Below, piece by piece: positions 1 to 64,000 of a stretch of DNA of 64,000 nucleotides; positions within the stretch are counted from its first letter, which is position 1, and each line of letters opens with the position of its first letter. The stretch comes from Kastovskya adunca ATA6-11-RM4 (GTDB taxonomy: Bacteria > Cyanobacteriota > Cyanobacteriia > Cyanobacteriales > Coleofasciculaceae), in NCBI GenBank assembly GCA_019359445.1, contig JAHHHJ010000012.1, positions 124,001 to 188,000 of the forward strand, read 5' to 3'. The position numbers and the translations under genes were made by a program. A model generated the notes under the pieces. It did no database searches. It had not been told where the DNA came from and saw nothing but the letters and a program-made list of their open reading frames with translations.

Positions 1-1289
1 CGCCGAAAAGATCCTTTGGTCGTAGCAGCGAAAAACGGTCGAAAAAACCTCTAACCGCCGCCCAACGCCGCCAGGTTCGGGAACGCCACCTAGCTCGCTT
101 GGCAACTAGCCCCTCCACTGCCAATCCTCACCCCGCATCGCCTCCAGAAACGACAGCTCCCCGACGCCCAAATTCCCGGACTGACAACTCTTCTAGTCTC
201 AACAGAAAACGGGGAGTCCGTAGCGCTCAGAAACGCCCCCTTTCACCACTGTTATACGTTGTCCGGCTGTTGATTTTGGGGGTGGGAATTGGCACGATTG
301 CCGGGACGATTTTATCAATCTCCGATCCAGCGACGCGCCAATCGGAGTTGAACCCAACTGAGAAAAAGGAAGTGCAAGCCAGCGATACAGGTGGGGGCGT
401 CCCTAGTCCCATCTCCCTTGCTCAAGACTTACCCGATTTAAAAGCCAAAATTCAGGGCTTGTTAGTGGCTGACTCGAAGTTGCAACCGGGCGTGTTTTTC
501 GTGGATCTTGATACGAATTCCTACCTAGATTTGGACGGTTCTGTCTTGTTTCCCGCCGCTAGTACCATCAAGGTACCAATTCTGGTGGCGTTTTTTCAGG
601 ATGTTGATGCAGGAAAGATTCGTCTTGATGAAATGTTAACCCTTGAGCCAGAGGTGATTGGTTCGGGTTCTGGGGATCTGCAATATAAAAAAGTCGGAAC
701 CCAGTACACCGCTCTGGAAGTTGCGACCAAGATGATTGCTATTAGTGACAACACGGCAACAAATATGCTGATTACGCGGCTTGGGGGACAAGAAGTCCTC
801 AATGAGCGTTTTCGTCGTTGGGGCTTAACCGCAACAGGAATTCAGAATCCCCTACCAGATTTAGAAGGGACAAATACGACTAGCCCAAAAGATTTGGCAA
901 TGTTGATGTCAATGGTGAATCAGGGGGATTTGCTGTCGATGCGATCGCGCGATCGCCTATTGAGTATCATGAACCGTACCGTTAACAATTCCCTCTTACC
1001 TAAGGGATTAGGGGACGGCGCAACCATTGCTCACAAAACTGGTGATATTGGTTCGCTCATTGCTGATGTGGGCTTAGTGGATATGCCCAGTGGTAAGCGT
1101 TACATTGCTGTTGTCATGGTGAGACGCCCCCACAACGATGCTAGCGCCTCAGAGTTGATCCGCCAAATTTCTCGTACGGCTTACGAATTTTTTAGTCAAC
1201 CCCCCTCTACCACCCCTAGCACAACTTCCACTCCCACGGGACGCACTGCAACCACTAGCCAAAACATCACAGCCGGAAACTTACTTTAA
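1..1289 (+). CDS. Serine hydrolase, class A beta-lactamase-like, N-terminally partial
   Basis: Membrane-anchored serine hydrolase of the beta-lactamase/transpeptidase-like family. The reading frame is open to the left edge (first full codon at position 3), so the true start lies outside the window; a TTG at 99 is only the first start-like codon inside it. A basic, Ser/Pro-rich N-terminal tail is followed by one membrane segment (near 240-310). The extracytoplasmic domain has the three class A signatures: SxxK (STIK, Ser codon at 561), SDN (near 744) and KTG (near 1035). The C-terminal tail is Thr/Ser-rich. Whether it hydrolyses beta-lactams or acts on peptidoglycan cannot be told; many cyanobacteria carry such anchored proteins of unknown substrate. 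Family assignment is firm, function is not. Confidence 0.85.
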   Translation, partial: PKRSFGRSSEKRSKKPLTAAQRRQVRERHLARLATSPSTANPHPASPPETTAPRRPNSRTDNSSSLNRKRGVRSAQKRPLSPLLYVVRLLILGVGIGTIAGTILSISDPATRQSELNPTEKKEVQASDTGGGVPSPISLAQDLPDLKAKIQGLLVADSKLQPGVFFVDLDTNSYLDLDGSVLFPAASTIKVPILVAFFQDVDAGKIRLDEMLTLEPEVIGSGSGDLQYKKVGTQYTALEVATKMIAISDNTATNMLITRLGGQEVLNERFRRWGLTATGIQNPLPDLEGTNTTSPKDLAMLMSMVNQGDLLSMRSRDRLLSIMNRTVNNSLLPKGLGDGATIAHKTGDIGSLIADVGLVDMPSGKRYIAVVMVRRPHNDASASELIRQISRTAYEFFSQPPSTTPSTTSTPTGRTATTSQNITAGNLL

Positions 1290-1517
1290 TCTGAAACTAA
1301 GTAGGAAAAAGTAAATAATTAAAGGTTGGTAGTGAGGACTAAATTCCTCAAAATAGGGCTAAAGCCCTGACTACCAAACCATTTAAGAAATTTTCCATCA
1401 CCATACAAAGTTGATTTATTCTCGCTTACTTACTTAGTCGGTGAGTTGGAGGAGATTGTCTAAGGGTAGGGGGATAAAAAGAGAAACACTAGTAACTATT
1501 AGCTATTAGTGAATTAA

Positions 1518-1925
1518 TTATGCAGACTGCCACATGTCGCAAATTTCTTCGGGGAGAAAGCTAGAAACTTCCTCGGCTCGTTCTGGGGATAATTCCTCTT
1601 TTGTCGCTGAAAAAACGGCTTTGATAACTGTTTCAGCGTCGGCTCCTGGCAAGTTTCCTTCTTGTCTAACTCGGACAAGAAAGTTTCCGGCTTCGATGTT
1701 TAACTTAGGTCGAATGCGGCTGAGGAAATAGACGATAGGGTTTTGGTCTGTCCATAAGTCTTCTGCCTCGCTGTCTAAGTCAGCCGCCACACGGTCTACG
1801 GCTTCATTACTCATTACATCTCGCAGCGTCCGGAATGTTACTTCAGTTGCACTACGGGCTTCCTCTAGGTCTTTTAAATTACCTTTCTCTTTTACTTTTT
1901 CTAGAAATGCTGTATGTTTTTCCAT
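1518..1925 (-). CDS. DUF2267 domain-containing protein
   Basis: Small soluble acidic protein of 135 residues resembling the DUF2267 family, which has no established biochemical function. The ATG at 1925 is preferred over an upstream start at 1988 because it is preceded by GGAG at a suitable distance and the upstream 21 residues look unrelated to the domain. The protein is helical and charged, with a repeated layout: two halves each contain a segment ending in a run such as VAADLDSEAEDLW or EEVSSFLPEEI. No signal peptide or membrane segment. It lies downstream of obg on the same strand, but a 227-base gap makes co-transcription uncertain. Confidence 0.75.
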   Translation of the reverse strand: MEKHTAFLEKVKEKGNLKDLEEARSATEVTFRTLRDVMSNEAVDRVAADLDSEAEDLWTDQNPIVYFLSRIRPKLNIEAGNFLVRVRQEGNLPGADAETVIKAVFSATKEELSPERAEEVSSFLPEEICDMWQSA

Positions 1926-2152
1926 GAAATTTCTCCAAAATTTAAGTATCAATAGGTTAGTGAGATTGTGAATGGGATGCCATTTCACCTCTGGGGCTAA
2001 TTGCTAATTGTTTAGAGCTAAATTGACACAATTAGTGATTAGCCCTGAACCCTCTATAACTTTAAAGACCGAAGGGAGGATTGTACTTCAGTCTGGAGAA
2101 AGAATTAGTTGATACTAGTTTTTAATCATTCCGAAGAAAGAAATAACTAATA

Positions 2153-3184
2153 CTAATTTCTAAACAATGGGGAGCGTGCATCTTCGATAGACGATAACTG
2201 GTCAAGGGATTGCCAGATTTTTTGGAGTAAGGCGTCGAGATCCGCTCCTGTAACCGCAGAAATGGCAAAGACGGGGACTTGTGTCAGAGCAGAGAACTGA
2301 CTGACTAGCTCGTCTTTGGTTTCAGGAGGAATCGCATCGATCTTGTTGAGGGCTAGAATTTGGGGACGCTCTGCTAAACCTCGTCCGTAGGATTGTAGCT
2401 CCTGCTGGATGATGTGATAGTTGGCGATCGCATCTTCCGCTGTCGCATCAATTAGATGTAACAGCAGACGTGTGCGCTCGATATGGCGCAAAAAGTCATG
2501 CCCCAATCCTGTACCCATATGGGCACCCTCAATTAGCCCTGGAATATCTGCAAACACCGTGCCATCCCCGGAGGGTTTACGTACAACCCCTAAATTTGGG
2601 ATCAGCGTTGTAAAGGGGTAATCTGCCACTTTCGGACGGGCAGAGGAGACGGCAGAAATGAGAGTAGACTTTCCGGCGTTCGGTAAGCCAATAATTCCTA
2701 CTTCCGCCAACAGCTTCAACTCTAGGCGCAACTGGCGTACTTCGCCCTCTAGCCCTGGTAAGGCGTATTCAGGAGCACGGTTACGGTTACTCAGAAAGTA
2801 CTTATTTCCCAAGCCCCCCTTCCCGCCTTTTGCCACGAGGAGGGTTTGTCCGGGTTCTACTAAATCTCCCAGGATTTCTTTGGTAGTGGCGTCATAGACG
2901 ACGGTACCACAAGGAACTGGAATGACGCGATCGCTACCATTTGCCCCAGTGCGGTTACTTGGCCCTCCACGTCCTCCATTATCTGCTTGGAATCGGTGAC
3001 CATACCTAAAGTCCAGCAACGTTTGCAGATTTGCCGCTGCCTCTAAGATTACATCACCGCCGCGCCCGCCATTGCCACCCGCTGGCCCCCCAGCAGGAAC
3101 GTACTTCTCGCGCCGAAAAGCGACGATGCCATCACCGCCCTTTCCGGCTTCTACTTCAATTTCTGCTTGGTCGATAAATTGCAT
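2153..3184 (-). CDS. obg: GTPase Obg/CgtA
   Basis: Essential ribosome-associated GTPase that takes part in large-subunit maturation and stress signalling. The 343-residue length matches the family. The N-terminal Obg fold is glycine-rich (about residues 1-158, with GKGGDG and GGRGG stretches). The G domain follows with a Walker A/G1 motif GLPNAGKST (near residue 166), G2 threonines in [13 protein letters not shown]3 DIPGLIEGA and G4 NKID. The C-terminal OCT/TGS extension of some Obg proteins is absent, which is common in cyanobacteria. Starts at ATG 3184. The TerB-type gene upstream on the same strand is 113 bases away. Confidence 0.97.
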
Positions 3185-3297
3185 TGTTAGTCCTTAGTTT
3201 TTCATCATCCATCTTGAACTTAAGTCATGAGTCGGTAATTTTGGGTGCGGGACTCTCACCCACTACTCAACTCTGACTAATGACCGATGACTAATAA

Positions 3298-3996
3298 CTA
3301 AGAATAGGATGATATGTCTTCGCCACAGTCGTCAGCTAAATAGCATAACGCCCGGAATCGCAAACCGACCAACTGTTCGTAAAGCGGATTGATTTTGCAC
3401 AGTGGGGGAATGTGGACGATTTTACGACCAAATAGTTTGACGTCGCGCTCAAATGGACATTGAGCGGGGATCAGCTTGCCCAGGAACTTCGCGACTCTGG
3501 GGTCGTTGATCTCCATCTCGTCCAGCCACTCTCGTACAGGTTGCAGGACATCAGAATGGGGGTGCGAAGATTGTCCCGGTTCCGTCGCTGATTCATCGTC
3601 AGGAGCAACTAACGACTGGCTATCACCATCGTAAAGGGTGATTTTCAAAGACTCCAGTGACTCGATTTTCTGCCCCAGCGCTTCACTAAACTGGTGTAGT
3701 ACTTCCGCTTCCAGGGCTGAGTAAACGCCGTCAGCCAGTGCCACCATCACAGCAGTTCTTAAAAAATTCTCGCCTGTAGATGAATCATTGCCCAACAAGT
3801 CGGCGAGTTCCTCAGGAGCAATTGTTTGCAGAGGATTCAAGTCTGTATTTTGCCCTAGTTCTTCTTGAGTGAGCTGGGCAATGAAGTCCTGCTCTTGCTG
3901 GTCAAAGTCACCGTCTGCCCAAGCGATCGTTAATAAGCCACGTAGCCAAGCGGCAACTTGCTCTTCTGTATAAAAAGATTGCATTAAACTTGTCAT
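3298..3996 (-). CDS. TerB-like / Mo-dependent nitrogenase C-terminal domain protein
   Basis: Two-part cytoplasmic protein of 232 residues. The N-terminal part (about 1-115) looks like a TerB-type helical domain: WLRGLLTIAWADGDFDQQE, and later VALADGVYSALE, are the acidic metal-binding-like repeats seen in that family. The C-terminal part (about 145-232) matches the cyanobacterial domain named after the Mo-dependent nitrogenase C-terminus, with CPFERDVKLFGRKIVHIPPL and a Cys-rich end. The family name is misleading: the domain is widespread in cyanobacteria, and no nitrogenase gene is seen here. A linker rich in Asp, Glu and Ser joins the parts. Function unknown; possible starts at 3996 and 3984. 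Confidence 0.75.
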   Translation of the reverse strand: MTSLMQSFYTEEQVAAWLRGLLTIAWADGDFDQQEQDFIAQLTQEELGQNTDLNPLQTIAPEELADLLGNDSSTGENFLRTAVMVALADGVYSALEAEVLHQFSEALGQKIESLESLKITLYDGDSQSLVAPDDESATEPGQSSHPHSDVLQPVREWLDEMEINDPRVAKFLGKLIPAQCPFERDVKLFGRKIVHIPPLCKINPLYEQLVGLRFRALCYLADDCGEDISSYS

Positions 3997-4242
3997 AACT
4001 ACTCAAATCAAATTGAACCAATCAATTACACCGGATGAGATTATCCGCTCAAATCCTAGCCTTAGCTTGATTAGACTTACCGTAATCTAAGAGACCAAAA
4101 GCCTTGCTGTACTGGGATTTTTGTTGTTGTTCTAAATTAGGGAACTGTTGTACATCTCGATTGTAACAAAACTTAATCAACAGTTTTTAACCAGAATGGG
4201 GGATTCTTCTAAGTAATTGGGAAGAAATTAGTTCATCGAGCA

Positions 4243-5052
4243 ATGACTGACATCAAGTTAAGTGAGATTAATATTTACCCGATTAAGTCGGCGGCGGGAA
4301 TTGCCTTGAAAACCGCCTCAGTTGAAAACCGGGGATTGCAATACGACCGACGCTGGATGTTGGTAGACCAAAGGGGAAAGTTCATCTCTCAACGGCGATT
4401 CCCCCGCTTGGCGTTAATTCGCGTGCAGATAGAGGGTTCTCAGTTGGTAGTGCAAACGCCCAATCGGGATCAGCTTTCTATTCCTTTATGTCTGGACGCC
4501 GAACGGGTTGCTGTAAACATTTGGAAGGATGTTTGTGAGGCGATTCCGGCTCCAGAAACGGTTAGCCAGTGGTTTAGCGACTTTTTAGAATTGCCTTGTC
4601 AGTTAGTGTATATGCCTGACAGTACCAAGCGACCTGTAGATACTCACTACGCTCACCACAATGAATCAGTAAGTTTTGCTGATAGTTTCCCTTTTTTACT
4701 GATTTCTGAGGCATCCCTGGAGGACTTAAATCAACGGCTAGAGGAGCCAGTACCGATGAATCGGTTCCGACCAAATCTCGTTGTGTCAGGCTGTGAGGCA
4801 TTTGCGGAAGATAGCTGGCGCACTATACGCATTGGTTCTGTGCGATTTCAGGTCGCTGCACCTTGCAGTCGCTGTGTGGTAACGACAGTAGATCAATCGC
4901 GAGGAATTCGCGGTAAGGAACCGTTACAAACACTCGCTCAGTATCGCCGACGGGATAGGGAAATCTTCTTTGGGCAGAATTTGATTGCAGGAGAGTTGGG
5001 CACACTTCAACTTGGAGATGCGGTACAGGTTGAAAGTCTGGTGTCTGAATAA
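4243..5052 (+). CDS. MOSC domain-containing protein (YcbX-type)
   Basis: Likely molybdenum-cofactor-binding protein of the MOSC superfamily, 269 residues. The N-terminal beta-barrel domain (about 1-120) starts with the typical LSEINIYPIKS and continues with RGLQYDRRWMLVD. The C-terminal MOSC domain (about 130-265) carries MNRFRPNLVV, a conserved cysteine in CSRCVVTTVD, and ends with FGQNLIAGELGTLQLGDAV. In characterised relatives (YcbX, mARC) the domain supports reduction of N-hydroxylated compounds. Unlike YcbX it lacks a C-terminal ferredoxin domain, so it would need a separate electron donor. It stands alone, flanked by minus-strand genes. Family assignment is secure, substrate unknown. 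Confidence 0.85.
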   Translation: MTDIKLSEINIYPIKSAAGIALKTASVENRGLQYDRRWMLVDQRGKFISQRRFPRLALIRVQIEGSQLVVQTPNRDQLSIPLCLDAERVAVNIWKDVCEAIPAPETVSQWFSDFLELPCQLVYMPDSTKRPVDTHYAHHNESVSFADSFPFLLISEASLEDLNQRLEEPVPMNRFRPNLVVSGCEAFAEDSWRTIRIGSVRFQVAAPCSRCVVTTVDQSRGIRGKEPLQTLAQYRRRDREIFFGQNLIAGELGTLQLGDAVQVESLVSE

Positions 5053-5243
5053 CCCTCTCCAAATAAACTGGGGTAAAACCGCGAGCTTTTGTTGGCTGAA
5101 ATGATGTGTAGCGAAGTAATGAGGTGCTGGTTAAATCTTAAACTCAGCACTTGCGGTTCAGGAATCAGGACTGTCCTACACCTATATGGCGATCGCTATA
5201 AATTAGTCAAATTTTCCTAAAGTTACAAAAGAGGCTAGCAGAC

Positions 5244-5999
5244 CTAAGCTTTTAGTGACTGCTTCTTATTTTCTAAGTGAGGAGCTGTCTCATATTTCTC
5301 AATGGGAACTTGCACCACTACCTCTTTTAAACCAAGTCGGTTCGCATAGGAAACTAGGGCATGAATAAAGATAATGATGCCTAGCATCTCTAGGGATTCC
5401 TCGATAGCGGTGAGGAACTGGTACGTAAGATTCGCTTGACCGTATAACTCATCATAGTTTCCACCAATGAGTTCCATGCCCAAACCACCTCCAACAAATA
5501 TCATCCCAGCAGTGATAAATAAATGCTGTGTCCTTGCAGGAAGATGAAAGAGAAATTTTAAAAACGTCAGCCCGAAAACGAACAAGAGAATAGCTGCGGG
5601 GACAATCCATGCATAGTAGAGAAGTCCTTTGAACCCTAAGTTTTGCAACGGTTCTGTTAAGTGTTCGTGAAGACCGAGTCCCTCGTCTACCGCAAGATAT
5701 AAAAAAATGAAAGCTAAAGCTCTCCAATGCCGGACGAAACGAGCATTATCAAGTTTTTTAATATGGGCAATTGTTCCCAGCAGAACCGAGCAAAAGAGTA
5801 GTGTTAGTACTGAATACAAGGAGGGAAAGTTTCCCTCCTCATTAAGGTTAAATTCCGTTGCAAATGAATCCCTTCCAGGGAAATCAGGTAGTAAGTACAC
5901 GGCAATTTGCCCGACGATCGAGGCAATAACCAGGCAAGGTGCTACAACAGCCAAGAATTTAGTAAACTGCCACGGTTTTAGACAAAGCGTAATTTTCAT
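5244..5999 (-). CDS. Multi-spanning membrane protein, paralog of the gene at 19422-20192
   Basis: Integral membrane protein of 251 residues with about six hydrophobic segments and no recognised enzymatic motif. A charged signature between the membrane helices, LYLAVDEGLGLHEHLTEPLQNLGF, and a C-terminal stretch ending FLTAIEESLEMLGIIIFIHAL resemble positions in the protein at 19422-20192 (LYLLLDDSIQIHESLGE...). The conserved Asp/Glu and His inside or near membrane helices could bind metal or protons, but this is inference. The C-terminal tail is cytoplasm-like and Lys-rich. The start at 5999 gives an N-terminus whose first helix begins near residue 14. It is flanked by plus-strand genes, so probably transcribed alone. 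Confidence 0.7.
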   Translation of the reverse strand: MKITLCLKPWQFTKFLAVVAPCLVIASIVGQIAVYLLPDFPGRDSFATEFNLNEEGNFPSLYSVLTLLFCSVLLGTIAHIKKLDNARFVRHWRALAFIFLYLAVDEGLGLHEHLTEPLQNLGFKGLLYYAWIVPAAILLFVFGLTFLKFLFHLPARTQHLFITAGMIFVGGGLGMELIGGNYDELYGQANLTYQFLTAIEESLEMLGIIIFIHALVSYANRLGLKEVVVQVPIEKYETAPHLENKKQSLKA

Positions 6000-6553
6000 T
6001 AAATCAATGCAGGAATGATATTAGGAAGCCAGTTAATTTATTTACAGCGTCGGGAAAGACTGTCTTGCAACTTAAAACTGGTTCATTGACAGTTAACTAA
6101 TCTCTCGAAATTCAATGGAGATGCATGAATCCCAAAAAAAGGCAATACAAAGTTATCCTCCCTAACCCCTTAAAATCGGTAGGCTAAGATGGGTTCGCTT
6201 TTATACCAGCAAATTTTCTCTTGATACCTTACTTAGAAGGAATCAAGAAAGAATTGTTACGTGCAGACTTGTATAAAGCACATCAGTACATAAGACAAAG
6301 TGTGCCCTATAAACACTGGATTTTATTCTCAATTGTTGTATTTTTACCAAATCTTTACCTTTCCTTTACCAAAGGGTGTAGCACTGATCGCTGTGCTGGA
6401 GTTGAAGGAGGCGATCGCTTACATAACTTAGCTTCACCGACCTGGTTGACTAACAAAACTAAGAAGCGGGAAAGCGGCTTTTCGCTATGCCTCCCAATCC
6501 TCAGAAAGCCCAATCGAGCTAAAATCCAGACAGGAAGCCGCAGGAGAGGTGTC
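6000..6553. other. Intergenic stretch upstream of the Uma2 gene
   Basis: About 550 bases separate two genes. The frame of the downstream Uma2 gene stays open back to 6221, adding 111 codons, but the encoded peptide does not resemble the family and includes a GCGATCGC palindrome near 6413, so it is treated as non-coding. No tRNA, terminator or repeat is evident. Confidence 0.4.
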
Positions 6554-7270
6554 ATGGTAAACTACAACCCGTTGCAAAATTTGCCATCAAGTGACGAATT
6601 ACCGGATTGTGACGACACCCCTGTGGATAATGAGCTGCAAATTTTAGTCCCTGCCTTGTTGAGGGCGCTTTTAAGTTTGCTCTGGCGAGAGCGCAATGAC
6701 TGGTTTTTCGGCTTCAATATGGGTGTTTACCATGCAACGGGAAACAATCCTCGAATCCCGATTATTCCTGATGGTTTCCTCAGCTTGGGAGTAGAGCGAC
6801 GAAAAGGAACCTACGGACGCAAGAGTTATGTTGTCTGGGAAGAAAATGGGGTTGTCCCAATTTTTGTGTTGGAGTGTGTCTCCCACACCTACGGGGGAGA
6901 ATACGAGGAGAAAATTGCTATTTATGCTCGCTTAGGGGTGTTGTACTACGCCATCTACAATCCCCAGTTCAGCAAACGCGACCAGCATGACCCCTTGGAA
7001 GTTTATCGCTTGGTAGATGGGGAATACGTGCGACAACCTGGGGAACCTGTTTGGATGCCTGAGATTGGTTTGGGGATTGGGCGTGAAATTGGAACCTTTG
7101 AAAGCTGGCAGCGAGAGTGGCTGTACTGGTATGACCGAGAAGGGATGAGATTTCCCACACCCGATGAGGTGACTCAGCAAGAACGGCAACGTGCAGAGCA
7201 AGAACAGCAACGTGCAGAGCGGCTAGCCGAACGGTTGCGAGCAATGGGGATTGACCCAGAGCAGGTGTAG
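6554..7270 (+). CDS. Uma2 family (DUF820) endonuclease-like protein
   Basis: PD-(D/E)XK-fold nuclease-like protein of the Uma2/DUF820 family, greatly expanded in cyanobacteria and of unknown role. The ATG at 6554 is chosen because AGGAGAGG lies just upstream and the family's N-terminus begins here; 238 residues is usual. Candidate active-site residues are visible in order: Asp in RIPIIPDGFLSLG, Glu in VLECVS and Lys in EEKIAIYARLG. The C-terminal 30 residues form a Gln/Arg/Glu-rich coiled coil (QQERQRAEQEQQRAERLAERL) ending MGIDPEQV, a tail common in this family. Isolated between minus-strand genes. Confidence 0.85.
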   Translation: MVNYNPLQNLPSSDELPDCDDTPVDNELQILVPALLRALLSLLWRERNDWFFGFNMGVYHATGNNPRIPIIPDGFLSLGVERRKGTYGRKSYVVWEENGVVPIFVLECVSHTYGGEYEEKIAIYARLGVLYYAIYNPQFSKRDQHDPLEVYRLVDGEYVRQPGEPVWMPEIGLGIGREIGTFESWQREWLYWYDREGMRFPTPDEVTQQERQRAEQEQQRAERLAERLRAMGIDPEQV

Positions 7271-7561
7271 CGCGATCGCTCGTTTCTTTTCTTTCCCCAA
7301 ATAACTCTATCCTTAATCCTTGATTATCATTAACTCCCAAGTTGTGAAAAATACTTGCAATGCTAGTGTCGAGTCAAAAGGCTATTGTTTTTACAAAGCC
7401 ACTCATGGGAGTCGGGCATCTGGTTTAGGAGTCGGCTGTTTCCAGTCAGTCATAGTCTAAACCTTCTTGAGCCAGGAGGCGGGGTAGGGCTGGGGCTTCG
7501 GGGTGATCGTAACGGGCGATCAGGTTCAGGTAGCGTCACTGAATCTGTAATAGGGTCGAAC

Positions 7562-8920
7562 CTACTCTATAAGCTCGCCGATGTTAAAGTCTATTCTTAT
7601 CCAACCTTTGAGTCTGCGTAGATTGTCGAGGAGTAGTATGGGAATTTGCCAGTGGTGTACCATCAAAAACGGCAGTGGGTCATTAATCTCAAAAATTGCA
7701 TCTTTCCCTCGCCAAATATTTTTGACCCACGTTTGCAGTTGCTTTAACGATCTAATTTCATTAAGCCTCCAGAGTTCGTGATATAGCCAATAGGTGGGCT
7801 TACTATCAGGAAGTGGTTGCCAAGCTTCCGATGGGAAATTTGGCGTCCCTACACCAAGATAGGCATCTGCTACCCCTGGATGGTTGTAAAACATAGTAAT
7901 GGCGGAGTGGGTGCGGGGGTTGCACTCGATGGCGTGAACAGTTCCGTCATCCGCCTGAATAAAGTCAAAGGAAAGCTGCCCGGTACGTCCCAGTTCTTTG
8001 GCAAAATGAGTCACCCATTGCATAATTTCAGGCTTGTCAACATTTTCGTAGTTGACTTGAAAGGCGGATGACTCACAGCAGCAGTACATTCTTGTCTCTC
8101 CATCTCGCACGGTACTGTGAGTGCAATATTCCTTGCCGGGGATGAATTCCTGCATAATCCACGGCTTCTCCTCGCTGATGGGCAGACTCTTGACAAATGC
8201 TTCTGTTTGTGATGGTGTATCGCAAGGGAGCTTGGTGAGATTCAAGCGACGCACTTGGTCGTAGGGGATGCTTTTGAGGATGTACTTATTCTGTTCGTGG
8301 GAAAAGTCGAAGTTGAGGACTTGTTCGGGGTCGGTAATTTTGAAGGATTTGGGGACTGATAAACCGAGCGATCGCGCAAATTCTGCCAAGGCAAACTTGT
8401 CATCCAGCATCCTCGTTATATCAGCATCGAAGTGGAAAATGTCGCAACAGCCAGATAATACGGGTTTGTCGTTGGAGTCAAAGTAGATGACGGAGAAAAT
8501 GGCTACCGGGATAAAAAGGTCGATGTTTTCTTGTTTGGCGATCGCACGCATGGCTTCAATGTAGCCTTCTCGGTCTTTCTGCGGATCGGGGACGGTGTAA
8601 AAACCAGCGACAGTGTTGGAAAATCGATTACCGCTTAACCAGTATTTGTTGGTATCAACTATGATTGCCCGATGCCCAGCCGCATGAAACGATCGCGCTA
8701 GCTGAAGAGTTTTAGTCATCCTAGCGCCAACGATCAAGATGTTTTTGGGATTCTCGTTTAAAACGACTGGCTTGCTGAACGGTCGGCGGACAAAATTCCA
8801 CAGCAGCGCGGCTAAGACAACAGTCAGGTTAAAGGGAAAGGCGATCGCTAATAATGCCAGCGTCCCCAAATTTTGAAACGCGGCGAAAATACGCGCTTGT
8901 ATAGATTGTTGTTGCGCCAT
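7562..8920 (-). CDS. mysC: ATP-grasp ligase MysC, mycosporine-glycine synthase
   Basis: Third enzyme of mycosporine-like amino acid synthesis: an ATP-dependent C-N ligase that joins glycine to 4-deoxygadusol. The 452-residue length agrees with characterised MysC proteins of Nostoc and Anabaena. A hydrophobic stretch occurs near residues 15-45; then a Rossmann-like start (NILIVGARMTKTLQLARSF) and the ATP-grasp domain with KYILKSIPYD, PWIMQEFIPGKEY, and the metal-binding segment LSFDFIQADDGTVHAIECNPRTHS. It is the last gene of the mysA-mysB-mysC operon, 206 bases beyond mysB, a gap containing hairpins. No mysD or NRPS mysE follows. Confidence 0.93.
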   Translation of the reverse strand: MAQQQSIQARIFAAFQNLGTLALLAIAFPFNLTVVLAALLWNFVRRPFSKPVVLNENPKNILIVGARMTKTLQLARSFHAAGHRAIIVDTNKYWLSGNRFSNTVAGFYTVPDPQKDREGYIEAMRAIAKQENIDLFIPVAIFSVIYFDSNDKPVLSGCCDIFHFDADITRMLDDKFALAEFARSLGLSVPKSFKITDPEQVLNFDFSHEQNKYILKSIPYDQVRRLNLTKLPCDTPSQTEAFVKSLPISEEKPWIMQEFIPGKEYCTHSTVRDGETRMYCCCESSAFQVNYENVDKPEIMQWVTHFAKELGRTGQLSFDFIQADDGTVHAIECNPRTHSAITMFYNHPGVADAYLGVGTPNFPSEAWQPLPDSKPTYWLYHELWRLNEIRSLKQLQTWVKNIWRGKDAIFEINDPLPFLMVHHWQIPILLLDNLRRLKGWIRIDFNIGELIE

Positions 8921-8963
8921 AAGCTTTATTTTGGGTTGTTATAAATAAGCTTGTTGTGACTGG

Positions 8964-9090
8964 GAGGTTAGACCCCTTAAGAGGAAAAGGATCTAACCTC
9001 ACTTCCCCTAAAAAAACATTTATTTTACTTCCCTACCCTTGTAGGGGAGGAAGGGAAGGGAACTCTGCTGGGGGTTCGGGAAAACCGAAC
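8964..9090 (-). promoter_or_regulatory. Three consecutive hairpins in the mysB-mysC gap
   Basis: Seen directly: perfect arms GAGGTTAGA (8964-8972) and TCTAACCTC (8992-9000); CCCTAC/GTAGGG with a four-base loop (9031-9046); and GTTCGG/CCGAAC with a five-base loop (9074-9090). They occupy most of the 206-base gap inside the mys operon. They could be an mRNA processing or stability element, partial terminators, or dispersed palindromic repeats; no clear T-run follows on the minus strand. The role is inferred. Confidence 0.5.
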
Positions 9091-9126
9091 TCGCCAACAG
9101 TATCTTTTAAACCCCAGACAGTTCTT

Positions 9127-9969
9127 TTACTGGGTAGCTAATTTCCGGATGATAGTTAAACCATCTCGCAAAGGCAGCAAAACCTGTTCAACGCGGAAAT
9201 CTTCAGCAACAATACGGTTGAAGGTCGCGATCGCTTCCCCATTTTTAGATCGTTCTTCCGCAGGCAGGTAAACTTGTCCTTGCAGCAAGGTATTATCCAC
9301 GCAGATGATGCCGTTGGGGGAGAGTAAGTTGGAGTCCAGCAGTTTATGGAAATACTGCACGTACTCGGTTTTATCGGCATCAATAAACACCAAGTCGAAA
9401 GACTCACCCTTAGCGGCTAGCTTGTCCAGGGTTTCCAAGGCTGCACCGAGTTTCACTCGAATTTTTGACCCGTGCGGGGAATTTTCAAACGCCGCTTGGG
9501 CAAATTCCGCCGTATAGGGATCGACTTCACAAGCTACTAAATGTCCGTCTTCCGGCAAAGCTTCTGCCATTGCCAACGCCGAATAACCCGTAAACATCCC
9601 AATTTCTAAGATGCTTTTGGCTTTCATCATATGGACAAACATCTTCAGCATTTGCCCTTCCAAGTGCCCGGATAGCATCTCTTGTTCCAGGTGACGCACT
9701 GTCGCACCGTCAGAAAATAGCTTATTCCACGCTTCTTCGCTCGTCTTTTTTGCCAGTGCAGCTAAAGCAGGAGACTCGGCGGTGGTGCATTCGTCCAGGT
9801 AAGGATCTAAACCTGCCGCCAAACGCAATGCTTTTTGCAAGTGTGCTTTTACCTCAGCAGGTACGTTTGGTTCTCGTTCCACCATCCGGACGACTGTTTC
9901 GAGTTGTTCGGTTAAAATCCCTAGTGGCGTGACGGGACGAGCGGTTGCCATATTCACCCCACTAGACAT
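9127..9969 (-). CDS. mysB: O-methyltransferase MysB (4-deoxygadusol formation)
   Basis: SAM-dependent O-methyltransferase that turns demethyl-4-deoxygadusol into 4-deoxygadusol. The ATG at 9969 is chosen: AGGAG lies eight bases upstream, the resulting 280 residues match MysB of Anabaena variabilis (about 279), and it overlaps the mysA stop by eight bases, implying translational coupling. A GTG at 9978 and an ATG at 9951 are less likely. The fold is of the caffeoyl-CoA-methyltransferase type: [19 protein letters not shown] (SAM site, near residue 120), a metal-site-like [13 protein letters not shown], and [11 protein letters not shown]. Sequence similarity to known MysB runs through its whole length. 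Confidence 0.93.
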
Positions 9970-11233
9970 TGGCAGCACTCCTTAGCTTTTGCTCGGTGCT
10001 GCTTGGATAACCGTCCATTTCTGGCTCCTTACCTCCCACGTAGGCATCGATGCCAGCACCACCACGGGGATAGGTGGCGCAGATGCGCTTGTGGTCAGCT
10101 AAAGCGGCGTCTAGTTCTTCACGGGTTAAGTCGTTGACAAAGAAGCATTCGCCGATGGGACGAGGCATAGCAGCACGTTGCAAACCGTCCCGTGTCTGAA
10201 CGATTGACTGGGTAGCATACCACAACAGATCGCCATTTAGGAGGGGGTGGTCGAGAGCGAGTCCGATTCTGCTCATTAGTCCCAAAATGCGATCGCGCTC
10301 TTGAGATGTAATATAGCCGCGTCTTTCTGCAATGGTAGCCGAAAATGCCATATCAATATTTACGGCATGACCGTGCAATAACGGTATGCTGGGAGCCAGT
10401 TCCAGCGTCGGACTCCAGGTGTGACCGTAGGCAATTACCCGATCCAGCATCAACTCGCGCAGGTTAGGAGTCTCCAAATCCAGCATCGTTTTGATCGACT
10501 CGTAATTCACGCGATGAGCAGATGTCTTCAGTTCGGCAGAACCATCAACATAGCCAAAGTGGGTGTTGAGTAACTCTTCCCCATATTTATCCAATAGCTC
10601 AAATACTTCAGCATTTGAGACAACGGCGATTTTTACAAGTTCAGCCATGCCGTTGCGAACTTGATCTGTGGGGAGTGTCTGCAAGAAGGAAAAGTCTAGA
10701 ATTACTTTCTTTGGCGCGTGGTAGGCACCCAGACGGTTTTTGAGTTTACCGTGATTCACTGCAACCTTAATTGCCACGCCAGCATCGATCAAACCGATAA
10801 GTGTTGTCGGAACGCGGATATAGTTTGTGCTGCGACGGTAAGCAGCGCAAGCAAAGCCAGTAACATCTGTAACTAATCCACCACCCACAATTAAAACGGG
10901 TTCTTTGCGAACCAAACCGAAATCTGCAAACGCATCGATGATCGACTCAAATGTTTCTATCGTCTTTGTCGGTTCGCTAATTGCAATTGGGAAGATGGTC
11001 AGATCAAGGTTGTAGTGCTTGAAATACTCTTTAATTTGAGTTCCGTAAAGCCGATTTACGTTGCGATCGACAACAGCAAGGCAGCGCCCGAAACTCTTGT
11101 AGCTCTCAGCTATCTCTGTGTTTTTGACATCAAAAGCACCGTTTACGAATTCAAGACTAAACTCGATTTTTTCGTAACCTTCTACATGGAAAGCCCTTTC
11201 GGTTGCTTCTACTTTTGCTTGGACGTTGCTCAT
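9962..11233 (-). CDS. mysA: Demethyl-4-deoxygadusol synthase MysA
   Basis: Sugar-phosphate cyclase of the dehydroquinate-synthase superfamily. It commits sedoheptulose 7-phosphate to mycosporine synthesis. The ATG at 11233 (423 residues) is preferred over a TTG at 11254, because the protein then begins [20 protein letters not shown] as in known DDGS proteins. NAD-binding: [20 protein letters not shown]. Metal and active-site segments: [28 protein letters not shown] and [12 protein letters not shown], whose Glu and His residues are those that bind zinc in the superfamily. The C-terminal [15 protein letters not shown] is typical. DDGS rather than EEVS is supported by the adjacent mysB and mysC. 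First gene of the operon. Confidence 0.94.
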
Positions 11234-11808
11234 TCTATGCTTGCCTTTATTCAAAAATTAGAAAAATTATTAACAATTGCTGCAACACTGAATTTGACCC
11301 GCGTTTTTTTTAATAAAACAGCGAGCCAGTTCCTAGCCCTGAAACTATGAATTGGATAAAGGCTTTAAATTTTCTGGTACTGGATTTTTCTCTTCTTACG
11401 AAACTAAGAAAGCCAGACCGAAAATACCTTTGGTTTGAGCTATTTAAAACAACAGCAGCGAACTATTCGTAGATTAATTAACCATTGATGACTCGGACTA
11501 TATCAAAAGGAGTAGAAAACCGAACTAATGTAAAGATTGATGAATTAGAGCTTAATTAATAAGATTTAATTATTCTTTACATAAAACGCTAGTTCTCTAA
11601 TCAAACTCGCCTTAAAGCAGTGCCTGACATTGCTCCGCTATGTCGGATGACTCCTAGAAGAGATTTGTTGCCACGCTTGGGTTTCATCCTCAGTTGACAC
11701 CACGGACAGTCCTGCACTCCTGCACCGCAATTTTTTATCTTCAATTCCGACTTGACATTTAAGGGAATACTTAATTATCCTGTTGTTAGTTAAGCATTCG
11801 CTTAAATA
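11234..11808. other. Divergent intergenic region between mysA and arsR
   Basis: About 575 AT-rich bases separate mysA (leftward) from an ArsR regulator (rightward). No credible gene on either strand. It should hold the mys promoter and leader; its length is unusual for this window. An AT-rich stretch around 11530-11580 is a possible promoter area, but I cannot assign -10/-35 boxes with confidence. Confidence 0.45.
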
Positions 11809-12120
11809 TTGAGTAGACCTAGTGCCAGTACAGATATATTTCAGGCGATCGCTGATCCGACGCGACGCGCCATCCTCGATCGCTTGCGCGACGGCGAACA
11901 ACCCGTCAAGCAGCTAGCAGAACCGTTTAATATCTCGCTACCAGCTATCTCCCAACACTTGCAAGTTCTTTGTGAAGCTGGCTTGGTGACGCAGCGAAAA
12001 GCGGGACGACAGCGCCTCTATCGACTCAACCCAGAACCCCTCAAGGAAGTGTCCGATTGGATTACCCATTACGAGCAATTCTGGCAAGAGAAAAATGCAA
12101 CCCAGACGATATTATGCTAA
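11809..12120 (+). CDS. ArsR family winged-helix transcriptional regulator
   Basis: DNA-binding repressor-type protein of 103 residues. The TTG at 11809 is the only start before the domain, because an in-frame stop lies at 11803. The winged helix-turn-helix covers almost all of it: DIFQAIADPTRRAILDRLRD, QLAEPFNISLPAISQHLQVL (recognition helix) and AGLVTQRKAGRQRLYRL (wing). No cysteine cluster of the ArsR/SmtB metal-sensing type is present (the only other Cys is near the C-terminus), so it more likely belongs to the non-metal branch that often pairs with SRPBCC proteins. It is divergent from the mys operon and could control it, which is inference. The C-terminus looks normal for this branch. 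Confidence 0.88.
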   Translation: MSRPSASTDIFQAIADPTRRAILDRLRDGEQPVKQLAEPFNISLPAISQHLQVLCEAGLVTQRKAGRQRLYRLNPEPLKEVSDWITHYEQFWQEKNATQTILC

Positions 12121-12212
12121 AGGTGCTGGAAGGCATTGCCGATATGCTGCCACTGTATAGTGCTGAATGGATTGAACAATGGCAGATAAAGGCAAGGAAC
12201 TATCCCGATTAA
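12114..12212 (+). CDS. Possible 32-codon ORF overlapping the arsR stop
   Basis: An ATG at 12114 overlaps the end of arsR (ATGCTAA) and opens a 32-residue frame beginning MLKVLEGIADMLPLY and ending KARNYPD, at TAA 12210-12212. The overlap suggests translational coupling, and the sequence is not low-complexity. I do not recognise it; it may be the decayed start or end of a second operon gene. Confidence 0.25.
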   Translation: MLKVLEGIADMLPLYSAEWIEQWQIKARNYPD

Positions 12213-12221
12213 ATCTCTGCA

Positions 12222-12902
12222 TTATTCGGTTAAAGTGAGCAACTTTTTAGAGGTGGCGATCGCTACTACTCCATATACCTGTATTCCTTGTCTGCGTAGA
12301 GTTTGGGCGGCAGAGGACACGGTGGCTCCTGTGGTGTAGATGTCATCTAGCAATAGCACAGGGGAAGTGGGGGGACGTTGGGATAAGCGTTGGCTGACGA
12401 CAAAGGCATCGGTGAGGTTTTGCGATCGCGCTTGAGCTGTCAGGTTAAACTGGGCTTCGGTTGCCCGCAATCGTTCTAAACCTTGAGGGTACTGTTTATA
12501 GCCTGTGACTTGGCAAAAACTTTCGGCAAGCCGTTCTGCCTGGTTGTAGCCGCGTTGTTGCAGTTTTGTGGAGTGGAGAGGGATGGGAATCACGATGAGT
12601 TTGTTGGTAGCTAGAGCAGCGGGAGATTGTCGCCACGCTTGCCCTAGCCAGTAACCCAGAGGGCGGGCAAGTTGGGGTTGGTTGTTGTATTTAAGTGTGG
12701 CAAGGGTGCGTTTCAAAACTCCCCCATAGTTCCCCCAAACAAATAGCGGCAGTTCACCTTGCCAAAATTGGCTGGGATTAGACAATTGACAGCGTTTGAG
12801 TTGATTGTCGCAATACTGACAAAAGACTTCTGCCGTTGGGCGATCGCACAGCGGACAGTTAGACTTCAGAAACAGAGAGATTAGTCCGGTTGTGAGCTTC
12901 AC
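12222..12902 (-). CDS. comF: ComF family phosphoribosyltransferase-like protein
   Basis: Member of the ComF family, linked to DNA uptake during natural transformation in several bacteria, including cyanobacteria. The 226 residues include an N-terminal four-cysteine zinc-binding motif (CPLCDRPTAEVFCQYCDNQL, near residues 16-35) and a C-terminal phosphoribosyltransferase fold with the PRPP loop VLLLDDIYTTGATVSSA (near 183-199). The middle has the family stretch IPIPLHSTKLQQRGYNQAE and the RLRATEAQFNLTAQAR segment. It stands alone on the minus strand, ending 101 bases from arsR (convergent). Start ATG 12902. Confidence 0.9.
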   Translation of the reverse strand: MKLTTGLISLFLKSNCPLCDRPTAEVFCQYCDNQLKRCQLSNPSQFWQGELPLFVWGNYGGVLKRTLATLKYNNQPQLARPLGYWLGQAWRQSPAALATNKLIVIPIPLHSTKLQQRGYNQAERLAESFCQVTGYKQYPQGLERLRATEAQFNLTAQARSQNLTDAFVVSQRLSQRPPTSPVLLLDDIYTTGATVSSAAQTLRRQGIQVYGVVAIATSKKLLTLTE

Positions 12903-13038
12903 TGCTTTTGAGCCTCATCGCATTTGAAGCAATATACAGATGAATTAATACTAGTTGCGTACCTGTTGCTGGCTAACTTGTTTCTAATAAAGTGCAATTC
13001 ACCAAAGCGCTAGAATGCTTCTCTACCTGAGTAACTGA

Positions 13039-15468
13039 GTGAACAACATTTACTGGCTCAACCAAATTCAACCTGTATCAGCGCCGTTTGTTGGGGATGA
13101 AGCCTTATTTTTGGCGAAAATAGGGCAGCGTGATTACCCGGTTGTGCCAAGTTTTGTTGTCCCAGCCTCGGCGCTGCAAGAGTTTTTAGCTACCCTCAAT
13201 GATTCGGAATCATTGCTCCTTGACTTTCCTGATTCTTCCTTACATATAGATGTAGATAATCATCATGCCTTGCAGCAGGTAGCGCAGCAGCTTCGTCAGA
13301 GAATTGCCACAACCCCTCTGGATGAGTCGTGGATGTCTAGCTTAGAATCAGCAGCGGAGTGTCTGCTTTCTCCCATCCTGATTTTGCGTCCTTCTTTGCA
13401 GTTACCACCTCAATCTACGGCGACGCAGGGAAAGGCAGTATTAGGATTGTTGGAGTCTCAGTTTTGCCTCAAACAATCAGAGTCACTCAGCACGGCGTTA
13501 AAACGCTTTTGGGGGGAGCTATTTGGTGCGAGGAGTTTGTTTTATTGGCAGCGATCAGGGATTGAGCTGAGTCAAATCCATCTGGCGGTATTGGTGCAGC
13601 CGATGTGGGATGCGATCGCTTCTGGTACAATCCAATGCGATCGGACGAGTTGGCAAATTCAGGCGACATGGGGACTGATTCAGGCATTGACTAAAGGGGA
13701 AGTGCTGCCAGATTACTACCAGGTACAGCCTCACACAGGTAGCGTACAAGCACAGTATCTGGGCAGTAAAACCCGTGCCTATCGCGTCACATCGGAGCCT
13801 AGTTGCGTGCAGGCTTATGTCCTCACCGAAGAACAACAACAGCAGTATGCGCTGGATGAAGAGTATCTCCAGCAACTGATTATCCTCGCCCAGAAATTGA
13901 CAGCGGAATTTAATCCTACCTTTGCTGGCGAGTGGACGCTCTGCGAGATCCCCGGTAGCTCCCAGCCCCAGATCTATTTCACTCAATTCACTACCCAGCG
14001 CTCGATGGTAGACACTAGCGACTTGAGACATCTTTATCAGTCGGCGGTGACTCATCCTATCTCCTCGACGCCCTACTTACTCAAAGGAATACCCGCCGCC
14101 GGGGGACGAGCGAGTGCATCAGCACAGATACTTGTGAATTTTAGCGATCGCACTACTCCCATTGAACCGGGTACAATTCTCGTCACTCACAGCGTCGCTC
14201 CTGACTGGCTACCCCTCCTCAGACAATCGGCTGGTGTCGTTGCTGAACAAGGCGGAATGACAAGCCATGCCGCAATTATTGCCAGAGAACTCGGTATTCC
14301 CGCTGTCGTCGGTGTCAAAGGAGCAACCCAACTCATTCACACGGGAGATTCCCTGCTAGTCGATGGCGATGAAGGGGAAGTCCATCAGTTAGGAAAAGGA
14401 GGAGTAGGGAGGATGGACGGGGGAGCGGGGGAGCGGGGGAGCGGGGGAGCAGGGGAGCAGGGGAGCAGGGGAGCGGGGGAGCAGGGGAGCGGGGGAGCAA
14501 CAAGTTCAGGACTTAGGACTCTCTCTCACTTCGCCAATCCCACTTCGCCAATCGCCACCCAACTACTCGTCAATCTCAGCCAGCAAAGTTCAATTGAGCG
14601 TGCGGCGGGTTTACCTGTGGAGGGGGTGGGGTTGTTGCGTTCAGAATTGATGTTATTAGATGCACTAGAACAGCGACAACCGAATTGGTGGTTACAGCAG
14701 GGACTCAAAGATGAGTTAGTGGAACGCCTTGCTCAACTTATCGGTCAATTTGCAGCGGCTTTTGCACCTCGCCCTGTGTTTTATCGCTCTCTGGATTGGC
14801 GCTCTTTTGAATTTCAACGGCTACTGGGTGATGATTCCCTGCCCGATTCTTCAAAAAATCCCATGTTGGGGTTGCGGGGGACGCTACGCTATCAGCTTGA
14901 CCCCAGCTTATTTGATTTAGAGCTGGCAGCGTTGGCACAAGTACAGAGATTGGGTTACTCCAACGTTAAATTGTCACTACCCTTTGTGCGGACTGTTGAG
15001 GAATTTTCCTTCTGTCGCGATCGCGTTGTTCAAGTTGGTCTAACTGCATGTTCTGGGTTTCAACTTTGGATTATGGCAGAAGTACCATCAGTGCTATTTC
15101 TACTCCCCGATTATGTCGATGCAGGTGTCCAGGGAATTTCGATTGGCACAAACGATCTAACCCAATTGTTACTGGCAATTGACCGGGATCTGGAGCAACT
15201 CGCCGCCTCTTTTGATGAACGCCATCCCGCCGTCATGCGAGCCGTTCAACAACTGATTCAAATGGCAAGAAGTGCCGGAATTCCCTGTTCAATTTGCGGA
15301 CAAGCACCCAGTCGCTATCCTGAGATAATTGACTCCCTCGTACGTTGGGGTATTACTTCCATTTCTGTGGATATGGCTGCGGTTGAACAGACTTATCAGG
15401 CGATCGCCCAAGCGGAAAAACGCTTACTCCTAGAAGCCGCTCGGCAGCAGTTGAAGCCTCCTTCCTAG
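13039..15468 (+). CDS. PEP-synthase-like protein with degenerate ATP-binding domain
   Basis: Protein of the PEP-utilising family, 809 residues from GTG 13039. The order is that of PEP synthase: N-terminal nucleotide-binding domain (about 1-330), swivelling phosphohistidine domain with GGMTSHAAIIARELGIPAVV (near residue 412), and a C-terminal PEP/pyruvate barrel with NPMLGLRG, SIGTNDLTQLLLAIDRD and ICGQAPS. Compared with PpsA at 54836-57238, the first domain is poor: the glycine-rich start, the VRSSATAED motif (here LRPSLQLPP) and the QARPET motif are altered. A tandem repeat is inserted in frame between the swivelling domain and the barrel. It may act as a phosphotransferase, a regulator, or not at all. 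Confidence 0.8.
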   Translation: MNNIYWLNQIQPVSAPFVGDEALFLAKIGQRDYPVVPSFVVPASALQEFLATLNDSESLLLDFPDSSLHIDVDNHHALQQVAQQLRQRIATTPLDESWMSSLESAAECLLSPILILRPSLQLPPQSTATQGKAVLGLLESQFCLKQSESLSTALKRFWGELFGARSLFYWQRSGIELSQIHLAVLVQPMWDAIASGTIQCDRTSWQIQATWGLIQALTKGEVLPDYYQVQPHTGSVQAQYLGSKTRAYRVTSEPSCVQAYVLTEEQQQQYALDEEYLQQLIILAQKLTAEFNPTFAGEWTLCEIPGSSQPQIYFTQFTTQRSMVDTSDLRHLYQSAVTHPISSTPYLLKGIPAAGGRASASAQILVNFSDRTTPIEPGTILVTHSVAPDWLPLLRQSAGVVAEQGGMTSHAAIIARELGIPAVVGVKGATQLIHTGDSLLVDGDEGEVHQLGKGGVGRMDGGAGERGSGGAGEQGSRGAGEQGSGGATSSGLRTLSHFANPTSPIATQLLVNLSQQSSIERAAGLPVEGVGLLRSELMLLDALEQRQPNWWLQQGLKDELVERLAQLIGQFAAAFAPRPVFYRSLDWRSFEFQRLLGDDSLPDSSKNPMLGLRGTLRYQLDPSLFDLELAALAQVQRLGYSNVKLSLPFVRTVEEFSFCRDRVVQVGLTACSGFQLWIMAEVPSVLFLLPDYVDAGVQGISIGTNDLTQLLLAIDRDLEQLAASFDERHPAVMRAVQQLIQMARSAGIPCSICGQAPSRYPEIIDSLVRWGITSISVDMAAVEQTYQAIAQAEKRLLLEAARQQLKPPS
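14418..14500 (+). repeat. GC-rich tandem repeat inside the PEP-synthase-like gene
   Basis: About ten tandem copies of a GGGGGAGCG/GGGGAGCAG unit, encoding a Gly-Ala-Gly-Glu-rich linker. It is followed by a copy of the dispersed 'caggacttaggactc' sequence (14507-14525) found between genes elsewhere in the window. The whole insert, about 14395-14550, keeps the reading frame. Confidence 0.8.
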
Positions 15469-15566
15469 AGATGACGGGATGCTGCGCGACGCCTTTTTTA
15501 ATCGCTCAGGAGTTAAGGAGGCGATCGCCCTTTCCTCCCTTCAATTCACTGATTGAGTTAAAACCA

Positions 15567-15782
15567 TTACTCTTCAACCTTCTCCAAAGACTCAGGCTTG
15601 TGAGCTGCCTCTTTACCGGATTTATCGCTCTTTACAAGGTATTCAGGATTTTCTTTTGAGGCGGCGACATGGTGTTCTTTAATATCTGTGGGTGAAGTCA
15701 GCTTCTTTTCCACTTCGCCAATAGTTTTGCCTCGTGATGTGTTCCACTCAACCTTATCGCCTTTCTTAAACTGCTCAGTCAC
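15567..15782 (-). CDS. DUF2945 / hypervirulence-associated TUDOR domain protein
   Basis: Small hydrophilic protein of 71 residues matching the DUF2945 (HVA1) family. It begins with the characteristic FKKGDKVEWNTSRGKTIGEV, a small SH3/Tudor-like barrel, then HHVAASKENPEYLVKSDKSGK, and ends in a Glu/Lys-rich tail. No membrane segment. The family occurs widely in cyanobacteria and other bacteria and has no demonstrated activity; Tudor-like folds often bind nucleic acid or peptide, which is only suggestive. Isolated between two plus-strand genes. Confidence 0.8.
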   Translation of the reverse strand: MTEQFKKGDKVEWNTSRGKTIGEVEKKLTSPTDIKEHHVAASKENPEYLVKSDKSGKEAAHKPESLEKVEE

Positions 15783-15965
15783 TGGTTTACTCCGGTTATA
15801 TTTTTGACATCTACTACCGTCACAGTATGTTTACTGAATAAACAGCAGCCATCTGTCTAATTGCAGATTGCTAGGTTGAAGTTAATTTTACAAACAGCCT
15901 ATCTTGAGAGAAAATCATATATTTGAGCGTTCCGGCTGTAGTTGAGGCGGCAAAGATAAAAATTG

Positions 15966-16868
15966 ATGAAAAATAAAAGACAACGCTGGCTTCTCTCCGC
16001 TTTACGCCTGAAAGGGTCAGTCATCCCTGCAATTCTTAACCGGGTAATTTTGTGCGGCGCTTTCGGTGTTTTTATTTCTATCCTCTATTTATTAAATCTA
16101 CCTGTATCTCAACCCATTTTTGGCACCATCGTTCCTAGCATTGTTTTAGGTCTATTACTAGTTTTTAGAACTAACACGGCTTACGAACGATTTTGGGAAG
16201 GTCGCAAGTTATGGGGAAGTTTAATTAACAATAGTCGTAACTTGGCGCGGCAAATCTGGGTAGCTGTGGCAGAAAATGCCCCGGAAGATCGCGAGCTAAA
16301 ACTTTCTAGTCTGCGTTTATTAGTTGCCTTTGCTGTTGCAACTAAGCTACATCTGAGAGAGGAACCAGTAAATTCTGAGTTAGAAAGATTGATGTCTCCA
16401 TCTCAATATCTAAAACTTAAGACAATGAATCATCCTCCTTTGGAGATTGCCTTCTGGATTGGAGATTACCTTCAGCAGCAATCTCAACGACAAAGCCTCA
16501 GTAGCTATCAGCTAACGACGCTTCAACAATTGGTCAATAGCATGGTAGATAATTTAGGAGGGTGCGAACGTATTTTAAAAACTCCTATTCCGCTGGCTTA
16601 TGCAATTCATCTTAAGCAGTTATTATTACTATATTGTTTATTGTTGCCGTTTCAAGTTGTTGAAGCCTTAGGCTTGTTGACTGGAGCGATCGTCGCACTA
16701 GTGAGTTTCACCTTATTTGGTATTGAAGAAATTGGCGTCGAAATTGAAAATCCTTTTGGGTATGACTCAAACGATTTACCCTTAGATGCCATGTGTGCCA
16801 CGATGGAGCGCAATATTGAAGATTTGATTACCCTCCGTCCTAGTCAGAGTATTATTGAGAGCCTTTAA
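15966..16868 (+). CDS. Bestrophin family (UPF0187) ion channel
   Basis: Membrane protein of 300 residues in the bestrophin family, pentameric anion channels in eukaryotes and cation-selective or anion channels in bacteria; cyanobacterial and algal members affect thylakoid ion balance. Signature segments: the N-terminal membrane helix followed by FRTNTAYERFWEGRKLWGSL (near residues 61-80), the pore-region helices, and the C-terminal FTLFGIEEIGVEIENPFGYDSNDLPLD, very conserved in bacterial bestrophins. TTG ATG at 15963-15968 gives two possible starts; the ATG is chosen. Channel selectivity cannot be predicted from sequence. Confidence 0.9.
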   Translation: MKNKRQRWLLSALRLKGSVIPAILNRVILCGAFGVFISILYLLNLPVSQPIFGTIVPSIVLGLLLVFRTNTAYERFWEGRKLWGSLINNSRNLARQIWVAVAENAPEDRELKLSSLRLLVAFAVATKLHLREEPVNSELERLMSPSQYLKLKTMNHPPLEIAFWIGDYLQQQSQRQSLSSYQLTTLQQLVNSMVDNLGGCERILKTPIPLAYAIHLKQLLLLYCLLLPFQVVEALGLLTGAIVALVSFTLFGIEEIGVEIENPFGYDSNDLPLDAMCATMERNIEDLITLRPSQSIIESL

Positions 16869-16900
16869 AAAATTGGAGAAAATAACTAATAAATTTACAA

Positions 16901-17824
16901 ATGCTCTATTTAACTGAGTCGAAAGACATTCAATTCCTTATTGAAAAGTATGTTCAGGCAAAAACTCTATGGGTAGATACAGAAGTTGCTGACTACAAAA
17001 CGAGTAAGCCTCGATTGTCTTTAATTCAGGTGCTAGATGACTCGACGGATATGAAAGGCGATCGCGTTTCTATTTTAGATGTCTTAGACCAGCCAGAAAT
17101 TACAGATGAATTCATTGAAAAAATCATGCTCAATCCAGAGATTGAGAAAGTATTCCATAATGCTAAATATGACTTAACTTTCCTAGGTAAACGTAAGGCA
17201 AAAAATGTCACCTGCACCTTAGAAATGGTGAAAAAAATTCCTTACTACCTAGTCCCATTGCCTAATTGGAAGTTAAAAACCTTAGCGGAAAAACTCTGCT
17301 ATTTTCCCACTATCGATAAAACCGAGCAAGGGGGAGATTGGGGGAAGCGTCCCCTCACTCAAAAGCAGTTGCACTATGCCAAGATGGACCCTATTTATGT
17401 GGCGCACGTCCATCATCGTCTCTTGCAACTGACGCAGCTTATCGAACCCAATCCCGAAACGGAGGATATCGAAGCCCTCACCCTGCGGTATCGGCAAATT
17501 GAGCATCCGTGGAAACAGTTAGATACCGAAATTAACCACATCAAAGAACGCCTCAAAGCCGCAATGCCAGCACAAAATCTCTCTGAAAATAGAGGGTTTA
17601 AGTTAAGCAGTCAAGAGCGCACGACGAAGAAAGTAGATTTTAATCAGCTAGCAAAACTAACCCAGGCTTTGGGTAAGGACTTAGATTTATCGGTGACACT
17701 CACCAAAGCTCTGCAAGAAGAATTAGGAGATGTCATTGAGAAACTGCCAGTAGAAGAGCAGAAAAAGACTATTTTGCAGCTACAAGTTCAAGAACAGGAC
17801 GAGGAAGAGGAATTACCCTTTTAA
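16901..17824 (+). CDS. RNase D-type 3'-5' exonuclease
   Basis: DEDD-superfamily 3'-5' exonuclease of 307 residues, probably acting on RNA. Exo I: LWVDTEVADYKTSKPRLSLIQ with Asp and Glu (near residues 24-27). Exo II: FHNAKYDLTFL (Asp). Exo III: LHYAKMDPIYVAHVH (Tyr and Asp). The C-terminal portion (about 200-307) is charged and helical and does not look like a complete HRDC domain, so it is shorter than E. coli RNase D. The end is very acidic (EQDEEEELPF). GGAGA lies upstream of ATG 16901, and it begins only 32 bases after the bestrophin gene on the same strand, so the two may be co-transcribed. Confidence 0.87.
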   Translation: MLYLTESKDIQFLIEKYVQAKTLWVDTEVADYKTSKPRLSLIQVLDDSTDMKGDRVSILDVLDQPEITDEFIEKIMLNPEIEKVFHNAKYDLTFLGKRKAKNVTCTLEMVKKIPYYLVPLPNWKLKTLAEKLCYFPTIDKTEQGGDWGKRPLTQKQLHYAKMDPIYVAHVHHRLLQLTQLIEPNPETEDIEALTLRYRQIEHPWKQLDTEINHIKERLKAAMPAQNLSENRGFKLSSQERTTKKVDFNQLAKLTQALGKDLDLSVTLTKALQEELGDVIEKLPVEEQKKTILQLQVQEQDEEEELPF

Positions 17825-17896
17825 TCAAGAAATCTGCGGAATCATCTGCCTCCCTTTTGTAACCATCCCACAACGTAACTTGGCAAAGGAATCAAT

Positions 17897-19360
17897 ATGT
17901 CAGAAGTTAACGGCACAATGATGCAGTACTTTCACTGGTATCTGCCATCAGACGGTAGCTTGTGGGAAGAAGTGAAAGACAAAGCCCAGGAGTTGCAGCA
18001 GGCGGGTTTTACAGCGCTATGGCTTCCCCCCGCCTACAAGGGTATAGGCGGTCAATACAATGTCGGTTATGGGGTTTACGATTTGTTCGACTTGGGGGAA
18101 TTTGACCAGCATGGCTCTAAGCCGACTAAGTACGGGACGCGGGAGCAGTTCCTCAGTGCGGTGAAGGCGGCGCAGAATGCAGGGATGCAGGTTTATGCCG
18201 ATGTCGTCTTGAACCACAAGGATGGTGGCGACAATCGAGAAACAGTATGGGCTTTACCTTTCAACAGGGATAACCGCACTCATCCTATTGGCGATTGGCA
18301 GCAAATCGAGATTTACTCCAACTTTACCTTTCCCGGACGTGGCGACAAATACTCCAGCATGAAGTGGCACTGGTGGCACTTTGACGCTGTGAATCATCGA
18401 GCCGATAGACCTGGCGACAACAGCATAGTTTACCTTTTAGAAGGCAAAAGTTTCTCTGAATTCGTTGATTTAGAGAAGGGCAATTATGCCTTTTTAATGG
18501 CTTGCGACCTAGATATGGAACAAGAGCAAGTACGTTGTGAGCTGAAGTATTGGGGCGAGTGGTTCCTGGATACTACGGGAGTAGATGGCTTTCGGCTTGA
18601 TGCGGTTAAGCACATCCCCGCCTGGTTTTACAAGGATTGGTTAGCGGACGTTCGTCACCATGCGAAACGGGATTTATTTTGTGTGGGCGAGTACTGGTCA
18701 ACGAATCTTGAGGCGTTACACTGGTACATTGACGCGACAGGCGGACAAACTTCACTGGTGGATGTGCCGCTACAAAACCACTTCCACCAAGCTAGTCGCA
18801 GTGGCGGGCATTATGACATGCGGCGCATTTTGGATGGTACGCTGATGCAGCAGCAGCCGACTTTGGCGGTGACGTTTGTAGAAAACCACGATACTCAACC
18901 CTTACAGTCCCTAGAAAATGTGGTTGAGAGTTGGTTCAAGCCGTTGGCGTATGCGTTAATTTTGCTCCGGCGGGAAGGCTACCCTTGTGTGTTTTATGCC
19001 GACTATTATGGCGCGCATTACTCGGACAAAGGGTATGAAATCTGGCTGGATTCCCATCGCTGGCTAATCGATAAGTTTTTACATGCCCGGCAGCACTACG
19101 CCTACGGCGAACAATATGATTACTTTGACCACTGGGATATTATTGGCTGGACTCGCTTAGGTAATGAGGTGCATCCTAAGGCGATGGCGGTGTTGATGAG
19201 TGATGGTTCGGGGGGTAGTAAGTGGATGGAAGTCGGCAAGCGCAACGCGACGTTCCACGACTTAACGGAACATATTCACGAGCCTGTGCAGACGAACGCT
19301 GATGGTTGGGGCGAGTTTCGCTGCAAAGGTGGCTCAGTTTCGGTCTGGATTGAAGAATAA
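17897..19360 (+). CDS. Alpha-amylase, GH13 (cytoplasmic type)
   Basis: Glycoside hydrolase 13 alpha-amylase of 487 residues, hydrolysing internal alpha-1,4 bonds of glycogen or maltodextrin in the cytoplasm; no signal peptide. The family regions are present in order: region I DVVLNHK, region II GFRLDAVKH (nucleophile Asp), region III GEYW (acid/base Glu) and region IV FVENHDTQ (transition-state Asp). The start NGTMMQYFHWYLPSDGSLW is typical of the GH13_5 bacterial intracellular type. AAGGA precedes ATG 17897. A strong hairpin follows the gene (19382-19405). Confidence 0.95.
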   Translation: MSEVNGTMMQYFHWYLPSDGSLWEEVKDKAQELQQAGFTALWLPPAYKGIGGQYNVGYGVYDLFDLGEFDQHGSKPTKYGTREQFLSAVKAAQNAGMQVYADVVLNHKDGGDNRETVWALPFNRDNRTHPIGDWQQIEIYSNFTFPGRGDKYSSMKWHWWHFDAVNHRADRPGDNSIVYLLEGKSFSEFVDLEKGNYAFLMACDLDMEQEQVRCELKYWGEWFLDTTGVDGFRLDAVKHIPAWFYKDWLADVRHHAKRDLFCVGEYWSTNLEALHWYIDATGGQTSLVDVPLQNHFHQASRSGGHYDMRRILDGTLMQQQPTLAVTFVENHDTQPLQSLENVVESWFKPLAYALILLRREGYPCVFYADYYGAHYSDKGYEIWLDSHRWLIDKFLHARQHYAYGEQYDYFDHWDIIGWTRLGNEVHPKAMAVLMSDGSGGSKWMEVGKRNATFHDLTEHIHEPVQTNADGWGEFRCKGGSVSVWIEE

Positions 19361-19381
19361 GCGGATACTGGACGATGGTAC

Positions 19382-19405
19382 AAAGCCCGTCTATGTGCGG
19401 GCTTT
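19382..19405 (+). terminator. Hairpin after the amylase gene
   Basis: Perfect arms AAAGCCCG (19382-19389) and CGGGCTTT (19398-19405) with an eight-base loop. Only a short T-run is part of the stem end. Placed 22 bases after the amylase stop, between it and a convergent gene, so it may serve both directions. Confidence 0.7.
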
Positions 19406-19421
19406 CAATTAGGAAACGCCC

Positions 19422-20192
19422 TCAATCATCTGTAGGGTAGGTTTGGGTGCTGCGATTTAGGCTCGAGGCAAAACCAGCGGAAACGCCATTATTTTCACTC
19501 AAATCTTGCGGTCTGATTGTGCTTTCTAAAGCTGTTGAATTATTGGTTTCTAGCTGTAATCGTTCAGGTAGTAAGAAGGTGTACCAAGCAATAAAACTGA
19601 GCACTACATGTTCACCACCGTCTTCCAAAAGACCCACTAAAGATTCCATTGCGGGCAATTGAGCCACTATTACATGAAGTAGGTCTACTACAATCCCAAA
19701 CACAGCGAGAATAAACAGCATTTTAATCAGATCTTGGCTGACTTTCCTAAAAAAGCGATCGCTAAACTTATAGGCTATAGCAATGAATAGGAAAAACACC
19801 ACGCCAGCTGAAGCTGAAACGATAACTTCTCCAAAATCAACCGCCCGCAACCCTAATGCTGCTGAGAATCCTAGCTCTCTAGCGATAATTTCTCCTAAGC
19901 TCTCATGAATTTGAATCGAGTCATCCAGCAATAGATAAAAGAAGAGTAAAGACCAGCCCAAACTAAGTAAAGAGCGCTGGCGCACTGCAACAAAGCCTAA
20001 CAAAAGTACAATCCAATATTCTTTTAAGTACTGAAATATTTCTGCATAGCCCCGGTCTCTTTCAATTGAATACAGATCATTTGAATTAACCGGGGTATAT
20101 AGATAAATCAAATGAACTAGAATAAAGATGAGATCTGCCGCCAAGAATAAATAAAGAAGCCTGGTTGCCCAATGATTTATATTTAATTTCAC
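19422..20192 (-). CDS. Multi-spanning membrane protein, paralog of the gene at 5244-5999
   Basis: Integral membrane protein of 256 residues with about six hydrophobic helices. It shares layout and a signature with the protein at 5244-5999: an acidic/His motif FYLLLDDSIQIHESLGE after a membrane helix, followed by ELGF, and a late GGEHVVLSFIAWYTFLL corresponding to the EESLEMLG segment. Overall identity is low by eye, so the duplication is old or the family broad. The C-terminal 45 residues are hydrophilic. No known function. Convergent with the amylase gene. Confidence 0.7.
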   Translation of the reverse strand: MKLNINHWATRLLYLFLAADLIFILVHLIYLYTPVNSNDLYSIERDRGYAEIFQYLKEYWIVLLLGFVAVRQRSLLSLGWSLLFFYLLLDDSIQIHESLGEIIARELGFSAALGLRAVDFGEVIVSASAGVVFFLFIAIAYKFSDRFFRKVSQDLIKMLFILAVFGIVVDLLHVIVAQLPAMESLVGLLEDGGEHVVLSFIAWYTFLLPERLQLETNNSTALESTIRPQDLSENNGVSAGFASSLNRSTQTYPTDD

Positions 20193-20527
20193 CTTAATTC
20201 CTCCTCATTCGGTTGCCTAACAGGTGACTCAAAGAACCTGCAAGAATTTATAGATTGAAGTCACTCTTACCTCTCAAGCATTGCCTGGGTGGGTTGGGAA
20301 GTATTTGCCCATATGTAGCAATAGAATCGAGTATTTGCTTAACCGCAAGTTAAAAGTAAATTAACCTAAAGTTAAACTAATTTTGGTTCTAGTTATATGA
20401 AGATTGTGTAAACCCAGCCAGATCTAACGTAGTGAAAAGCCTCTAGAGATGTAGAGATGAGGCAGTTAGCTACGTCGGGGTCAAAGGGTGAGGGATTATC
20501 CGCTGGTGACAGAATTGATTGGGGCAT
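20193..20527. other. Intergenic, no gene seen
   Basis: About 335 bases between two minus-strand genes. AT-rich around 20330-20400, which may hold the promoter of the membrane protein gene to the left. No repeat or RNA recognised. Confidence 0.4.
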
Positions 20528-21367
20528 TCACAGCTGGCGAATGCCGACTTCTAAGCCGTGACAGACACCAGCCATAAAATTGAGGTCGAGGGTTTCGATG
20601 GTGTCGCTTGGCTTGTGGTAATGGGGGTTTCGCATAAAGGCGGTATCCGTCACCATTATGGCTCGATAACCCTTGTCCCAAAAGGGCGAATGATCGCTCA
20701 GTCGCGTCTGGGGAACGATAACGCCACGATTAGGAACGAGCAACCACTCGCTATTGACATCAACTTTGCGGATGTTGCGGCTGAGGTGCCTTAAGTCAGG
20801 AATAGTTGGTAAATTACCAATTAAAGCGATGAAATTACCTTGATTGGGGTAAAAGTACTGCAACCCGGCGGGATAACGCTGAGAATTGGCGGTGGTGTTG
20901 CAGTACCCTAACATTTCTAAGGAAATCATCAACCGTAGCGGCTGCTGTTGCTGCTGCAAGTCGGCAGCGTATTGGGTACTGCCGAGCATACCGTATTCTT
21001 CCATATCAAAGGCAACTAATTGCACTGGGTGTCTGGCAGGTGCGGCAGCAAAAGCCTTGGCAAGTTCCAAGAGTACGGCGACGCCTGTGGCGTTGTCATC
21101 GGCTCCTGGCGTTCCGGGTACGGCGTCGTAATGTGCGCCGATTAGGATGGGGGGTTTGTGGTTGTCTGTAGCGGCGGGTAGGTTGAGGACGAGGTTTTGA
21201 TGAGCGTTACCCCGAATTTGAAACTCGTGATTTTTTACGGTTCCCCATTGTTCTAGCTGCTGACGGATATATTGCTGCACGAAGAAATGCCCGCCTGTTG
21301 ACAGGTAGGGATCGCGTTCTCGCACGAGTTGGGTAAGATGCGATCGCAGACTCTCTTTTAAATCCAA
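20528..21367 (-). CDS. M28 family zinc aminopeptidase
   Basis: Di-zinc peptidase of family M28, 279 residues, releasing N-terminal amino acids or related substrates. Metal ligands: GAHYDAVPGTPGADDNATG (His and bridging Asp), FDMEEYGMLGS (catalytic Glu and ligand Glu) and DHSPFWDKGYRAIMVTDTAF (late His region; a His also lies in NPHYHKPSDT). A TTG at 21367 is the best start, with AGGAG upstream; no signal peptide is evident, so it is probably cytoplasmic, unlike many secreted M28 enzymes. Isolated. Substrate unknown; glutaminyl cyclase-like members share the fold. Confidence 0.87.
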   Translation of the reverse strand: MDLKESLRSHLTQLVRERDPYLSTGGHFFVQQYIRQQLEQWGTVKNHEFQIRGNAHQNLVLNLPAATDNHKPPILIGAHYDAVPGTPGADDNATGVAVLLELAKAFAAAPARHPVQLVAFDMEEYGMLGSTQYAADLQQQQQPLRLMISLEMLGYCNTTANSQRYPAGLQYFYPNQGNFIALIGNLPTIPDLRHLSRNIRKVDVNSEWLLVPNRGVIVPQTRLSDHSPFWDKGYRAIMVTDTAFMRNPHYHKPSDTIETLDLNFMAGVCHGLEVGIRQL

Positions 21368-21830
21368 TTTGCTCTTGCTCCTGAGCAGACCTATGCCATT
21401 GCTTCAATCCTAGCGGCTTGTTGGGCAACTTGCACCAGTCAGGAAAAGTGACTCCGCAGTTTTTTTAGAATCAGTATTTTTAATACTATTCATTTTTTAG
21501 GAAAATATGGCAAGTTTTGTTGCTTCTAGAGAACTTGTCCAGTGTGGCAATTTCCCTAATATAGCAGTCTTAAATAATTCATTAAGACGAGATCCCCTAC
21601 TTCTTAGATAAGCCGGGGATCACAGGCGGCAGACTCTCGCAGCTCAAACAGGATTGCTATCGCTAACAGAAGAAAGCTTTTAAACTGTTCTTAAACTTCT
21701 TATTTAATTCGTGATTTTTTACTAAACTTCAGCCTGGTTTTATGCTCCCCAGAAGCAATCAGTCTCAGGGAAGATCTATTGATCCCCATGCTCTGTATAC
21801 TGGAATACTGTTTATGATTCTCAGTCCGGA
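21368..21830. other. Intergenic with a decayed palindromic repeat
   Basis: About 460 bases between divergent genes. It contains inverted arms GATCCCC (21591-21597) and GGGGATC (21615-21621) around CTTCTTAGATAAG, resembling the element at 33271-33298. It should also hold both promoters. No gene seen. Confidence 0.5.
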
Positions 21831-23132
21831 GTGCATCGAAGCCTGGAGATTTTAACCCTCATGTCATTATCCAAAGTTATTGGATTAACTTCCTGGATCA
21901 GCTATTTAATAAGCTCTAGTCAGGGCTTATTAAAAGTCCCAGACTACGTTTCCAGTATTCTTCCCATGAAAGTTTTTTCTATTGCCAATAGTCCTTTAGA
22001 AAAACCCGTTCCCCTATTTTTTTCAGAGCAGTTTAGCCGCACTAACTGGCATTCAGAATTGTCTACTGATGCTAGTTTGCAAGCCAAGGGCGAACAAGCC
22101 CAGTTGCCAGCCATCAATATGCGCTCTCCCTTTTGGCAAAAGACAGCAGAAGATAACTTTTGCCGTGCTGGAGCCTTAGAAGAGTCGCCGTTCTCAGCCA
22201 CCAACGTTAGCGACTCATCCTCAACCATGGAGTCAGAAGCCGGATTGAAGCGCACCTCCCAAGTGGGTTTCTCCCAGCACATTTTGCAGGTTATCCAAAA
22301 TTTAATGCCTTGGCGTCAGCGTCTCAAACCGACGATCCCGGCAACACCTGCACCCGTCGTTGTTCTCAGCAGCCATGCTTCTGAAGCGGACAACTCGCAA
22401 AACAGTAATAAACGCCTCGTGAAGCGGGGTTTTTGGCGGTACTCGCAACGGCTTACGGGACGTGCTGCCACAGCGGAATTGCCTGCAAATAGAGAGTGGT
22501 TTCAAGTTTGGGTGGGGAAGCACTTAGTCGCGCAGTTTGCGGATAAGTTTCAAGCCGACTTACTGGCACAACGATTAATCCCACTGCTGGCTGAACCCCG
22601 TTTTAATGCCTCGAAACTGAAACCTACCTTAGTGGATAGTATGCCAGCAGGTAAGATGGGCGACAGCCTGTTATTTGTCGTTAGTGACGATTTAGCAACA
22701 GCGTTGCAGCGCAATCAGGAAGTGATTGCCATTGAGTGGATTAACAATCTCCGTGTAGCGTTTGGCGCACCACCTTTAAATCTGGTTGAAGCCCAGCAGA
22801 AAATGCACGGTTTGGTAGAAAGCCAAAAAACCCTAGAAGGACTCGCCTCTTGGTATGGACCCTATTTTCACGGACGCCTGACTGCTACGGGTGAAACCTT
22901 TGACCAAAATGAGCTAACCGCTGCTCATCCGTCTTTACCGTTTAATACTTATTTGAAGGTGACAAACCAGGAAAACGGTGATACGGTAATTGTGCGAATT
23001 AATGACCGAGGGCCCTATATTCCTCCTAGGAAGTTAGATTTATCCTGGGCAGCGGCACGTTGCATCAACAGCGAAGACTCAGGCGTCGTGCCAGTAGAAG
23101 CCGTGATTATGGAACCACTGACGCTTCAGTAG
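21831..23132 (+). CDS. RlpA-like double-psi beta-barrel protein
   Basis: Envelope protein of the RlpA family, 433 residues. In other bacteria RlpA is a septal lytic transglycosylase acting on peptidoglycan lacking stem peptides. The C-terminal 95 residues hold the barrel: GLASWYGPYFHGRLTATGETFD, then NTYLKVTNQENGDTVIVRINDRGPY. The catalytic-type residues Glu (near the TGETFD start) and Asp/Arg (NDRGPY) are present. The N-terminal 330 residues are long and poorly conserved. GTG 21831 or ATG 21861 may start it; neither gives a perfect signal peptide, although a hydrophobic segment lies near residues 12-30. No SPOR domain is visible. Confidence 0.82.
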   Translation: MHRSLEILTLMSLSKVIGLTSWISYLISSSQGLLKVPDYVSSILPMKVFSIANSPLEKPVPLFFSEQFSRTNWHSELSTDASLQAKGEQAQLPAINMRSPFWQKTAEDNFCRAGALEESPFSATNVSDSSSTMESEAGLKRTSQVGFSQHILQVIQNLMPWRQRLKPTIPATPAPVVVLSSHASEADNSQNSNKRLVKRGFWRYSQRLTGRAATAELPANREWFQVWVGKHLVAQFADKFQADLLAQRLIPLLAEPRFNASKLKPTLVDSMPAGKMGDSLLFVVSDDLATALQRNQEVIAIEWINNLRVAFGAPPLNLVEAQQKMHGLVESQKTLEGLASWYGPYFHGRLTATGETFDQNELTAAHPSLPFNTYLKVTNQENGDTVIVRINDRGPYIPPRKLDLSWAAARCINSEDSGVVPVEAVIMEPLTLQ

Positions 23133-23243
23133 CCGAGTACAAACGGCTTAGGGTGAGGATTTTGCAGAGACACACTCAGCCGAATCGTGGCAGTATTACA
23201 GAACTTAGAGCAAAGCCCACCTATGGGAAAGGGTGGGATGTAG

Positions 23244-23276
23244 CGACAAGCGCTTTTAAGCGCCGTCGTTTTTTTC
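23244..23276 (+). terminator. Hairpin with T-run downstream of rlpA
   Basis: GCGCTT/AAGCGC arms (23250-23263), flanked by CGAC and GTCG, are followed by eight T residues at 23269-23276, a rightward intrinsic terminator. It overlaps the 3' end of the divergent small gene, and may isolate tnpB from rlpA transcription. Confidence 0.55.
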
Positions 23277-23420
23277 TGCAAGTGTGTCTATCCAATCTTC
23301 GATTAGTTGAGTCATCGTCTTTTCCTTAGCCTCAGCTATTCTTCTAAGCTTTTGAAGCCTACTAACCGTTATTCGCAAACTTAACCTTTCTTTGCTCATA
23401 TCTACCCGTTGGCTATCCAT
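23256..23420 (-). CDS. Ribbon-helix-helix-like 54-residue protein divergent from tnpB
   Basis: Small DNA-binding protein candidate of 54 residues, from ATG 23420 to TAA 23256. After MDSQRVDMSKERLSLRITV (beta strand) come two helices: SRLQKLRRIAEAKEKTMTQLI and EDWIDTLAEK. A single Arg-rich beta strand followed by helix-turn-helix of this length is the ribbon-helix-helix (CopG/MetJ) layout. It is divergent from tnpB (18 bases apart), so the shared promoter region could be its operator. It may repress tnpB or the element. Too short for most gene callers. Confidence is high that it is a gene, moderate for its role. Confidence 0.7.
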   Translation of the reverse strand: MDSQRVDMSKERLSLRITVSRLQKLRRIAEAKEKTMTQLIEDWIDTLAEKNDGA

Positions 23421-23438
23421 TTAGACTAGAATACTAGC

Positions 23439-24572
23439 ATGAAGACTCTGAAGTTCAAGCTGTATCAGCACAAGCGCAATCGGTATCTCAAGCGGTCAAT
23501 CAATGCCTCTGGAGTTATCTATAACCATGCGATTGCCCTGCACAAACGGTATTACCGGATGTGGGGAAAGTACTTGAACTGTGCCAAACTTCAGAAACAT
23601 ATTGCCAAGCTGCGGAAGCGTAACCCGTTTTGGCAGTTGGTAGGTTCTCAAGCTGTTCAAGATATTTGCCAACGGATTGACAAAGCCTACCAACTGTTCT
23701 TTAAACATCACAAGAAAGGAGTCAGACCACCTGGATTTAAGAAGGTCAAGAAGTATAAGTCATTCACTCTAAAGCAAGCTGGCTACAAATTCCTTGGCGG
23801 CAACCGAATCAAGATAGGGAACAGAGTGTACCAATACTGGAACTCTAGGAAAATAGAAGGGACGGTCAAGACACTGACTATCAAGCGCACACCCTTGGGT
23901 GAGTTGTTTATGGTCGCAGTGATTGACAGCACTCTGGAGCCACAAATCAAAACCACGACGGGTAAGATAGCGGGTTTTGATTTCGGACTCAAGACATTTC
24001 TCACCTGCTCTGAAGAATTCAAGATTGAATCGCCTCAATTCCTGAAAGCTGCACTCAATAACATTTGTAAAGCTTCAAGACACCATTCAAAAAAGCTCAA
24101 GGGTTCTAATAATCGAGAGCAAGCCAGAAAGTGCTTAGTCCGTCAATATGAAGCTGTCTCTAACCGAAGACGTGACTGGTTCTGGAAGCTGGCACACGAC
24201 TTGACTAGCAAGTTTGATGTGTTGTGCTTTGAGACTCTAAACCTCAAAGGGATGCAGCGGCTGTGGGGACGCAAGATTGGGGATTTAGCATTAGGTGAAT
24301 TCCTAGAAATTCTAGAGTGGGTAGCCAAAAAGAAAGGCAAGCAGGTTATCTATATTGACCCGTGGTATCCATCCACTAAGACTTGCTCTTGCTGTGGTCA
24401 TGTTCTAAACTCTCTAGATTTATCAGTTAGACGTTGGCGTTGTCCGTCTTGCCAGTCAGTAAATGACCGTGACGAAAATGCCAGCATTAATATCAAAAGG
24501 GTTGGGAGTTCAACCCTAGGCGTAGGAGATGTCAGACAGTGCAATAACCTGCAATCTCTGTCTGATGCCTGA
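23439..24572 (+). CDS. tnpB: TnpB family RNA-guided endonuclease
   Basis: Transposon-encoded RNA-guided nuclease, ancestor-type of Cas12, of 377 residues. All RuvC catalytic positions appear intact: Asp in AGFDFGLKTFLT (near residue 173), Glu in CFETLNLKGMQ (near 265) and Asp in SVNDRDENASINI (near 345). A zinc finger CSCCG...CPSC separates the last two. The N-terminus MKTLKFKLYQHKRNRYL and the KFKKYKSFTLKQAGYK region bind nucleic acid in relatives. Short dispersed hairpins overlap the 3' end (24499-24597), as expected of its guide RNA. No frameshift is seen. No tnpA accompanies it. Confidence 0.93.
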   Translation: MKTLKFKLYQHKRNRYLKRSINASGVIYNHAIALHKRYYRMWGKYLNCAKLQKHIAKLRKRNPFWQLVGSQAVQDICQRIDKAYQLFFKHHKKGVRPPGFKKVKKYKSFTLKQAGYKFLGGNRIKIGNRVYQYWNSRKIEGTVKTLTIKRTPLGELFMVAVIDSTLEPQIKTTTGKIAGFDFGLKTFLTCSEEFKIESPQFLKAALNNICKASRHHSKKLKGSNNREQARKCLVRQYEAVSNRRRDWFWKLAHDLTSKFDVLCFETLNLKGMQRLWGRKIGDLALGEFLEILEWVAKKKGKQVIYIDPWYPSTKTCSCCGHVLNSLDLSVRRWRCPSCQSVNDRDENASINIKRVGSSTLGVGDVRQCNNLQSLSDA

Positions 24573-24606
24573 ATCCCATCGGCTTCTATCCGTGGGAGTG
24601 GCTCAA
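24499..24606 (+). ncRNA. Candidate TnpB omega RNA (reRNA) scaffold
   Basis: Three hairpins lie in a row at the tnpB 3' end: GGGTTG/CAACCC (24499-24516), TCAGACAG/CTGTCTGA with an 18-base loop (24532-24565), and TCCCA-CGG/CCG-TGGGA with one bulge (24574-24597). The first two are inside the coding sequence. Characterised TnpB guide RNAs overlap the gene's end and finish at the element's right end, with the guide taken from flanking DNA; here the guide would begin close to 24606. The 5' end of the RNA is not determinable. Confidence 0.5.
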
Positions 24607-24639
24607 TACTGAATGCAGTGACACCGTGAGATAAAACTT

Positions 24640-25191
24640 ATGCCAGCCCTGGAAATGAAGTCAAACTCAGCACTTAAGAGTGTGCTGTTTCTCTTCCTCT
24701 CGTTGCTATTTGCTGCGGTACTGCTGATTGGGGCAAAGCTGGCTCTTTCTGGAAGCCTTGCGTCTTTTTCTGGCGTCGCCCCGACTAATCTGGGGATTCA
24801 ATCCGGGCAACTTGCGCCTTGTCCTAGTACGCCCAACTGTGTCAGCAGCTTCGCTAAAGACAGCGAACATAAAATTGAGCCGCTTACCTATACCTCCACT
24901 CCAGAGGTAGCATTCAACGACCTCAAGTCAGTGATTAAAAATCTGGAGAGAACTAAAATCATCACGAAAACCGACAATTATCTTGACGCGGAGTTCACCA
25001 GTCAGTTACTGGGATTTGTGGATGATGTCGAATTTTATTTAGATAAGGCGGAAAATGTGATTCACGTCCGTTCTGCTTCCCGCTTGGGAGAGTCGGATTT
25101 GGGAGTCAATCGCCAGAGGATTGAGAAAATGCGATCGCTATTAAATCAAGCCCAAACTCAGCCAGCTAGTACATCTAACTACAAGTTGTAG
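24640..25191 (+). CDS. DUF1499 family protein
   Basis: Protein of 183 residues with an N-terminal membrane anchor or signal (LKSVLFLFLSLLFAAVLLIGAKLAL, about residues 10-34) and a DUF1499 domain beginning LAPCPSTPNCVSSFAKD. It continues with the family pattern of FNDLKSVIKNL, TDNYLDAEFTSQLLGFVDDVEF and HVRSASRLGESDLGVNRQRIE. The two N-terminal domain cysteines may form a disulfide, suggesting the domain faces the periplasm or lumen. The function is unknown, though cyanobacterial and plant members are numerous. It follows the TnpB element by about 30 bases. The stop codon falls inside a palindromic repeat (25187-25216). Confidence 0.82.
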   Translation: MPALEMKSNSALKSVLFLFLSLLFAAVLLIGAKLALSGSLASFSGVAPTNLGIQSGQLAPCPSTPNCVSSFAKDSEHKIEPLTYTSTPEVAFNDLKSVIKNLERTKIITKTDNYLDAEFTSQLLGFVDDVEFYLDKAENVIHVRSASRLGESDLGVNRQRIEKMRSLLNQAQTQPASTSNYKL

Positions 25192-25216
25192 AGACGTTGC
25201 CGACAACGCCTCTACA
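25187..25216. repeat. Palindromic repeat spanning the DUF1499 stop codon
   Basis: Arms TGTAGAGACGTTG (25187-25199) and CAACGCCTCTACA (25204-25216), one mismatch, loop of four. This GTAGAGACGTTG palindrome is a common type of dispersed cyanobacterial repeat. Its first bases supply the TAG stop at 25189. Confidence 0.75.
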
Positions 25217-25427
25217 GAGGTAAAACAGTTAAAAATTAGCCAAACCAGTGAGCTTTTGCAGGGGATGAAGAGCGATCGCGTAGGAATTCAGCAGGCAACA
25301 GCGCACCTCACCCAAGAAAGATTTCTGCCCAAAACAGGCTCAACGTCCAATCTGCAATTTGACCGATTGCCCCGCGTTAAACCGCTTACATAATGTGACA
25401 GTGAGAAATTGGTAAAAGTCTGAAAAA

Positions 25428-25763
25428 ATGAGTAACAAAAGCGATCGCGCGGTTATCGACGAATTTAAAGAAGCCGTTAATATGACTCCCAAACAACTGG
25501 AGTCTTGGTTAAAAACAGAGAAGTCGAAATCAGTCGGTCAAAAAGACGATGATGATGACGAGTCTATCGGTCACGCCTCCGGACGAAGAATCATCAAGCT
25601 TCTAGAAACAAATAAATCCGACTATACCGACGACGACCTTGCCCATATGAAGAAAGTTGTTAGCTACGTCCACCGACACAGCGCCCAGCGACCCTCCGGT
25701 GATGTAGAAGATACTCGCTGGCGCTACTCGTTAATGAACTGGGGACACGATCCTTTGAAGTAG
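25428..25763 (+). CDS. DUF3140 domain-containing protein
   Basis: Hydrophilic protein of 111 residues of the DUF3140 family. It starts with the family core EFKEAVNMTPKQLESWLKTEKSKSVGQ, followed by an acidic loop KDDDDDESIGHASGRRIIKLLETNK and a C-terminal segment HMKKVVSYVHRHSAQRP...WRYSLMNWGHDP. The pattern 'helix, SVG, acidic, ESxGHxSGRRI' recurs in small cyanobacterial and actinobacterial proteins of unknown function; DNA binding has been suggested for the group but not shown. No membrane segment. Isolated gene. Confidence 0.8.
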   Translation: MSNKSDRAVIDEFKEAVNMTPKQLESWLKTEKSKSVGQKDDDDDESIGHASGRRIIKLLETNKSDYTDDDLAHMKKVVSYVHRHSAQRPSGDVEDTRWRYSLMNWGHDPLK

Positions 25764-25834
25764 AAATTGAGAACGTTATGAGTGTTGAGTACTAAGTTTG
25801 TTTAAACTCAAAACTCATAACTTCCCTTCCCACA

Positions 25835-28255
25835 TTACCGATGCGTGTGTTCCTCTAACAACTGTTTTGCCCGTGGCTTATAGATGAGATAGAACAATGC
25901 TTCGATATAGCGCAGGATGTCCTCGCGGTTTTCTTTCGAGGCGTAGTTCCAGAAGCCATAAATCCGCGATAGTGATAGCAGGCGAGTCGTGTGGATTTTC
26001 CAGGTGTAGGTAGTGTAAACTCGATCAATTCCCTTGCTAGAAATTTCTTGCCAATATTTAGGATTTTGGTCGCATTTGGAGACAAATTCCAGAATCTTCT
26101 CCGCCGTTTCTTCTAAGTGAGTCGGGTTGATCAAAAAACCGTTGACTTTGTCTTGAATAATCTCCAGAGGGCCACCAAATTCGGTAGCCAAGGTGGGCAG
26201 ACCAGAAATCATTGCTTCCAAAATAGTCAAACCGAAGGCTTCAAAGAGCGCAGGTTGGACGAAGATCCCTTGACGGTCAGCAATGACGCGATAAATCTCA
26301 CCGGAATCGCTTTTAGGTAGGCGGACGCCTAGCCAGCGAATCTTGCCGTGGAGGTTGTATTCATCAATCAGGTGATAGAGTTTGACGATTTCCTCTTTTT
26401 CTTCGTTATCACCAGATTCTTCAATCCGCAGTTTACCTGCAACTAAAATCAAGTTGCAGCGCTCTTGCAGTTCCGGACTGCGACCATAGCATTCTGCCAA
26501 ACCTGTTAGGTTCTTAACCCGGTCAAGACGCGCCATGGAGAATAAGGGACGCTTGCTCGGGTCATCGAGTTTGCCAAATATGTGTTCCGGGTCTTCGGCG
26601 GTGAAGAGGAGCTGGTCAATGCGATCGCGATCGCTCGGTATCCGGTCTTCCCGCGTATAGGGGAAGTAGACATTCTCATTTACTCCCGGCGGTACTACAT
26701 TGAACTTGGGCGAAAATAGCTCAATCCCATTGACAACGTGGTACAGCTCCGGCATCGTGAAACACTGATAAGACTCGTACTGACCAATACTATCGGGAGT
26801 ACCAACAATTTCTTGATAGGTACTGCTGATCACAAAGTTGGCGGCATTCATCGCAATCAAGTCAGCAGTGAATTGCAGTGAGAAGTGATACTTCTCCTCT
26901 AGTTCTTGCCAGTAAAGGTTACTAAAGAGATATTTTGACTTCTCTAGAGCGTGAGCGACGTTACATTGCGTCACCTTTAAGCGCCGCGATAGCAGAAAGG
27001 CAACTAAATTTCCATCGGTGTAATTCCCAACAATTAAGTCCGGAACACCTTGGAATTCAGCTAGCAGTTCTTTTTCCGCATCAAGGGCATAGGTTTCCAG
27101 ATAGGGCCAGATTTCAAAACGAGAAATCCAGTTCTGGGTCATGTTGGGATTAAATTCCCGGAACGGTACGCGCAAAATCCAGGCATTCTCCGTGCCGTGA
27201 ACTTTCTCTAAACGCTGATTACAAAGGGTACCATCACTATTGGGAATCAATCGGCTGAGGATAATTACCTTGGGTTCTACTCCCAATCCCTCTAATCCCG
27301 CCAATTCAATGTCCTCTTGCAACTGCTTTTCTAGGCTGCGTGCTTGGTCGAGGACATAAACAACCTGACCGCCAGTATCAGGACGCCCTAAAACCCCTTC
27401 CTGTCCAAACCAACCGTGAATTGAAACCAGGACGATCCGAAAGATCATCGGGATGCGGGAGATAAACTTTTCGAGCACCTCATCGTTGGGAGAGTCAACG
27501 AGTTCGTCAAAAATCTCTAGGGTTTCCCGCACGCGACTGGCTGTGTTCCCCCAGCCCGGTTCAAAGCCCATGTCTTGGAGTTTGTAGCGAAATTCATCAT
27601 AAGGCTCATTGTCTGGGCGACTGTTGACGAACTTCAACGCCTGTTTGACTTGATTAGAGAGTTGTTGCTGGTCTTTAATCCGTCCATTGATCAGCAACTG
27701 CATGCCGTTAAAACTATGAAGGCTCAGGAAGTTATACAGAAACTCCAGCCACTTCCGAGGGTCTTGAAAGAGCTTACTGGATAAGAAACGGTTGAGAAAG
27801 CGAACTCCTTTACCAATATTTTTGGCATCGCGAATGGTAGGGGAATAGTCGTAGAACGGCTGAAAGTCCAGCTCCAGGACATCCCCTTCGTTGGGAGAGA
27901 AACGCTTAACTAGGCGATCGCGTACATCTAACAGTTCCTGCGTCGTTATCCGCTCAATGCTTAAATCTTCTTCTAGCACCCGGAAGACTTCTTGATAAGC
28001 AATCTTTGGTCGAATAATCAGACAAAGACTCTCCTCCTCAAGAATGATTTCTTGAGTGTATTCAATTAGTTGCCCTAGGTTAGACGAGAGAAAAAAGTCA
28101 TCCGGTTTTTGATTTTCACGGCAATAGGTAGAAAAAGCAGTAAGAATGTCATTTCGTAGTAAATACTGCTTTTCTGAGGCACGCAACTGGCTCACAAACT
28201 GGCGTAGGGCAGTTTTCTCATTACTATTTACAATATTTTCAATTAACTTAGACAT
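25835..28255 (-). CDS. susA: Sucrose synthase
   Basis: GT4 glycosyltransferase that reversibly makes UDP- or ADP-glucose and fructose from sucrose; in filamentous cyanobacteria it links sucrose to glycogen and nucleotide sugars. The 806-residue length, from ATG 28255 with GGGAG upstream, is usual; a TTG at 28267 is less likely. An N-terminal targeting/regulatory region (about 1-270) is followed by the GT-B catalytic part: VSIHGWFGQEGVLGRPDTGGQVVYVLDQ, NYTDGNLVAFLLS, DRVKNLTGL and FGLTILEAMISGLPTLATEFGGP (nucleotide site). Probably monocistronic. Confidence 0.96.
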   Translation of the reverse strand: MSKLIENIVNSNEKTALRQFVSQLRASEKQYLLRNDILTAFSTYCRENQKPDDFFLSSNLGQLIEYTQEIILEEESLCLIIRPKIAYQEVFRVLEEDLSIERITTQELLDVRDRLVKRFSPNEGDVLELDFQPFYDYSPTIRDAKNIGKGVRFLNRFLSSKLFQDPRKWLEFLYNFLSLHSFNGMQLLINGRIKDQQQLSNQVKQALKFVNSRPDNEPYDEFRYKLQDMGFEPGWGNTASRVRETLEIFDELVDSPNDEVLEKFISRIPMIFRIVLVSIHGWFGQEGVLGRPDTGGQVVYVLDQARSLEKQLQEDIELAGLEGLGVEPKVIILSRLIPNSDGTLCNQRLEKVHGTENAWILRVPFREFNPNMTQNWISRFEIWPYLETYALDAEKELLAEFQGVPDLIVGNYTDGNLVAFLLSRRLKVTQCNVAHALEKSKYLFSNLYWQELEEKYHFSLQFTADLIAMNAANFVISSTYQEIVGTPDSIGQYESYQCFTMPELYHVVNGIELFSPKFNVVPPGVNENVYFPYTREDRIPSDRDRIDQLLFTAEDPEHIFGKLDDPSKRPLFSMARLDRVKNLTGLAECYGRSPELQERCNLILVAGKLRIEESGDNEEKEEIVKLYHLIDEYNLHGKIRWLGVRLPKSDSGEIYRVIADRQGIFVQPALFEAFGLTILEAMISGLPTLATEFGGPLEIIQDKVNGFLINPTHLEETAEKILEFVSKCDQNPKYWQEISSKGIDRVYTTYTWKIHTTRLLSLSRIYGFWNYASKENREDILRYIEALFYLIYKPRAKQLLEEHTHR

Positions 28256-28442
28256 GGCGTCTCCCAAGGAACTAAACTTAACGACAGTATCAGCTTTAGG
28301 TTATATGAAACTGTCCAGAATACCTGATTCTGGAGGTAGATTAGCCTTTGATTAAGGGCTAAACACTCAGCCTTTAGGGGGATTAGAGAGTTATAGATTT
28401 TCAATAGCGGGTTTTAGAGTAGACATCTTTGCTCAGGAATGG

Positions 28443-28598
28443 ATGAGCATTCTGGAAATGAATGTCATGGGCGGTGTACGGGCGATGTCCACAATACTTG
28501 AGCCAAATGAACAGCAAATCAGCATCAGTAGCGAGCCGTTGTTGTGCTTTGAGTCCATTGAATACAGCGATGTAAAAGTGAAACGTTTGTTACCGTAG
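28443..28598 (+). CDS. Possible 51-residue ORF upstream of the class D beta-lactamase
   Basis: A frame from ATG 28443 to TAG 28598 encodes 51 residues, beginning MSILEMNVMGGVRAMST and ending YSDVKVKRLLP; the frame is open further upstream to about 28380. AGGAA precedes the ATG. The composition is protein-like but no family is recognised. The surrounding 28256-28725 stretch otherwise shows no gene. Confidence 0.25.
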   Translation: MSILEMNVMGGVRAMSTILEPNEQQISISSEPLLCFESIEYSDVKVKRLLP

Positions 28599-28725
28599 AC
28601 AGTCTGAAGCGCTGCACCAAAAACCGCTCGCACGTCCCTAAGCTTTGGAGAGCGTGTCTGGAATGGCAACTTCAGCAAGTGTATAATCAACGGTTCAAAA
28701 CTCACAAAGGTGAGAAGAAATCACA

Positions 28726-29604
28726 ATGAACCAAATTAAAGCACTGCCTCTAGCAATCTGGATCATTGTGAGTAGCTTAGTCGCGCTGCTCACGATTGGT
28801 AGTTTCGCTCCTGCACGCTCTCACTCTCAGGTCGCTCAGCCTGTTTCAATTTCCTCGAAGCCCCAGGTTGTCCCTACCACGACAAAAGTTGCTCAAGACA
28901 TTGACTTAGGGCAGTCTTTTCGAGAACTTGACGTTGTCGGCTCGATTTTGATTTATGACCAAAATAACGACCGGGTTTACGAGCATAATCCCTCTCGAAA
29001 CTCAACGGCATTCCCGCCCGCTTCAACTTTCAAGATTTTCAATGCTCTTGTCGCCTTAGAAACCGGAGTCATTCAGGATGATGTCGCGGTTCTAACCTGG
29101 GACGGTATTAAGCGTGAAATTCCAGTGTGGAATCAGGATACAAATCTGCGCCAAGCCTTTAAGAATTCAACGGTTTGGTTTTATCAGGTCTTGGCACGAA
29201 AGATCGGGCATGAACGAATGCAAGGCTTCATCAATCAAGTGGGCTATGGAAACCGTCAAATTGGTACAGAGGAAGAGATCGATCAGTTTTGGTTAGGAAA
29301 ATCCCTGCAAATTACACCCCGGCAAGAAATTGAATTCCTGCAACGGCTGGAGCGAGGAGACTTGCCTTTCTCTCAACGCACGTTGGATTTGGTTAAAGAC
29401 ATCATGATTGTCGAGCGAACGCCAGACTATGTACTGCGCGGAAAGACAGGCTGGGTCAACAACGTCGGCTGGTTTGTAGGATACCTAGAACAGAATGATC
29501 AAGTCTATTTCTTCGCCACAAACATTGAGATGCAGGACGTCTCTACTGCTGCCAAACGCATTGAACTGACTCGACGCAGCTTGACAGCCTTAGGATTGCT
29601 TTGA
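28726..29604 (+). CDS. Class D (OXA-type) beta-lactamase
   Basis: Secreted serine beta-lactamase-type enzyme of 292 residues with a signal peptide (IWIIVSSLVALLTIGSFAPARS). Class D motifs are all visible: SxxK as PASTFKIFNAL (Lys to be carbamylated), SxV as NSTVWFYQ, YGN as VGYGNRQIG, the Trp stabilising the carbamate in QFWLGKSLQITP, and KTG as RGKTGWVNNVGWFVG. This pattern indicates an active enzyme. AAGGTGAG lies upstream of ATG 28726. No regulator or mobile element is adjacent, so it appears chromosomal and intrinsic. Whether it confers resistance cannot be told. The family is also close to the BlaR/MecR sensor domain, but no membrane-signalling part is present. Confidence 0.9.
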   Translation: MNQIKALPLAIWIIVSSLVALLTIGSFAPARSHSQVAQPVSISSKPQVVPTTTKVAQDIDLGQSFRELDVVGSILIYDQNNDRVYEHNPSRNSTAFPPASTFKIFNALVALETGVIQDDVAVLTWDGIKREIPVWNQDTNLRQAFKNSTVWFYQVLARKIGHERMQGFINQVGYGNRQIGTEEEIDQFWLGKSLQITPRQEIEFLQRLERGDLPFSQRTLDLVKDIMIVERTPDYVLRGKTGWVNNVGWFVGYLEQNDQVYFFATNIEMQDVSTAAKRIELTRRSLTALGLL

Positions 29605-29766
29605 ACAGAGAGTAATCAAGAAAATCGCCACCTAGCTTCGGCAGAAGTCTACTAGTAAGGGTACGGTATCACTCCTCAATCAACCTCTTTCTCCAAACTG
29701 TCAATGCTGCCGTACCCCTACTGCCCTATCTGCCCGATTCTTTACCAGACAGCAAGCAACAAAAGA

Positions 29767-31293
29767 CTAACTGTACTGGTAAAGCTCTCCATATTTGTTT
29801 TCGATATAGCAAACGAACGGATCAATACTCAAAGAGCTACCCGTCACGCGCTCTATCAGCTCTGGGGCAGTATATTTGCGCCCATGCTGATAAATTTGGG
29901 ATTTTAGCCAATCATGCAAAGTCGTAAAATTGCCCTGCTCAATTTGCTGGGGAATTTGGGGACGGGCGCTGAGAGCGGCGTCAAAAATCTGAGCGCTGAT
30001 CAAGTTACCCAAGGTGTAGCACTGAAACATGCCGCCGATTGTTGCGGTGTACCAGTGGACATCCTGCAAAACCCCAATGTCATCACTCGGAGGGACAATT
30101 CCCAGGTCAGAACGGTAACGTTCATTCCAGGCATCGGGAAGGTCGCGAACCTCCAAGCTACCTTCTAGCAGTTGTAGTTCTAGATCGAAGCGAATCATGA
30201 CGTGGAGATTGTACGTCACTTCGTCCGCATCAGTGCGTATCAAAGAACGCCCAACTTTATTAATGGCGCGATAAAACGTCTCTAAAGGAACGTCAGCCAG
30301 TTGCGTGGGGAAGGTGCTTTGCAGTTGGGGATAGAAGTAGTGCCAGAATCCTCGACTCCGCCCTACCATGTTTTCCCACAGGCGCGATTGACTTTCATGC
30401 AAACCCATTGAGGTACCAGTAGCTAAAGGTGTACCTTCGTACTCTGGGTTGATGCCTTGCTCGTAGAAGGCGTGTCCTGTTTCGTGAATCGTGCTGAACA
30501 GGGCTTGACTGAGGTCATTCTCATAGACGCGGGTGGTGATGCGAACGTCATTGATAGAGAAGTTGGTCATGAAGGGGTGCAAGGTTTTGTCTTGCCGTCC
30601 TCGCTGGAAGTCATAGCCCAGTTGCTCAATTACTTTCAGGCTAAAGGCTAGCTGCTGCGCTTCCGAGAAGGTTTGGTGCAAGCAAGAATCATCGGCTGGC
30701 GGTTGGGCTGTGATGGCTTCGACAATGGGGACTAATTTTTGTCGCAACTGGGCAAACAACTCCCGCAACGCCGACGCCTTCATGCCGTAGTCCACCTCAT
30801 CAATCAGCGGATCGGCAATATGCTCGTAACCAGGGAAAAAGTTTGCCATTTCCCGGCTCAGTTCGAGGGTCTTTTCTAAATAAGGTTGTACGGTAGCAAA
30901 GTTGTTTTCGCTGCGTGCCTCTGCCCAGGCACCATAGCACTCGCTGCGATGGGTGGAGAATTTCGTCACAAAATTTCCTGGTACTCGCACGGCTCGTTCG
31001 TACTCGTGGCGGCTGACGCGAATCAGGCTGGCTGCGTCAGACTCGGCTGGTAAGCTGGCTTCGTAGTCGCGCAAGTCTTCCAGTAGTTGCCCAATGGTGG
31101 GGTCAATAAACTTTTCGTGGGCAATTTGGTGCAGGGTTGCCATCTGTCGCCCCCTGGCGGCGGCACCACTGGGAGGCATGTAAGTTGCCTGATCCCAATA
31201 CAGCACGGATGCGGCAGATTCAATGTTGTTGATTTCCAGCAGGCTGGTTTTGAGTTCTTGAAGCTTTGGATGAGTTTTCTCTACGGTTTGCAT
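29767..31293 (-). CDS. M32 family metallocarboxypeptidase
   Basis: Carboxypeptidase Taq-type zinc enzyme of 508 residues that removes C-terminal amino acids, cytoplasmic. The catalytic HEXXH is HETGH in FSTIHETGHAFYEQG, with the third ligand Glu downstream in GLHESQSRLWENMVGR (near residue 285). Further family blocks are AYNW-like VIDEVDYGMKAS, GVLQDVHWYTATIGGMFQCYTLGNL and YTAPELIERVTG. The length matches the family (about 500). No signal peptide. Isolated; starts at ATG 31293. Confidence 0.93.
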   Translation of the reverse strand: MQTVEKTHPKLQELKTSLLEINNIESAASVLYWDQATYMPPSGAAARGRQMATLHQIAHEKFIDPTIGQLLEDLRDYEASLPAESDAASLIRVSRHEYERAVRVPGNFVTKFSTHRSECYGAWAEARSENNFATVQPYLEKTLELSREMANFFPGYEHIADPLIDEVDYGMKASALRELFAQLRQKLVPIVEAITAQPPADDSCLHQTFSEAQQLAFSLKVIEQLGYDFQRGRQDKTLHPFMTNFSINDVRITTRVYENDLSQALFSTIHETGHAFYEQGINPEYEGTPLATGTSMGLHESQSRLWENMVGRSRGFWHYFYPQLQSTFPTQLADVPLETFYRAINKVGRSLIRTDADEVTYNLHVMIRFDLELQLLEGSLEVRDLPDAWNERYRSDLGIVPPSDDIGVLQDVHWYTATIGGMFQCYTLGNLISAQIFDAALSARPQIPQQIEQGNFTTLHDWLKSQIYQHGRKYTAPELIERVTGSSLSIDPFVCYIENKYGELYQYS

Positions 31294-31412
31294 TCTTGAG
31301 TATCTTTTGCTGCTCTTTTCCTCTAGTGTGGCGCACAGGAGCGAGGATGAACTCAGTCTTTGTTTCTGATTCTTGGCGAAGCGATCGCAACTGACGCACT
31401 GATAGCGATTCG

Positions 31413-31913
31413 CTAACGGTTCTCATCAGCCTGTTCTAAGGCAAACTTCACGACCTTTTCACTTAAGCGAATGCCCTGATTTCTCATCCGCTCGATTGCT
31501 TGCTGCATCAAGACGGGGTGCCCTTCTCGCTTGGCACGTAGCAAAATACCGATAGAACCTGTGAGCGAAAGACCGCTCAATTTGGCAACCCGCCTGCCTA
31601 CTGTTTCATCAATGCAGACTGTTTGGATGCCTTCGTTTATTGCCAATTGAATTACCGCCGCCTCGCCTCGATCTAGAGAATTGAGAAGAGTGGGCGTAAT
31701 TTCTAAAGGACTCGATCTTTTTTTCAACCAACTCGCTGCCTCAAATTCAGCGACAGCAAAACCACTGGAACCTCCTGCTAGTATTTCTTTGCAAACTTCA
31801 AAGGGAACTAATACCTGAGAGTATAGAAAGTTTAAGACTTCTAGATCGCCTAGGGCAGCAACAAGAGAAATAAGTGGCGCACTATCAATGACGATTCTTT
31901 CAGACTCAGGCAT
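31413..31913 (-). CDS. DUF3368 PIN-type toxin candidate
   Basis: Protein of 166 residues resembling DUF3368, a PIN-fold (VapC-like) family usually encoded next to UPF0175 antitoxins. Candidate acidic active-site residues: Asp in RIVIDSAPLISL, Glu in LDRGEAAVIQLA and Asp in TVCIDETVGRRVA, followed by the typical GLSLTGSIGILLRAKREG. The C-terminal tail (GIRLSEKVVKFALEQADE) completes the family. Expected activity: RNA cleavage, not shown for this protein. It overlaps the upstream gene by eight bases (ATGCCTGA), so the two are translationally coupled; the partner is a TPR protein with a UPF0175-like C-terminus. Confidence 0.85.
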   Translation of the reverse strand: MPESERIVIDSAPLISLVAALGDLEVLNFLYSQVLVPFEVCKEILAGGSSGFAVAEFEAASWLKKRSSPLEITPTLLNSLDRGEAAVIQLAINEGIQTVCIDETVGRRVAKLSGLSLTGSIGILLRAKREGHPVLMQQAIERMRNQGIRLSEKVVKFALEQADENR

Positions 31914-33027
31914 TCTCTAGATCGGATAGGAGTTCCTCTTCTTCGAGGTCAATCATGGCTGCACCATAACAATGTAAGTTCAGCAGGAAAGAAACTCTAT
32001 CTGTACCTAATAGCTGCGCTGCCATGCCTGAAGATATACGCTTCATTTCAAACAGTTTGACTACCATAGCTCGAAACGGTTCAGAGTCTCGAATCTTGTC
32101 AAAATCTGAATTAGTTTTTGCCATCCGTAAGGATTCTTCAGGATCTAAATCGATCGCTTGTTGCAAATTCTCGATTGCCTGCTCAATATTTGCCTGCAAA
32201 GCATAACAGCAAGCTTTGTTGTACCAGGATTGGTAAAGGTCGGGTTGGAATTGCAGTGCTTGGTCATAAGAGGTGATCGCTTCCTCCCATCGTCCCAAAT
32301 TACCTAACGCCACGCCCCGGTTGTTCCAGGCTTCGTAGTAGCCGGGTTGGAATTGCAATGCTTGGTCGAAGCTGGCGATCGCTTCCTCCCATCGTCCCAA
32401 ATTACCTAACGCCACGCCCCGGTTGTACCAGGCTTGGTAAAGATCAGGTTTGATTTGCAGGACTTGGTCATAAGAGGCGATCGCTTCTTCTAATCGTCCC
32501 AACTTATCTAGGGCAATGCCCCGGTTGTTCCAGGCTTCGTTTTTATCGGGTTGGAATTGCAGGGCTTGGTCATAAGAGGCGATCACTTCCTCGAATCGTC
32601 CCAACTCATCTAGGGCATTGCCTCGGTTGTACCAGGCATCGGGGTTATCGGGTTGGAATTGCAGGGCTTGGTCATAAGAGGCGATCGCTTCCTCGAATCG
32701 TCCCAAATTACCTAGCGCAATGCCCCGGTTGTTCCAGGTAGCGGGGTCATCGGGTTGGAATTGCAGGGCTTGGTCATAAGAGGCGATCGCTTCCTCGAAT
32801 CGTCCCAAGTAAAACAACGCCTCGCCTCGGTTGTACCAGGCTTCGGAGAAGTCTGGTTGAATTTTTAGGGCTTGATCATAAAGAGCGATCGCCTCTTCAT
32901 ATTGCTCCAACCTAAACAGCTTATTGCCCTCGTTGTAGAGAGCATCATCTTTGTCGGGTTTGATTTCCAGGAGCTTTTCGAGACTAGCAATTACATCTTC
33001 CCGGCATCCTAATTTACCTGTTCTCAT
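31906..33027 (-). CDS. TPR protein with a C-terminal UPF0175-like antitoxin domain
   Basis: Fusion protein of 373 residues. About eight tetratricopeptide repeats span residues 25-295, most sharing WNNRGIALGNLGRFEEAIASYDQAL, consistent with recent tandem duplication of about 102 bases. A short TPR-type terminus (ESLRMAKTNSDFDKIRDSEPF) is followed by about 50 residues matching UPF0175: VVKLFEMKRISSGMAAQLLG, then DRVSFLLNLHCYGAAMIDLEEEELL. UPF0175 proteins are small antitoxin-like DNA-binding partners of DUF3368. So the antitoxin here seems to carry a large protein-binding repeat domain. The stop is inside the toxin start region. Starts at ATG 33027. Confidence 0.75.
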   Translation of the reverse strand: MRTGKLGCREDVIASLEKLLEIKPDKDDALYNEGNKLFRLEQYEEAIALYDQALKIQPDFSEAWYNRGEALFYLGRFEEAIASYDQALQFQPDDPATWNNRGIALGNLGRFEEAIASYDQALQFQPDNPDAWYNRGNALDELGRFEEVIASYDQALQFQPDKNEAWNNRGIALDKLGRLEEAIASYDQVLQIKPDLYQAWYNRGVALGNLGRWEEAIASFDQALQFQPGYYEAWNNRGVALGNLGRWEEAITSYDQALQFQPDLYQSWYNKACCYALQANIEQAIENLQQAIDLDPEESLRMAKTNSDFDKIRDSEPFRAMVVKLFEMKRISSGMAAQLLGTDRVSFLLNLHCYGAAMIDLEEEELLSDLENA

Positions 33028-33110
33028 TGGTTATGCCTTCCATGTGAGTTGTACCAAAAGCAAACTATACTGCCTGCTTCTTTCACTCTTCCCTAAATCC
33101 TAACCTTCCC

Positions 33111-33260
33111 TTACCCGCCGTTGTTTAGTACCTCCAAAGTCCTCAGCCAATCCGCCACGCCATTAAGAATTAATTGCACCGCGATCGCCAAAATAAATAA
33201 TCCTAAAATTCGGCTAATTGCTCTAATTCCAGTTTCTCCTAACCAAATCCTAAATGATTC
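33111..33260 (-). pseudogene. C-terminal remnant of a MarC-family membrane protein
   Basis: Read on the minus strand, 33260 to the TAA at 33111-33113 encodes about 49 residues, ESFRIWLGETGIRAISRILG followed by a hydrophobic helix (LFILAIAVQLILNGVADW). This is the end of MarC/YchE-type membrane proteins, whose C-terminal pattern is GxxxxRxLGxxLxAIAVQxxxxG. The rest of the gene, more than 150 residues, is missing: the similarity stops at the palindromic element 33271-33298. No start codon is present. Confidence 0.6.
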
Positions 33261-33270
33261 GTGAAGGCGA

Positions 33271-33298
33271 GATCCCCGGCTTTTAGAAATCGGGGAGC
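33271..33298. repeat. Palindromic repeat at the break point of the MarC remnant
   Basis: Arms GATCCCCG (33271-33278) and CGGGGAGC (33291-33298) with a loop of TTTTAGAAAT type. It matches in design the decayed copy at 21591-21621. Such hairpins resemble ends of IS200/IS605-type elements. Its position at the MarC break suggests it took part in the deletion. Confidence 0.55.
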
Positions 33299-33328
33299 TG
33301 AAGCGCTAGCATCTGAAAATTTCTACCA

Positions 33329-34312
33329 CTAAACGTACAAACTTGCCACGTATTCTCCATAACCGTTGTAAGGAAGGGTTGGGCGTTTTTCCCACTTCAA
33401 ACCCGGCCCCTTGCTGATGAACTTCTCTGTCGCTTGCGACCAACGAGGGTGAGGCTTACTGGGATTCACATTTGCCTCAAAGTCGTATTCATGGGCGTCT
33501 ATCGTGTTCCAAAATGTTGCTGGCTGAGTCTCGACAAACTCAACTTTGACAATAGACTTTGCCCCTTTAAAGCCATACTTCCAGGGCAAAACCGCACGAA
33601 TCGGCGCACCGTGCTGCTTGGGTAGGATGTGACCGTAGTTACCCAAGGCAAAAAATGCCAAATCGTTTACCATTTCCTCAATCCGCATCCCTTCGGTATA
33701 GGGCCACGGCAGAGAACCGACGTGAAAAGTTGGCCCCGTGGTAATCTGCGGGTCGTAGAAGGAGGTAAAGCGCACAAATTTTGCCTGAGATGTTGGCTCT
33801 ACAGCTTTAATCAGCGCTTGCATCGGGAAGCCAATCCAGGGAATCACCATCGACCACGCTTCCACGCAGCGGAAGCGATAGATGCGCTCTTCTAGGGGAA
33901 ACTTGGTTCTCAGGTCGTCGAGGTCGTAGATGCGGGGGTTTTTCACCAAACCTGTTACTTCTAGCTTCCAGTCTTCTGTCGGTAAGGCTTGAGCATTGCG
34001 CCAGATTGACTTAGTGCCGCCAAACTCATAGAAATTGTTGTACTGTCCCGCCAAGTCTATATCCGTCATTGGTCGGTCAACGCTAGCAAAGTTGAGATTC
34101 ACCGCCGCATCTAAAGTTTTTTTGTCCAGCGTTGCGGCTAGTGCTTGATTGGGCTGGGTCGTTTTCTCGCAACCCACTAGCGGCAAGAGGCTAGCTCCAA
34201 TACTGGCACCGACTAGAGTTTTGAGGAAGCGACGCCGATTGAAATAGACGGCTTCGGGTGTAGCTTCTCTCTCTGGTATTTCCCAAGGTTTGGGCACGCG
34301 AATAATCGACAT
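33329..34312 (-). CDS. msrP: Periplasmic methionine sulfoxide reductase MsrP
   Basis: Molybdopterin-containing catalytic subunit (formerly YedY) that repairs oxidised methionines in the envelope. Residues 327 in all; Tat signal RRRFLKTLVGASIGASLLPL (near residues 27-46). Molybdopterin-binding region: RIYRFRCVEAWSMVIPWIG, with the Cys that coordinates Mo, and GAPIRAVLPWKYGFKGAKSIVKVEF. Its end, EKRPTLPYNGYGEYVASLYV, is typical. The usual heme partner MsrQ is not adjacent, so electrons may come from another donor. Starts at ATG 34312; next to a MarC remnant. Confidence 0.94.
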   Translation of the reverse strand: MSIIRVPKPWEIPEREATPEAVYFNRRRFLKTLVGASIGASLLPLVGCEKTTQPNQALAATLDKKTLDAAVNLNFASVDRPMTDIDLAGQYNNFYEFGGTKSIWRNAQALPTEDWKLEVTGLVKNPRIYDLDDLRTKFPLEERIYRFRCVEAWSMVIPWIGFPMQALIKAVEPTSQAKFVRFTSFYDPQITTGPTFHVGSLPWPYTEGMRIEEMVNDLAFFALGNYGHILPKQHGAPIRAVLPWKYGFKGAKSIVKVEFVETQPATFWNTIDAHEYDFEANVNPSKPHPRWSQATEKFISKGPGLKWEKRPTLPYNGYGEYVASLYV

Positions 34313-34896
34313 AGCAGGGAAAAGGCTTGTTTACAGCTTTGGTTAAAGGTTAGTGAGAGCAAGGGATGGAGGAGGTTTGAGCATCACATCAACGTTGCCC
34401 GTCTGTTACTGATTTTACCGATGTTTCTAGGGGTTTCCGGGTTTACTGTTTTGGTATCAAGAGATGAATGCAGAGGGAGCAAAAGCGATCGCCTCTACCC
34501 CTCTTCTGTCACTTTCCGAAAAGCCTTGCGTTTTCTGAATCCTAGAGTGTAGACGGAGCAAGCGATCGCGCAATTTTTTCTGAGTAGAAATTCTTGGAGA
34601 TACGAAATTGGTCAAAATGCGATCGCCAACCCCCGAATGGCTCAGCATACCTTGTCTTTGGGAATTACTAATCCTACGAAAAACCGGAGAGTGACAGAAG
34701 AGGGCTACTATCACCGCCATCAGAGGTTGGTAAACTCTCGGTTTTTTTGCAAATATTTCCCCCTTTGCCCTCTCTATTCTCAAACTCTGAAGAATCGGAA
34801 TTGTCTCTTCTTCTACCTAGGTGTGATTAGTTTTGTAGGGGTACATTGGATCATAAAGAATAAATAACCCCGATATGGTGCAAGTGTAGATTAACG
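34313..34896. other. Intergenic stretch with a long inverted repeat
   Basis: About 580 bases between two divergent genes, without a convincing gene on either strand (short frames here lack family support). It contains the inverted repeat described separately and two GCGATCGC sites. Its right end, near 34850-34890, is AT-rich and may carry the promoter of the next gene. Confidence 0.45.
34499..34704. repeat. Inverted repeat with 20-base arms, possible MITE
   Basis: Left arm CCCTCTTCTGTCACTTTCCG (34499-34518) and right arm CGGAGAGTGACAGAAGAGGG (34685-34704) are reverse complements with one mismatch, 166 bases apart. The arms extend weakly outward (AGAGGG/GCAAA-like segments). No transposase frame lies inside. 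This is the size of a non-autonomous miniature element, but no target duplication was identified. Confidence 0.5.
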
Positions 34897-36366
34897 ATGC
34901 AGGATATCAACGCTACGAGCGTCACCTCCCGTCGCTCTCGTCCCTGGTGGGAAAAACTGATTGCTCTGATTGCCGTCGTCAATTTAGTGTTAGTGCTGTT
35001 TAGTCTCAGCTACGTTCCCTTGCGGGATCTCTATCTACAGGAATTGCCAGGAGTGGTGAGAGTAGTTGACCCGATTAAAGGGATTGAACCCAACCCAGTC
35101 ACCGAAGAATACCTAGAGACGGTTGATGTTTTAGAACGTCAGTTGACGCAAGTAGGAGTCGAAGCTCCGGCTACAGAAGCGATACTTGCCGAATTGCGCG
35201 AAGACAGTGAGGCGATGATGGATGAAAATCCCTTCTTAGTCGCGGCGAAGTTTGGCACCTTTGCTACGATTCAGCGGCTGATGCGCCACCATCTGGGAAC
35301 AGAAACCGCCCGCGCCGCCTTTGAAAGATTCTGGAGTGCTGAGTATCTGCTGACTTCTGACTGGGTGCAGGAACTGAGTTTCTTTGACCATCAGATTCGC
35401 CCGTTGATTGCCACGAACTATTACCGTTCAGTGGATGATTATGGACGGTTCATCGACGAATTTTGGCGTATTGATATCTTCTTTGTGAGCTTTTTCGCCA
35501 TTGAGTTTTTGGTGCGAAGCTTTTTTGTGAGTCTGCGGCATTCGGGTGTCACCTGGTTTGATGCCATGTGGCGACGCTGGTACGACGTTTTTCTGTTTCT
35601 CCCGTTTTGGCGTGGGTTGCGGGTTTTGCCTGTGGTGGTGCGTCTGTATCAGGCAGGATTGCTGAATTTAGAGCGGGTATTGGCGCAAATTATCCACGAA
35701 CCTTCAACGCTGCTGGCGGATAGAGTTTCTACCTTTGTAGCCGTGCGATTAATTAACCAAGCACAAGACTCTTTAGAAACAGGCAGAGTTGCACAAGCTT
35801 TACTTTATCCAAGAGATTATTTAACGGTTAACGAGGTTAATGAAGTAGAAGTGGTTACTGACCGCCTTCTGCAATTAACTATTTATAAAGTGTTGCCAAA
35901 GGTACAGCCGAACCTGGAAGCACTGATGCATCACTCTCTAGAAGAGGCGTTCCGGCAATCTGACCTTTATCGAACGCTACAAAGAATCCCAGGAATTGCA
36001 AACGCATCAGGAGATGTCATAGAACAACTTGCTACTAGCCTTGCCCAAGCGTCTGTTGGCGTTCTGGCATCTTCTTATTCTGATGAAAAAGGGAGGAAGA
36101 TTTTTGAGGATCTGACGAAAAATTTTAGTGAGGCTTTGCGTCTGGAATTGCGAGATGGAGAAACCTTGCAGGAACTGCAATCATTACTTTCGGATTTTCT
36201 AGAAGAAGTGAAGCTAAATTATGTGATTAGAGCGACAAAGGAAGACCCAGAGACAACGATGGAAGAGGTAGCTCAACTGATGGGAGAAGCGATGGTGCCA
36301 AAGAAAGTCTCTTCTGGATTAGGAACATCTACGGTCAATCCTCCCTCACCGGAAGTGCGGCGATGA
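34897..36366 (+). CDS. Membrane protein, possible voltage-sensor-like domain
   Basis: Protein of 489 residues with no recognised family name. It has a membrane helix near residues 20-48, then a soluble segment, then a block of membrane helices (about 185-245). In that block, IDIFFVSFFAIEFLVRSFF is followed by WFDAMWRRWYDVFLFLPFWR and GLRVLPVVVRLYQAGLL, with acidic residues in the first helix and regularly spaced arginines in the last, the pattern of S2-S4 of voltage-sensing domains. No pore filter such as TVGYG is seen. The C-terminal 240 residues are soluble and helical. Possible role in ion-dependent signalling is inference only. Its neighbours are unrelated. Confidence 0.6.
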   Translation: MQDINATSVTSRRSRPWWEKLIALIAVVNLVLVLFSLSYVPLRDLYLQELPGVVRVVDPIKGIEPNPVTEEYLETVDVLERQLTQVGVEAPATEAILAELREDSEAMMDENPFLVAAKFGTFATIQRLMRHHLGTETARAAFERFWSAEYLLTSDWVQELSFFDHQIRPLIATNYYRSVDDYGRFIDEFWRIDIFFVSFFAIEFLVRSFFVSLRHSGVTWFDAMWRRWYDVFLFLPFWRGLRVLPVVVRLYQAGLLNLERVLAQIIHEPSTLLADRVSTFVAVRLINQAQDSLETGRVAQALLYPRDYLTVNEVNEVEVVTDRLLQLTIYKVLPKVQPNLEALMHHSLEEAFRQSDLYRTLQRIPGIANASGDVIEQLATSLAQASVGVLASSYSDEKGRKIFEDLTKNFSEALRLELRDGETLQELQSLLSDFLEEVKLNYVIRATKEDPETTMEEVAQLMGEAMVPKKVSSGLGTSTVNPPSPEVRR

Positions 36367-36519
36367 GATGATGCAGTTTTACCCGTTTTTTGATAATGAT
36401 CTGATCTCGCGCCAGCTTTTGGGATGTGGCAAACAGTAGCGAGCAATAGGGATGCGATCGCGCTTCTGCTAGAGGTAGAATCTGAGCGTCTACTTTATAT
36501 ATTGATTTAAATCAGCAAT

Positions 36520-37008
36520 ATGTCAGAAGAAAAACACCCTCCTGAACTGCCGCCCATTGGCGCTATTCAAAGCCACTCGTTGACGGCACGAACAGAAAAC
36601 TGGTTTGAGTACCCTGTACGCGCACAACCCCATCACACAGATTATGCGGGTATCGTCTGGCATGGCACCTACATCGCCTGGATGGAAGAAGCACGGGTAG
36701 AATGCTTGCGTTCCATTGGTATCGACTTTGCAGATTTAGTTGCCTTGGGATGCGATTTGCCTGTTGTTGAGCTGTCGCTACGCTATCACCGTCCGGTGCG
36801 GATGGGGATGGCAGCACTAGTACGGACGCGGATGACAGAGATGGAAGGAGTTCGCATCAACTGGGATTACCAGATTCGGTCATTAGATGCACAGGAACTG
36901 CACGTAACAGGACAGGTTACCTTAGTCGCTGTTGACCGCGAGAAGGGAAAGATTTTGCGTCAGCTTCCCTCCCAGGTGAAAGATGCGCTGGTGAAGCTTT
37001 CTACCTGA
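36520..37008 (+). CDS. Hotdog-fold acyl-CoA thioesterase
   Basis: Thioesterase of the 4-hydroxybenzoyl-CoA type, 162 residues. The signature HHTDYAGIVWHGTYIAWMEEARVE (near residues 38-60) holds the conserved Asp that acts in catalysis, followed by the hotdog strands VVELSLRYHRPVRMG and LVRTRM. In cyanobacteria this type includes 1,4-dihydroxy-2-naphthoyl-CoA hydrolase needed for phylloquinone, but that enzyme is usually shorter and the assignment is open. Start at ATG 36520. The N-terminal 30 residues are Pro-rich and outside the fold. Confidence 0.82.
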   Translation: MSEEKHPPELPPIGAIQSHSLTARTENWFEYPVRAQPHHTDYAGIVWHGTYIAWMEEARVECLRSIGIDFADLVALGCDLPVVELSLRYHRPVRMGMAALVRTRMTEMEGVRINWDYQIRSLDAQELHVTGQVTLVAVDREKGKILRQLPSQVKDALVKLST

Positions 37009-37364
37009 TCAGTTGCCGTGCATCTAAAATACATCATTTAAATAAATACTCGCGGACGTCTGAAATGAGACCACTCTAAATATAGATGTTTCAATTTTTA
37101 TTGTTAACTATCTTCCTAGCAGTTCTAGCAATCTGTTGTTTGTAAGCTGGAGGCTTAAATTTCTTTTTAAGCAAATCTTTAAGCAAAACAGCGCACAATT
37201 TTTTAATTTTGGTAAATATAGGGTTGGGGAAGTAACGATTTTGGCGAAGGATCGAGTGGAATGCAAGGTACTTAAAAGCAAGGCAAATAAAGGTTGATCC
37301 TTAACCTAATCGAAACTTTCCTAATGATTAAATTGCTTTTCGCTGTGCTGATTTTTGTGATTAA
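37009..37364. other. Intergenic stretch before the PTOX remnant
   Basis: About 355 AT-rich bases with no gene. Stop codons occur in every frame. It probably contains degraded DNA from the oxidase gene whose last part survives at 37365-37541. Confidence 0.4.
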
Positions 37365-37541
37365 TACGGTTTATATGATGTGTTTGTAAACATTCGCGAC
37401 GACGAAGCCGAGCATGTCAAAACAATGGTGGCTTGTCAGCAACCCACTGCTCAAACCACATTCAAAAGTCCCCATAGCATTGAAGCTGAGGTGGTGATTA
37501 CTAGTACAGAGGCGAAAGATATGGAAGCTCTCAGCAGCTAA
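37365..37541 (+). pseudogene. C-terminal remnant of a plastid-type terminal oxidase (PTOX)
   Basis: A frame of 58 codons with a stop at 37539-37541 and an in-frame stop just before it (37362) reads YGLYDVFVNIRDDEAEHVKT, then MVACQQ and FKSPHS. This is the C-terminal end of the di-iron quinol oxidase family (PTOX/alternative oxidase), holding the last ExxH metal motif (EAEH). The N-terminal two-thirds, with the other ligands, are absent, so the fragment cannot be active. The remaining sequence is well conserved, suggesting a recent loss. It lies just upstream of xfp. Confidence 0.75.
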
Positions 37542-37593
37542 TAATCGCACTTCGCCACCTTGCTGTGTTTATTGTTCATTCAGGTAAATTCCG

Positions 37594-40026
37594 ATGACAA
37601 CAACACCCATACGTCAAGTCTCTGTCCCTGAGATTTCTGTGGCACAAGTCCGGGAAAATCATCGTGCGGAACTTGAAGCACTCTCCCGCTATCGCCGCGT
37701 CACCAATTACTTAGCGGCTGCTCAAATTTATCTCAAGGACAACGTTCTCCTGAGAGAACCCCTCAAACCGGAACACATCAAGGAACGGCTTTTAGGTCAC
37801 TGGGGCACTTGTCCCGGCATTAACCTGGTTTACGCCCATCTCAACCGCCTGATCCGCCGCTATGACATTGATATGTTCCTGATAACAGGGCCGGGACATG
37901 GCGCACCTGCAAATCTGGCGAACCTATATCTGGAAGGCTCTCTGCAAGAGTTTTACCCAGAACTAACCTTCGACCAAGCAGGACTTTACAACTTCATCAA
38001 GCGATTTTCCTGGCCTGGGGGCTTCCCCTCGCACCTTTACCCCGGCATTCCCGGTACAATCCACGAAGGCGGCGAACTGGGCTATGCTCTTGCCACGTCC
38101 TTTGGGGCGGTGATGGATAACCCAGACTTGGTTGTGGCTTGTATTGTTGGGGATGGGGAAGCGGAAACGGGCCCCACCGCTACGGCGTGGCATAGCTATA
38201 AGTTTATTGACCCTGCCAAATCCGGTGCGGTGCTGCCGATTTTGCATCTGAACGGCTACAAGATTTCTAGCCCCACCATCTACGGCACGATGAGTGATGA
38301 GGAGCTGCTGCATCTGTTTACGGGCTACGGCTATCAGGTGCGGATTGTAGAAGAGGAGGATTTAGAGGCAGATATCTATGCCTCAATGGATTGGGCGTAT
38401 CAAGAAATTTGTCGCATTCAACAAGCAGCCCGGTCGGGAGAACGGATTCTTCAGCCGCGTTGGCCAATGTTGATTTTGCGATCGCTCAAAGGATGGACAG
38501 GGATTAAGGAAATGCACGGCGTCCCGATTGAGGGTTCCTTCCGCTCCCACCAAGTCCCCGCTAAAAATGTTAGGAGCGATCCCAACGAACTGCGACTTTT
38601 AGAAGAGTGGCTGCGCTCTTACCATGTTGAAGAACTCTTCACTGAAAATGGGCAACCGATTAATGAGATTTTAGAGCAATGTCCAAAAGGCGATCGCCGC
38701 ATGGGTTGCAATCCCCACACCTTTGGCGGACGTCTCCGCAAACCTCTCGATTTACCAAGCATTTTTGACTACCAAGTGCTAGTAGAGCGAGAGGAGACGC
38801 CCGAAGTTTGTACTAGAGGGGGCAACAACGTTGGCAACACTGAATCTTTGGCGAAGTACCTACGGGGTGTTGTGGAACATAATCCCCACAACTTCCGCAT
38901 CTTTAGCCCCGACGAGTTGGAATCCAACAAACTGACGGAAGTCCTCGAAGCTACCCAACGCACCTACGAGTGGCCGATTAGTCCCTACGACGAGCATATT
39001 GGCCCAGAAGGCGGACAGGTCTTAGAAATCTTGAGCGAACATACCTGTCAGGCTTGGCTACAAGGTTATATCCTCACGGGTCGTCACGGTATGTTCCCCT
39101 CCTATGAGGCATTTTTGGGGATTATCACGACGATGATGGATCAGTATGCCAAGTTCATCAAGTTTTCCGAAGAGATTTCTTGGCGTCCGCCCGTATCGTC
39201 TCTAAACTACCTAGAAAGCTCAACCCTGTGGCGACAGGAACATAACGGTTTTTCCCACCAAAACCCCAGCTTTATCAATAGCGTCCTCGGCCAGGAAGCA
39301 GAATTTGCACGGGTTTATCTTCCCCCCGATGCCAACTGCCTGATCAGCACCATGAATCATTGCCTAAAAAGTACAGGCTATGTGAACTTGGTGATTGCCA
39401 ACAAAAATCCCATGCCTCAGTGGTTGTCGATGGAAGAAGCGATCGCTCACTGTCGCGCCGGGGCTTCCGTCTGGCAATGGGCAAGCACTGATAACGGCGT
39501 CAACCCGGATGTCGTGCTAGTAGGGATTGGTGACGTCCCAACTGTGGAGGTACTAGCCGCCGCCCATATTCTACGCACCGAAATGCCAGAACTGCGGGTG
39601 CGCGTGGTGAATGTCACTGACTTAATGATTCTAGAAGAAGACTCAGAGCATCCTCATGGCTTAGATCAAGAGATATTTGAAGCCCTCTTCACTAAAGATA
39701 AGCCCGCGATTATCAACTTCCACGGCTACACCTCGATAATCAAACAGCTAATCTATGGGCGTCCTAACCTCCATCGGTTTCACCTGAACGGCTACCGCGA
39801 AGAAGGTAACACCACCACTTCCTTTGACATGCAAGTCCGCAACGGCACCAGTCGCTATCACTTGATTATGCAGGCGATTCGACAGGCAGCCGCCTACAAT
39901 CCCTACGTCGCAGCACGCGCCAATGAGCGGATTCATCACTACGAATATATCCTCGTCGATCACGGGCGCTACATTCGAGAACATGGTGAAGATCCACCAG
40001 AAATTAGTAATTGGCAGTGGTGCTAG
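37594..40026 (+). CDS. xfp: Xylulose-5-phosphate/fructose-6-phosphate phosphoketolase
   Basis: Thiamine diphosphate enzyme that splits xylulose 5-phosphate or fructose 6-phosphate to acetyl phosphate and a shorter sugar phosphate. 810 residues, the usual length. ThDP and catalytic residues: GHWGTCPGINLVYAHLNRL, TGPGHGAPANLANLYLEG, and VGDGEAETGPTATAWHSYKF. The C-terminal domain ends YREEGNTTTSFDMQVRNG, RYHLI and DHGRYIREHGEDPPEI. The family mark YPGIPGTIHEGGELGYALAT is clear. The acetate kinase gene follows by 512 bases in the same direction; a terminator separates them. Together they form the phosphoketolase bypass, used by cyanobacteria in the dark or on sugars. Confidence 0.96.
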   Translation: MTTTPIRQVSVPEISVAQVRENHRAELEALSRYRRVTNYLAAAQIYLKDNVLLREPLKPEHIKERLLGHWGTCPGINLVYAHLNRLIRRYDIDMFLITGPGHGAPANLANLYLEGSLQEFYPELTFDQAGLYNFIKRFSWPGGFPSHLYPGIPGTIHEGGELGYALATSFGAVMDNPDLVVACIVGDGEAETGPTATAWHSYKFIDPAKSGAVLPILHLNGYKISSPTIYGTMSDEELLHLFTGYGYQVRIVEEEDLEADIYASMDWAYQEICRIQQAARSGERILQPRWPMLILRSLKGWTGIKEMHGVPIEGSFRSHQVPAKNVRSDPNELRLLEEWLRSYHVEELFTENGQPINEILEQCPKGDRRMGCNPHTFGGRLRKPLDLPSIFDYQVLVEREETPEVCTRGGNNVGNTESLAKYLRGVVEHNPHNFRIFSPDELESNKLTEVLEATQRTYEWPISPYDEHIGPEGGQVLEILSEHTCQAWLQGYILTGRHGMFPSYEAFLGIITTMMDQYAKFIKFSEEISWRPPVSSLNYLESSTLWRQEHNGFSHQNPSFINSVLGQEAEFARVYLPPDANCLISTMNHCLKSTGYVNLVIANKNPMPQWLSMEEAIAHCRAGASVWQWASTDNGVNPDVVLVGIGDVPTVEVLAAAHILRTEMPELRVRVVNVTDLMILEEDSEHPHGLDQEIFEALFTKDKPAIINFHGYTSIIKQLIYGRPNLHRFHLNGYREEGNTTTSFDMQVRNGTSRYHLIMQAIRQAAAYNPYVAARANERIHHYEYILVDHGRYIREHGEDPPEISNWQWC

Positions 40027-40036
40027 ATGAACAGAT

Positions 40037-40062
40037 AAAGGCACAGGATGTCCCGTGCCTTT
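40037..40062 (+). terminator. Terminator after xfp
   Basis: AAAGGCAC (40037-40044) pairs with GTGCCTTT (40055-40062), loop of ten, followed by further T residues to 40065. This is the clearest rho-independent terminator in the region and it indicates separate ackA transcription. Confidence 0.8.
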
Positions 40063-40065
40063 TTT

Positions 40066-40538
40066 ATTGCTCCTCTACAAATAAATTCGCTCAACTAACA
40101 AATGTAAAAGTTAAAATAACAGTGTTGAAAACTTCTTTATTGAAAAGACCAATCAAAGTGTCCCAAATGCAAACATTACGCTCAAATTAAAAAACATTAT
40201 GTAGCAATTCCATTTAATTAGTGAGATTTTCTTTAAGCGAACCGCAAAGACGTAAAATAAAGAGAGTTATAGAGAGTTTTTCATAAAATATTTAGAATTG
40301 CTATAGTAAGCTTATGTTCTTCAAATTAGAATCTTCTAAAAGCTATAACAGCCTAAATAAATTGCGAGATATTTCTCTTCTTTCTTACTCTCTTAAACCT
40401 CCTCTGCGTTCTCTGTGCCTCTGTGGTTCGTTAATAATTTAACTAAGTAAGTTAGACTTTTTATGAAATATTCTACACTTTCAAAAGCATTTTATATTGG
40501 TGAAAATAACTAAGCTCAATCATTAACGTTTTGAAACC
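40066..40538. other. Intergenic between xfp and ackA
   Basis: About 470 AT-rich bases without a gene. The phrase 'ctctgcgttctctgtgcctctgtggttcg' (near 40402-40430) is a dispersed type of sequence found in several cyanobacterial genomes. The promoter of ackA should lie in the last 100 bases. Confidence 0.4.
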
Positions 40539-41765
40539 ATGAAAATATTAGTTTTAAATGCAGGTTCTAGTAGTCAAAAGAGCTGCTTGTACGACATCAA
40601 TAATAACTTACCTGATTCCCCCCTAGCACCACTATGGGAAGCCAAAATTGACTGGAAAGGAAAGTCAGACACTGGAGTTTTGAAAGTAGAAACAGCCCAA
40701 GGGATAACACTGGAAGAAGAACTCCCTATCGACGAGCGACCAAAAGCGATCGCTTACATGCTCAACACCCTCTGGCGCGGCAGCACCCAAGTCATAACTC
40801 AACTCGGCGACATCGACATCGTCGGACATCGAGTCGTTCACGGCGGTGAGGAATACCAGGAAGCAACATTTATAACTCCGGAAGTCAAGGTAAAAATTGA
40901 AGATTTAATCGCCCTTGCCCCCGAACATAACCCCGTTAATCTAGAAGGTATTGAAGCAATCGAGCAAATTTTGGGAGAAGCCATCCCGCAAGTTGCTGTC
41001 TTTGACACGGCATTTCATTCCCAACTTCCGCAAGCCGCCGCCGTTTATCCTGGCCCCTATGAGTGGCTTGAGCAAGGCATTCGCCGCTACGGCTTCCACG
41101 GCATCAGCCATCAGTACGTGGCAACCCGCGCCGCGCAGTTGTTGGGGAAAGAGTTGGCATCTTTGCGGCTAATTACCTGTCACCTGGGTAATGGTTGCTC
41201 CCTCGCCGCCATTCGCGACGGTATTTCTATAGACACGACAATGGGCTACACTCCCCTAGAAGGGTTGATGATGGGAACTCGCTCTGGTTCTGTAGATCCC
41301 GGTATCTTGATTCAACTGATGCGGCAGGGTAAGGATGCCGAGACGCTGAATGAAATCCTCAACGAACAGTCTGGGTTAAAAGGACTTTCCGGCATCAGTG
41401 GCGATTTGCGTTACCTCAAGAAGCCGATAGAAGAGGGTCACGAAAGAGCGCAACTCGCCTGTGATGTTTATATTCACCGACTGCGATCGCATATCGGTGC
41501 CATGCTTGCCTCACTGGGTGGTTTGGATGCCCTAATCTTCACAGGTGGTGTGGGGGAACATCAAGCACCTGTACGCGCCGCCGCCTGCGAAGCGTTTGAA
41601 TTTTTGGGCATGAAACTCGACACCGAGAAAAATCAGGCGGTTTCAGAAGACGATACGGATATCGCAACAGCCGATTCAGCGATTCCTATCTTGGTTGTAC
41701 ATACTCAAGAAGATTGGGCGATCGCTCAAGAATGTTGGAAGCTAATTCAACGCGATCGCCCTTGA
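40539..41765 (+). CDS. ackA: Acetate kinase
   Basis: Enzyme converting acetyl phosphate and ADP to acetate and ATP, 408 residues. ASKHA-fold motifs: LVLNAGSSSQKSCLYD (near residues 4-19), VGHRVVHGGEEY, the DTAFHSQLP catalytic Asp segment, RYGFHGISHQYVA, ITCHLGNGCSLAAI and MMGTRSGSVDPG, then FTGGVGEH. All expected catalytic residues appear intact. Start ATG 40539. Placed behind xfp, whose product acetyl phosphate is its substrate; the Pta enzyme is not seen here. Several GCGATCGC sites lie inside. Confidence 0.96.
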   Translation: MKILVLNAGSSSQKSCLYDINNNLPDSPLAPLWEAKIDWKGKSDTGVLKVETAQGITLEEELPIDERPKAIAYMLNTLWRGSTQVITQLGDIDIVGHRVVHGGEEYQEATFITPEVKVKIEDLIALAPEHNPVNLEGIEAIEQILGEAIPQVAVFDTAFHSQLPQAAAVYPGPYEWLEQGIRRYGFHGISHQYVATRAAQLLGKELASLRLITCHLGNGCSLAAIRDGISIDTTMGYTPLEGLMMGTRSGSVDPGILIQLMRQGKDAETLNEILNEQSGLKGLSGISGDLRYLKKPIEEGHERAQLACDVYIHRLRSHIGAMLASLGGLDALIFTGGVGEHQAPVRAAACEAFEFLGMKLDTEKNQAVSEDDTDIATADSAIPILVVHTQEDWAIAQECWKLIQRDRP

Positions 41766-41794
41766 CATAAACTCGAAAAGTCGATAAGTTAACT

Positions 41795-41810
41795 TTAACG
41801 TTAACGTTAA
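41795..41810. promoter_or_regulatory. Palindromic element upstream of merR
   Basis: The perfect 16-base palindrome TTAACGTTAACGTTAA lies 27-42 bases before the merR ATG. A near copy sits before the aldo/keto reductase gene (42231). MerR regulators bind palindromes between the -35 and -10 boxes, so this is a candidate autoregulatory site. Confidence 0.6.
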
Positions 41811-41836
41811 TTTGCCTGGATAAGTTGTCTGAAAGA

Positions 41837-42214
41837 ATGCGGATAGGAGAGCTGGCCCACAAAGCTGGTGTAACTCCTCGAACAGTTCGATATTACGAAA
41901 AACTGGGGCTAATCAGTCCCAGTGAGCGCGAGGGAAAAGGCTTTCGGTACTACAGCGAGGCAGAACTCGCCAAACTTCGCAAGATCGATGCCCTCCAATC
42001 CCTCGGACTGAGCCTGGAAGAGATTGGCAGTATCCTTGACCTCTTCTTTGAGGAGCCAACGATGTTGAAAGGTAAGCAAAAACTGCTGAAAATCCTCTAC
42101 AGCCATCTTAAGGAGACTGATGAAAAGGTGGAAGCCCTAACGCAGTTTCGCTCAGAGCTGCAAGCGAATATCGCTCGGATAGAGGAATACATCGATCAAG
42201 TTGGCAACCAGTAA
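41837..42214 (+). CDS. MerR family transcriptional regulator
   Basis: DNA-distorting regulator of 125 residues, starting at ATG 41837 (a TTG at 41825 is also possible). The N-terminal winged helix-turn-helix is typical: MRIGELAHKAGVTPRTVRYYEKLGLISPSEREGKGFRYYS. It is followed by a SLGLSLEEIGSIL hinge and a long coiled-coil dimerisation helix (about 75-120). No conserved cysteine for metal or redox sensing is visible, so the signal is unknown. Downstream, 192 bases away, an aldo/keto reductase is preceded by a copy of the regulator's own palindrome. It likely activates that gene, inferred from the shared site. Confidence 0.88.
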   Translation: MRIGELAHKAGVTPRTVRYYEKLGLISPSEREGKGFRYYSEAELAKLRKIDALQSLGLSLEEIGSILDLFFEEPTMLKGKQKLLKILYSHLKETDEKVEALTQFRSELQANIARIEEYIDQVGNQ

Positions 42215-42230
42215 TTTTTTTCAGGCTAAA

Positions 42231-42253
42231 TTAACGTTAACGTCAAGGTTAAT
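42231..42253. promoter_or_regulatory. Second palindromic element, upstream of the aldo/keto reductase
   Basis: TTAACGTTAACGTCAAGG and following bases (42231-42253) share TTAACGTTAACGT with the element at 41795, and the imperfect half TTGACGTTAACG is read on the other strand. Position 150 bases before the start of the reductase gene. Confidence 0.55.
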
Positions 42254-42406
42254 AAATTCAGATCATGACCGCGATTAACAACAATTGAGTTGACTAAACC
42301 TCTTGCACAAATCCAGAAGACCCTTCCCCAACCCTTCCCTTACCAAGGCGGGATTAAGGGGGGTGATTCCAATTCATGCAAGAAGCCTACTAAAAAGGAG
42401 ATAAAA

Positions 42407-43387
<981 letters not shown>

Positions 43388-43445
43388 GCGAACAGAAAGC
43401 TGTAGCCAGAGGGTAATTAGGTACACAATTTACGTAATTTCTCCT

Positions 43446-43483
43446 AGTGTTGTGGTGGGAAGTGCCTACCACAACACTTTTTT
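43446..43483 (+). terminator. Terminator after the aldo/keto reductase
   Basis: Perfect 11-base arms AGTGTTGTGGT (43446-43456) and ACCACAACACT (43468-43478), loop of 11, followed by a T-run to 43483. It closes the merR/reductase unit. The rest of the 43388-43706 gap shows no gene. Confidence 0.85.
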
Positions 43484-43706
43484 GCTGAATAGGTGAGAGA
43501 TCGCTTATGTTAGTTTCTCTTCTTCCATAATCAAGAATCTGTAGCATAATCAAAGTCTTAAGCGTCATCCAGTTCAAGAAACTGGAACCAATATCTGGAT
43601 ATCCCATCACAACACTTATCAGCCTTAAAAAGGTAAAATCTCCGTAGCTTTGACATCTTGCCTACCTAGGAGCTACAAACTACTACCTATTACCCGCCTG
43701 CAACCT

Positions 43707-44324
43707 ATGACTCGTCGGCATAACCCTGAGTTAAACTATTCTTCCCCGCCAAAGTACAACAGTCTTTGGCTGGACGGCTTGAAAACAGTAGGACTGAGTT
43801 TATTTTTTGCCTTCGGGTTCCGTACCCTCGTTGCCGAACCTCGCTATGTCGCCTCAGGCTCGATGCTGCCGACTCTGGAAGTCAATGACCGCTTAATGAT
43901 TGATAAGCTCAGTTATCACTGGTCAAACCCAGAACGGGGAGACATTATCGTCTTCTCCCCCACCGCAGAACTCCAGCGACAAAACCTCAATGACACCTTT
44001 ATCAAGCGGGTAATTGGTTTACCGGGAGAGAAAGTTGAGATCAAATCTGGAAAAGTCTATATCAACGACCAACTGCTAGAAGAAAACTATCTAGCTGAAG
44101 AACTACAGGAGCAATGGGGGCCTGTTACTATCCCCTCCAACTCCTATCTAGTCATGGGAGATAACCGCGACAATAGCTACGACGGTCGCTACTGGGGCTT
44201 TGTCCCGCGTGAAAATATCATCGGTCGAGCTGTAGTGCGCTTTTGGTCTCCTGACCGCCACCTTGGTAAAGTTGATCCCAAGCCGCTTTATCCCTCTTTC
44301 CAAAATTCATTGCCACAGGATTGA
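43707..44324 (+). CDS. lepB: Signal peptidase I
   Basis: Membrane-bound protease that removes signal peptides; 205 residues from ATG 43707 (a TTG at 43650 is possible but gives an unrelated N-terminal tail). One membrane helix ([19 protein letters not shown]) precedes the catalytic core: Ser in [26 protein letters not shown] (box B) and Lys in [17 protein letters not shown] (box D), with box [17 protein letters not shown]. The active-site Ser/Lys pair is intact. In cyanobacteria several lepB copies serve the plasma and thylakoid membranes. Upstream is the aldo/keto reductase terminator. Confidence 0.93.
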
Positions 44325-44391
44325 AATCCTCCTGCTGCTAATATCAAATCTGTCTAATTGCTCACCATAAAAGAACCGCTTTTGTATTTAT

Positions 44392-44547
44392 ATGGGACGC
44401 GCTCGTTCTAAATCTGACTTGCCAACAAAAATCTGTCCGGTATGTCAACGTCCTTTCACTTGGCGTAAGAAATGGCAAGATTGCTGGGACGAAGTGAAAT
44501 ACTGCTCAGAACGTTGCCGCCGTCGCCGCTCTAAAGTGGAAACTTAA
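44392..44547 (+). CDS. DUF2256 zinc-ribbon small protein
   Basis: Short basic protein of 51 residues (ATG 44392 to TAA 44547), matching the DUF2256 family. A zinc-ribbon-like set of four cysteines (CPVCQRPFTWRKKW, CSERCRRRR) is flanked by an Arg/Ser start and an Arg-rich end. The length and Cys spacing are those of the family, whose function is not known; nucleic-acid or protein binding is usual for such ribbons. It lies 68 bases after lepB on the same strand. Confidence 0.85.
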   Translation: MGRARSKSDLPTKICPVCQRPFTWRKKWQDCWDEVKYCSERCRRRRSKVET

Positions 44548-44570
44548 CGGAGGGGACTGGAGTTTAAAAA

Positions 44571-45365
44571 TTACTGAATTGTCTGCTTCAGACTCTGACA
44601 AAATTCCCCGATCGCCTCTAAGCCTTGGGCGGGGGTGCCTTCTGCCAATCGTTTTACAAAGGCACTACCAACAATCACGGCATCTGCTCCCCAGTCTTTA
44701 ACTTGTTGAGCCTGTTCTGTCCCGGAGATGCCGAAGCCGACACCAATCGGTTTGTCTGTGAGCGTCCGCATACTTTGTAGTAAATCTTGCACTCGCGATT
44801 CTATTCCCGAACGCATCCCTGTAACGCCAGTGACGCTGACTAAGTAGATGAATCCTTGAGATTGCTGCGCGATCGCTTCTATTCGTGCTTTAGAACTTGT
44901 CGGCGCAACCAGCAAGGTCACTTCAATGCCAATTTCCTTGGCAGGACGCAACAGTGATTCTGCTTCTTCTAGGGGCAAATCCGGTACGACTAAACCGCTG
45001 ACACCCGCCGCCGCAATTTGCTTTAAAAAGGTCTCGTGACCCCGGTTGATAATCGGGTTGTAGTAGGTGAATAGGACAATTGGCGATCGCAAGTCTTTGC
45101 TAATTCCGCTCACCATTTCCAACACATGATCCAGACGCACGCCCCGTTGTAAGGCTCTCGTCGCCGCCGCTTGAATTGTCGGGCCATCTGCTAGCGGGTC
45201 TGAGTAGGGTACACCCAACTCAATAATGTCAGCCCCAGATTTATCCAGTACTCGCAACGCCTCAGCCGTTGTCTCTAAATCGGGATCGCCTGCTGTAATG
45301 AAGGGAATTAACGCGCACTGCTGGCGACTACGTAGAGACTGGAAGCATTCTGAAACTGAGGTCAT
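44571..45365 (-). CDS. trpA: Tryptophan synthase alpha chain
   Basis: Enzyme releasing indole from indole-3-glycerol phosphate in tryptophan synthesis, working with TrpB (not in the window). 264 residues. Substrate-site segments: [15 protein letters not shown] (near 20-34, Asp), [19 protein letters not shown] (Glu), [27 protein letters not shown] and GVGFGIS, as expected for the barrel. It is third in the arrangement ndhL-DUF3007-trpA, a conserved cyanobacterial order. The gap to DUF3007 is about 140 bases, so an internal promoter is possible. Start ATG 45365. Confidence 0.96.
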
Positions 45366-45505
45366 AGCGATCGCGGATTAGGGACTGGGGATTGATTATC
45401 TCATTTCCCCACAATCTTTTTAAAACCCAAAGAAAAAACAGTATATGGGGAACGGGGTAAAGTATGAACGATGAAGCAGATTATGAATTCTCCCCTCACC
45501 CCTAC

Positions 45506-45835
45506 TCAGGACTCAGGACTCTTTCCCTTCGCTTGCTTCTCAGCAGCAATTTCTGCTTGCAGCTTTGCCAGTTCTTCTGGCGTCATTTCTTCCAGACGCT
45601 TTTCTAGAACTGCATCTTCGTAGTTCTTAAGCTGCTGGTTATAGGTCATATTTTTTGTTCCGACTCGGAAGAGGTAAGTTAAGAGCCAGCCAACTAAGCC
45701 ACCGATCAGTAATGTCTGACTCCAAATTCCGGCTTCTAGGTTGTCTAGCCCTGCTAACTGCAATACCAAGTAGGTGATTCCACCCAAGGCAAAAGCGCCG
45801 AGGGTAATCCCAAGTGCATCAATTCTTCGCATCAA
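45506..45835 (-). CDS. DUF3007 family membrane protein
   Basis: Cyanobacteria- and plastid-type small membrane protein of 109 residues. Two hydrophobic helices occupy residues 10-30 and 35-58, followed by a charged helical tail (KNYEDAVLEKRLEEMTPEELAKLQAEI). In many cyanobacteria it sits between ndhL and trpA, so a role close to NDH-1 or membrane assembly is guessed, not shown. Its last residues, KSPES, come from the dispersed 'agtcctgagt' repeat, which also provides the stop at 45506. Start ATG 45835, 18 bases after ndhL. Confidence 0.85.
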   Translation of the reverse strand: MMRRIDALGITLGAFALGGITYLVLQLAGLDNLEAGIWSQTLLIGGLVGWLLTYLFRVGTKNMTYNQQLKNYEDAVLEKRLEEMTPEELAKLQAEIAAEKQAKGKSPES

Positions 45836-45853
45836 ATATTTTTCCTACGATCC

Positions 45854-46066
45854 TCAACTTTGCAGTTGACGCCGCTTGGGGCGGAAGTTCAAAAATGGGC
45901 TGAGGAGCAATAAGCCAGGGAAGAAGAAGAAAACCAGGAAGTACATAAAGCTACGCTCGACGGACGAAGCGATGTACCAGCGTTTTTGCAGATAGGCATA
46001 AAGGACAAAGGGAACAACTAACAAGTAGGTTCCACTTAAGGCGAGGTATAACAGGGCAACTAGCAT
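45854..46066 (-). CDS. ndhL: NAD(P)H-quinone oxidoreductase subunit L
   Basis: Small subunit of the cyanobacterial NDH-1 complex (photosynthetic complex I) in thylakoid membranes, required for inorganic carbon uptake and cyclic electron flow. 70 residues with two hydrophobic helices ([20 protein letters not shown] and [20 protein letters not shown]), joined by a loop with [13 protein letters not shown], and ending in a basic tail. Sequence and length match known NdhL. It leads a conserved cluster with DUF3007 and trpA. Starts at ATG 46066. Confidence 0.93.
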
Positions 46067-46333
46067 AGTTTTTTGGGAAAGACAGACAACAAAGCCGCAA
46101 TTAGTATAGCCGCAGGTGTATCGATAAAGGCGATCGCAACAGGCTTAGTTAGTGACTAAACCGCTTTTACCCCGGTAGCACCAACCTAGGCTAAAATGCA
46201 ATGCTTAACTTTTCTTATTCTACAGCTTGCCAGATTTTCCACCAGATAAATTACCAATACCCCTGGTTAATCGTGCAATAAAACAGTAGGATAGTTTACT
46301 GGAGATGCGGAATGTCAACCGCAACTACAAAAC

Positions 46334-46628
46334 GGGGGCGTGGCGGAATGGTAGACGCTACGGACTTAAACATAAATTGAGCCTTGATCCGAGAAATCGA
46401 TCAAGTGAACGCTCTCAAATTCAGGGAAACCTAACGCTGGCAACAGCTACGGCAATCCTGAGCCAAGCCGATTGGAAGGTGCAGAGACTCAACGGGAGCT
46501 ACCCTAACGTCAAGCCGAGGGTAAAGAGAGAGTCCAATTCTCAAAGCCATTTGGCAGTAGCGAAAGCTGCAAGAGAATGAAAATCCGTTGGCTGTGAGGC
46601 TGTGAGGGTTCAAGTCCCTCCGCCCCCA
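46334..46628 (+). tRNA. trnL-UAA: tRNA-Leu(UAA) interrupted by a group I intron
   Basis: Leucine tRNA in two exons. The 5' exon 46334-46367 ends at the first anticodon bases (CTT); the 3' exon 46580-46628 resumes AAAATCCGTTG. The acceptor stem GGGGGCG (46334-46340) pairs with CGCCCCC (46621-46627), then discriminator A. A variable arm typical of Leu is present in the 3' exon, and T-arm GGTTCAAGTCC follows. No CCA is encoded. Spliced length is 83. This exact split after the wobble U is the classic cyanobacterial and plastid arrangement. Confidence 0.95.
46368..46579 (+). ncRNA. Group I intron in tRNA-Leu(UAA)
   Basis: 212-nucleotide self-splicing-type intron. It starts AAACATAAATTGAGCC and ends AAGAGAATG, with the final G. 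Core elements are recognisable: CTCAGGGAAACCTAACG-like P/Q regions (TTCAGGGAAACC), GCCAAGCCGATTGGAAGGTGCAG (R side), the P7 strands around AGACTCAACGGGAGC, and AAGCCGAGGGTAAAGAGAGAGTCC. It lacks an internal coding sequence, so no homing endonuclease. It is somewhat shorter than the 249-base intron of Anabaena, the difference being in peripheral loops. Confidence 0.93.
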
Positions 46629-46897
46629 TACCTATTTCATGACTGTTATCACTACAAAGCATAAATTGCTGGATGCTTGTAGTGATAGCGACTTGCCGTA
46701 ATTTAACTGAAAGGATATTCTGCTCTCTAACGAGAAATTTCCCAAAAATTAATTTAAAAATAGAGATTTTGACAGGCAAAATACTACTGTATTGGTTTAT
46801 TTTGCTGACTAAACAAATCAGAAAGTGTTTTGTTATAACATTTAAACTGTCAAAAGTTTTGTATTTTTTTAAGAACTAAACAATTAAAAAAACCTGT

Positions 46898-48400
46898 ATG
46901 AGAAAAACTTGGCTTTACGTCATACTCTTTTTTTCTATGCCTGCCGTAGCTCTAGCGCAAGATGAAGCGGCGGGAAGGGGTTTTATAGAAAATGTTAATG
47001 CCATCTTTTCCGACTTTGTAGCAGGATTTTTTGCTGTTCTCTTCTTTAGTGTTGGTGGCTTTCCCTTAATTGTGCTGTGGTTGGTTTGCGGTGCGGCATT
47101 TTTTACATTGCGGATGAACTTTATCAATATCCGCGCCTTCCGCCACGCCATTGATGTTGTGCAAGGGAAATACGATGACCCCAATGAACCGGGAGAAGTC
47201 TCGCACTTCCAGGCATTAGCCGCTGCTCTCTCCGCCACAGTTGGCTTGGGAAACATTGCAGGTGTCGCCATTGCGATTAACGTTGGGGGGCCAGGAGCAG
47301 TGTTCTGGATGACTATCGGCGGTTTCCTGGGGATGACCAGTAAGTTTGTCGAGTGTACCCTGGGTCAAAAATATCGCGTGGTGAGACCCGATGGCACAAT
47401 ATCTGGCGGGCCGATGCATTACCTGTCAAAGGGTTTAGCAGAAGTCGGAAAAAAGACGCTGGGAAAATTTTTAGCCATTATCTTCTCCATACTTGCCGTT
47501 TGTGGTGCCTTTGGTGGACCGAGTATGTTTCAGTCGAACCAGTCCTACGGGGCAGTTGCTAGCGTTTTACCATTCTTACCCGGTTGGCTTTATGGCTTGA
47601 TCCTCACTGGGTTGGTGGCGCTGGTTATCCTAGGAGGCATTGAACGTATTGGCATGGTAGCAGGGACGTTGGTGCCAGCGATGTGCGTGATTTACATGTT
47701 GGCATCGCTTTGGATTATCTTGAGTAACTTTACGCAACTCCCAGAGGCGATCGCCACAATCTTCACGGGTATCTTCTCTCCCGGAGCAGTAGAGGGGGGC
47801 GTAATTGGTGTAGTTGTACAGGGATTGCGGCGTTCTGCCTTCTCGAATGAAGCCGGGGTTGGTTCAGCCGCGATCGCTCACTCGGCGGCTCGTACCGACG
47901 AACCCATTCGAGAAGGTATCGTCGCCCTACTTGAACCCTTCATCGACACCATCGTGATTTGTAACATGACAGCGTTGGTAATTGTCATTACTGGCGTCTA
48001 TAGAAATCCACAGTTTGAAGGTATTGGTGGGGCAGAACTGACTTCCGCCGCCTTTGGTACAGTTATCGGCTGGTTTCCCAGCATCCTCGCCTTGGCAGTC
48101 TTCCTCTTTGCCTTCTCCACAATAATTTCCTGGGGTTACTACGGCGAACGATGCTGGGCGTACTTGTTTAGCGAACGCAGTTTAATTGTCTACAAGGTAC
48201 TGTTCTTACTAGCAATCTTCGTTGGCTCAGTGGCAACGCCCGCCGCCGTTATCGACTTCAGCGATGCCATGCTGCTATCAATGGCTTTTCCGAACCTGCT
48301 AGGGGCTTACTTTTTAACTAATAAAGTAGCAGCAGACCTCAAAGACTACATGCGTCGCCTAAATTCCGGAGAGATGGAGATGACGCAGCAAACCCTCTAA
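46898..48400 (+). CDS. Alanine/glycine:cation symporter (AGCS family)
   Basis: Sodium-coupled amino acid transporter of 500 residues with a signal-like N-terminus (YVILFFSMPAVALAQ) and about ten membrane helices. Family signature GGPGAVFWMTIGGFLGMTSKFVECTLGQKYR is clear, as are FSNEAGVGSAAIAHSAARTDEP and IVICNMTALVIVITGVY. The protein belongs to the large sodium:alanine symporter group, likely importing Ala or Gly. No glycine riboswitch was seen in the 268-base leader after tRNA-Leu. A long inverted repeat follows the gene (48443-48494). Confidence 0.93.
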   Translation: MRKTWLYVILFFSMPAVALAQDEAAGRGFIENVNAIFSDFVAGFFAVLFFSVGGFPLIVLWLVCGAAFFTLRMNFINIRAFRHAIDVVQGKYDDPNEPGEVSHFQALAAALSATVGLGNIAGVAIAINVGGPGAVFWMTIGGFLGMTSKFVECTLGQKYRVVRPDGTISGGPMHYLSKGLAEVGKKTLGKFLAIIFSILAVCGAFGGPSMFQSNQSYGAVASVLPFLPGWLYGLILTGLVALVILGGIERIGMVAGTLVPAMCVIYMLASLWIILSNFTQLPEAIATIFTGIFSPGAVEGGVIGVVVQGLRRSAFSNEAGVGSAAIAHSAARTDEPIREGIVALLEPFIDTIVICNMTALVIVITGVYRNPQFEGIGGAELTSAAFGTVIGWFPSILALAVFLFAFSTIISWGYYGERCWAYLFSERSLIVYKVLFLLAIFVGSVATPAAVIDFSDAMLLSMAFPNLLGAYFLTNKVAADLKDYMRRLNSGEMEMTQQTL

Positions 48401-48442
48401 TCGGCGATTGGGAAAGCAGAGTGCTAAGTCCTGAGTCCTGAG

Positions 48443-48494
48443 TAGAGGTTAGGGGGATGAGGAGATGGGGAGAAGCGATAACCCCTAACCTCTA
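48443..48494. repeat. Long inverted repeat between symporter and USP genes
   Basis: Perfect 13-base arms TAGAGGTTAGGGG (48443-48455) and CCCCTAACCTCTA (48482-48494), loop of 26. It abuts a copy of the 'agtcctgagtcctgagt' repeat at 48427-48443. GAGGTTAG also forms an arm in the mysB-mysC gap. Confidence 0.75.
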
Positions 48495-48529
48495 ACCCCG
48501 GATAGTTCATCCTTCACCCTTTATCCCTT

Positions 48530-48958
48530 ATGAGCTTATTTTCTACCAACCGGGTTTTAGTTCCCTTTGATTTTTCCGAAGAATCAGCGATCGCCTTGAC
48601 AAAAACCTTAGAGTTTGTCAAAGACCCTTCTCATGTGTATGTACTTCACGTCCTGCCCCATCTCAATCCTGGCGATCCGGGGGTAATGTGGCAAACCACA
48701 AATAACCAGACACGCGAGCAGCATGTTGAGAAGGTCTTCCGCGAGCAATTTTTACCCCCTGACTATGAGGGGCTGCATTTTAGCGTCTCTATCGGTCACC
48801 CTAGCTCGGAAATTATTGATTTGGCCAAGGCAGAGGAGATTGACTTGATTGTCATTCCCTCCCACGGACGTACAGGGTTGAACCGCTTCTTCATGGGATC
48901 GGTGGCAGAACGGGTGGTGCGGTTTGCCCACTGTCCGGTGTTGGTTCTGAGAAACTGA
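48530..48958 (+). CDS. Universal stress protein family protein
   Basis: Cytoplasmic UspA-type protein of 142 residues. Strand 1 RVLVPFDFSEESAIAL supplies the first nucleotide-site Asp. The ATP-binding pattern G2xG9xG(S/T) is visible in IPSHGRTGLNRFFMGSVAERVVRFAHCPVLVLR. ATP binding is therefore likely. Such proteins dimerise and respond to starvation or energy stress, with no single known activity. It runs convergent with lptC, stop to stop 2 bases apart, and begins ATG 48530. Confidence 0.9.
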   Translation: MSLFSTNRVLVPFDFSEESAIALTKTLEFVKDPSHVYVLHVLPHLNPGDPGVMWQTTNNQTREQHVEKVFREQFLPPDYEGLHFSVSIGHPSSEIIDLAKAEEIDLIVIPSHGRTGLNRFFMGSVAERVVRFAHCPVLVLRN

Positions 48959-48960
48959 AG

Positions 48961-50133
48961 TTAGGGAAAAATCTCGGTGACGACTCTATTACCGCTACTT
49001 GCTTGGACGACAACACTTTGGTCTTGAATCCTTCCTACTGCTGTTTGCCCTTTTGTATTTAAGGCTGGGTTGGCTTGCTCGTACATTACGTTGCCAGAAG
49101 CCTGAAGATTTTGGGTGGTAAGATCCCAAGTTAGTTGGTTGGAATACAACTTAGCTTGATTGCGACTACCGATGCCCTGAACGCCACCTGTTAGAGTCGC
49201 TACTTGGCGATCTAAGTCTATCTGACCGCGATTAGCGGTGACGATCAATTGCTCTTTTTGGTGAACGATGCGGATCGGTTGACTAGAGACAACCGTTTGG
49301 TTTGTTACATTCCAGATAGCTGAGTTGGTAGACATCAACAAGGGCGGTTCCACCGAGGCGAGTTGAACATTCTGCTTCAAGGTGGCAATTTTTGTTTTCA
49401 AATTGTAGTCTGCCTGGTCTGCCTCCACTCGGTCGGTGATGGTTTTGCCTTGGTAGCGGTCGATGAAAGTACGGCGATCGCTAGTTACTTGTTCTTCTGG
49501 TATTTGCCAAACTAAACGCTCAGTTTTGATCTGCAAGTCTGGATTTTTGGCGATCGCCGCCACTTGACCCATCAACTCTAGCTGCTGTTTGCGCGTCAAG
49601 TATCGCCCTTCTTTTGCGGAAGCTTGAAGCTGGGGATGGCTACCTTTTAAGTTGTTGCGAACAAATAACAAATCTTCCTTCGGAAGCCACTCCAGCTCAT
49701 CTCCTTTGAATACAGCACCATTACGGGGATCGATTGCCGTAACGTTACCGTTGAGAAAGACTTTCTGCCCGTCTTCCTGAATTTCTCCCCGGTCAGCTGA
49801 CACCTGCAAAACCACCTTTCCATCCTGGAACAAATTTCCAGAAGTCTTCTCAACCCGGGCGATTTTCTTATCCTGGCTATAAACTGCTCGCTCTGCTTTT
49901 ACTCTCCATACAGGACGCCCATCTCGATCCGATTGATCCAGACTGACATTATTAAAAGTCAGATTTTCATCAAACTCAGAGGTCGGGCTAGGCTCCTGCA
50001 CCACTTGATTTTCTGGAGGCTGGTTTTTTTTGCCACAAGCACTGACGCTCAGTAGCAAGGCGACCAGGAGCATTAAACGAACTGCACCACTAACAAACGG
50101 AAGAGTTTTCCTAATACCTAACCACTGGTTCAT
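48961..50133 (-). CDS. lptC: LptC-like lipopolysaccharide export protein
   Basis: Periplasmic bitopic component of the LPS transport bridge, 390 residues from ATG 50133 (TTG 50142 alternative). The N-terminal hydrophobic segment runs into a lipobox-like LLLSVSACGKK, so it may be lipid-anchored. The following part contains the LptC/OstA beta-jellyroll pattern DGRPVWRVKAERAVYSQDKKIARVEKTSG and repeated 'ADRGEIQ / ANRGQID' strands. Cyanobacterial LptC proteins are longer than the E. coli one (191 residues) because the repeats continue, as here. It starts just after the upstream NYN gene (2 to 11 bases), implying an operon. Confidence 0.85.
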   Translation of the reverse strand: MNQWLGIRKTLPFVSGAVRLMLLVALLLSVSACGKKNQPPENQVVQEPSPTSEFDENLTFNNVSLDQSDRDGRPVWRVKAERAVYSQDKKIARVEKTSGNLFQDGKVVLQVSADRGEIQEDGQKVFLNGNVTAIDPRNGAVFKGDELEWLPKEDLLFVRNNLKGSHPQLQASAKEGRYLTRKQQLELMGQVAAIAKNPDLQIKTERLVWQIPEEQVTSDRRTFIDRYQGKTITDRVEADQADYNLKTKIATLKQNVQLASVEPPLLMSTNSAIWNVTNQTVVSSQPIRIVHQKEQLIVTANRGQIDLDRQVATLTGGVQGIGSRNQAKLYSNQLTWDLTTQNLQASGNVMYEQANPALNTKGQTAVGRIQDQSVVVQASSGNRVVTEIFP

Positions 50134-50143
50134 AACCGCCAAG

Positions 50144-50749
50144 TTACAGGTCTTCTTGCTCTTCCATCATGCCAATACTGGACAAGGGACGGTAGGTGTA
50201 ATTCTGCCGTGGCGTTTTCTGGATTGATTCTTTGATGTGGTCAAGATCAATATAGCGATCGGCAACGTTGATTAAACTATCGCTAGTCATCGAACGTAGG
50301 CTCACTACCTCCACGCGTACCCCCCGATAGCTCGCCGCATCGACAGCATAAGCTAAATCACCATCGCCACTGACTAGAACCGCCGTATCGTAGGAACCGA
50401 CCAACGCCATCAGATCAACGGCAATCTCCACATCTAAATTGGCTTTTTTAGAGCCATCTGGTAATTGCACTAAATCTTTGGAAATCACTCGATAACCATT
50501 GCGACGCATCCACAACAAAAAGCCTTGTTGTTTTTCGTTGGTGCGGTCAACCCCGGTATAGAAGAAAGAGCGGAGCAGCCTCGAACCCCCAGTCAAACGA
50601 CACAGCAGCTTCGTATAGTCGATTTCAATGCCCAACTGGAGAGCGGCATAAAATAAATTCGAGCCATCAATAAAAATGGCAACACGACCGCGATTTTCTA
50701 AAACTTGTTCTGGCGTGAAAACCGGGTCACTATTAAAGTTATTCAACAT
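50144..50749 (-). CDS. NYN domain protein, LabA/DUF88 type
   Basis: PIN-like NYN-domain protein of 201 residues. Candidate metal/active-site acids occur in VAIFIDGSNLFYAAL (Asp), KKANLDVEIAVDLM (Asp/Glu) and VLVSGDGDLAYAVDAA (Asp). The family includes LabA of Synechococcus, a factor in circadian output, and many RNA-processing candidates. It is encoded just upstream of lptC on the same strand. It could be a ribonuclease or a regulator; the catalytic residues are intact. Start ATG 50749; about 110 bases after metG on the same strand. Confidence 0.87.
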   Translation of the reverse strand: MLNNFNSDPVFTPEQVLENRGRVAIFIDGSNLFYAALQLGIEIDYTKLLCRLTGGSRLLRSFFYTGVDRTNEKQQGFLLWMRRNGYRVISKDLVQLPDGSKKANLDVEIAVDLMALVGSYDTAVLVSGDGDLAYAVDAASYRGVRVEVVSLRSMTSDSLINVADRYIDLDHIKESIQKTPRQNYTYRPLSSIGMMEEQEDL

Positions 50750-50859
50750 GATTGTTATACCTCTGATTAGTTATGTAAAAAAGTTTAGTGCCTCCTTTCC
50801 TCCCCTACTGCTTTGCCTTCAGTTCCCGCTAGCTGTAATCGCTACGACGACCGAATCAG

Positions 50860-52455
50860 TCATAGCTGTTCCAATTTGGCAAAAATTGGTTTAGCTTCTC
50901 CCAATTGTTGATTTGGGCTGAGGGTTCCCCAAGCTGTATGGGTAGAAAAGGTCATGGAATCTTTAAAGAGAGAAAGGTTGTTAAAGTCGGTAGAAAATCC
51001 TAACTGTTGATAAATGTCGGTACTAAGGCTGGGAATAATCGGTGAAAGTAGATAGGCTGACAGTCTAACTGATTCCAAGACGCTGTACAACACTTCGGCA
51101 ACGGCTGCTGTATTCCCTTGTTTATATAAGCTCCAGGGTGCTTGCTCGTCCACAAATTTGTTACTGGCGCGAATCAGAGTCAGGATGTCTTCACAAGCCT
51201 TGCTGAAGGCTAGAGATTCATAAGCATTAATTACGCGCGATCCCAGCTCTTTTCCGGCTGCTTTTAAGGAGTTATCGGCAGCAATTTCTTGAATCGCCAC
51301 CTCAGGTACCCGACCATCGCAGTACTTGTACGCCATTTTTAAGGTGCGGTTGAGCAAATTCCCTAGGTCGTTAGCTAAGTCAGCGTTGAGGATATTGACA
51401 AAGCGGGTTTCGCTAAAGTCTCCATCCCGTCCGAACTCGATTTCTTTGAGGAAGTAGTAGCGGATCGCGTCTGCGCTGTAGCGGTCAACTAACTCAATTG
51501 GGTTTATGGTATTGCCCAAAGTCTTGCCCATTTTCTGGCCATCTTTGGTTAGAAAGCCATGTCCGAATACATGACCAACTAGGGGTAAACCTGCCGACAT
51601 CAACATGGCCGGCCAATAAACCGCATGGAAGCGCAAGATGTCTTTGCCAATCAAATGCAAGTTAATCGGCCACCAATTGGATAAGGCATTCTCTAACGTT
51701 GGTTCGCTGTCCGGATCGAGCAGGGCAGTCACATACCCGAGTAAGGCGTCAAACCAGACGTAGATGGTGTGTTTCGGGTCAACGGGGATCGCAAAGCCCC
51801 AATCGAGGTTGACACGGGAAATGGAGAAATCTTGCAGTCCTTGCTTAACGAAGCTCAAAACTTCGTTGCGGCGGATTTCTGGCTGAATGAAGTCTGGACG
51901 CTCTTGGTAGAGGGCTTCTAGTTGGCTTTGATATTTGGAGAGCTTGAAGAAGTAGTTTTGCTCGTCTCGCCACTCGGTTGTGAGGTTGGGGTGGAGGGGA
52001 CAGTGATGCTCTGATAGCAGCTCCCGTTCTTCTTTAAATTCTTCGCAGGCAACACAGTACCAGCCTTTTTGCTGCCCCATGTAGATGTCGCCGTTTTCCC
52101 AAACTCGTTGAAAAAACTCGTTGACGATCGCCTGATGACGAGAAGAGGTGGTGCGGCTAAAGCGGTCATATTGAATATTCAGCTTTTGCCACAGCTCCTC
52201 AAACCCTGCGGCTACTTGATCGCAGTGTTCCTGGGGATTGAGTCCTCGGTTTTCGGCGGTGCGCTGGATTTTTTGTCCATGCTCGTCGGTACCTGTAATC
52301 AGCAATACCGATTTGCCGCGTAGTCTCTCAAATCGCGCGATCGCATCGGCAGCCATTGTGGTGTAAGCACTCCCGATGTGGGGTAAGTCGTTTACATAGT
52401 AAAGTGGCGTCGTAACGGCAAAGGTATTATCTTTATTTGTCTCGGTATCAGTCAT
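50860..52455 (-). CDS. metG: Methionyl-tRNA synthetase
   Basis: Class I aminoacyl-tRNA synthetase that charges tRNA-Met, 531 residues. Motifs: HIGH in NDLPHIGSAYTTMAADAIARF (near residues 26-45) and the KMSKS equivalent KMGKTLGNTINPIEL (near 325); CVACEEFKEE...C belongs to the connective zinc region. The C-terminal anticodon-binding helical domain is complete, but the trbP111-type dimerisation extension is absent, giving a short type. Start at ATG 52455. No T-box-like element was found ahead of it. NYN and lptC follow downstream. Confidence 0.96.
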   Translation of the reverse strand: MTDTETNKDNTFAVTTPLYYVNDLPHIGSAYTTMAADAIARFERLRGKSVLLITGTDEHGQKIQRTAENRGLNPQEHCDQVAAGFEELWQKLNIQYDRFSRTTSSRHQAIVNEFFQRVWENGDIYMGQQKGWYCVACEEFKEERELLSEHHCPLHPNLTTEWRDEQNYFFKLSKYQSQLEALYQERPDFIQPEIRRNEVLSFVKQGLQDFSISRVNLDWGFAIPVDPKHTIYVWFDALLGYVTALLDPDSEPTLENALSNWWPINLHLIGKDILRFHAVYWPAMLMSAGLPLVGHVFGHGFLTKDGQKMGKTLGNTINPIELVDRYSADAIRYYFLKEIEFGRDGDFSETRFVNILNADLANDLGNLLNRTLKMAYKYCDGRVPEVAIQEIAADNSLKAAGKELGSRVINAYESLAFSKACEDILTLIRASNKFVDEQAPWSLYKQGNTAAVAEVLYSVLESVRLSAYLLSPIIPSLSTDIYQQLGFSTDFNNLSLFKDSMTFSTHTAWGTLSPNQQLGEAKPIFAKLEQL

Positions 52456-52974
52456 AAAAATTAGATGTCAACAACGACCCCCGTAACTAATGTATTATTC
52501 AATGCCCTGGCTTTAGAGTTATTTATTTGAAGTTTTCAAGTTATTTTGTTAAATCCACCGCTCCCCAGGGTACTTTGAGCCAAACGGATGGATTTGTTCA
52601 GACTGAGCGGCTTACTCAAGGCTGAGGTTAGAAAAGACACCTTCTAACTTAGGGTTCCCAACTACATCGTCAAAGTTTGCATTGACTATTTAGGGGTTAG
52701 CAGAGAGACCGATCTCATGGTATACAAAAAAATCTGACATTCTTATGACATCCAACTCCCAATAGAAAGGCATTAGCAATATTGCTCGCTTAACAACCCG
52801 TCTAATCATAGAGGCAGCTTACTGTAGCCACTCTTCAACTGCTCAGGAGTAACAATTAATGGTTGCTCAAATTGGGGACTAAATTCTACCTTAAGACATT
52901 TGTCAAGATGCAATCTGAGTGATTATTGTAAAGAAAGGTAAAGTAAATTAACGAGCGATCGCACACTCCAAAGC
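52456..52974. other. Intergenic stretch upstream of metG and plsC
   Basis: About 520 bases between divergent genes. No gene, tRNA, or strong hairpin. It must contain two promoters; AT-rich segments near 52490-52560 and 52870-52960 are candidates. Confidence 0.4.
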
Positions 52975-53697
52975 ATGCCTTCCGACAATCCACTATTGAT
53001 TTCTCGCGCCCTCCTTGCCGCGATGGGAACGAGGTTGTTTTTCTATTACCAGGATCGCGTCCCTCAAGATACGGCAATTGTGGTCGTCAGCAACCATCGC
53101 AGCTTTATGGATGCCCCCATGTTGATGGCAGCATTAGAAAAACCTGTGCGGTTTGCTAGCCATCACTATATGGGGCAAGTACCAGTGATGCGAGACGTGG
53201 TCTCTCAATTGGGCTGCTTTCCCCTAGCCGCCCCGGAAAATCGTTCTCAGGCATTTTTCGAGCAAGCCACGCAGTTACTCCAATCAAGGCAGCTTGTAGG
53301 GGTGTTTCCAGAAGGGGGACAGCCGATGGTGAGCAAAAGTTTACCCTGCAAAGTTGGGAAGTTTCACCGGGGGTTTGCTCACCTAGCCTTGAAATCCTCG
53401 GTACAAAATTTGGCAGTCTTACCTGTGGCGATCGCTTCTACCAAAGAATTTGTCAACGCCGGAATCCCTCTGCGTCTTTTGCAAGCTATTGACCCGTCAG
53501 AGCCACTTTTTGATCAATCGGGTTGGCATCCTATGGTTGTTTACCGCCGTGCCAATATTTTGATCGGTCATCCGTTTTGGGTTACTGAGCAACATCGGGA
53601 AAAATATCAAGGAAAGCAGGCAAAATCCGTTGTGTCGGAAATCACAGACATCTGCCACGGGGAGATTCAGAAGTTGTTACATTACGGCTGTCGTTAA
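52975..53697 (+). CDS. 1-acyl-glycerol-3-phosphate acyltransferase-type protein
   Basis: Lipid acyltransferase of the PlsC/LPLAT superfamily, 240 residues. Block I NHRSFMDAPML (near residue 40) holds the catalytic NHxxxxD; block III VGVFPEGGQP (near 117) is the glycerol-phosphate site. A membrane-associated N-terminal stretch follows the start ATG 52975. It may make phosphatidic acid or act on another acyl acceptor. A hydrolase gene starts 167 bases downstream, and the pair resembles the two halves of plant phytyl ester synthases, so a role in phytyl or wax ester synthesis is worth considering. Confidence 0.85.
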   Translation: MPSDNPLLISRALLAAMGTRLFFYYQDRVPQDTAIVVVSNHRSFMDAPMLMAALEKPVRFASHHYMGQVPVMRDVVSQLGCFPLAAPENRSQAFFEQATQLLQSRQLVGVFPEGGQPMVSKSLPCKVGKFHRGFAHLALKSSVQNLAVLPVAIASTKEFVNAGIPLRLLQAIDPSEPLFDQSGWHPMVVYRRANILIGHPFWVTEQHREKYQGKQAKSVVSEITDICHGEIQKLLHYGCR

Positions 53698-53864
53698 AGA
53701 AAGTCTCTGTAAAGTCCTGTACAGTTACAAATTGGAGCCTGAGAGAAGATCGAGGGACGCCGAAAGACTTAATTGTTAGTTAAAGACCCGCTAGGGGAAC
53801 CTTATAGACAATTAACTTAACTAACTTTTTAATCTTTCAAGTCGAGAAATATAGAAAGAGAATC

Positions 53865-54698
53865 ATGCCAGAAGTTAAAAGTCGTCCTTGTTTTCTGACG
53901 CCTAGTACATTGAACCCCACCTCCCCGTTGTTTGTCTTTTTACCGGGGATGGATGGTACAGGTCAATTGTTGCGATCGCAGACGGAAGGACTAGAAAAAG
54001 CATTTGATGTGCGCTGTTTGGCAATTCCCCCAGATGACTTAACCACTTGGGAAGACCTGAGCGGACAAGTTGTGGAATTAGTTAGAGCCGAACTCAAAAA
54101 CGATCGACGCCGACGCGTGTATTTGTGCGGTGAGTCCTTTGGTGGGTGTCTAGCCATGAAAGTCGCCCTCCACTCCCCAGAATTGTTTACTCGCATTATT
54201 CTCGTTAACCCCGCTTCCGCCTTCAATCAGCGCCCCTTTCTGCGTTGGGGTTCGCAACTAACCTATTGGATACCAGACTATTTCTATCGCATCTCTGGAG
54301 TGGCACTCATCCCCTTTCTATGCGCCCTAGAAAGAACGGCCCCAGAAGACAGCAAAGCCTTGCTACAGGCGATCCGCTCCGTACCGTCTAAAACCGTCAC
54401 TTGGCGGCTGTCTTTACTGAGAGACTTTGATGTCACCCCAGCCCAACTCCGCCGCCTCACCCAACCCGTGCTACTCGTTGCAGGAGGAGCAGATCGCCTT
54501 TTACCCTCAGTAGAAGAAGCAAGACGCCTAGTTAACTACCTACCTAACGCCAAGGTAGCCATACTACCCATGTGCGGTCACACCTGCTTGCTAGAAACTG
54601 ACGTGCATCTTTTAGACATCTTTAAAGCCCAAAATTTCCTAGAAAGCACTACACCAAGGGAACAAACGGAATCTGTGTTGACGCCTGTTAGTGAGTAG
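53865..54698 (+). CDS. Alpha/beta hydrolase resembling the N-terminal half of phytyl ester synthase
   Basis: Alpha/beta-fold protein of 277 residues. Ser nucleophile in VYLCGESFGGCLAMKVAL, Asp in VAGGADRLLPSVEEA, His in MCGHTCLLETDVH. The run PLFVFLPGMDGTGQLLRSQ, FDVRCLAIP and IILVNPAS matches the hydrolase half of plant PES1/PES2 proteins, in which it is fused to an acyltransferase domain. Here the acyltransferase is a separate gene just upstream. Phytol salvage during chlorophyll breakdown is a possible context, but this is inferred from similarity of layout. Starts at ATG 53865; no signal peptide. Confidence 0.82.
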   Translation: MPEVKSRPCFLTPSTLNPTSPLFVFLPGMDGTGQLLRSQTEGLEKAFDVRCLAIPPDDLTTWEDLSGQVVELVRAELKNDRRRRVYLCGESFGGCLAMKVALHSPELFTRIILVNPASAFNQRPFLRWGSQLTYWIPDYFYRISGVALIPFLCALERTAPEDSKALLQAIRSVPSKTVTWRLSLLRDFDVTPAQLRRLTQPVLLVAGGADRLLPSVEEARRLVNYLPNAKVAILPMCGHTCLLETDVHLLDIFKAQNFLESTTPREQTESVLTPVSE

Positions 54699-54708
54699 AG
54701 CGGGGGAT

Positions 54709-54850
54709 GGGGAGCGGAGGAGCAGGGGCGCAGGGGCGCAGGGGCGCAGGGGAGATGAGGAAAACCTCTTACCCTTCATACTTCATCCTTCATACTTCAT
54801 ACTTTCTTGCCTACTCAGGACTCAGGACTCAGCACTCAGCACTCAGGACT
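54709..54850. repeat. Cluster of short tandem repeats
   Basis: Tandem GGGGCGCAG (54724-54755), then CTTCATACTTCATCC-type copies (54770-54805), then GGACTCA units (54815-54850). These are short tandemly repeated sequences of the kind seen in filamentous cyanobacteria. The last bases code for the end of ppsA. Confidence 0.8.
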
Positions 54851-57238
54851 TTGTCTTTCCACTTCCGCGATGCGGTGCTTCACGGGGATGATACTGTCGG
54901 GGTTGAGGGAGATGGTGTCGATTCCCTCTTCCACTAAGAAGGCGGCAAAGTCGGGGTAATCACTGGGGGCTTGTCCGCAGATGCCAACTTTGCGTCCGGC
55001 TTCGTGGGCAGTTTTAATCAGGCGGCGGATCATCCGCTTAACGGCTTCATCGCGCTCGTCGAAGAGTTCCGAAAGCTCGGAGGAATCGCGATCCACGCCC
55101 AAAGTTAGCTGCGTGAGGTCGTTGCTGCCGATGGAGAAGCCGTCGAAGCGTTTGGAGAATTCGTCGGCGAGTTCCACGTTGGAGGGAATTTCGCACATGA
55201 CGTAGACTTCCAGACCGTTTTCGCCGCGTTTTAAGCCATTTTCGGCTAAAACTTCCAAAACGCGATCCGCTTCCCAGAGGCGGCGGCAGAAAGGGATCAT
55301 GATCAGGACGTTATCCAATCCGATGACTTCGCGGACGCGCTTAATTGCCCGACATTCTAAGGCAAAGCCGTCTTTGTAGCGATCGCTGTAATACCGTGAT
55401 GCCCCTCGAAAGCCCAGCATCGGGTTAGCTTCTTTCGGCTCAAACTGCCGACCTCCAATCAGTTCAGCGTACTCATTGGTCTTAAAATCACTCATTCGCA
55501 CAATTACCGGATGGGGATATTGGGACGAGGCAATCTTGGCAATCCCCCGTGCGAGATGATCGACAAAGTACTCGGTTTTGTCTTTGTAGCCGCTAGTTAG
55601 CTGCTCAATTTGCTTTTTGGCTCTTTCATCTTTCAGTACATCAAAACGCACCAGCGCCATCGGGTGAATTTTGATGATGTTGTTGATGATGAACTCCATC
55701 CGCGCCAAGCCAATACCCTCGCAGGGCAATTGCCACCAGCGAAAAGCGGCGGAGGGGCTGGCGATGTTCATCATAATTTTGGTTTTGGTTTGCGGGATGT
55801 CTTCTAGGCTGACTTCCGCTGCTTCAAACTCCAACTTGCCTTCATAAATGATGCCGCGATCGCCTTCTGCACAGGAAATGGTCACCTCCTTACCTTTTTT
55901 TAAAACCTCAGTTGCCTTTCCCGTACCCACGATCGCCGGAATGCTCAACTCCCGGCTGATAATCGCCGCGTGGCAGGTGCGTCCTCCTTGGTTGGTGACG
56001 ATTCCCGCCGCCCGTTTCATAATCGGCACCCAGTCGGGGTCAGTCATTTCCGTTACTAAAATGGTGCCATCTTCAAATTGGTCGATATCCTTGGCACTTT
56101 TAATCAGGCAAACTTTCCCAGAGGCGATCGCATCCCCGACACTTATCCCCGTCAGCAACTCCTTACCCTTTTTCTTTAGGGAATAAGTTAAGAGCGCCCC
56201 TGCTTGCTTTTGGGACTGTACGGTTTCGGGACGCGCCTGCACAATGAATAATTCCCCCGTATCCCCATCTTTTGCCCACTCAATATCCATCGGCGTTTTG
56301 TAGTGGGTTTCAATCACACTCGCCCAGCGTGCTAGTTGCAGCACTTCCTCATCGTTGAGAACGAACGCTGCCCGTTCTTCCGGTGAGGTATCGGTATTTT
56401 TTGTTGTCTTGCTGCCCCCTTGGGCGTAGATTAGCTTTTTCTCCTTCGTTCCTAGGGTTTTCTCAACAATTGGCTTCAAGTTTTCGTTCTTCAACAAGGG
56501 CTTAAACACCCGATACTCATCCGGCGTCACCGAACCTTGGACGATATTTTCACCCAAGCCCCAAGCCGCAGTAATCAACGTCATATCCGGGAAGCCCGAC
56601 TCCGTATCAATCGAGAACATCACCCCCGCACCCGATAAGTCAGAACGCACCATCTTTTGGATACCGACTGACAGCGCCACCTGCAGGTGGTCAAAGCCTT
56701 TTGTTTCGCGGTAGCTAATTGCCCGATCAGTGAATAAGGAAGCGTAGCATTTGCGGCAGGCTTCTAGTAGTTCTTCGACGCCAGCGATATTGAGGAAGGA
56801 TTCCTGCTGACCTGCAAAACTTGCCTCTGGCAAATCTTCCGCCGTGGCACTACTTCTAACTGCCACATCCACTTCTTCTGTGTTGTACTGTTGGCAAAGG
56901 TCATGATAGGCACTGCGAATTTCTTTGGCAATTTCGTCGGGAAATCTTGAGCGCAGAAACATCCGGCGGATAGATTTTCCGGCTTTTTCTAAGGGAATTT
57001 TGCCTTTTTCAAAATCTTTGAGCTGGGATTTGATTTTTTCGTTGAGGTCGTTTGCCTCGATAAATTTCCTATAGGCATCCGCTGTTGTGGCGAAACCATT
57101 GGGGACGCTGATGCCCTCTTCTTTTAGCGATCGCACCATTTCCCCCAAGGAGGCATTCTTCCCGCCTACTTCTGGGACATCATTACTTCCGAGATTGTCA
57201 AACCAGCGTATATATTGAGTTTTAGTTTTTGTTGCCAT
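54836..57238 (-). CDS. ppsA: Phosphoenolpyruvate synthase
   Basis: Enzyme making PEP from pyruvate and ATP, 800 residues. ATP-grasp N-terminal domain: NDVPEVGGKNASLGEM, VDVAVRSSATAEDLPEASFAGQQ and LFIVQARPETVQSQ. Phosphohistidine domain: GGRTCHAAIISRELSIPAIVG (His). C-terminal barrel: NPMLGFRGASRY, SIGSNDLTQLTLGVDRD and ICGQAPSDYP (catalytic Cys). All key residues are present, unlike in the paralog at 13039. The last four residues, SPEC, come from a repeat in the flanking sequence. Start ATG 57238. A truncated gap gene lies upstream, in the same orientation. Confidence 0.96.
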   Translation of the reverse strand: MATKTKTQYIRWFDNLGSNDVPEVGGKNASLGEMVRSLKEEGISVPNGFATTADAYRKFIEANDLNEKIKSQLKDFEKGKIPLEKAGKSIRRMFLRSRFPDEIAKEIRSAYHDLCQQYNTEEVDVAVRSSATAEDLPEASFAGQQESFLNIAGVEELLEACRKCYASLFTDRAISYRETKGFDHLQVALSVGIQKMVRSDLSGAGVMFSIDTESGFPDMTLITAAWGLGENIVQGSVTPDEYRVFKPLLKNENLKPIVEKTLGTKEKKLIYAQGGSKTTKNTDTSPEERAAFVLNDEEVLQLARWASVIETHYKTPMDIEWAKDGDTGELFIVQARPETVQSQKQAGALLTYSLKKKGKELLTGISVGDAIASGKVCLIKSAKDIDQFEDGTILVTEMTDPDWVPIMKRAAGIVTNQGGRTCHAAIISRELSIPAIVGTGKATEVLKKGKEVTISCAEGDRGIIYEGKLEFEAAEVSLEDIPQTKTKIMMNIASPSAAFRWWQLPCEGIGLARMEFIINNIIKIHPMALVRFDVLKDERAKKQIEQLTSGYKDKTEYFVDHLARGIAKIASSQYPHPVIVRMSDFKTNEYAELIGGRQFEPKEANPMLGFRGASRYYSDRYKDGFALECRAIKRVREVIGLDNVLIMIPFCRRLWEADRVLEVLAENGLKRGENGLEVYVMCEIPSNVELADEFSKRFDGFSIGSNDLTQLTLGVDRDSSELSELFDERDEAVKRMIRRLIKTAHEAGRKVGICGQAPSDYPDFAAFLVEEGIDTISLNPDSIIPVKHRIAEVERQSPEC

Positions 57239-57273
57239 GATTGTTTAGGAAAAAATATCAAATACAAATTAGA

Positions 57274-57296
57274 AAGGGTGAGCCTTGCCCACCCTT
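57274..57296 (-). terminator. Hairpin between gap remnant and ppsA
   Basis: AAGGGTG (57274-57280) and CACCCTT (57290-57296), loop of nine; on the minus strand it is followed by TTCTAATTTG, a weak T-run. It touches the end of the gap fragment and may terminate its transcript. Confidence 0.55.
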
Positions 57297-57569
57297 CTAT
57301 GATTGCGAATTTCCGTTTATTTTGCTTTTAGCTTCTCTAGGTTCGCTAAATACCTTATATTCTTTGCCTTCAACTTTTAGACTATTGCCATTACTTTCTA
57401 CTGGTTTGCCATAGTTGCCATGAACCGTATCGTGTTTGAGCAAATACGCCAGATTATCGGGTGGCACTAAGTCATTAACCGCAACTAATTCTAATTCTAG
57501 ATGGTCGTGGATAATTTTAAAAACCGCTCTACCAATTCTGCCTAAACCGTTAATTGCAACCTTTGCCAT
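57297..57569 (-). pseudogene. gap: Truncated glyceraldehyde-3-phosphate dehydrogenase
   Basis: Starts at ATG 57569 (behind a GGAGAAC ribosome site) and encodes 90 residues: MAKVAINGLGRIGRAVFKII, LELVAVNDLVPPDNLAYLLK, and EGKEYKVFSE, the first third of the NAD(P)-binding domain of GAPDH. After KVFSE the sequence turns into an unrelated tail, KSKINGNSQS, and stops. Normal GAPDH is about 340 residues; the catalytic Cys and substrate domain are absent. No continuation in another frame follows, so it is a deletion and not just a frameshift. The start and ribosome site are intact, so the fragment may still be expressed. Confidence 0.85.
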
Positions 57570-58150
57570 ATTTTGTTGTTCTCCTATCTCAAACAGGTTG
57601 GTACTTAAGGCTTGTATAAGAAGCGTTACCCAGTGAATCAAACGCCTTTATAGGAGCGGAAAAAAGAGCAGATTTCGTCATCCTTTCGAGGGAGTGCTGC
57701 CACCGAATGTGAGGATACTCGGACACAAATTTGCACGTATCTAATTTAGCGAGAAAGACGGATGGGGAGAGGGTGTTTTAAAAACCGGATATCCCTGCTG
57801 CATGCAATGTCTCTACAAGGTTGTGGTCAAAAATCAATAGGGTGCGCTCAGTACATCGATTTTCCGAATAAATTGGCATCCCTCTAAAGGGAGTAACAAT
57901 TGTTACCGAAAGATGAAAAAGTGTTATGGAAAGAAAGGCGATCGCGCATGATTTTTATGGGGTGCAAATAACTTGAATTCCCATAAGACAGGAAAAATAG
58001 TGCCTATAATCAAGGGAGGTTTTCAATATTTTTGTGCATAGGTCTATTAATTAGCACTGGCGGACTTAGTGGGGTTTCCTCCCCCATCTCTGCCTCTCCT
58101 TAGCTATCCTGAAGAAAATAGCCCTGCTTAAATGCCCTGGCACTGAAACC
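57570..58150. other. Intergenic region with a 14-base palindrome
   Basis: About 580 bases before ndbB. It contains the perfect palindrome GTAACAATTGTTAC (57893-57906), which could be an operator or a dispersed site, and an AT-rich stretch near 57950-58050. No gene, tRNA, or strong terminator is evident. Confidence 0.45.
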
Positions 58151-59350
58151 ATGACTGAACAACCTGCACGCATCTGTATTCTTGGTGGCGGCTTTGGTGG
58201 ACTCTACACTGCCTTGCGCTTGAGCCAGCTACCGTGGGAAAAACTAGAACGACCGGAAATTGTCTTGGTCGATCAAAATGACCGCTTTTTATTTTCGCCG
58301 TTGCTCTACGAATTGGTAACGGGGGAACTGCAAACCTGGGAAATTGCCCCGCCATTTGAAGAACTTTTGGTGAATACAGGGGTACGCTTCTCGCAAGCGG
58401 CGGTTGCCGGAATCAATATTGACGAGAAACAAGTACAGCTACAGGATGGCCCGGAATTCGCCTACGATAAACTCGTCTTGGCACTAGGTGGCGAAACCCC
58501 TTTAGATATAGTGCCAGGAGCCGTTGAGTATGCGATTCCTTTCCGGAATGTAGCGGATGCCTATCGCCTAGAAGAACGCTTACGGATTTTGGAAGAGTCG
58601 GACGCTGACAAGATTCGCGTGGCGATCGTTGGGGCGGGTTACTCTGGCGTTGAATTGGCTTGCAAGCTTGCCGAACGTCTCGGTGAACGGGGACGGGTGC
58701 GCTTAATCGAGCAAGGGGATATGATTCTCCGCACTTCGCCAGAGTTTAATCGTGAAGCCGCACGGAACGCCCTCGATGAACAAAAGGTGTGGATTGATTT
58801 GGAAACGACAGTTGAGTCGATTGGTACGGATACGATTTCCTTGGTGTACAAGGGGCAGGTGGACACCATTCCTGTAGATATCGTGTTATGGACGGTGGGG
58901 ACAAAGGTTGCCCCTGTGGTGCAAGCACTGCCCCTCAAAAGAACCCATCGCGGTCAACTGACCATCACGCCAACGCTGCAAGTGGTCGATCGTCCGGAAA
59001 TCTTTGCCTTAGGCGATTTGGCAGAGTGCCGCGACGCGGAAGGACAGCAAGTTCCCAACACCGCACAAGCAGCATTGCAGCAGGCAGATTATACGGCTTG
59101 GAATATTTGGGCATCCCTCACCGGACGTCCATTGCTGCCGTTCCGCTATCAGCACGTCGGCGAAATGATGACCTTAGGGACAGACAATGCCACCTTGACA
59201 GGTTTAGGCATCAAACTTGATGGGCCGTTTGCCCACATGGCACGGCGTCTGGCGTATCTCTACCGCATGCCAACCTTAGAGCACAAGCTGAAAGTAGGCT
59301 TTAACTGGATTACCCAACCGATCGTAGATTTACTCTCAAGCGTGGAGTAA
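58151..59350 (+). CDS. ndbB: Type II NAD(P)H dehydrogenase / demethylphylloquinone reductase-like
   Basis: FAD-dependent oxidoreductase of 399 residues. FAD-binding ARICILGGGFGGLYTALRL near the N-terminus; NAD(P)-binding IRVAIVGAGYSGVELACKLAERLG near residue 157; FAD-contact IFALGDLAECRDAEGQ near 290. Similarity in motif and length to the cyanobacterial NdbB (slr1743) is strong, which reduces demethylphylloquinone in vitamin K1 synthesis. Other type II NADH dehydrogenases are the alternative. Start ATG 58151, no membrane helix except a weak C-terminal amphipathic segment. A HAD hydrolase gene follows by 54 bases. Confidence 0.82.
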   Translation: MTEQPARICILGGGFGGLYTALRLSQLPWEKLERPEIVLVDQNDRFLFSPLLYELVTGELQTWEIAPPFEELLVNTGVRFSQAAVAGINIDEKQVQLQDGPEFAYDKLVLALGGETPLDIVPGAVEYAIPFRNVADAYRLEERLRILEESDADKIRVAIVGAGYSGVELACKLAERLGERGRVRLIEQGDMILRTSPEFNREAARNALDEQKVWIDLETTVESIGTDTISLVYKGQVDTIPVDIVLWTVGTKVAPVVQALPLKRTHRGQLTITPTLQVVDRPEIFALGDLAECRDAEGQQVPNTAQAALQQADYTAWNIWASLTGRPLLPFRYQHVGEMMTLGTDNATLTGLGIKLDGPFAHMARRLAYLYRMPTLEHKLKVGFNWITQPIVDLLSSVE

Positions 59351-59404
59351 GGCTTAGAGGTTGAAATCGGTTAAGGTTCAACGTGTCAACTCTCTACAGG
59401 TTCA

Positions 59405-60049
59405 ATGCCACAACCTAAGATTATTTTTCTCGATGCTGTCGGGACGCTCTTTGGCGTCCGGGGCAGTGTGGGTGAAGCTTATAGTATGATCGCTCGTCAC
59501 CATAGTGTCGATGTCCAGGCTGACACCGTAAACCAAGCGTTTTTTGATGCCTTCGCGGCGGCAGATCCTCTCGAGTGTCTAGGAGTACCCTCAGAAGCGA
59601 TCGCCATGCGGGAATTTGAGTGGTGGCTGGATATTGCCCGTCACACCTTCAAACAAGTCGGCGTCTTTGAGCAATTTGCCAACTTCACCGAGTTCTTTGA
59701 CGAACTCTATCTCTACTTTTCCACGGCTGAACCTTGGTTTGTCTATCCCGATGTTCGTCCCGCGTTGGAAGCATGGCAACGTTTGGGGATTGAGATGGGA
59801 ATTGTCTCTAATTTTGATTCCCGTCTTTATATGGTTTTAGAAGCCCTGGAGCTAACGCAGTTTTTCGAGTCGGTGACAATTTCCACCGAAATAGGTGCGG
59901 CTAAACCGGATGAGCGTATCTTTGCGGCGGCGTTGAACAAACATCATTGCAGCCCCCCGGAGGCATGGCATATTGGCGATAGTTTCAAGGAAGACTACCA
60001 GGGTGCAAAAGCGGTGGGGATCAGGGCAATTTGGTTGGAACGTCGGTAA
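59405..60049 (+). CDS. HAD-superfamily hydrolase (HAD-IA)
   Basis: Phosphatase-like protein of 214 residues with the four HAD motifs: I KIIFLDAVGTLFG (with nucleophile Asp; the second acid of DxD is replaced by V), II GIVSNFD, III the Lys of AAKPDERIF, and IV HIGDSFKEDYQGAKAVG. Motif I lacks the usual second Asp (DAV in place of DxD), which in this family often indicates non-phosphatase or dehalogenase-like chemistry. The cap domain is C1-type. It follows ndbB closely; phytol or quinone phosphatase activity could be guessed but not supported. Confidence 0.85.
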   Translation: MPQPKIIFLDAVGTLFGVRGSVGEAYSMIARHHSVDVQADTVNQAFFDAFAAADPLECLGVPSEAIAMREFEWWLDIARHTFKQVGVFEQFANFTEFFDELYLYFSTAEPWFVYPDVRPALEAWQRLGIEMGIVSNFDSRLYMVLEALELTQFFESVTISTEIGAAKPDERIFAAALNKHHCSPPEAWHIGDSFKEDYQGAKAVGIRAIWLERR

Positions 60050-60230
60050 GTCGGTGAGTCGGTGAGTCGGTGAGTTGGGGAGAAAGGATGAAGGGTGAAG
60101 GGTGAAGTATGAAGGGTGAAATTATTAGGCGATTGGTGTAATGGCTAGTTGTCGTCAATTTTTCTCTCCCCTGCGCCCCTGCACCCCTGCGCCCCTGCAC
60201 CCCTCTGCGCCCTCTGTGTTTTACCCAGAT
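60050..60230. repeat. Cluster of short tandem repeats
   Basis: GTCGGTGA heptamer/octamer copies (60050-60076), GAAGGGTGAAG-type copies (60085-60118) and CCCCTGCGCCCCTGCACC-type copies (60165-60205). The last group is the complement type of the GGGGCGCAG array at 54724. No gene. Confidence 0.8.
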
Positions 60231-60737
60231 TTACACCCCATGAAAAGCGGGCGGATAAACAACCTTCCCTCTGTACTTATCCTGATAGTGCTGGAGTGGC
60301 TTGACCATAAAGACATCTTCCGGGACTGGGAAGGGAGACTCGATCCCATAACTAATAGCTGGCTCAAAGCCGAAGCGGGAGTAAAACTGGGGATGCCCTA
60401 GGACAATGACGATCGCTTCTTTCCTGGCGTCTGCTTTTGCTAATCCGGCTTGTACTAGGGCGCTGCCGATGCCCTGTCGTTGCTGCTGCGATCGCACGGC
60501 TAGAGGTGCTAGACCGAGTACGGGAAGCGTTTCTTCGCCCACCAAATCAATGTAGCTAAAGAGGATGTGACCGACTATAACTCCTTGAGCTTCTGCAACT
60601 AGGGAAAGTTCTGGAATATAGCGATCGGAGTCACGAATTTGTTCTATAAGACGCGCTTCGTTTTCCTGTGCAAAAGCCTCTCTATTTACTTCAGCGATCG
60701 CCTTGTAGTCTGAGGAAGTTTCATCACGGATGTTCAT
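60231..60737 (-). CDS. GNAT family N-acetyltransferase
   Basis: Acetyl-CoA-dependent transferase of 168 residues from ATG 60737, which overlaps the end of the EamA gene by four bases (ATGA). GNAT core: LSLVAEAQGVIVGHILFSY, then LGLAPLAVRSQQQRQGIGSALVQAGL, with the Q/RxxGxG/A acetyl-CoA motif, and IVLGHPQFYSRFGFEPA. This yhbS-like subgroup is widespread. Substrate unknown. Translational coupling with the exporter-type EamA protein suggests both belong to one metabolite detoxification or export unit, which is inference. Confidence 0.88.
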   Translation of the reverse strand: MNIRDETSSDYKAIAEVNREAFAQENEARLIEQIRDSDRYIPELSLVAEAQGVIVGHILFSYIDLVGEETLPVLGLAPLAVRSQQQRQGIGSALVQAGLAKADARKEAIVIVLGHPQFYSRFGFEPAISYGIESPFPVPEDVFMVKPLQHYQDKYRGKVVYPPAFHGV

Positions 60738-61717
60738 TGCTTCTTTCCTAAGGCGATCGCGATTGAACCCAAAACTACTAAAATTGCTCCCAAAACCGCT
60801 AAGAAGGAAATCTGTTCGGGTGCAAGTAAAGTCGGTGTGAAAAATGAAACTGCCCACACTGAACTCAATGTAACGATGGGAGTGGTTGCGAGTACGGCAC
60901 TTACTTTTGAGGCTTCCCAGTGTGCCAAGGATTCGGCAAAGGCACCGTAACCAATTAGGGTATTTAAGCCACAGAACAGCAGCATCCCCAAGTGTAGGGG
61001 AGTTAGGGTGAGTATGGGTTGAGGAGTGATAAAGGGGCTAAACATCAGCGCACACATGCCGTAGATAATCAGCATGATGCTGGAGGAGGGCAGTTTTTGC
61101 AGCAGTTGCTTTTGGGCGAGGGCATAAACTGCCCAGACGGCGGCGGCGATGACGAGCAAGGCGCTTCCGGTGAGGTAACGATTAGGAGACGCGATTAATG
61201 TCCGTAGTTGTTCGTGGAAAAAGAGGACAAAACCGAGGGTAAGCACGCCTAAGCCTGCCCATTGCTGTAAGTTGTAGCGTTCTTTGAAAACCGCGATCGC
61301 TCCTAACCCCATCAAAACGGGCGCAAGCTGAATTAGCACCTGGGCGGTTGCGGGGGAGGTTTGCGCTAAACCTTGCAGATAAAACAAATAATTTAGCCCT
61401 AAAAATACCGTCGCGATCGCTAACAATCCAATTTGTGACGGTAAATCATTAAGAGAAAAAGAGAAGTTTAAAAATGCTTTTCCTTCTGCATTACTTCCCT
61501 TCTTATTTACTTTGATAAAAGGCAGTTGTTGGCGTGAGGTCAAATACACCCCTAATAACCCAAACGATAGGAGAAAACGAAACCAAGTAACGGTGTATAC
61601 ATCAAGTACCTGAAGAGTCACCGTTAGGGCAATCGGTAAAATCCCCCACAAGAACACAGTTAGCAGCGACAGCGCTAGCCCTAAACGCCATCGACCAGAA
61701 CTTTGATGAAGTAGCAT
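60734..61717 (-). CDS. EamA/DMT family transporter
   Basis: Drug/metabolite transporter-type membrane protein of 327 residues with ten helices in two EamA repeats (about residues 15-150 and 175-320). Marks include GLNYLFYLQGLAQTSPATAQVLIQLAPVLMGLGAI in repeat one and NTLIGYGAFAESLAHWEASKVSAVLATTPIVTL in repeat two. An insertion KVNKKGSNAEGKAFLNFSF follows helix two. Direction and substrate are unknown; members export amino acids, sugars or nucleotides. It overlaps the GNAT gene. Start ATG 61717. Confidence 0.88.
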   Translation of the reverse strand: MLLHQSSGRWRLGLALSLLTVFLWGILPIALTVTLQVLDVYTVTWFRFLLSFGLLGVYLTSRQQLPFIKVNKKGSNAEGKAFLNFSFSLNDLPSQIGLLAIATVFLGLNYLFYLQGLAQTSPATAQVLIQLAPVLMGLGAIAVFKERYNLQQWAGLGVLTLGFVLFFHEQLRTLIASPNRYLTGSALLVIAAAVWAVYALAQKQLLQKLPSSSIMLIIYGMCALMFSPFITPQPILTLTPLHLGMLLFCGLNTLIGYGAFAESLAHWEASKVSAVLATTPIVTLSSVWAVSFFTPTLLAPEQISFLAVLGAILVVLGSIAIALGKKQ

Positions 61718-62042
61718 TGATAATTCCTATATGTGTCACAACCGAATGCGCTAGGTGGTCTTTAGTAGCGTTGGCGTAGATTTGAATATTCAGCGTTAAC
61801 GCATTACCCTAGTAGAAGGGGTGATTTTCTTTGATCAGGCGCTAGTATTTTTCTACGGGAATGATTTAACGGAACGCTCAAAGGCGCTCTCTCTCAGCAA
61901 AGTGATTGGAGAAAGGGTGGGGTAGCCACCGTTAAAACCAGATTATTTGGCAAGTTAGTTGTACGCGCCAGTTAAAATGAAAGGTTCAAGGTAACGATCG
62001 CCCCGATCTAAACCATGTAGTTTATCAACAGGAGGATACAGA
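61718..62042. other. Intergenic upstream of rpsU
   Basis: About 325 bases between divergent genes, no gene seen. It should hold the promoters of the transporter and of rpsU; AGGAGG lies directly before the rpsU start. Confidence 0.4.
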
Positions 62043-62222
62043 ATGACCCAAGTGGTTGTAGGTGAAAACGAAGGGATTGAGTCCGCACTACGTAGATTTA
62101 AGCGCCAAGTATCAAAAGCAGGCATCTTTGCAGATATGAAACGCCTGCGTAACTTCGAGACTCCCACAGAAAAGAAAAAGCGTAAAGCGATCGCTAGAAG
62201 ACGTAAGAAGCGCTTCAACTAA
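62043..62222 (+). CDS. rpsU: 30S ribosomal protein S21
   Basis: Small-subunit ribosomal protein of 59 residues. Starts at ATG 62043 behind a near-consensus AGGAGG. The sequence has [41 protein letters not shown] followed by a very basic tail [16 protein letters not shown], the pattern of bacterial S21. S21 takes part in mRNA start-site recognition. Cyanobacteria often have two or more copies; this one is of regular length. It is isolated, and no downstream terminator of strength is clear. Confidence 0.95.
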
Positions 62223-62348
62223 GTCAAGTTTCCTTTGCCTGCTCTCTCTATTCAGGAGGAGGGCTTGCAAAGGCACCCAGGCGCACCTCTGATATTGTCA
62301 GAGAACCAATAGCGCCCAACTTTTAAAGTGCCAGATAGAACTATCTAG

Positions 62349-62948
62349 TTAAACAGCAAGCATCTCTTGATGTTCAATTTTGGTACCCAAAAGCTTTAAA
62401 AACTCTGCTAACCAGCTAGGATGGGCGGGCCAAGCAGGGGCTGTCACCAAGTTGCCATCAACCATCGCCTCATCCGGTGGGATATGGACATAAAGACCAC
62501 CCGCACGGGTGACATCGGGGCCACAAGCGGGGTAAGCGGTACAGCTTTTGCCTTCTAAAACTCCCGCCGCCGCCAGAACCTGTAAGCCATGGCAGATAGA
62601 GGCAATAGGCTTGTTGGTGTGGGCAAAGTGGCGGGTAATTTCCAACACTTTCTCATTGAGGCGGATGTATTCCGGTGCTCGACCGCCAGGAATCACTAAG
62701 GCGTCATAATCCTCAGGGGTAATTTCGTCAAAGCTGGCATTAAGTTGAAAGTTGTGACCGGGTTTTTCACTATAGGTCTGGTCACCTTCAAAGTCATGAA
62801 TCGCCGTTTTGACCGCTTCCCCCGCCTGTTTATCGGGGCAAACTGCGTGGACGGTGTGTCCGACCATTTGCAACGCCTGGAAGGGAACCATCACTTCGTA
62901 ATCTTCCACAAAGTCTCCCACCAGCATCAAGATTTTTTTACCCGTCAT
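62349..62948 (-). CDS. DJ-1/PfpI family protein
   Basis: Class I glutamine-amidotransferase-like protein of 199 residues related to PfpI, YhbO and DJ-1. The nucleophile Cys is in [17 protein letters not shown] (near 118); the supporting Glu is in [16 protein letters not shown]; the His of the site follows CHG. These proteins act as proteases, deglycases or chaperones in stress; activity here is unproven. A conserved [18 protein letters not shown] segment marks the group. Start at ATG 62948; isolated and leftward. Confidence 0.9.
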
Positions 62949-63130
62949 TTTGTAACTCCTGTCTTAGATGGGGTTTAAGTTTCAATTTATCGCCTTTCCT
63001 ATGTAGAGCGTTCGGCTTTAGGCTTGACCTCTTCTCCCTTCGCCCTATTCTTTTTTGATTATCTCGAATTGCTCCAAATCAGGAATAGATAAAAATAAAA
63101 CTTAAATGCTTCCAAAATCTCATCCACGAC

Positions 63131-63547
63131 TTAAGGTGATTTGTAGCTAGCTACCCGCATAGTTAACTCTCCTTCACGGGGATGGCGGCTAAACACAAAT
63201 GCGCCTTCTTCCGTTTCACCACTGGCAAGAAAGTCAATTTGCTGCTCTCCGGATTCTTCTACTTCCCCGTTGATGCGAAATTCAGCAATCAACTGCACTG
63301 ACTCGACGGTTTCTCCACCTTTATTTGTAATTGAAAACGGCAGGTAAAACTGCCCTGGTTCCTCACGGATCTCCGAACCAGGTTGCACCACAATTACCGG
63401 AGGCTCGTTGCTTTGGGTGAACCACTTGTAAACGACTAAGCCGACAACAACCGCCAGAATAGATAAAGCAATAAAAAAGCTAATCCATTCAGCAGGCGAA
63501 CGTTGAGATTCTTGCTCAACTTCAGGGGAGGAATCGGTATTTTTCAT
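63131..63547 (-). CDS. TIGR02588 family protein
   Basis: Single-pass membrane protein of 138 residues. A membrane helix (WISFFIALSILAVVVGLVVYKWF, near residues 21-43) is followed by an extracytoplasmic beta-rich domain with PPVIVVQPGSEIREEPGQFYLPFSITNKGGETVESVQLIAEF and TEEGAFVFSRHPREGELTMRV, the layout of the TIGR02588 family. It overlaps the upstream gene by four bases (ATGA), so the two are an operon and very likely a complex. No functional assignment exists for the pair. Confidence 0.82.
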   Translation of the reverse strand: MKNTDSSPEVEQESQRSPAEWISFFIALSILAVVVGLVVYKWFTQSNEPPVIVVQPGSEIREEPGQFYLPFSITNKGGETVESVQLIAEFRINGEVEESGEQQIDFLASGETEEGAFVFSRHPREGELTMRVASYKSP

Positions 63548-64000
63548 ATGGCAAGGCGTCCTGCTGCACCACCAATTGTTGCTGGAAGTCCTAGGATGAT
63601 TGTGCTACTTAACCACATTGTCCACGGATCGCTAAAATTCAACTTCTGAAAGAAAAACAACATTGAGACAGCAGCAATTAGCGACATTAGGTAAGATATG
63701 ACTGTCTCGCTGACTGGTCTCTGGAAAAGACCGGACTGCTTCCGGCGCTTTTTTTCGGAAGTGAAGCCTGCTTCAAAAACAATGCAGTAGGAAATCAACA
63801 ATGAAGCAGCAATAAATGCCAGTAGCCACGGCGGTGATACGGCGGCATCAAGCATACTGACTTCATCAGTCGGTGCAATGTTGAAACCAACGATAAGTGC
63901 CCCAATCAAGGTAGCACCTATGTCACTCAGGGTGGCCTGGATGTGAGATTTATGAGTGGTTTTGCGGGTTATAGGCTGTTGTTTTTCTGGCGATTTTCCA
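63544..64000 (-). CDS. TIGR02587 family membrane protein, N-terminally partial
   Basis: Membrane protein whose frame is open through the right edge, so its start lies outside the window; a TTG at 63909 is not the real start. About 152 residues are visible: a hydrophilic stretch (SPEKQQPITRKTTHKS), then four hydrophobic helices with PPWLLAFIAASLLISYCIVFEAGF, TVISYLMSLIAAVSMLFFF and MWLSSTIILGLPATIGGAAGRLAI. This is the C-terminal half of TIGR02587 proteins, which pair with TIGR02588. The unit is conserved in some cyanobacteria and proteobacteria and is of unknown role. Confidence 0.75.
   Translation of the reverse strand, partial: GKSPEKQQPITRKTTHKSHIQATLSDIGATLIGALIVGFNIAPTDEVSMLDAAVSPPWLLAFIAASLLISYCIVFEAGFTSEKKRRKQSGLFQRPVSETVISYLMSLIAAVSMLFFFQKLNFSDPWTMWLSSTIILGLPATIGGAAGRLAI

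Follow-up and report, generated by a model that had tools for sequence, protein, structure and literature searches.

A ribbon-helix-helix gene in the tnpA slot of cyanobacterial tnpB elements probably encodes a dedicated, exchangeable autorepressor

Introduction

CopG, a plasmid copy-number repressor, and Arc of phage P22 are minimal ribbon-helix-helix (RHH) proteins of 45-55 aa. They bind as dimers to half-sites about one helical turn apart and regulate their own synthesis. The small cyanobacterial gene described here is likewise predicted to encode a minimal RHH protein, and both repressors are among its fold matches. CopG acts on plasmid replication and Arc on a phage gene, whereas the RHH gene here lies next to the gene for an RNA-guided nuclease carried by an insertion sequence.

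IS605-type elements with divergent tnpA and tnpB resemble the present element in their TTAC/TCAA ends, which we take to be IS608-like, in their hairpin ends and in having a small gene divergent from tnpB. That gene encodes a Y1 transposase in the IS605 type, whereas here it is a repressor-like RHH gene and the transposase would come from elsewhere. Such tnpB-only elements are of the IS1341 type. The type II toxin-antitoxin systems TacAT, KacAT and AtaRT also combine a small RHH partner with an adjoining, potentially harmful gene. Here, in contrast, the two genes are divergent instead of co-directional, a conserved toxin-binding tail is missing and the partners are exchangeable. According to the available part of PMC13418256, TldR proteins are nuclease-dead TnpB-like repressors, which also link TnpB with transcriptional repression. 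In TldR the TnpB relative itself represses, whereas here a TnpB with putative catalytic residues is the presumed target.

Little is known about the control that insertion sequences exert over their own RNA-guided nucleases. No report of an RHH-tnpB pairing was found in the available parts of the open-licence literature, including PMC3119063, PMC9956272, PMC12737573, PMC8303175, PMC8987985, PMC6006769, PMC10711439 and PMC11870625. RHH repressors of mobile elements are already known; exchangeable RHH controllers of tnpB elements are, judged by that literature, apparently new. If a repressor is dedicated and exchangeable and its site can be read, nuclease control could be put to direct test in a small system. 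Many RHH/operator pairs of differing specificity would then be available too, as natural data on the RHH recognition code.

Results and discussion

A small gene with a predicted RHH fold opposite tnpB

The window (the whole analysed stretch of 64,000 nucleotides) contains an insertion sequence whose limits were set by the recurrent start and stop points of similarity among other copies. Its features are listed below.

23196-23199, plus strand: putative target/TAM tetranucleotide TTAC at the element's left end; copy similarity begins at 23196 (query 797) in several genomes
23200-24606, plus strand: IS200/IS605-type insertion-sequence element, right end ...GTGGCTCAA
About 23216-23238, no strand assigned: left-end hairpin CCCACC...GGTGGG, found by eye; relatives have hairpin-forming sequence too
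23256-23399, minus strand: RHH gene of probably 47 codons and a stop; the 54-codon ORF reaches 23420
23402-23410, plus strand: putative operator half-site 1, CTACCCGTT; direct repeat matching at 7/9 positions with 11-bp spacing
23413-23421, plus strand: putative operator half-site 2, CTATCCATT; from the same 7/9 direct repeat
23427-23432, plus strand: likely tnpB -10 box TAGAAT, by eye
23439-24572, plus strand: tnpB, 377 aa; NCBIfam NF040570 guided_TnpB, 239.8 bits (cut-off 100)
24573-24606, plus strand: right end with hairpin TCCCA...TGGGA (by eye) and TCAA; end placed from copy boundaries

TTAC was also seen by eye upstream of the left ends of many relatives, and on the right the similarity among copies breaks off at query 2207-2208 (24606-24607) in many instances. 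An intact putative TnpB active site (D181, E265 and D345, positioned via alignment and presumably catalytic), hairpins and the TTAC/TCAA end tetranucleotides mark the element as IS200/IS605-type. No tnpA ORF for a Y1 transposase was listed within the element, and its divergent slot is occupied by the RHH gene. An empty site was not seen, as the flanking genes (which we take to be rlpA-like on the left and DUF1499-like on the right) had matches in relatives solely on different contigs or, where one contig bore both, at a wide distance. At tnpB in the window, scanning for the sigma-70 consensus gave no promoter. As the candidate -10 box lies 6 nt ahead of the tnpB ATG, a near-leaderless tnpB mRNA is predicted.

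A terminator-like hairpin with a T run, at window positions 23250-23275, is directed into the element and overlaps the RHH stop codon. It might shield tnpB against outside transcription, for which one site against 0.5 expected is weak support. In relatives G339 and G340, many matches span just the right end (query about 2092-2208) or the left end (797-878); these are remnants, miniature elements or contig breaks in repeats.

The sequence-only reading had proposed a 54-residue gene opposite tnpB, 18 bases from its start. A 54-codon ORF does exist on the minus strand at 23256-23420, with its first ATG 18 bases away from that of tnpB at 23439; the protein, however, is probably 47 aa. In an alignment of 30 relatives, several of them pre-trimmed to likely starts, the start codons line up with Met8 of the ORF. 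A start at Met8 would place the start codon at 23397-23399, 39 bp from tnpB. Codons 1-7 of the ORF would overlap the putative operator. The gene had also been placed within the left hairpin region. The two share the left part of the element, but the gene, ending at 23256, adjoins the hairpin and is not inside it.

The AlphaFold2 model had a mean pLDDT of 87 (blocks 11-40 at 94-97), with predicted helices at 19-32 and 36-46 preceded by an extended segment, to which DSSP on the monomer model assigned no strand. Its structure matches were almost entirely RHH repressors and antitoxins, at weak E-values as expected with so short a chain. Foldseek aligned CopG with an rmsd of 0.9 at E 0.4 and gave no row at E<0.001, while VIA gave Z of 5-6 to TacA1, Arc, KacA, PutA, NikR and CopG and none of 8 or above. 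Alone, the window protein scored under the Pfam gathering scores (DUF6364 E 0.002, CopG_antitoxin 0.08). In HMM comparison of the 30 relatives, DUF6364 was matched by 16/30 and RHH_1 by 9/30 at E<=0.01. The family profile searched against the PDB reached only E 0.09-0.15, for KacA, ParG and CopG. The structure predictions support a place in the RHH superfamily, with a strand-helix-helix layout of about 45 residues, and a fold unlike RHH, which would have spoken against the earlier proposal, was not what the model gave. Further, we infer a dimer that contacts DNA via its beta strands, as expected of this superfamily, for which the 11-bp repeat described below is indirect support.

Recurrence beside other tnpB genes

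The earlier proposal also turned on whether the same small gene stands beside other cyanobacterial tnpB genes. It was found at many, though not all, related copies. The own genome has 24 tnpB-like matches, of which 23 were examined (the 57-residue fragment L026 was left out). A divergent RHH ORF was present at 8/23 loci (E <2e-16; next best 0.82), and tnpA, by eye, occupied the divergent slot at three. The TnpBs of L008 and L011, which carry RHH, and of L009, which carries tnpA, are near-identical at their start. For 80 close cyanobacterial TnpB relatives, the slot held RHH in 34 (two weak, L044 and L048), tnpA or part of it in 16 and neither in 28, while the sequence was too short in 2; tnpB thus stood without RHH in 44 of the 78 having upstream sequence. 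An HMM lacking the window's type recovered 32 RHH genes, 28 of them at E<1e-3, with a best value elsewhere of 0.4. Decayed RHH genes were seen by eye upstream of tnpB in three of the 28 empty loci (L072, L073 and L075), where the matching operator motif remains.

Searching from the RHH side gave matches in 34/339 genomes, the own included. Among 89 loci examined, of about 106-108 RHH places outside the own genome, 64 face a TnpB match (E<=1e-3), 22 do not and 3 had no RHH call. Some of the partners are tnpB fragments, for example of 40-65 aa in L110, L124 and L126. The 22 without a TnpB match comprise 6 at contig ends, 13 facing a conserved RNA and 3 others. In a less biased set, drawn from five further genomes, RHH was present at 3/40 tnpB starts (3/15, 0/19, 0/6) and tnpA at 4/40; these 40 were above the cut-off with the start present, at least G004:C75 was omitted, and L381 spans just 169 bases. 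The RHH-tnpB pairing is therefore strong where RHH is present, yet far from universal.

No RHH gene was found at 30 iscB loci (40 matches in 12 genomes; two of the loci overlap one iscB). A plasmid search with the window RHH returned three cyanobacterial records, one of them significant (E 2e-4), and two other RHH subtypes gave no match there. Likewise, RHH was in the slot at 0/10 plasmid tnpB loci (3 from cyanobacteria and 7 from elsewhere), chosen among 60 listed of 3207 records, with L289 having only about 300 bases upstream. On the matched Calothrix NIES-22 plasmid, the RHH gene is annotated as 'hypothetical protein' and adjoins an IS605 OrfB that the annotation splits into two pieces.

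The dN/dS of the RHH gene was 0.32 pooled, with a median of 0.17 (36 disjoint pairs). It exceeded 1 in two of the most diverged pairs (1.24 and 1.82), which are near saturation. Among pairs with pN up to 0.18, pN was below pS in 24/24, with a ratio of means of ~0.14 as calculated from rounded values. Judged by these substitution patterns, the RHH gene is under purifying selection. Because the gene recurs beside other tnpB genes and bears this mark of selection, beyond what chance would give, the small gene is real. The putative catalytic D-E-D residues are kept in 29/29 intact RHH-linked TnpB copies, so there would be a nuclease present to restrain.

A direct repeat at the tnpB promoter

At 61 non-redundant loci we scored a 34-nt stretch that begins at the RHH start codon and runs in the direction of tnpB, with dinucleotide shuffles as the null. 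These loci were obtained from 106 operator regions by removing 11 with an uncertain RHH start and thinning the remaining 95 by similarity. A 9-mer direct repeat with a spacing of exactly 11 bp was strongly enriched (mean best score 5.98 versus 3.87 shuffled, z 12.8), and a score of 7/9 was reached at 25/61 loci versus 1.4 expected. None of the other spacings from 5 to 16 rose above z 2.7. The enrichment was found in two separately collected subsets (z 10.9, n=34; z 6.8, n=27) and not in control upstream regions with tnpA (z -0.2, n=10) or with an empty slot (z -0.6, n=20). The extended -10 motif TGnTAnnnT was present 18-34 nt past the RHH start at 34/61 loci versus 1.9 in shuffles. Where a strong repeat is followed by the motif (18 loci), the distance from the second half-site to the motif start is -1 to 6 nt. 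By eye, the window has a plain TAGAAT in place of TGnTAnnnT.

Inverted repeats were not above chance over all 61 loci (3/61 at p<0.05); by eye they occur in subtypes A', B and part of C. The exact operator 17-mer has one occurrence in the own genome, and a wider regulon was unsupported there, with 14 places at 2 mismatches versus 8 with a reversed control pattern.

Six tnpA-slot elements (L032, L047, L049, L057, L096 and L099) carry a near-perfect inverted repeat, ATGTAGAT-N11-ATCTACAT, between tnpA and tnpB, which is perhaps an operator for another regulator.

Site similarity followed RHH similarity when TnpB was held constant (partial Mantel r 0.59, p 0.0002, 22 loci), and more weakly followed TnpB when RHH was held constant (r 0.25, p 0.003, 22 loci). 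On a TnpB tree of 70 tips, restricted to TnpBs of at least 300 aa, the slot state (RHH, tnpA or none) requires 20 changes and the RHH subtype 9. The strongly supported inner branches (16/66) alone force at least 4 RHH changes. Subtype motifs match 31/36 RHH loci (A 9/10, A' 3/3, B 6/7, C 9/9, D 4/7), counts that are partly circular because the motifs were derived at these same loci. The A pattern also hits A' (2/3), B (1/7), tnpA loci (2/16) and empty loci (3/28), the last being, by reading, the three with decayed RHH. From such comparisons, the RHH gene and its site appear to form a cassette that takes tnpA's place and is swapped between related elements. Hence some of these RNA-guided nucleases probably move together with a repressor of their own that annotation has missed. 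In tnpB-only elements, the vacant tnpA position is where annotators may look for a gene of 45-60 codons.

Proposed role of the RHH protein

The idea that the gene regulates tnpB, first raised by the sequence-only reading, gained comparative support from the fold, the recurrence in the divergent slot and the promoter repeat that accompanies RHH. Judging from these sequence patterns, the RHH protein is quite likely a minimal CopG/Arc-type autorepressor dedicated to the tnpB of its own element. Two RHH dimers would sit on the two half-sites, 11 bp or one helical turn apart as in Arc and CopG, covering the beginning of the RHH gene and the stretch that leads from its start codon to the tnpB -10 box. 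Bound RHH would block the tnpB promoter together with RHH's own overlapping promoter. The outcome would be an autoregulated low TnpB expression, with the guide likewise low. The anatomy fits the low expression through RHH that had been suggested. The alternative suggestion, that the protein senses element copy number, is more speculative. Dimerisation, DNA binding, repression, an effect on omegaRNA and a benefit are what we infer for this protein. As stated in the available part of PMC10278001, TnpB turns its own mRNA into omegaRNA, so repression would set nuclease and guide alike.

It is very unlikely that RHH is an antitoxin that binds and neutralises TnpB itself and, like its type II counterparts, acts on the promoter only secondarily. 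The RHH fold is common among antitoxins, TacA1, AtaR and KacA stand among the best structure rows, and a nuclease gene does adjoin the RHH gene; but in the 30-relative alignment the chains stop soon after helix 2 with no conserved C-terminal extension, and similar TnpBs are served by differing RHH subtypes. Moreover, tnpB lacks RHH in the 44/78 relatives counted above and 13 RHH loci have no TnpB; the toxin-binding tail plus regular pairing of a type II system is thus not what RHH-TnpB displays. We give a similarly small chance to a helper of transposition or maintenance, which might bind DNA near the left end or recruit TnpA in trans. RHH and tnpA occupy one and the same place, and RHH-bearing elements, being without tnpA, need a transposase in trans, yet the conserved repeat sits at the tnpB promoter instead of the element ends, and empty-slot elements occur (28/80). 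Both readings are made less likely by the missing tail, the exchanged subtypes and the promoter-located repeats. That the gene is a host- or plasmid-type regulator picked up by accident, or a spurious ORF, is in effect refuted by the recurrence from both sides and the purifying selection, since the shortness, the sub-threshold Pfam scores of the protein by itself and the 'hypothetical protein' label on the one annotated plasmid match viewed are set against recurrence, selection, fold, slot, a single operator 17-mer in the genome and the 14 versus 8 two-mismatch places.

RHH loci facing a structured RNA

In place of tnpB, thirteen RHH loci, and also L161 with a decayed RHH, face a conserved sequence that measures 364-418 nt with its promoter end. 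Three of the thirteen are given here as examples, with ten similar RHH loci besides.

L148:1905-2290, plus strand: structured RNA
L155:1318-1697, minus strand: structured RNA
L178:1316-1706, minus strand: structured RNA

The RNA consensus from 10 loci has 49 pairs, 24 of them with compensatory changes. The RNA terminates at GGGGTACTTCAC following a hairpin, which is apparently where the element ends on the right, and has matches in 17/329 cyanobacterial genomes. Beside the listed RNA copies there was no TnpB match and no recognised nuclease ORF. At 14 loci, Rfam gave no family at gathering score except a tRNA. The IscB omegaRNA (HEARO) was rejected as its identity: none of four weak Rfam matches of L148 was HEARO, the RNA motifs were absent at 30 iscB loci, and the HEARO model had matches in 8/8 genomes searched, none at the RNA places there. 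Our guess is a stand-alone guide RNA under RHH control.

Returning to the dedicated autorepressor, a broader picture can be offered tentatively. Interchangeable RHH-plus-operator cassettes may form an immunity-like control layer of cyanobacterial tnpB elements, one that silences TnpB and its guide RNA in the resident cell and releases them when an element enters a cell or site without the matching repressor. The subtypes would then act as compatibility groups, and the tnpB-less RHH-RNA elements could be guide-only members, parasites or regulators.

During the HEARO searches, HEARO matches were seen to far outnumber iscB (RRXRR) matches in three genomes (41 versus 10 in G298, 47 versus 9 in G048 and 22 versus 6 in G042), so many HEARO copies in these genomes may be stand-alone.
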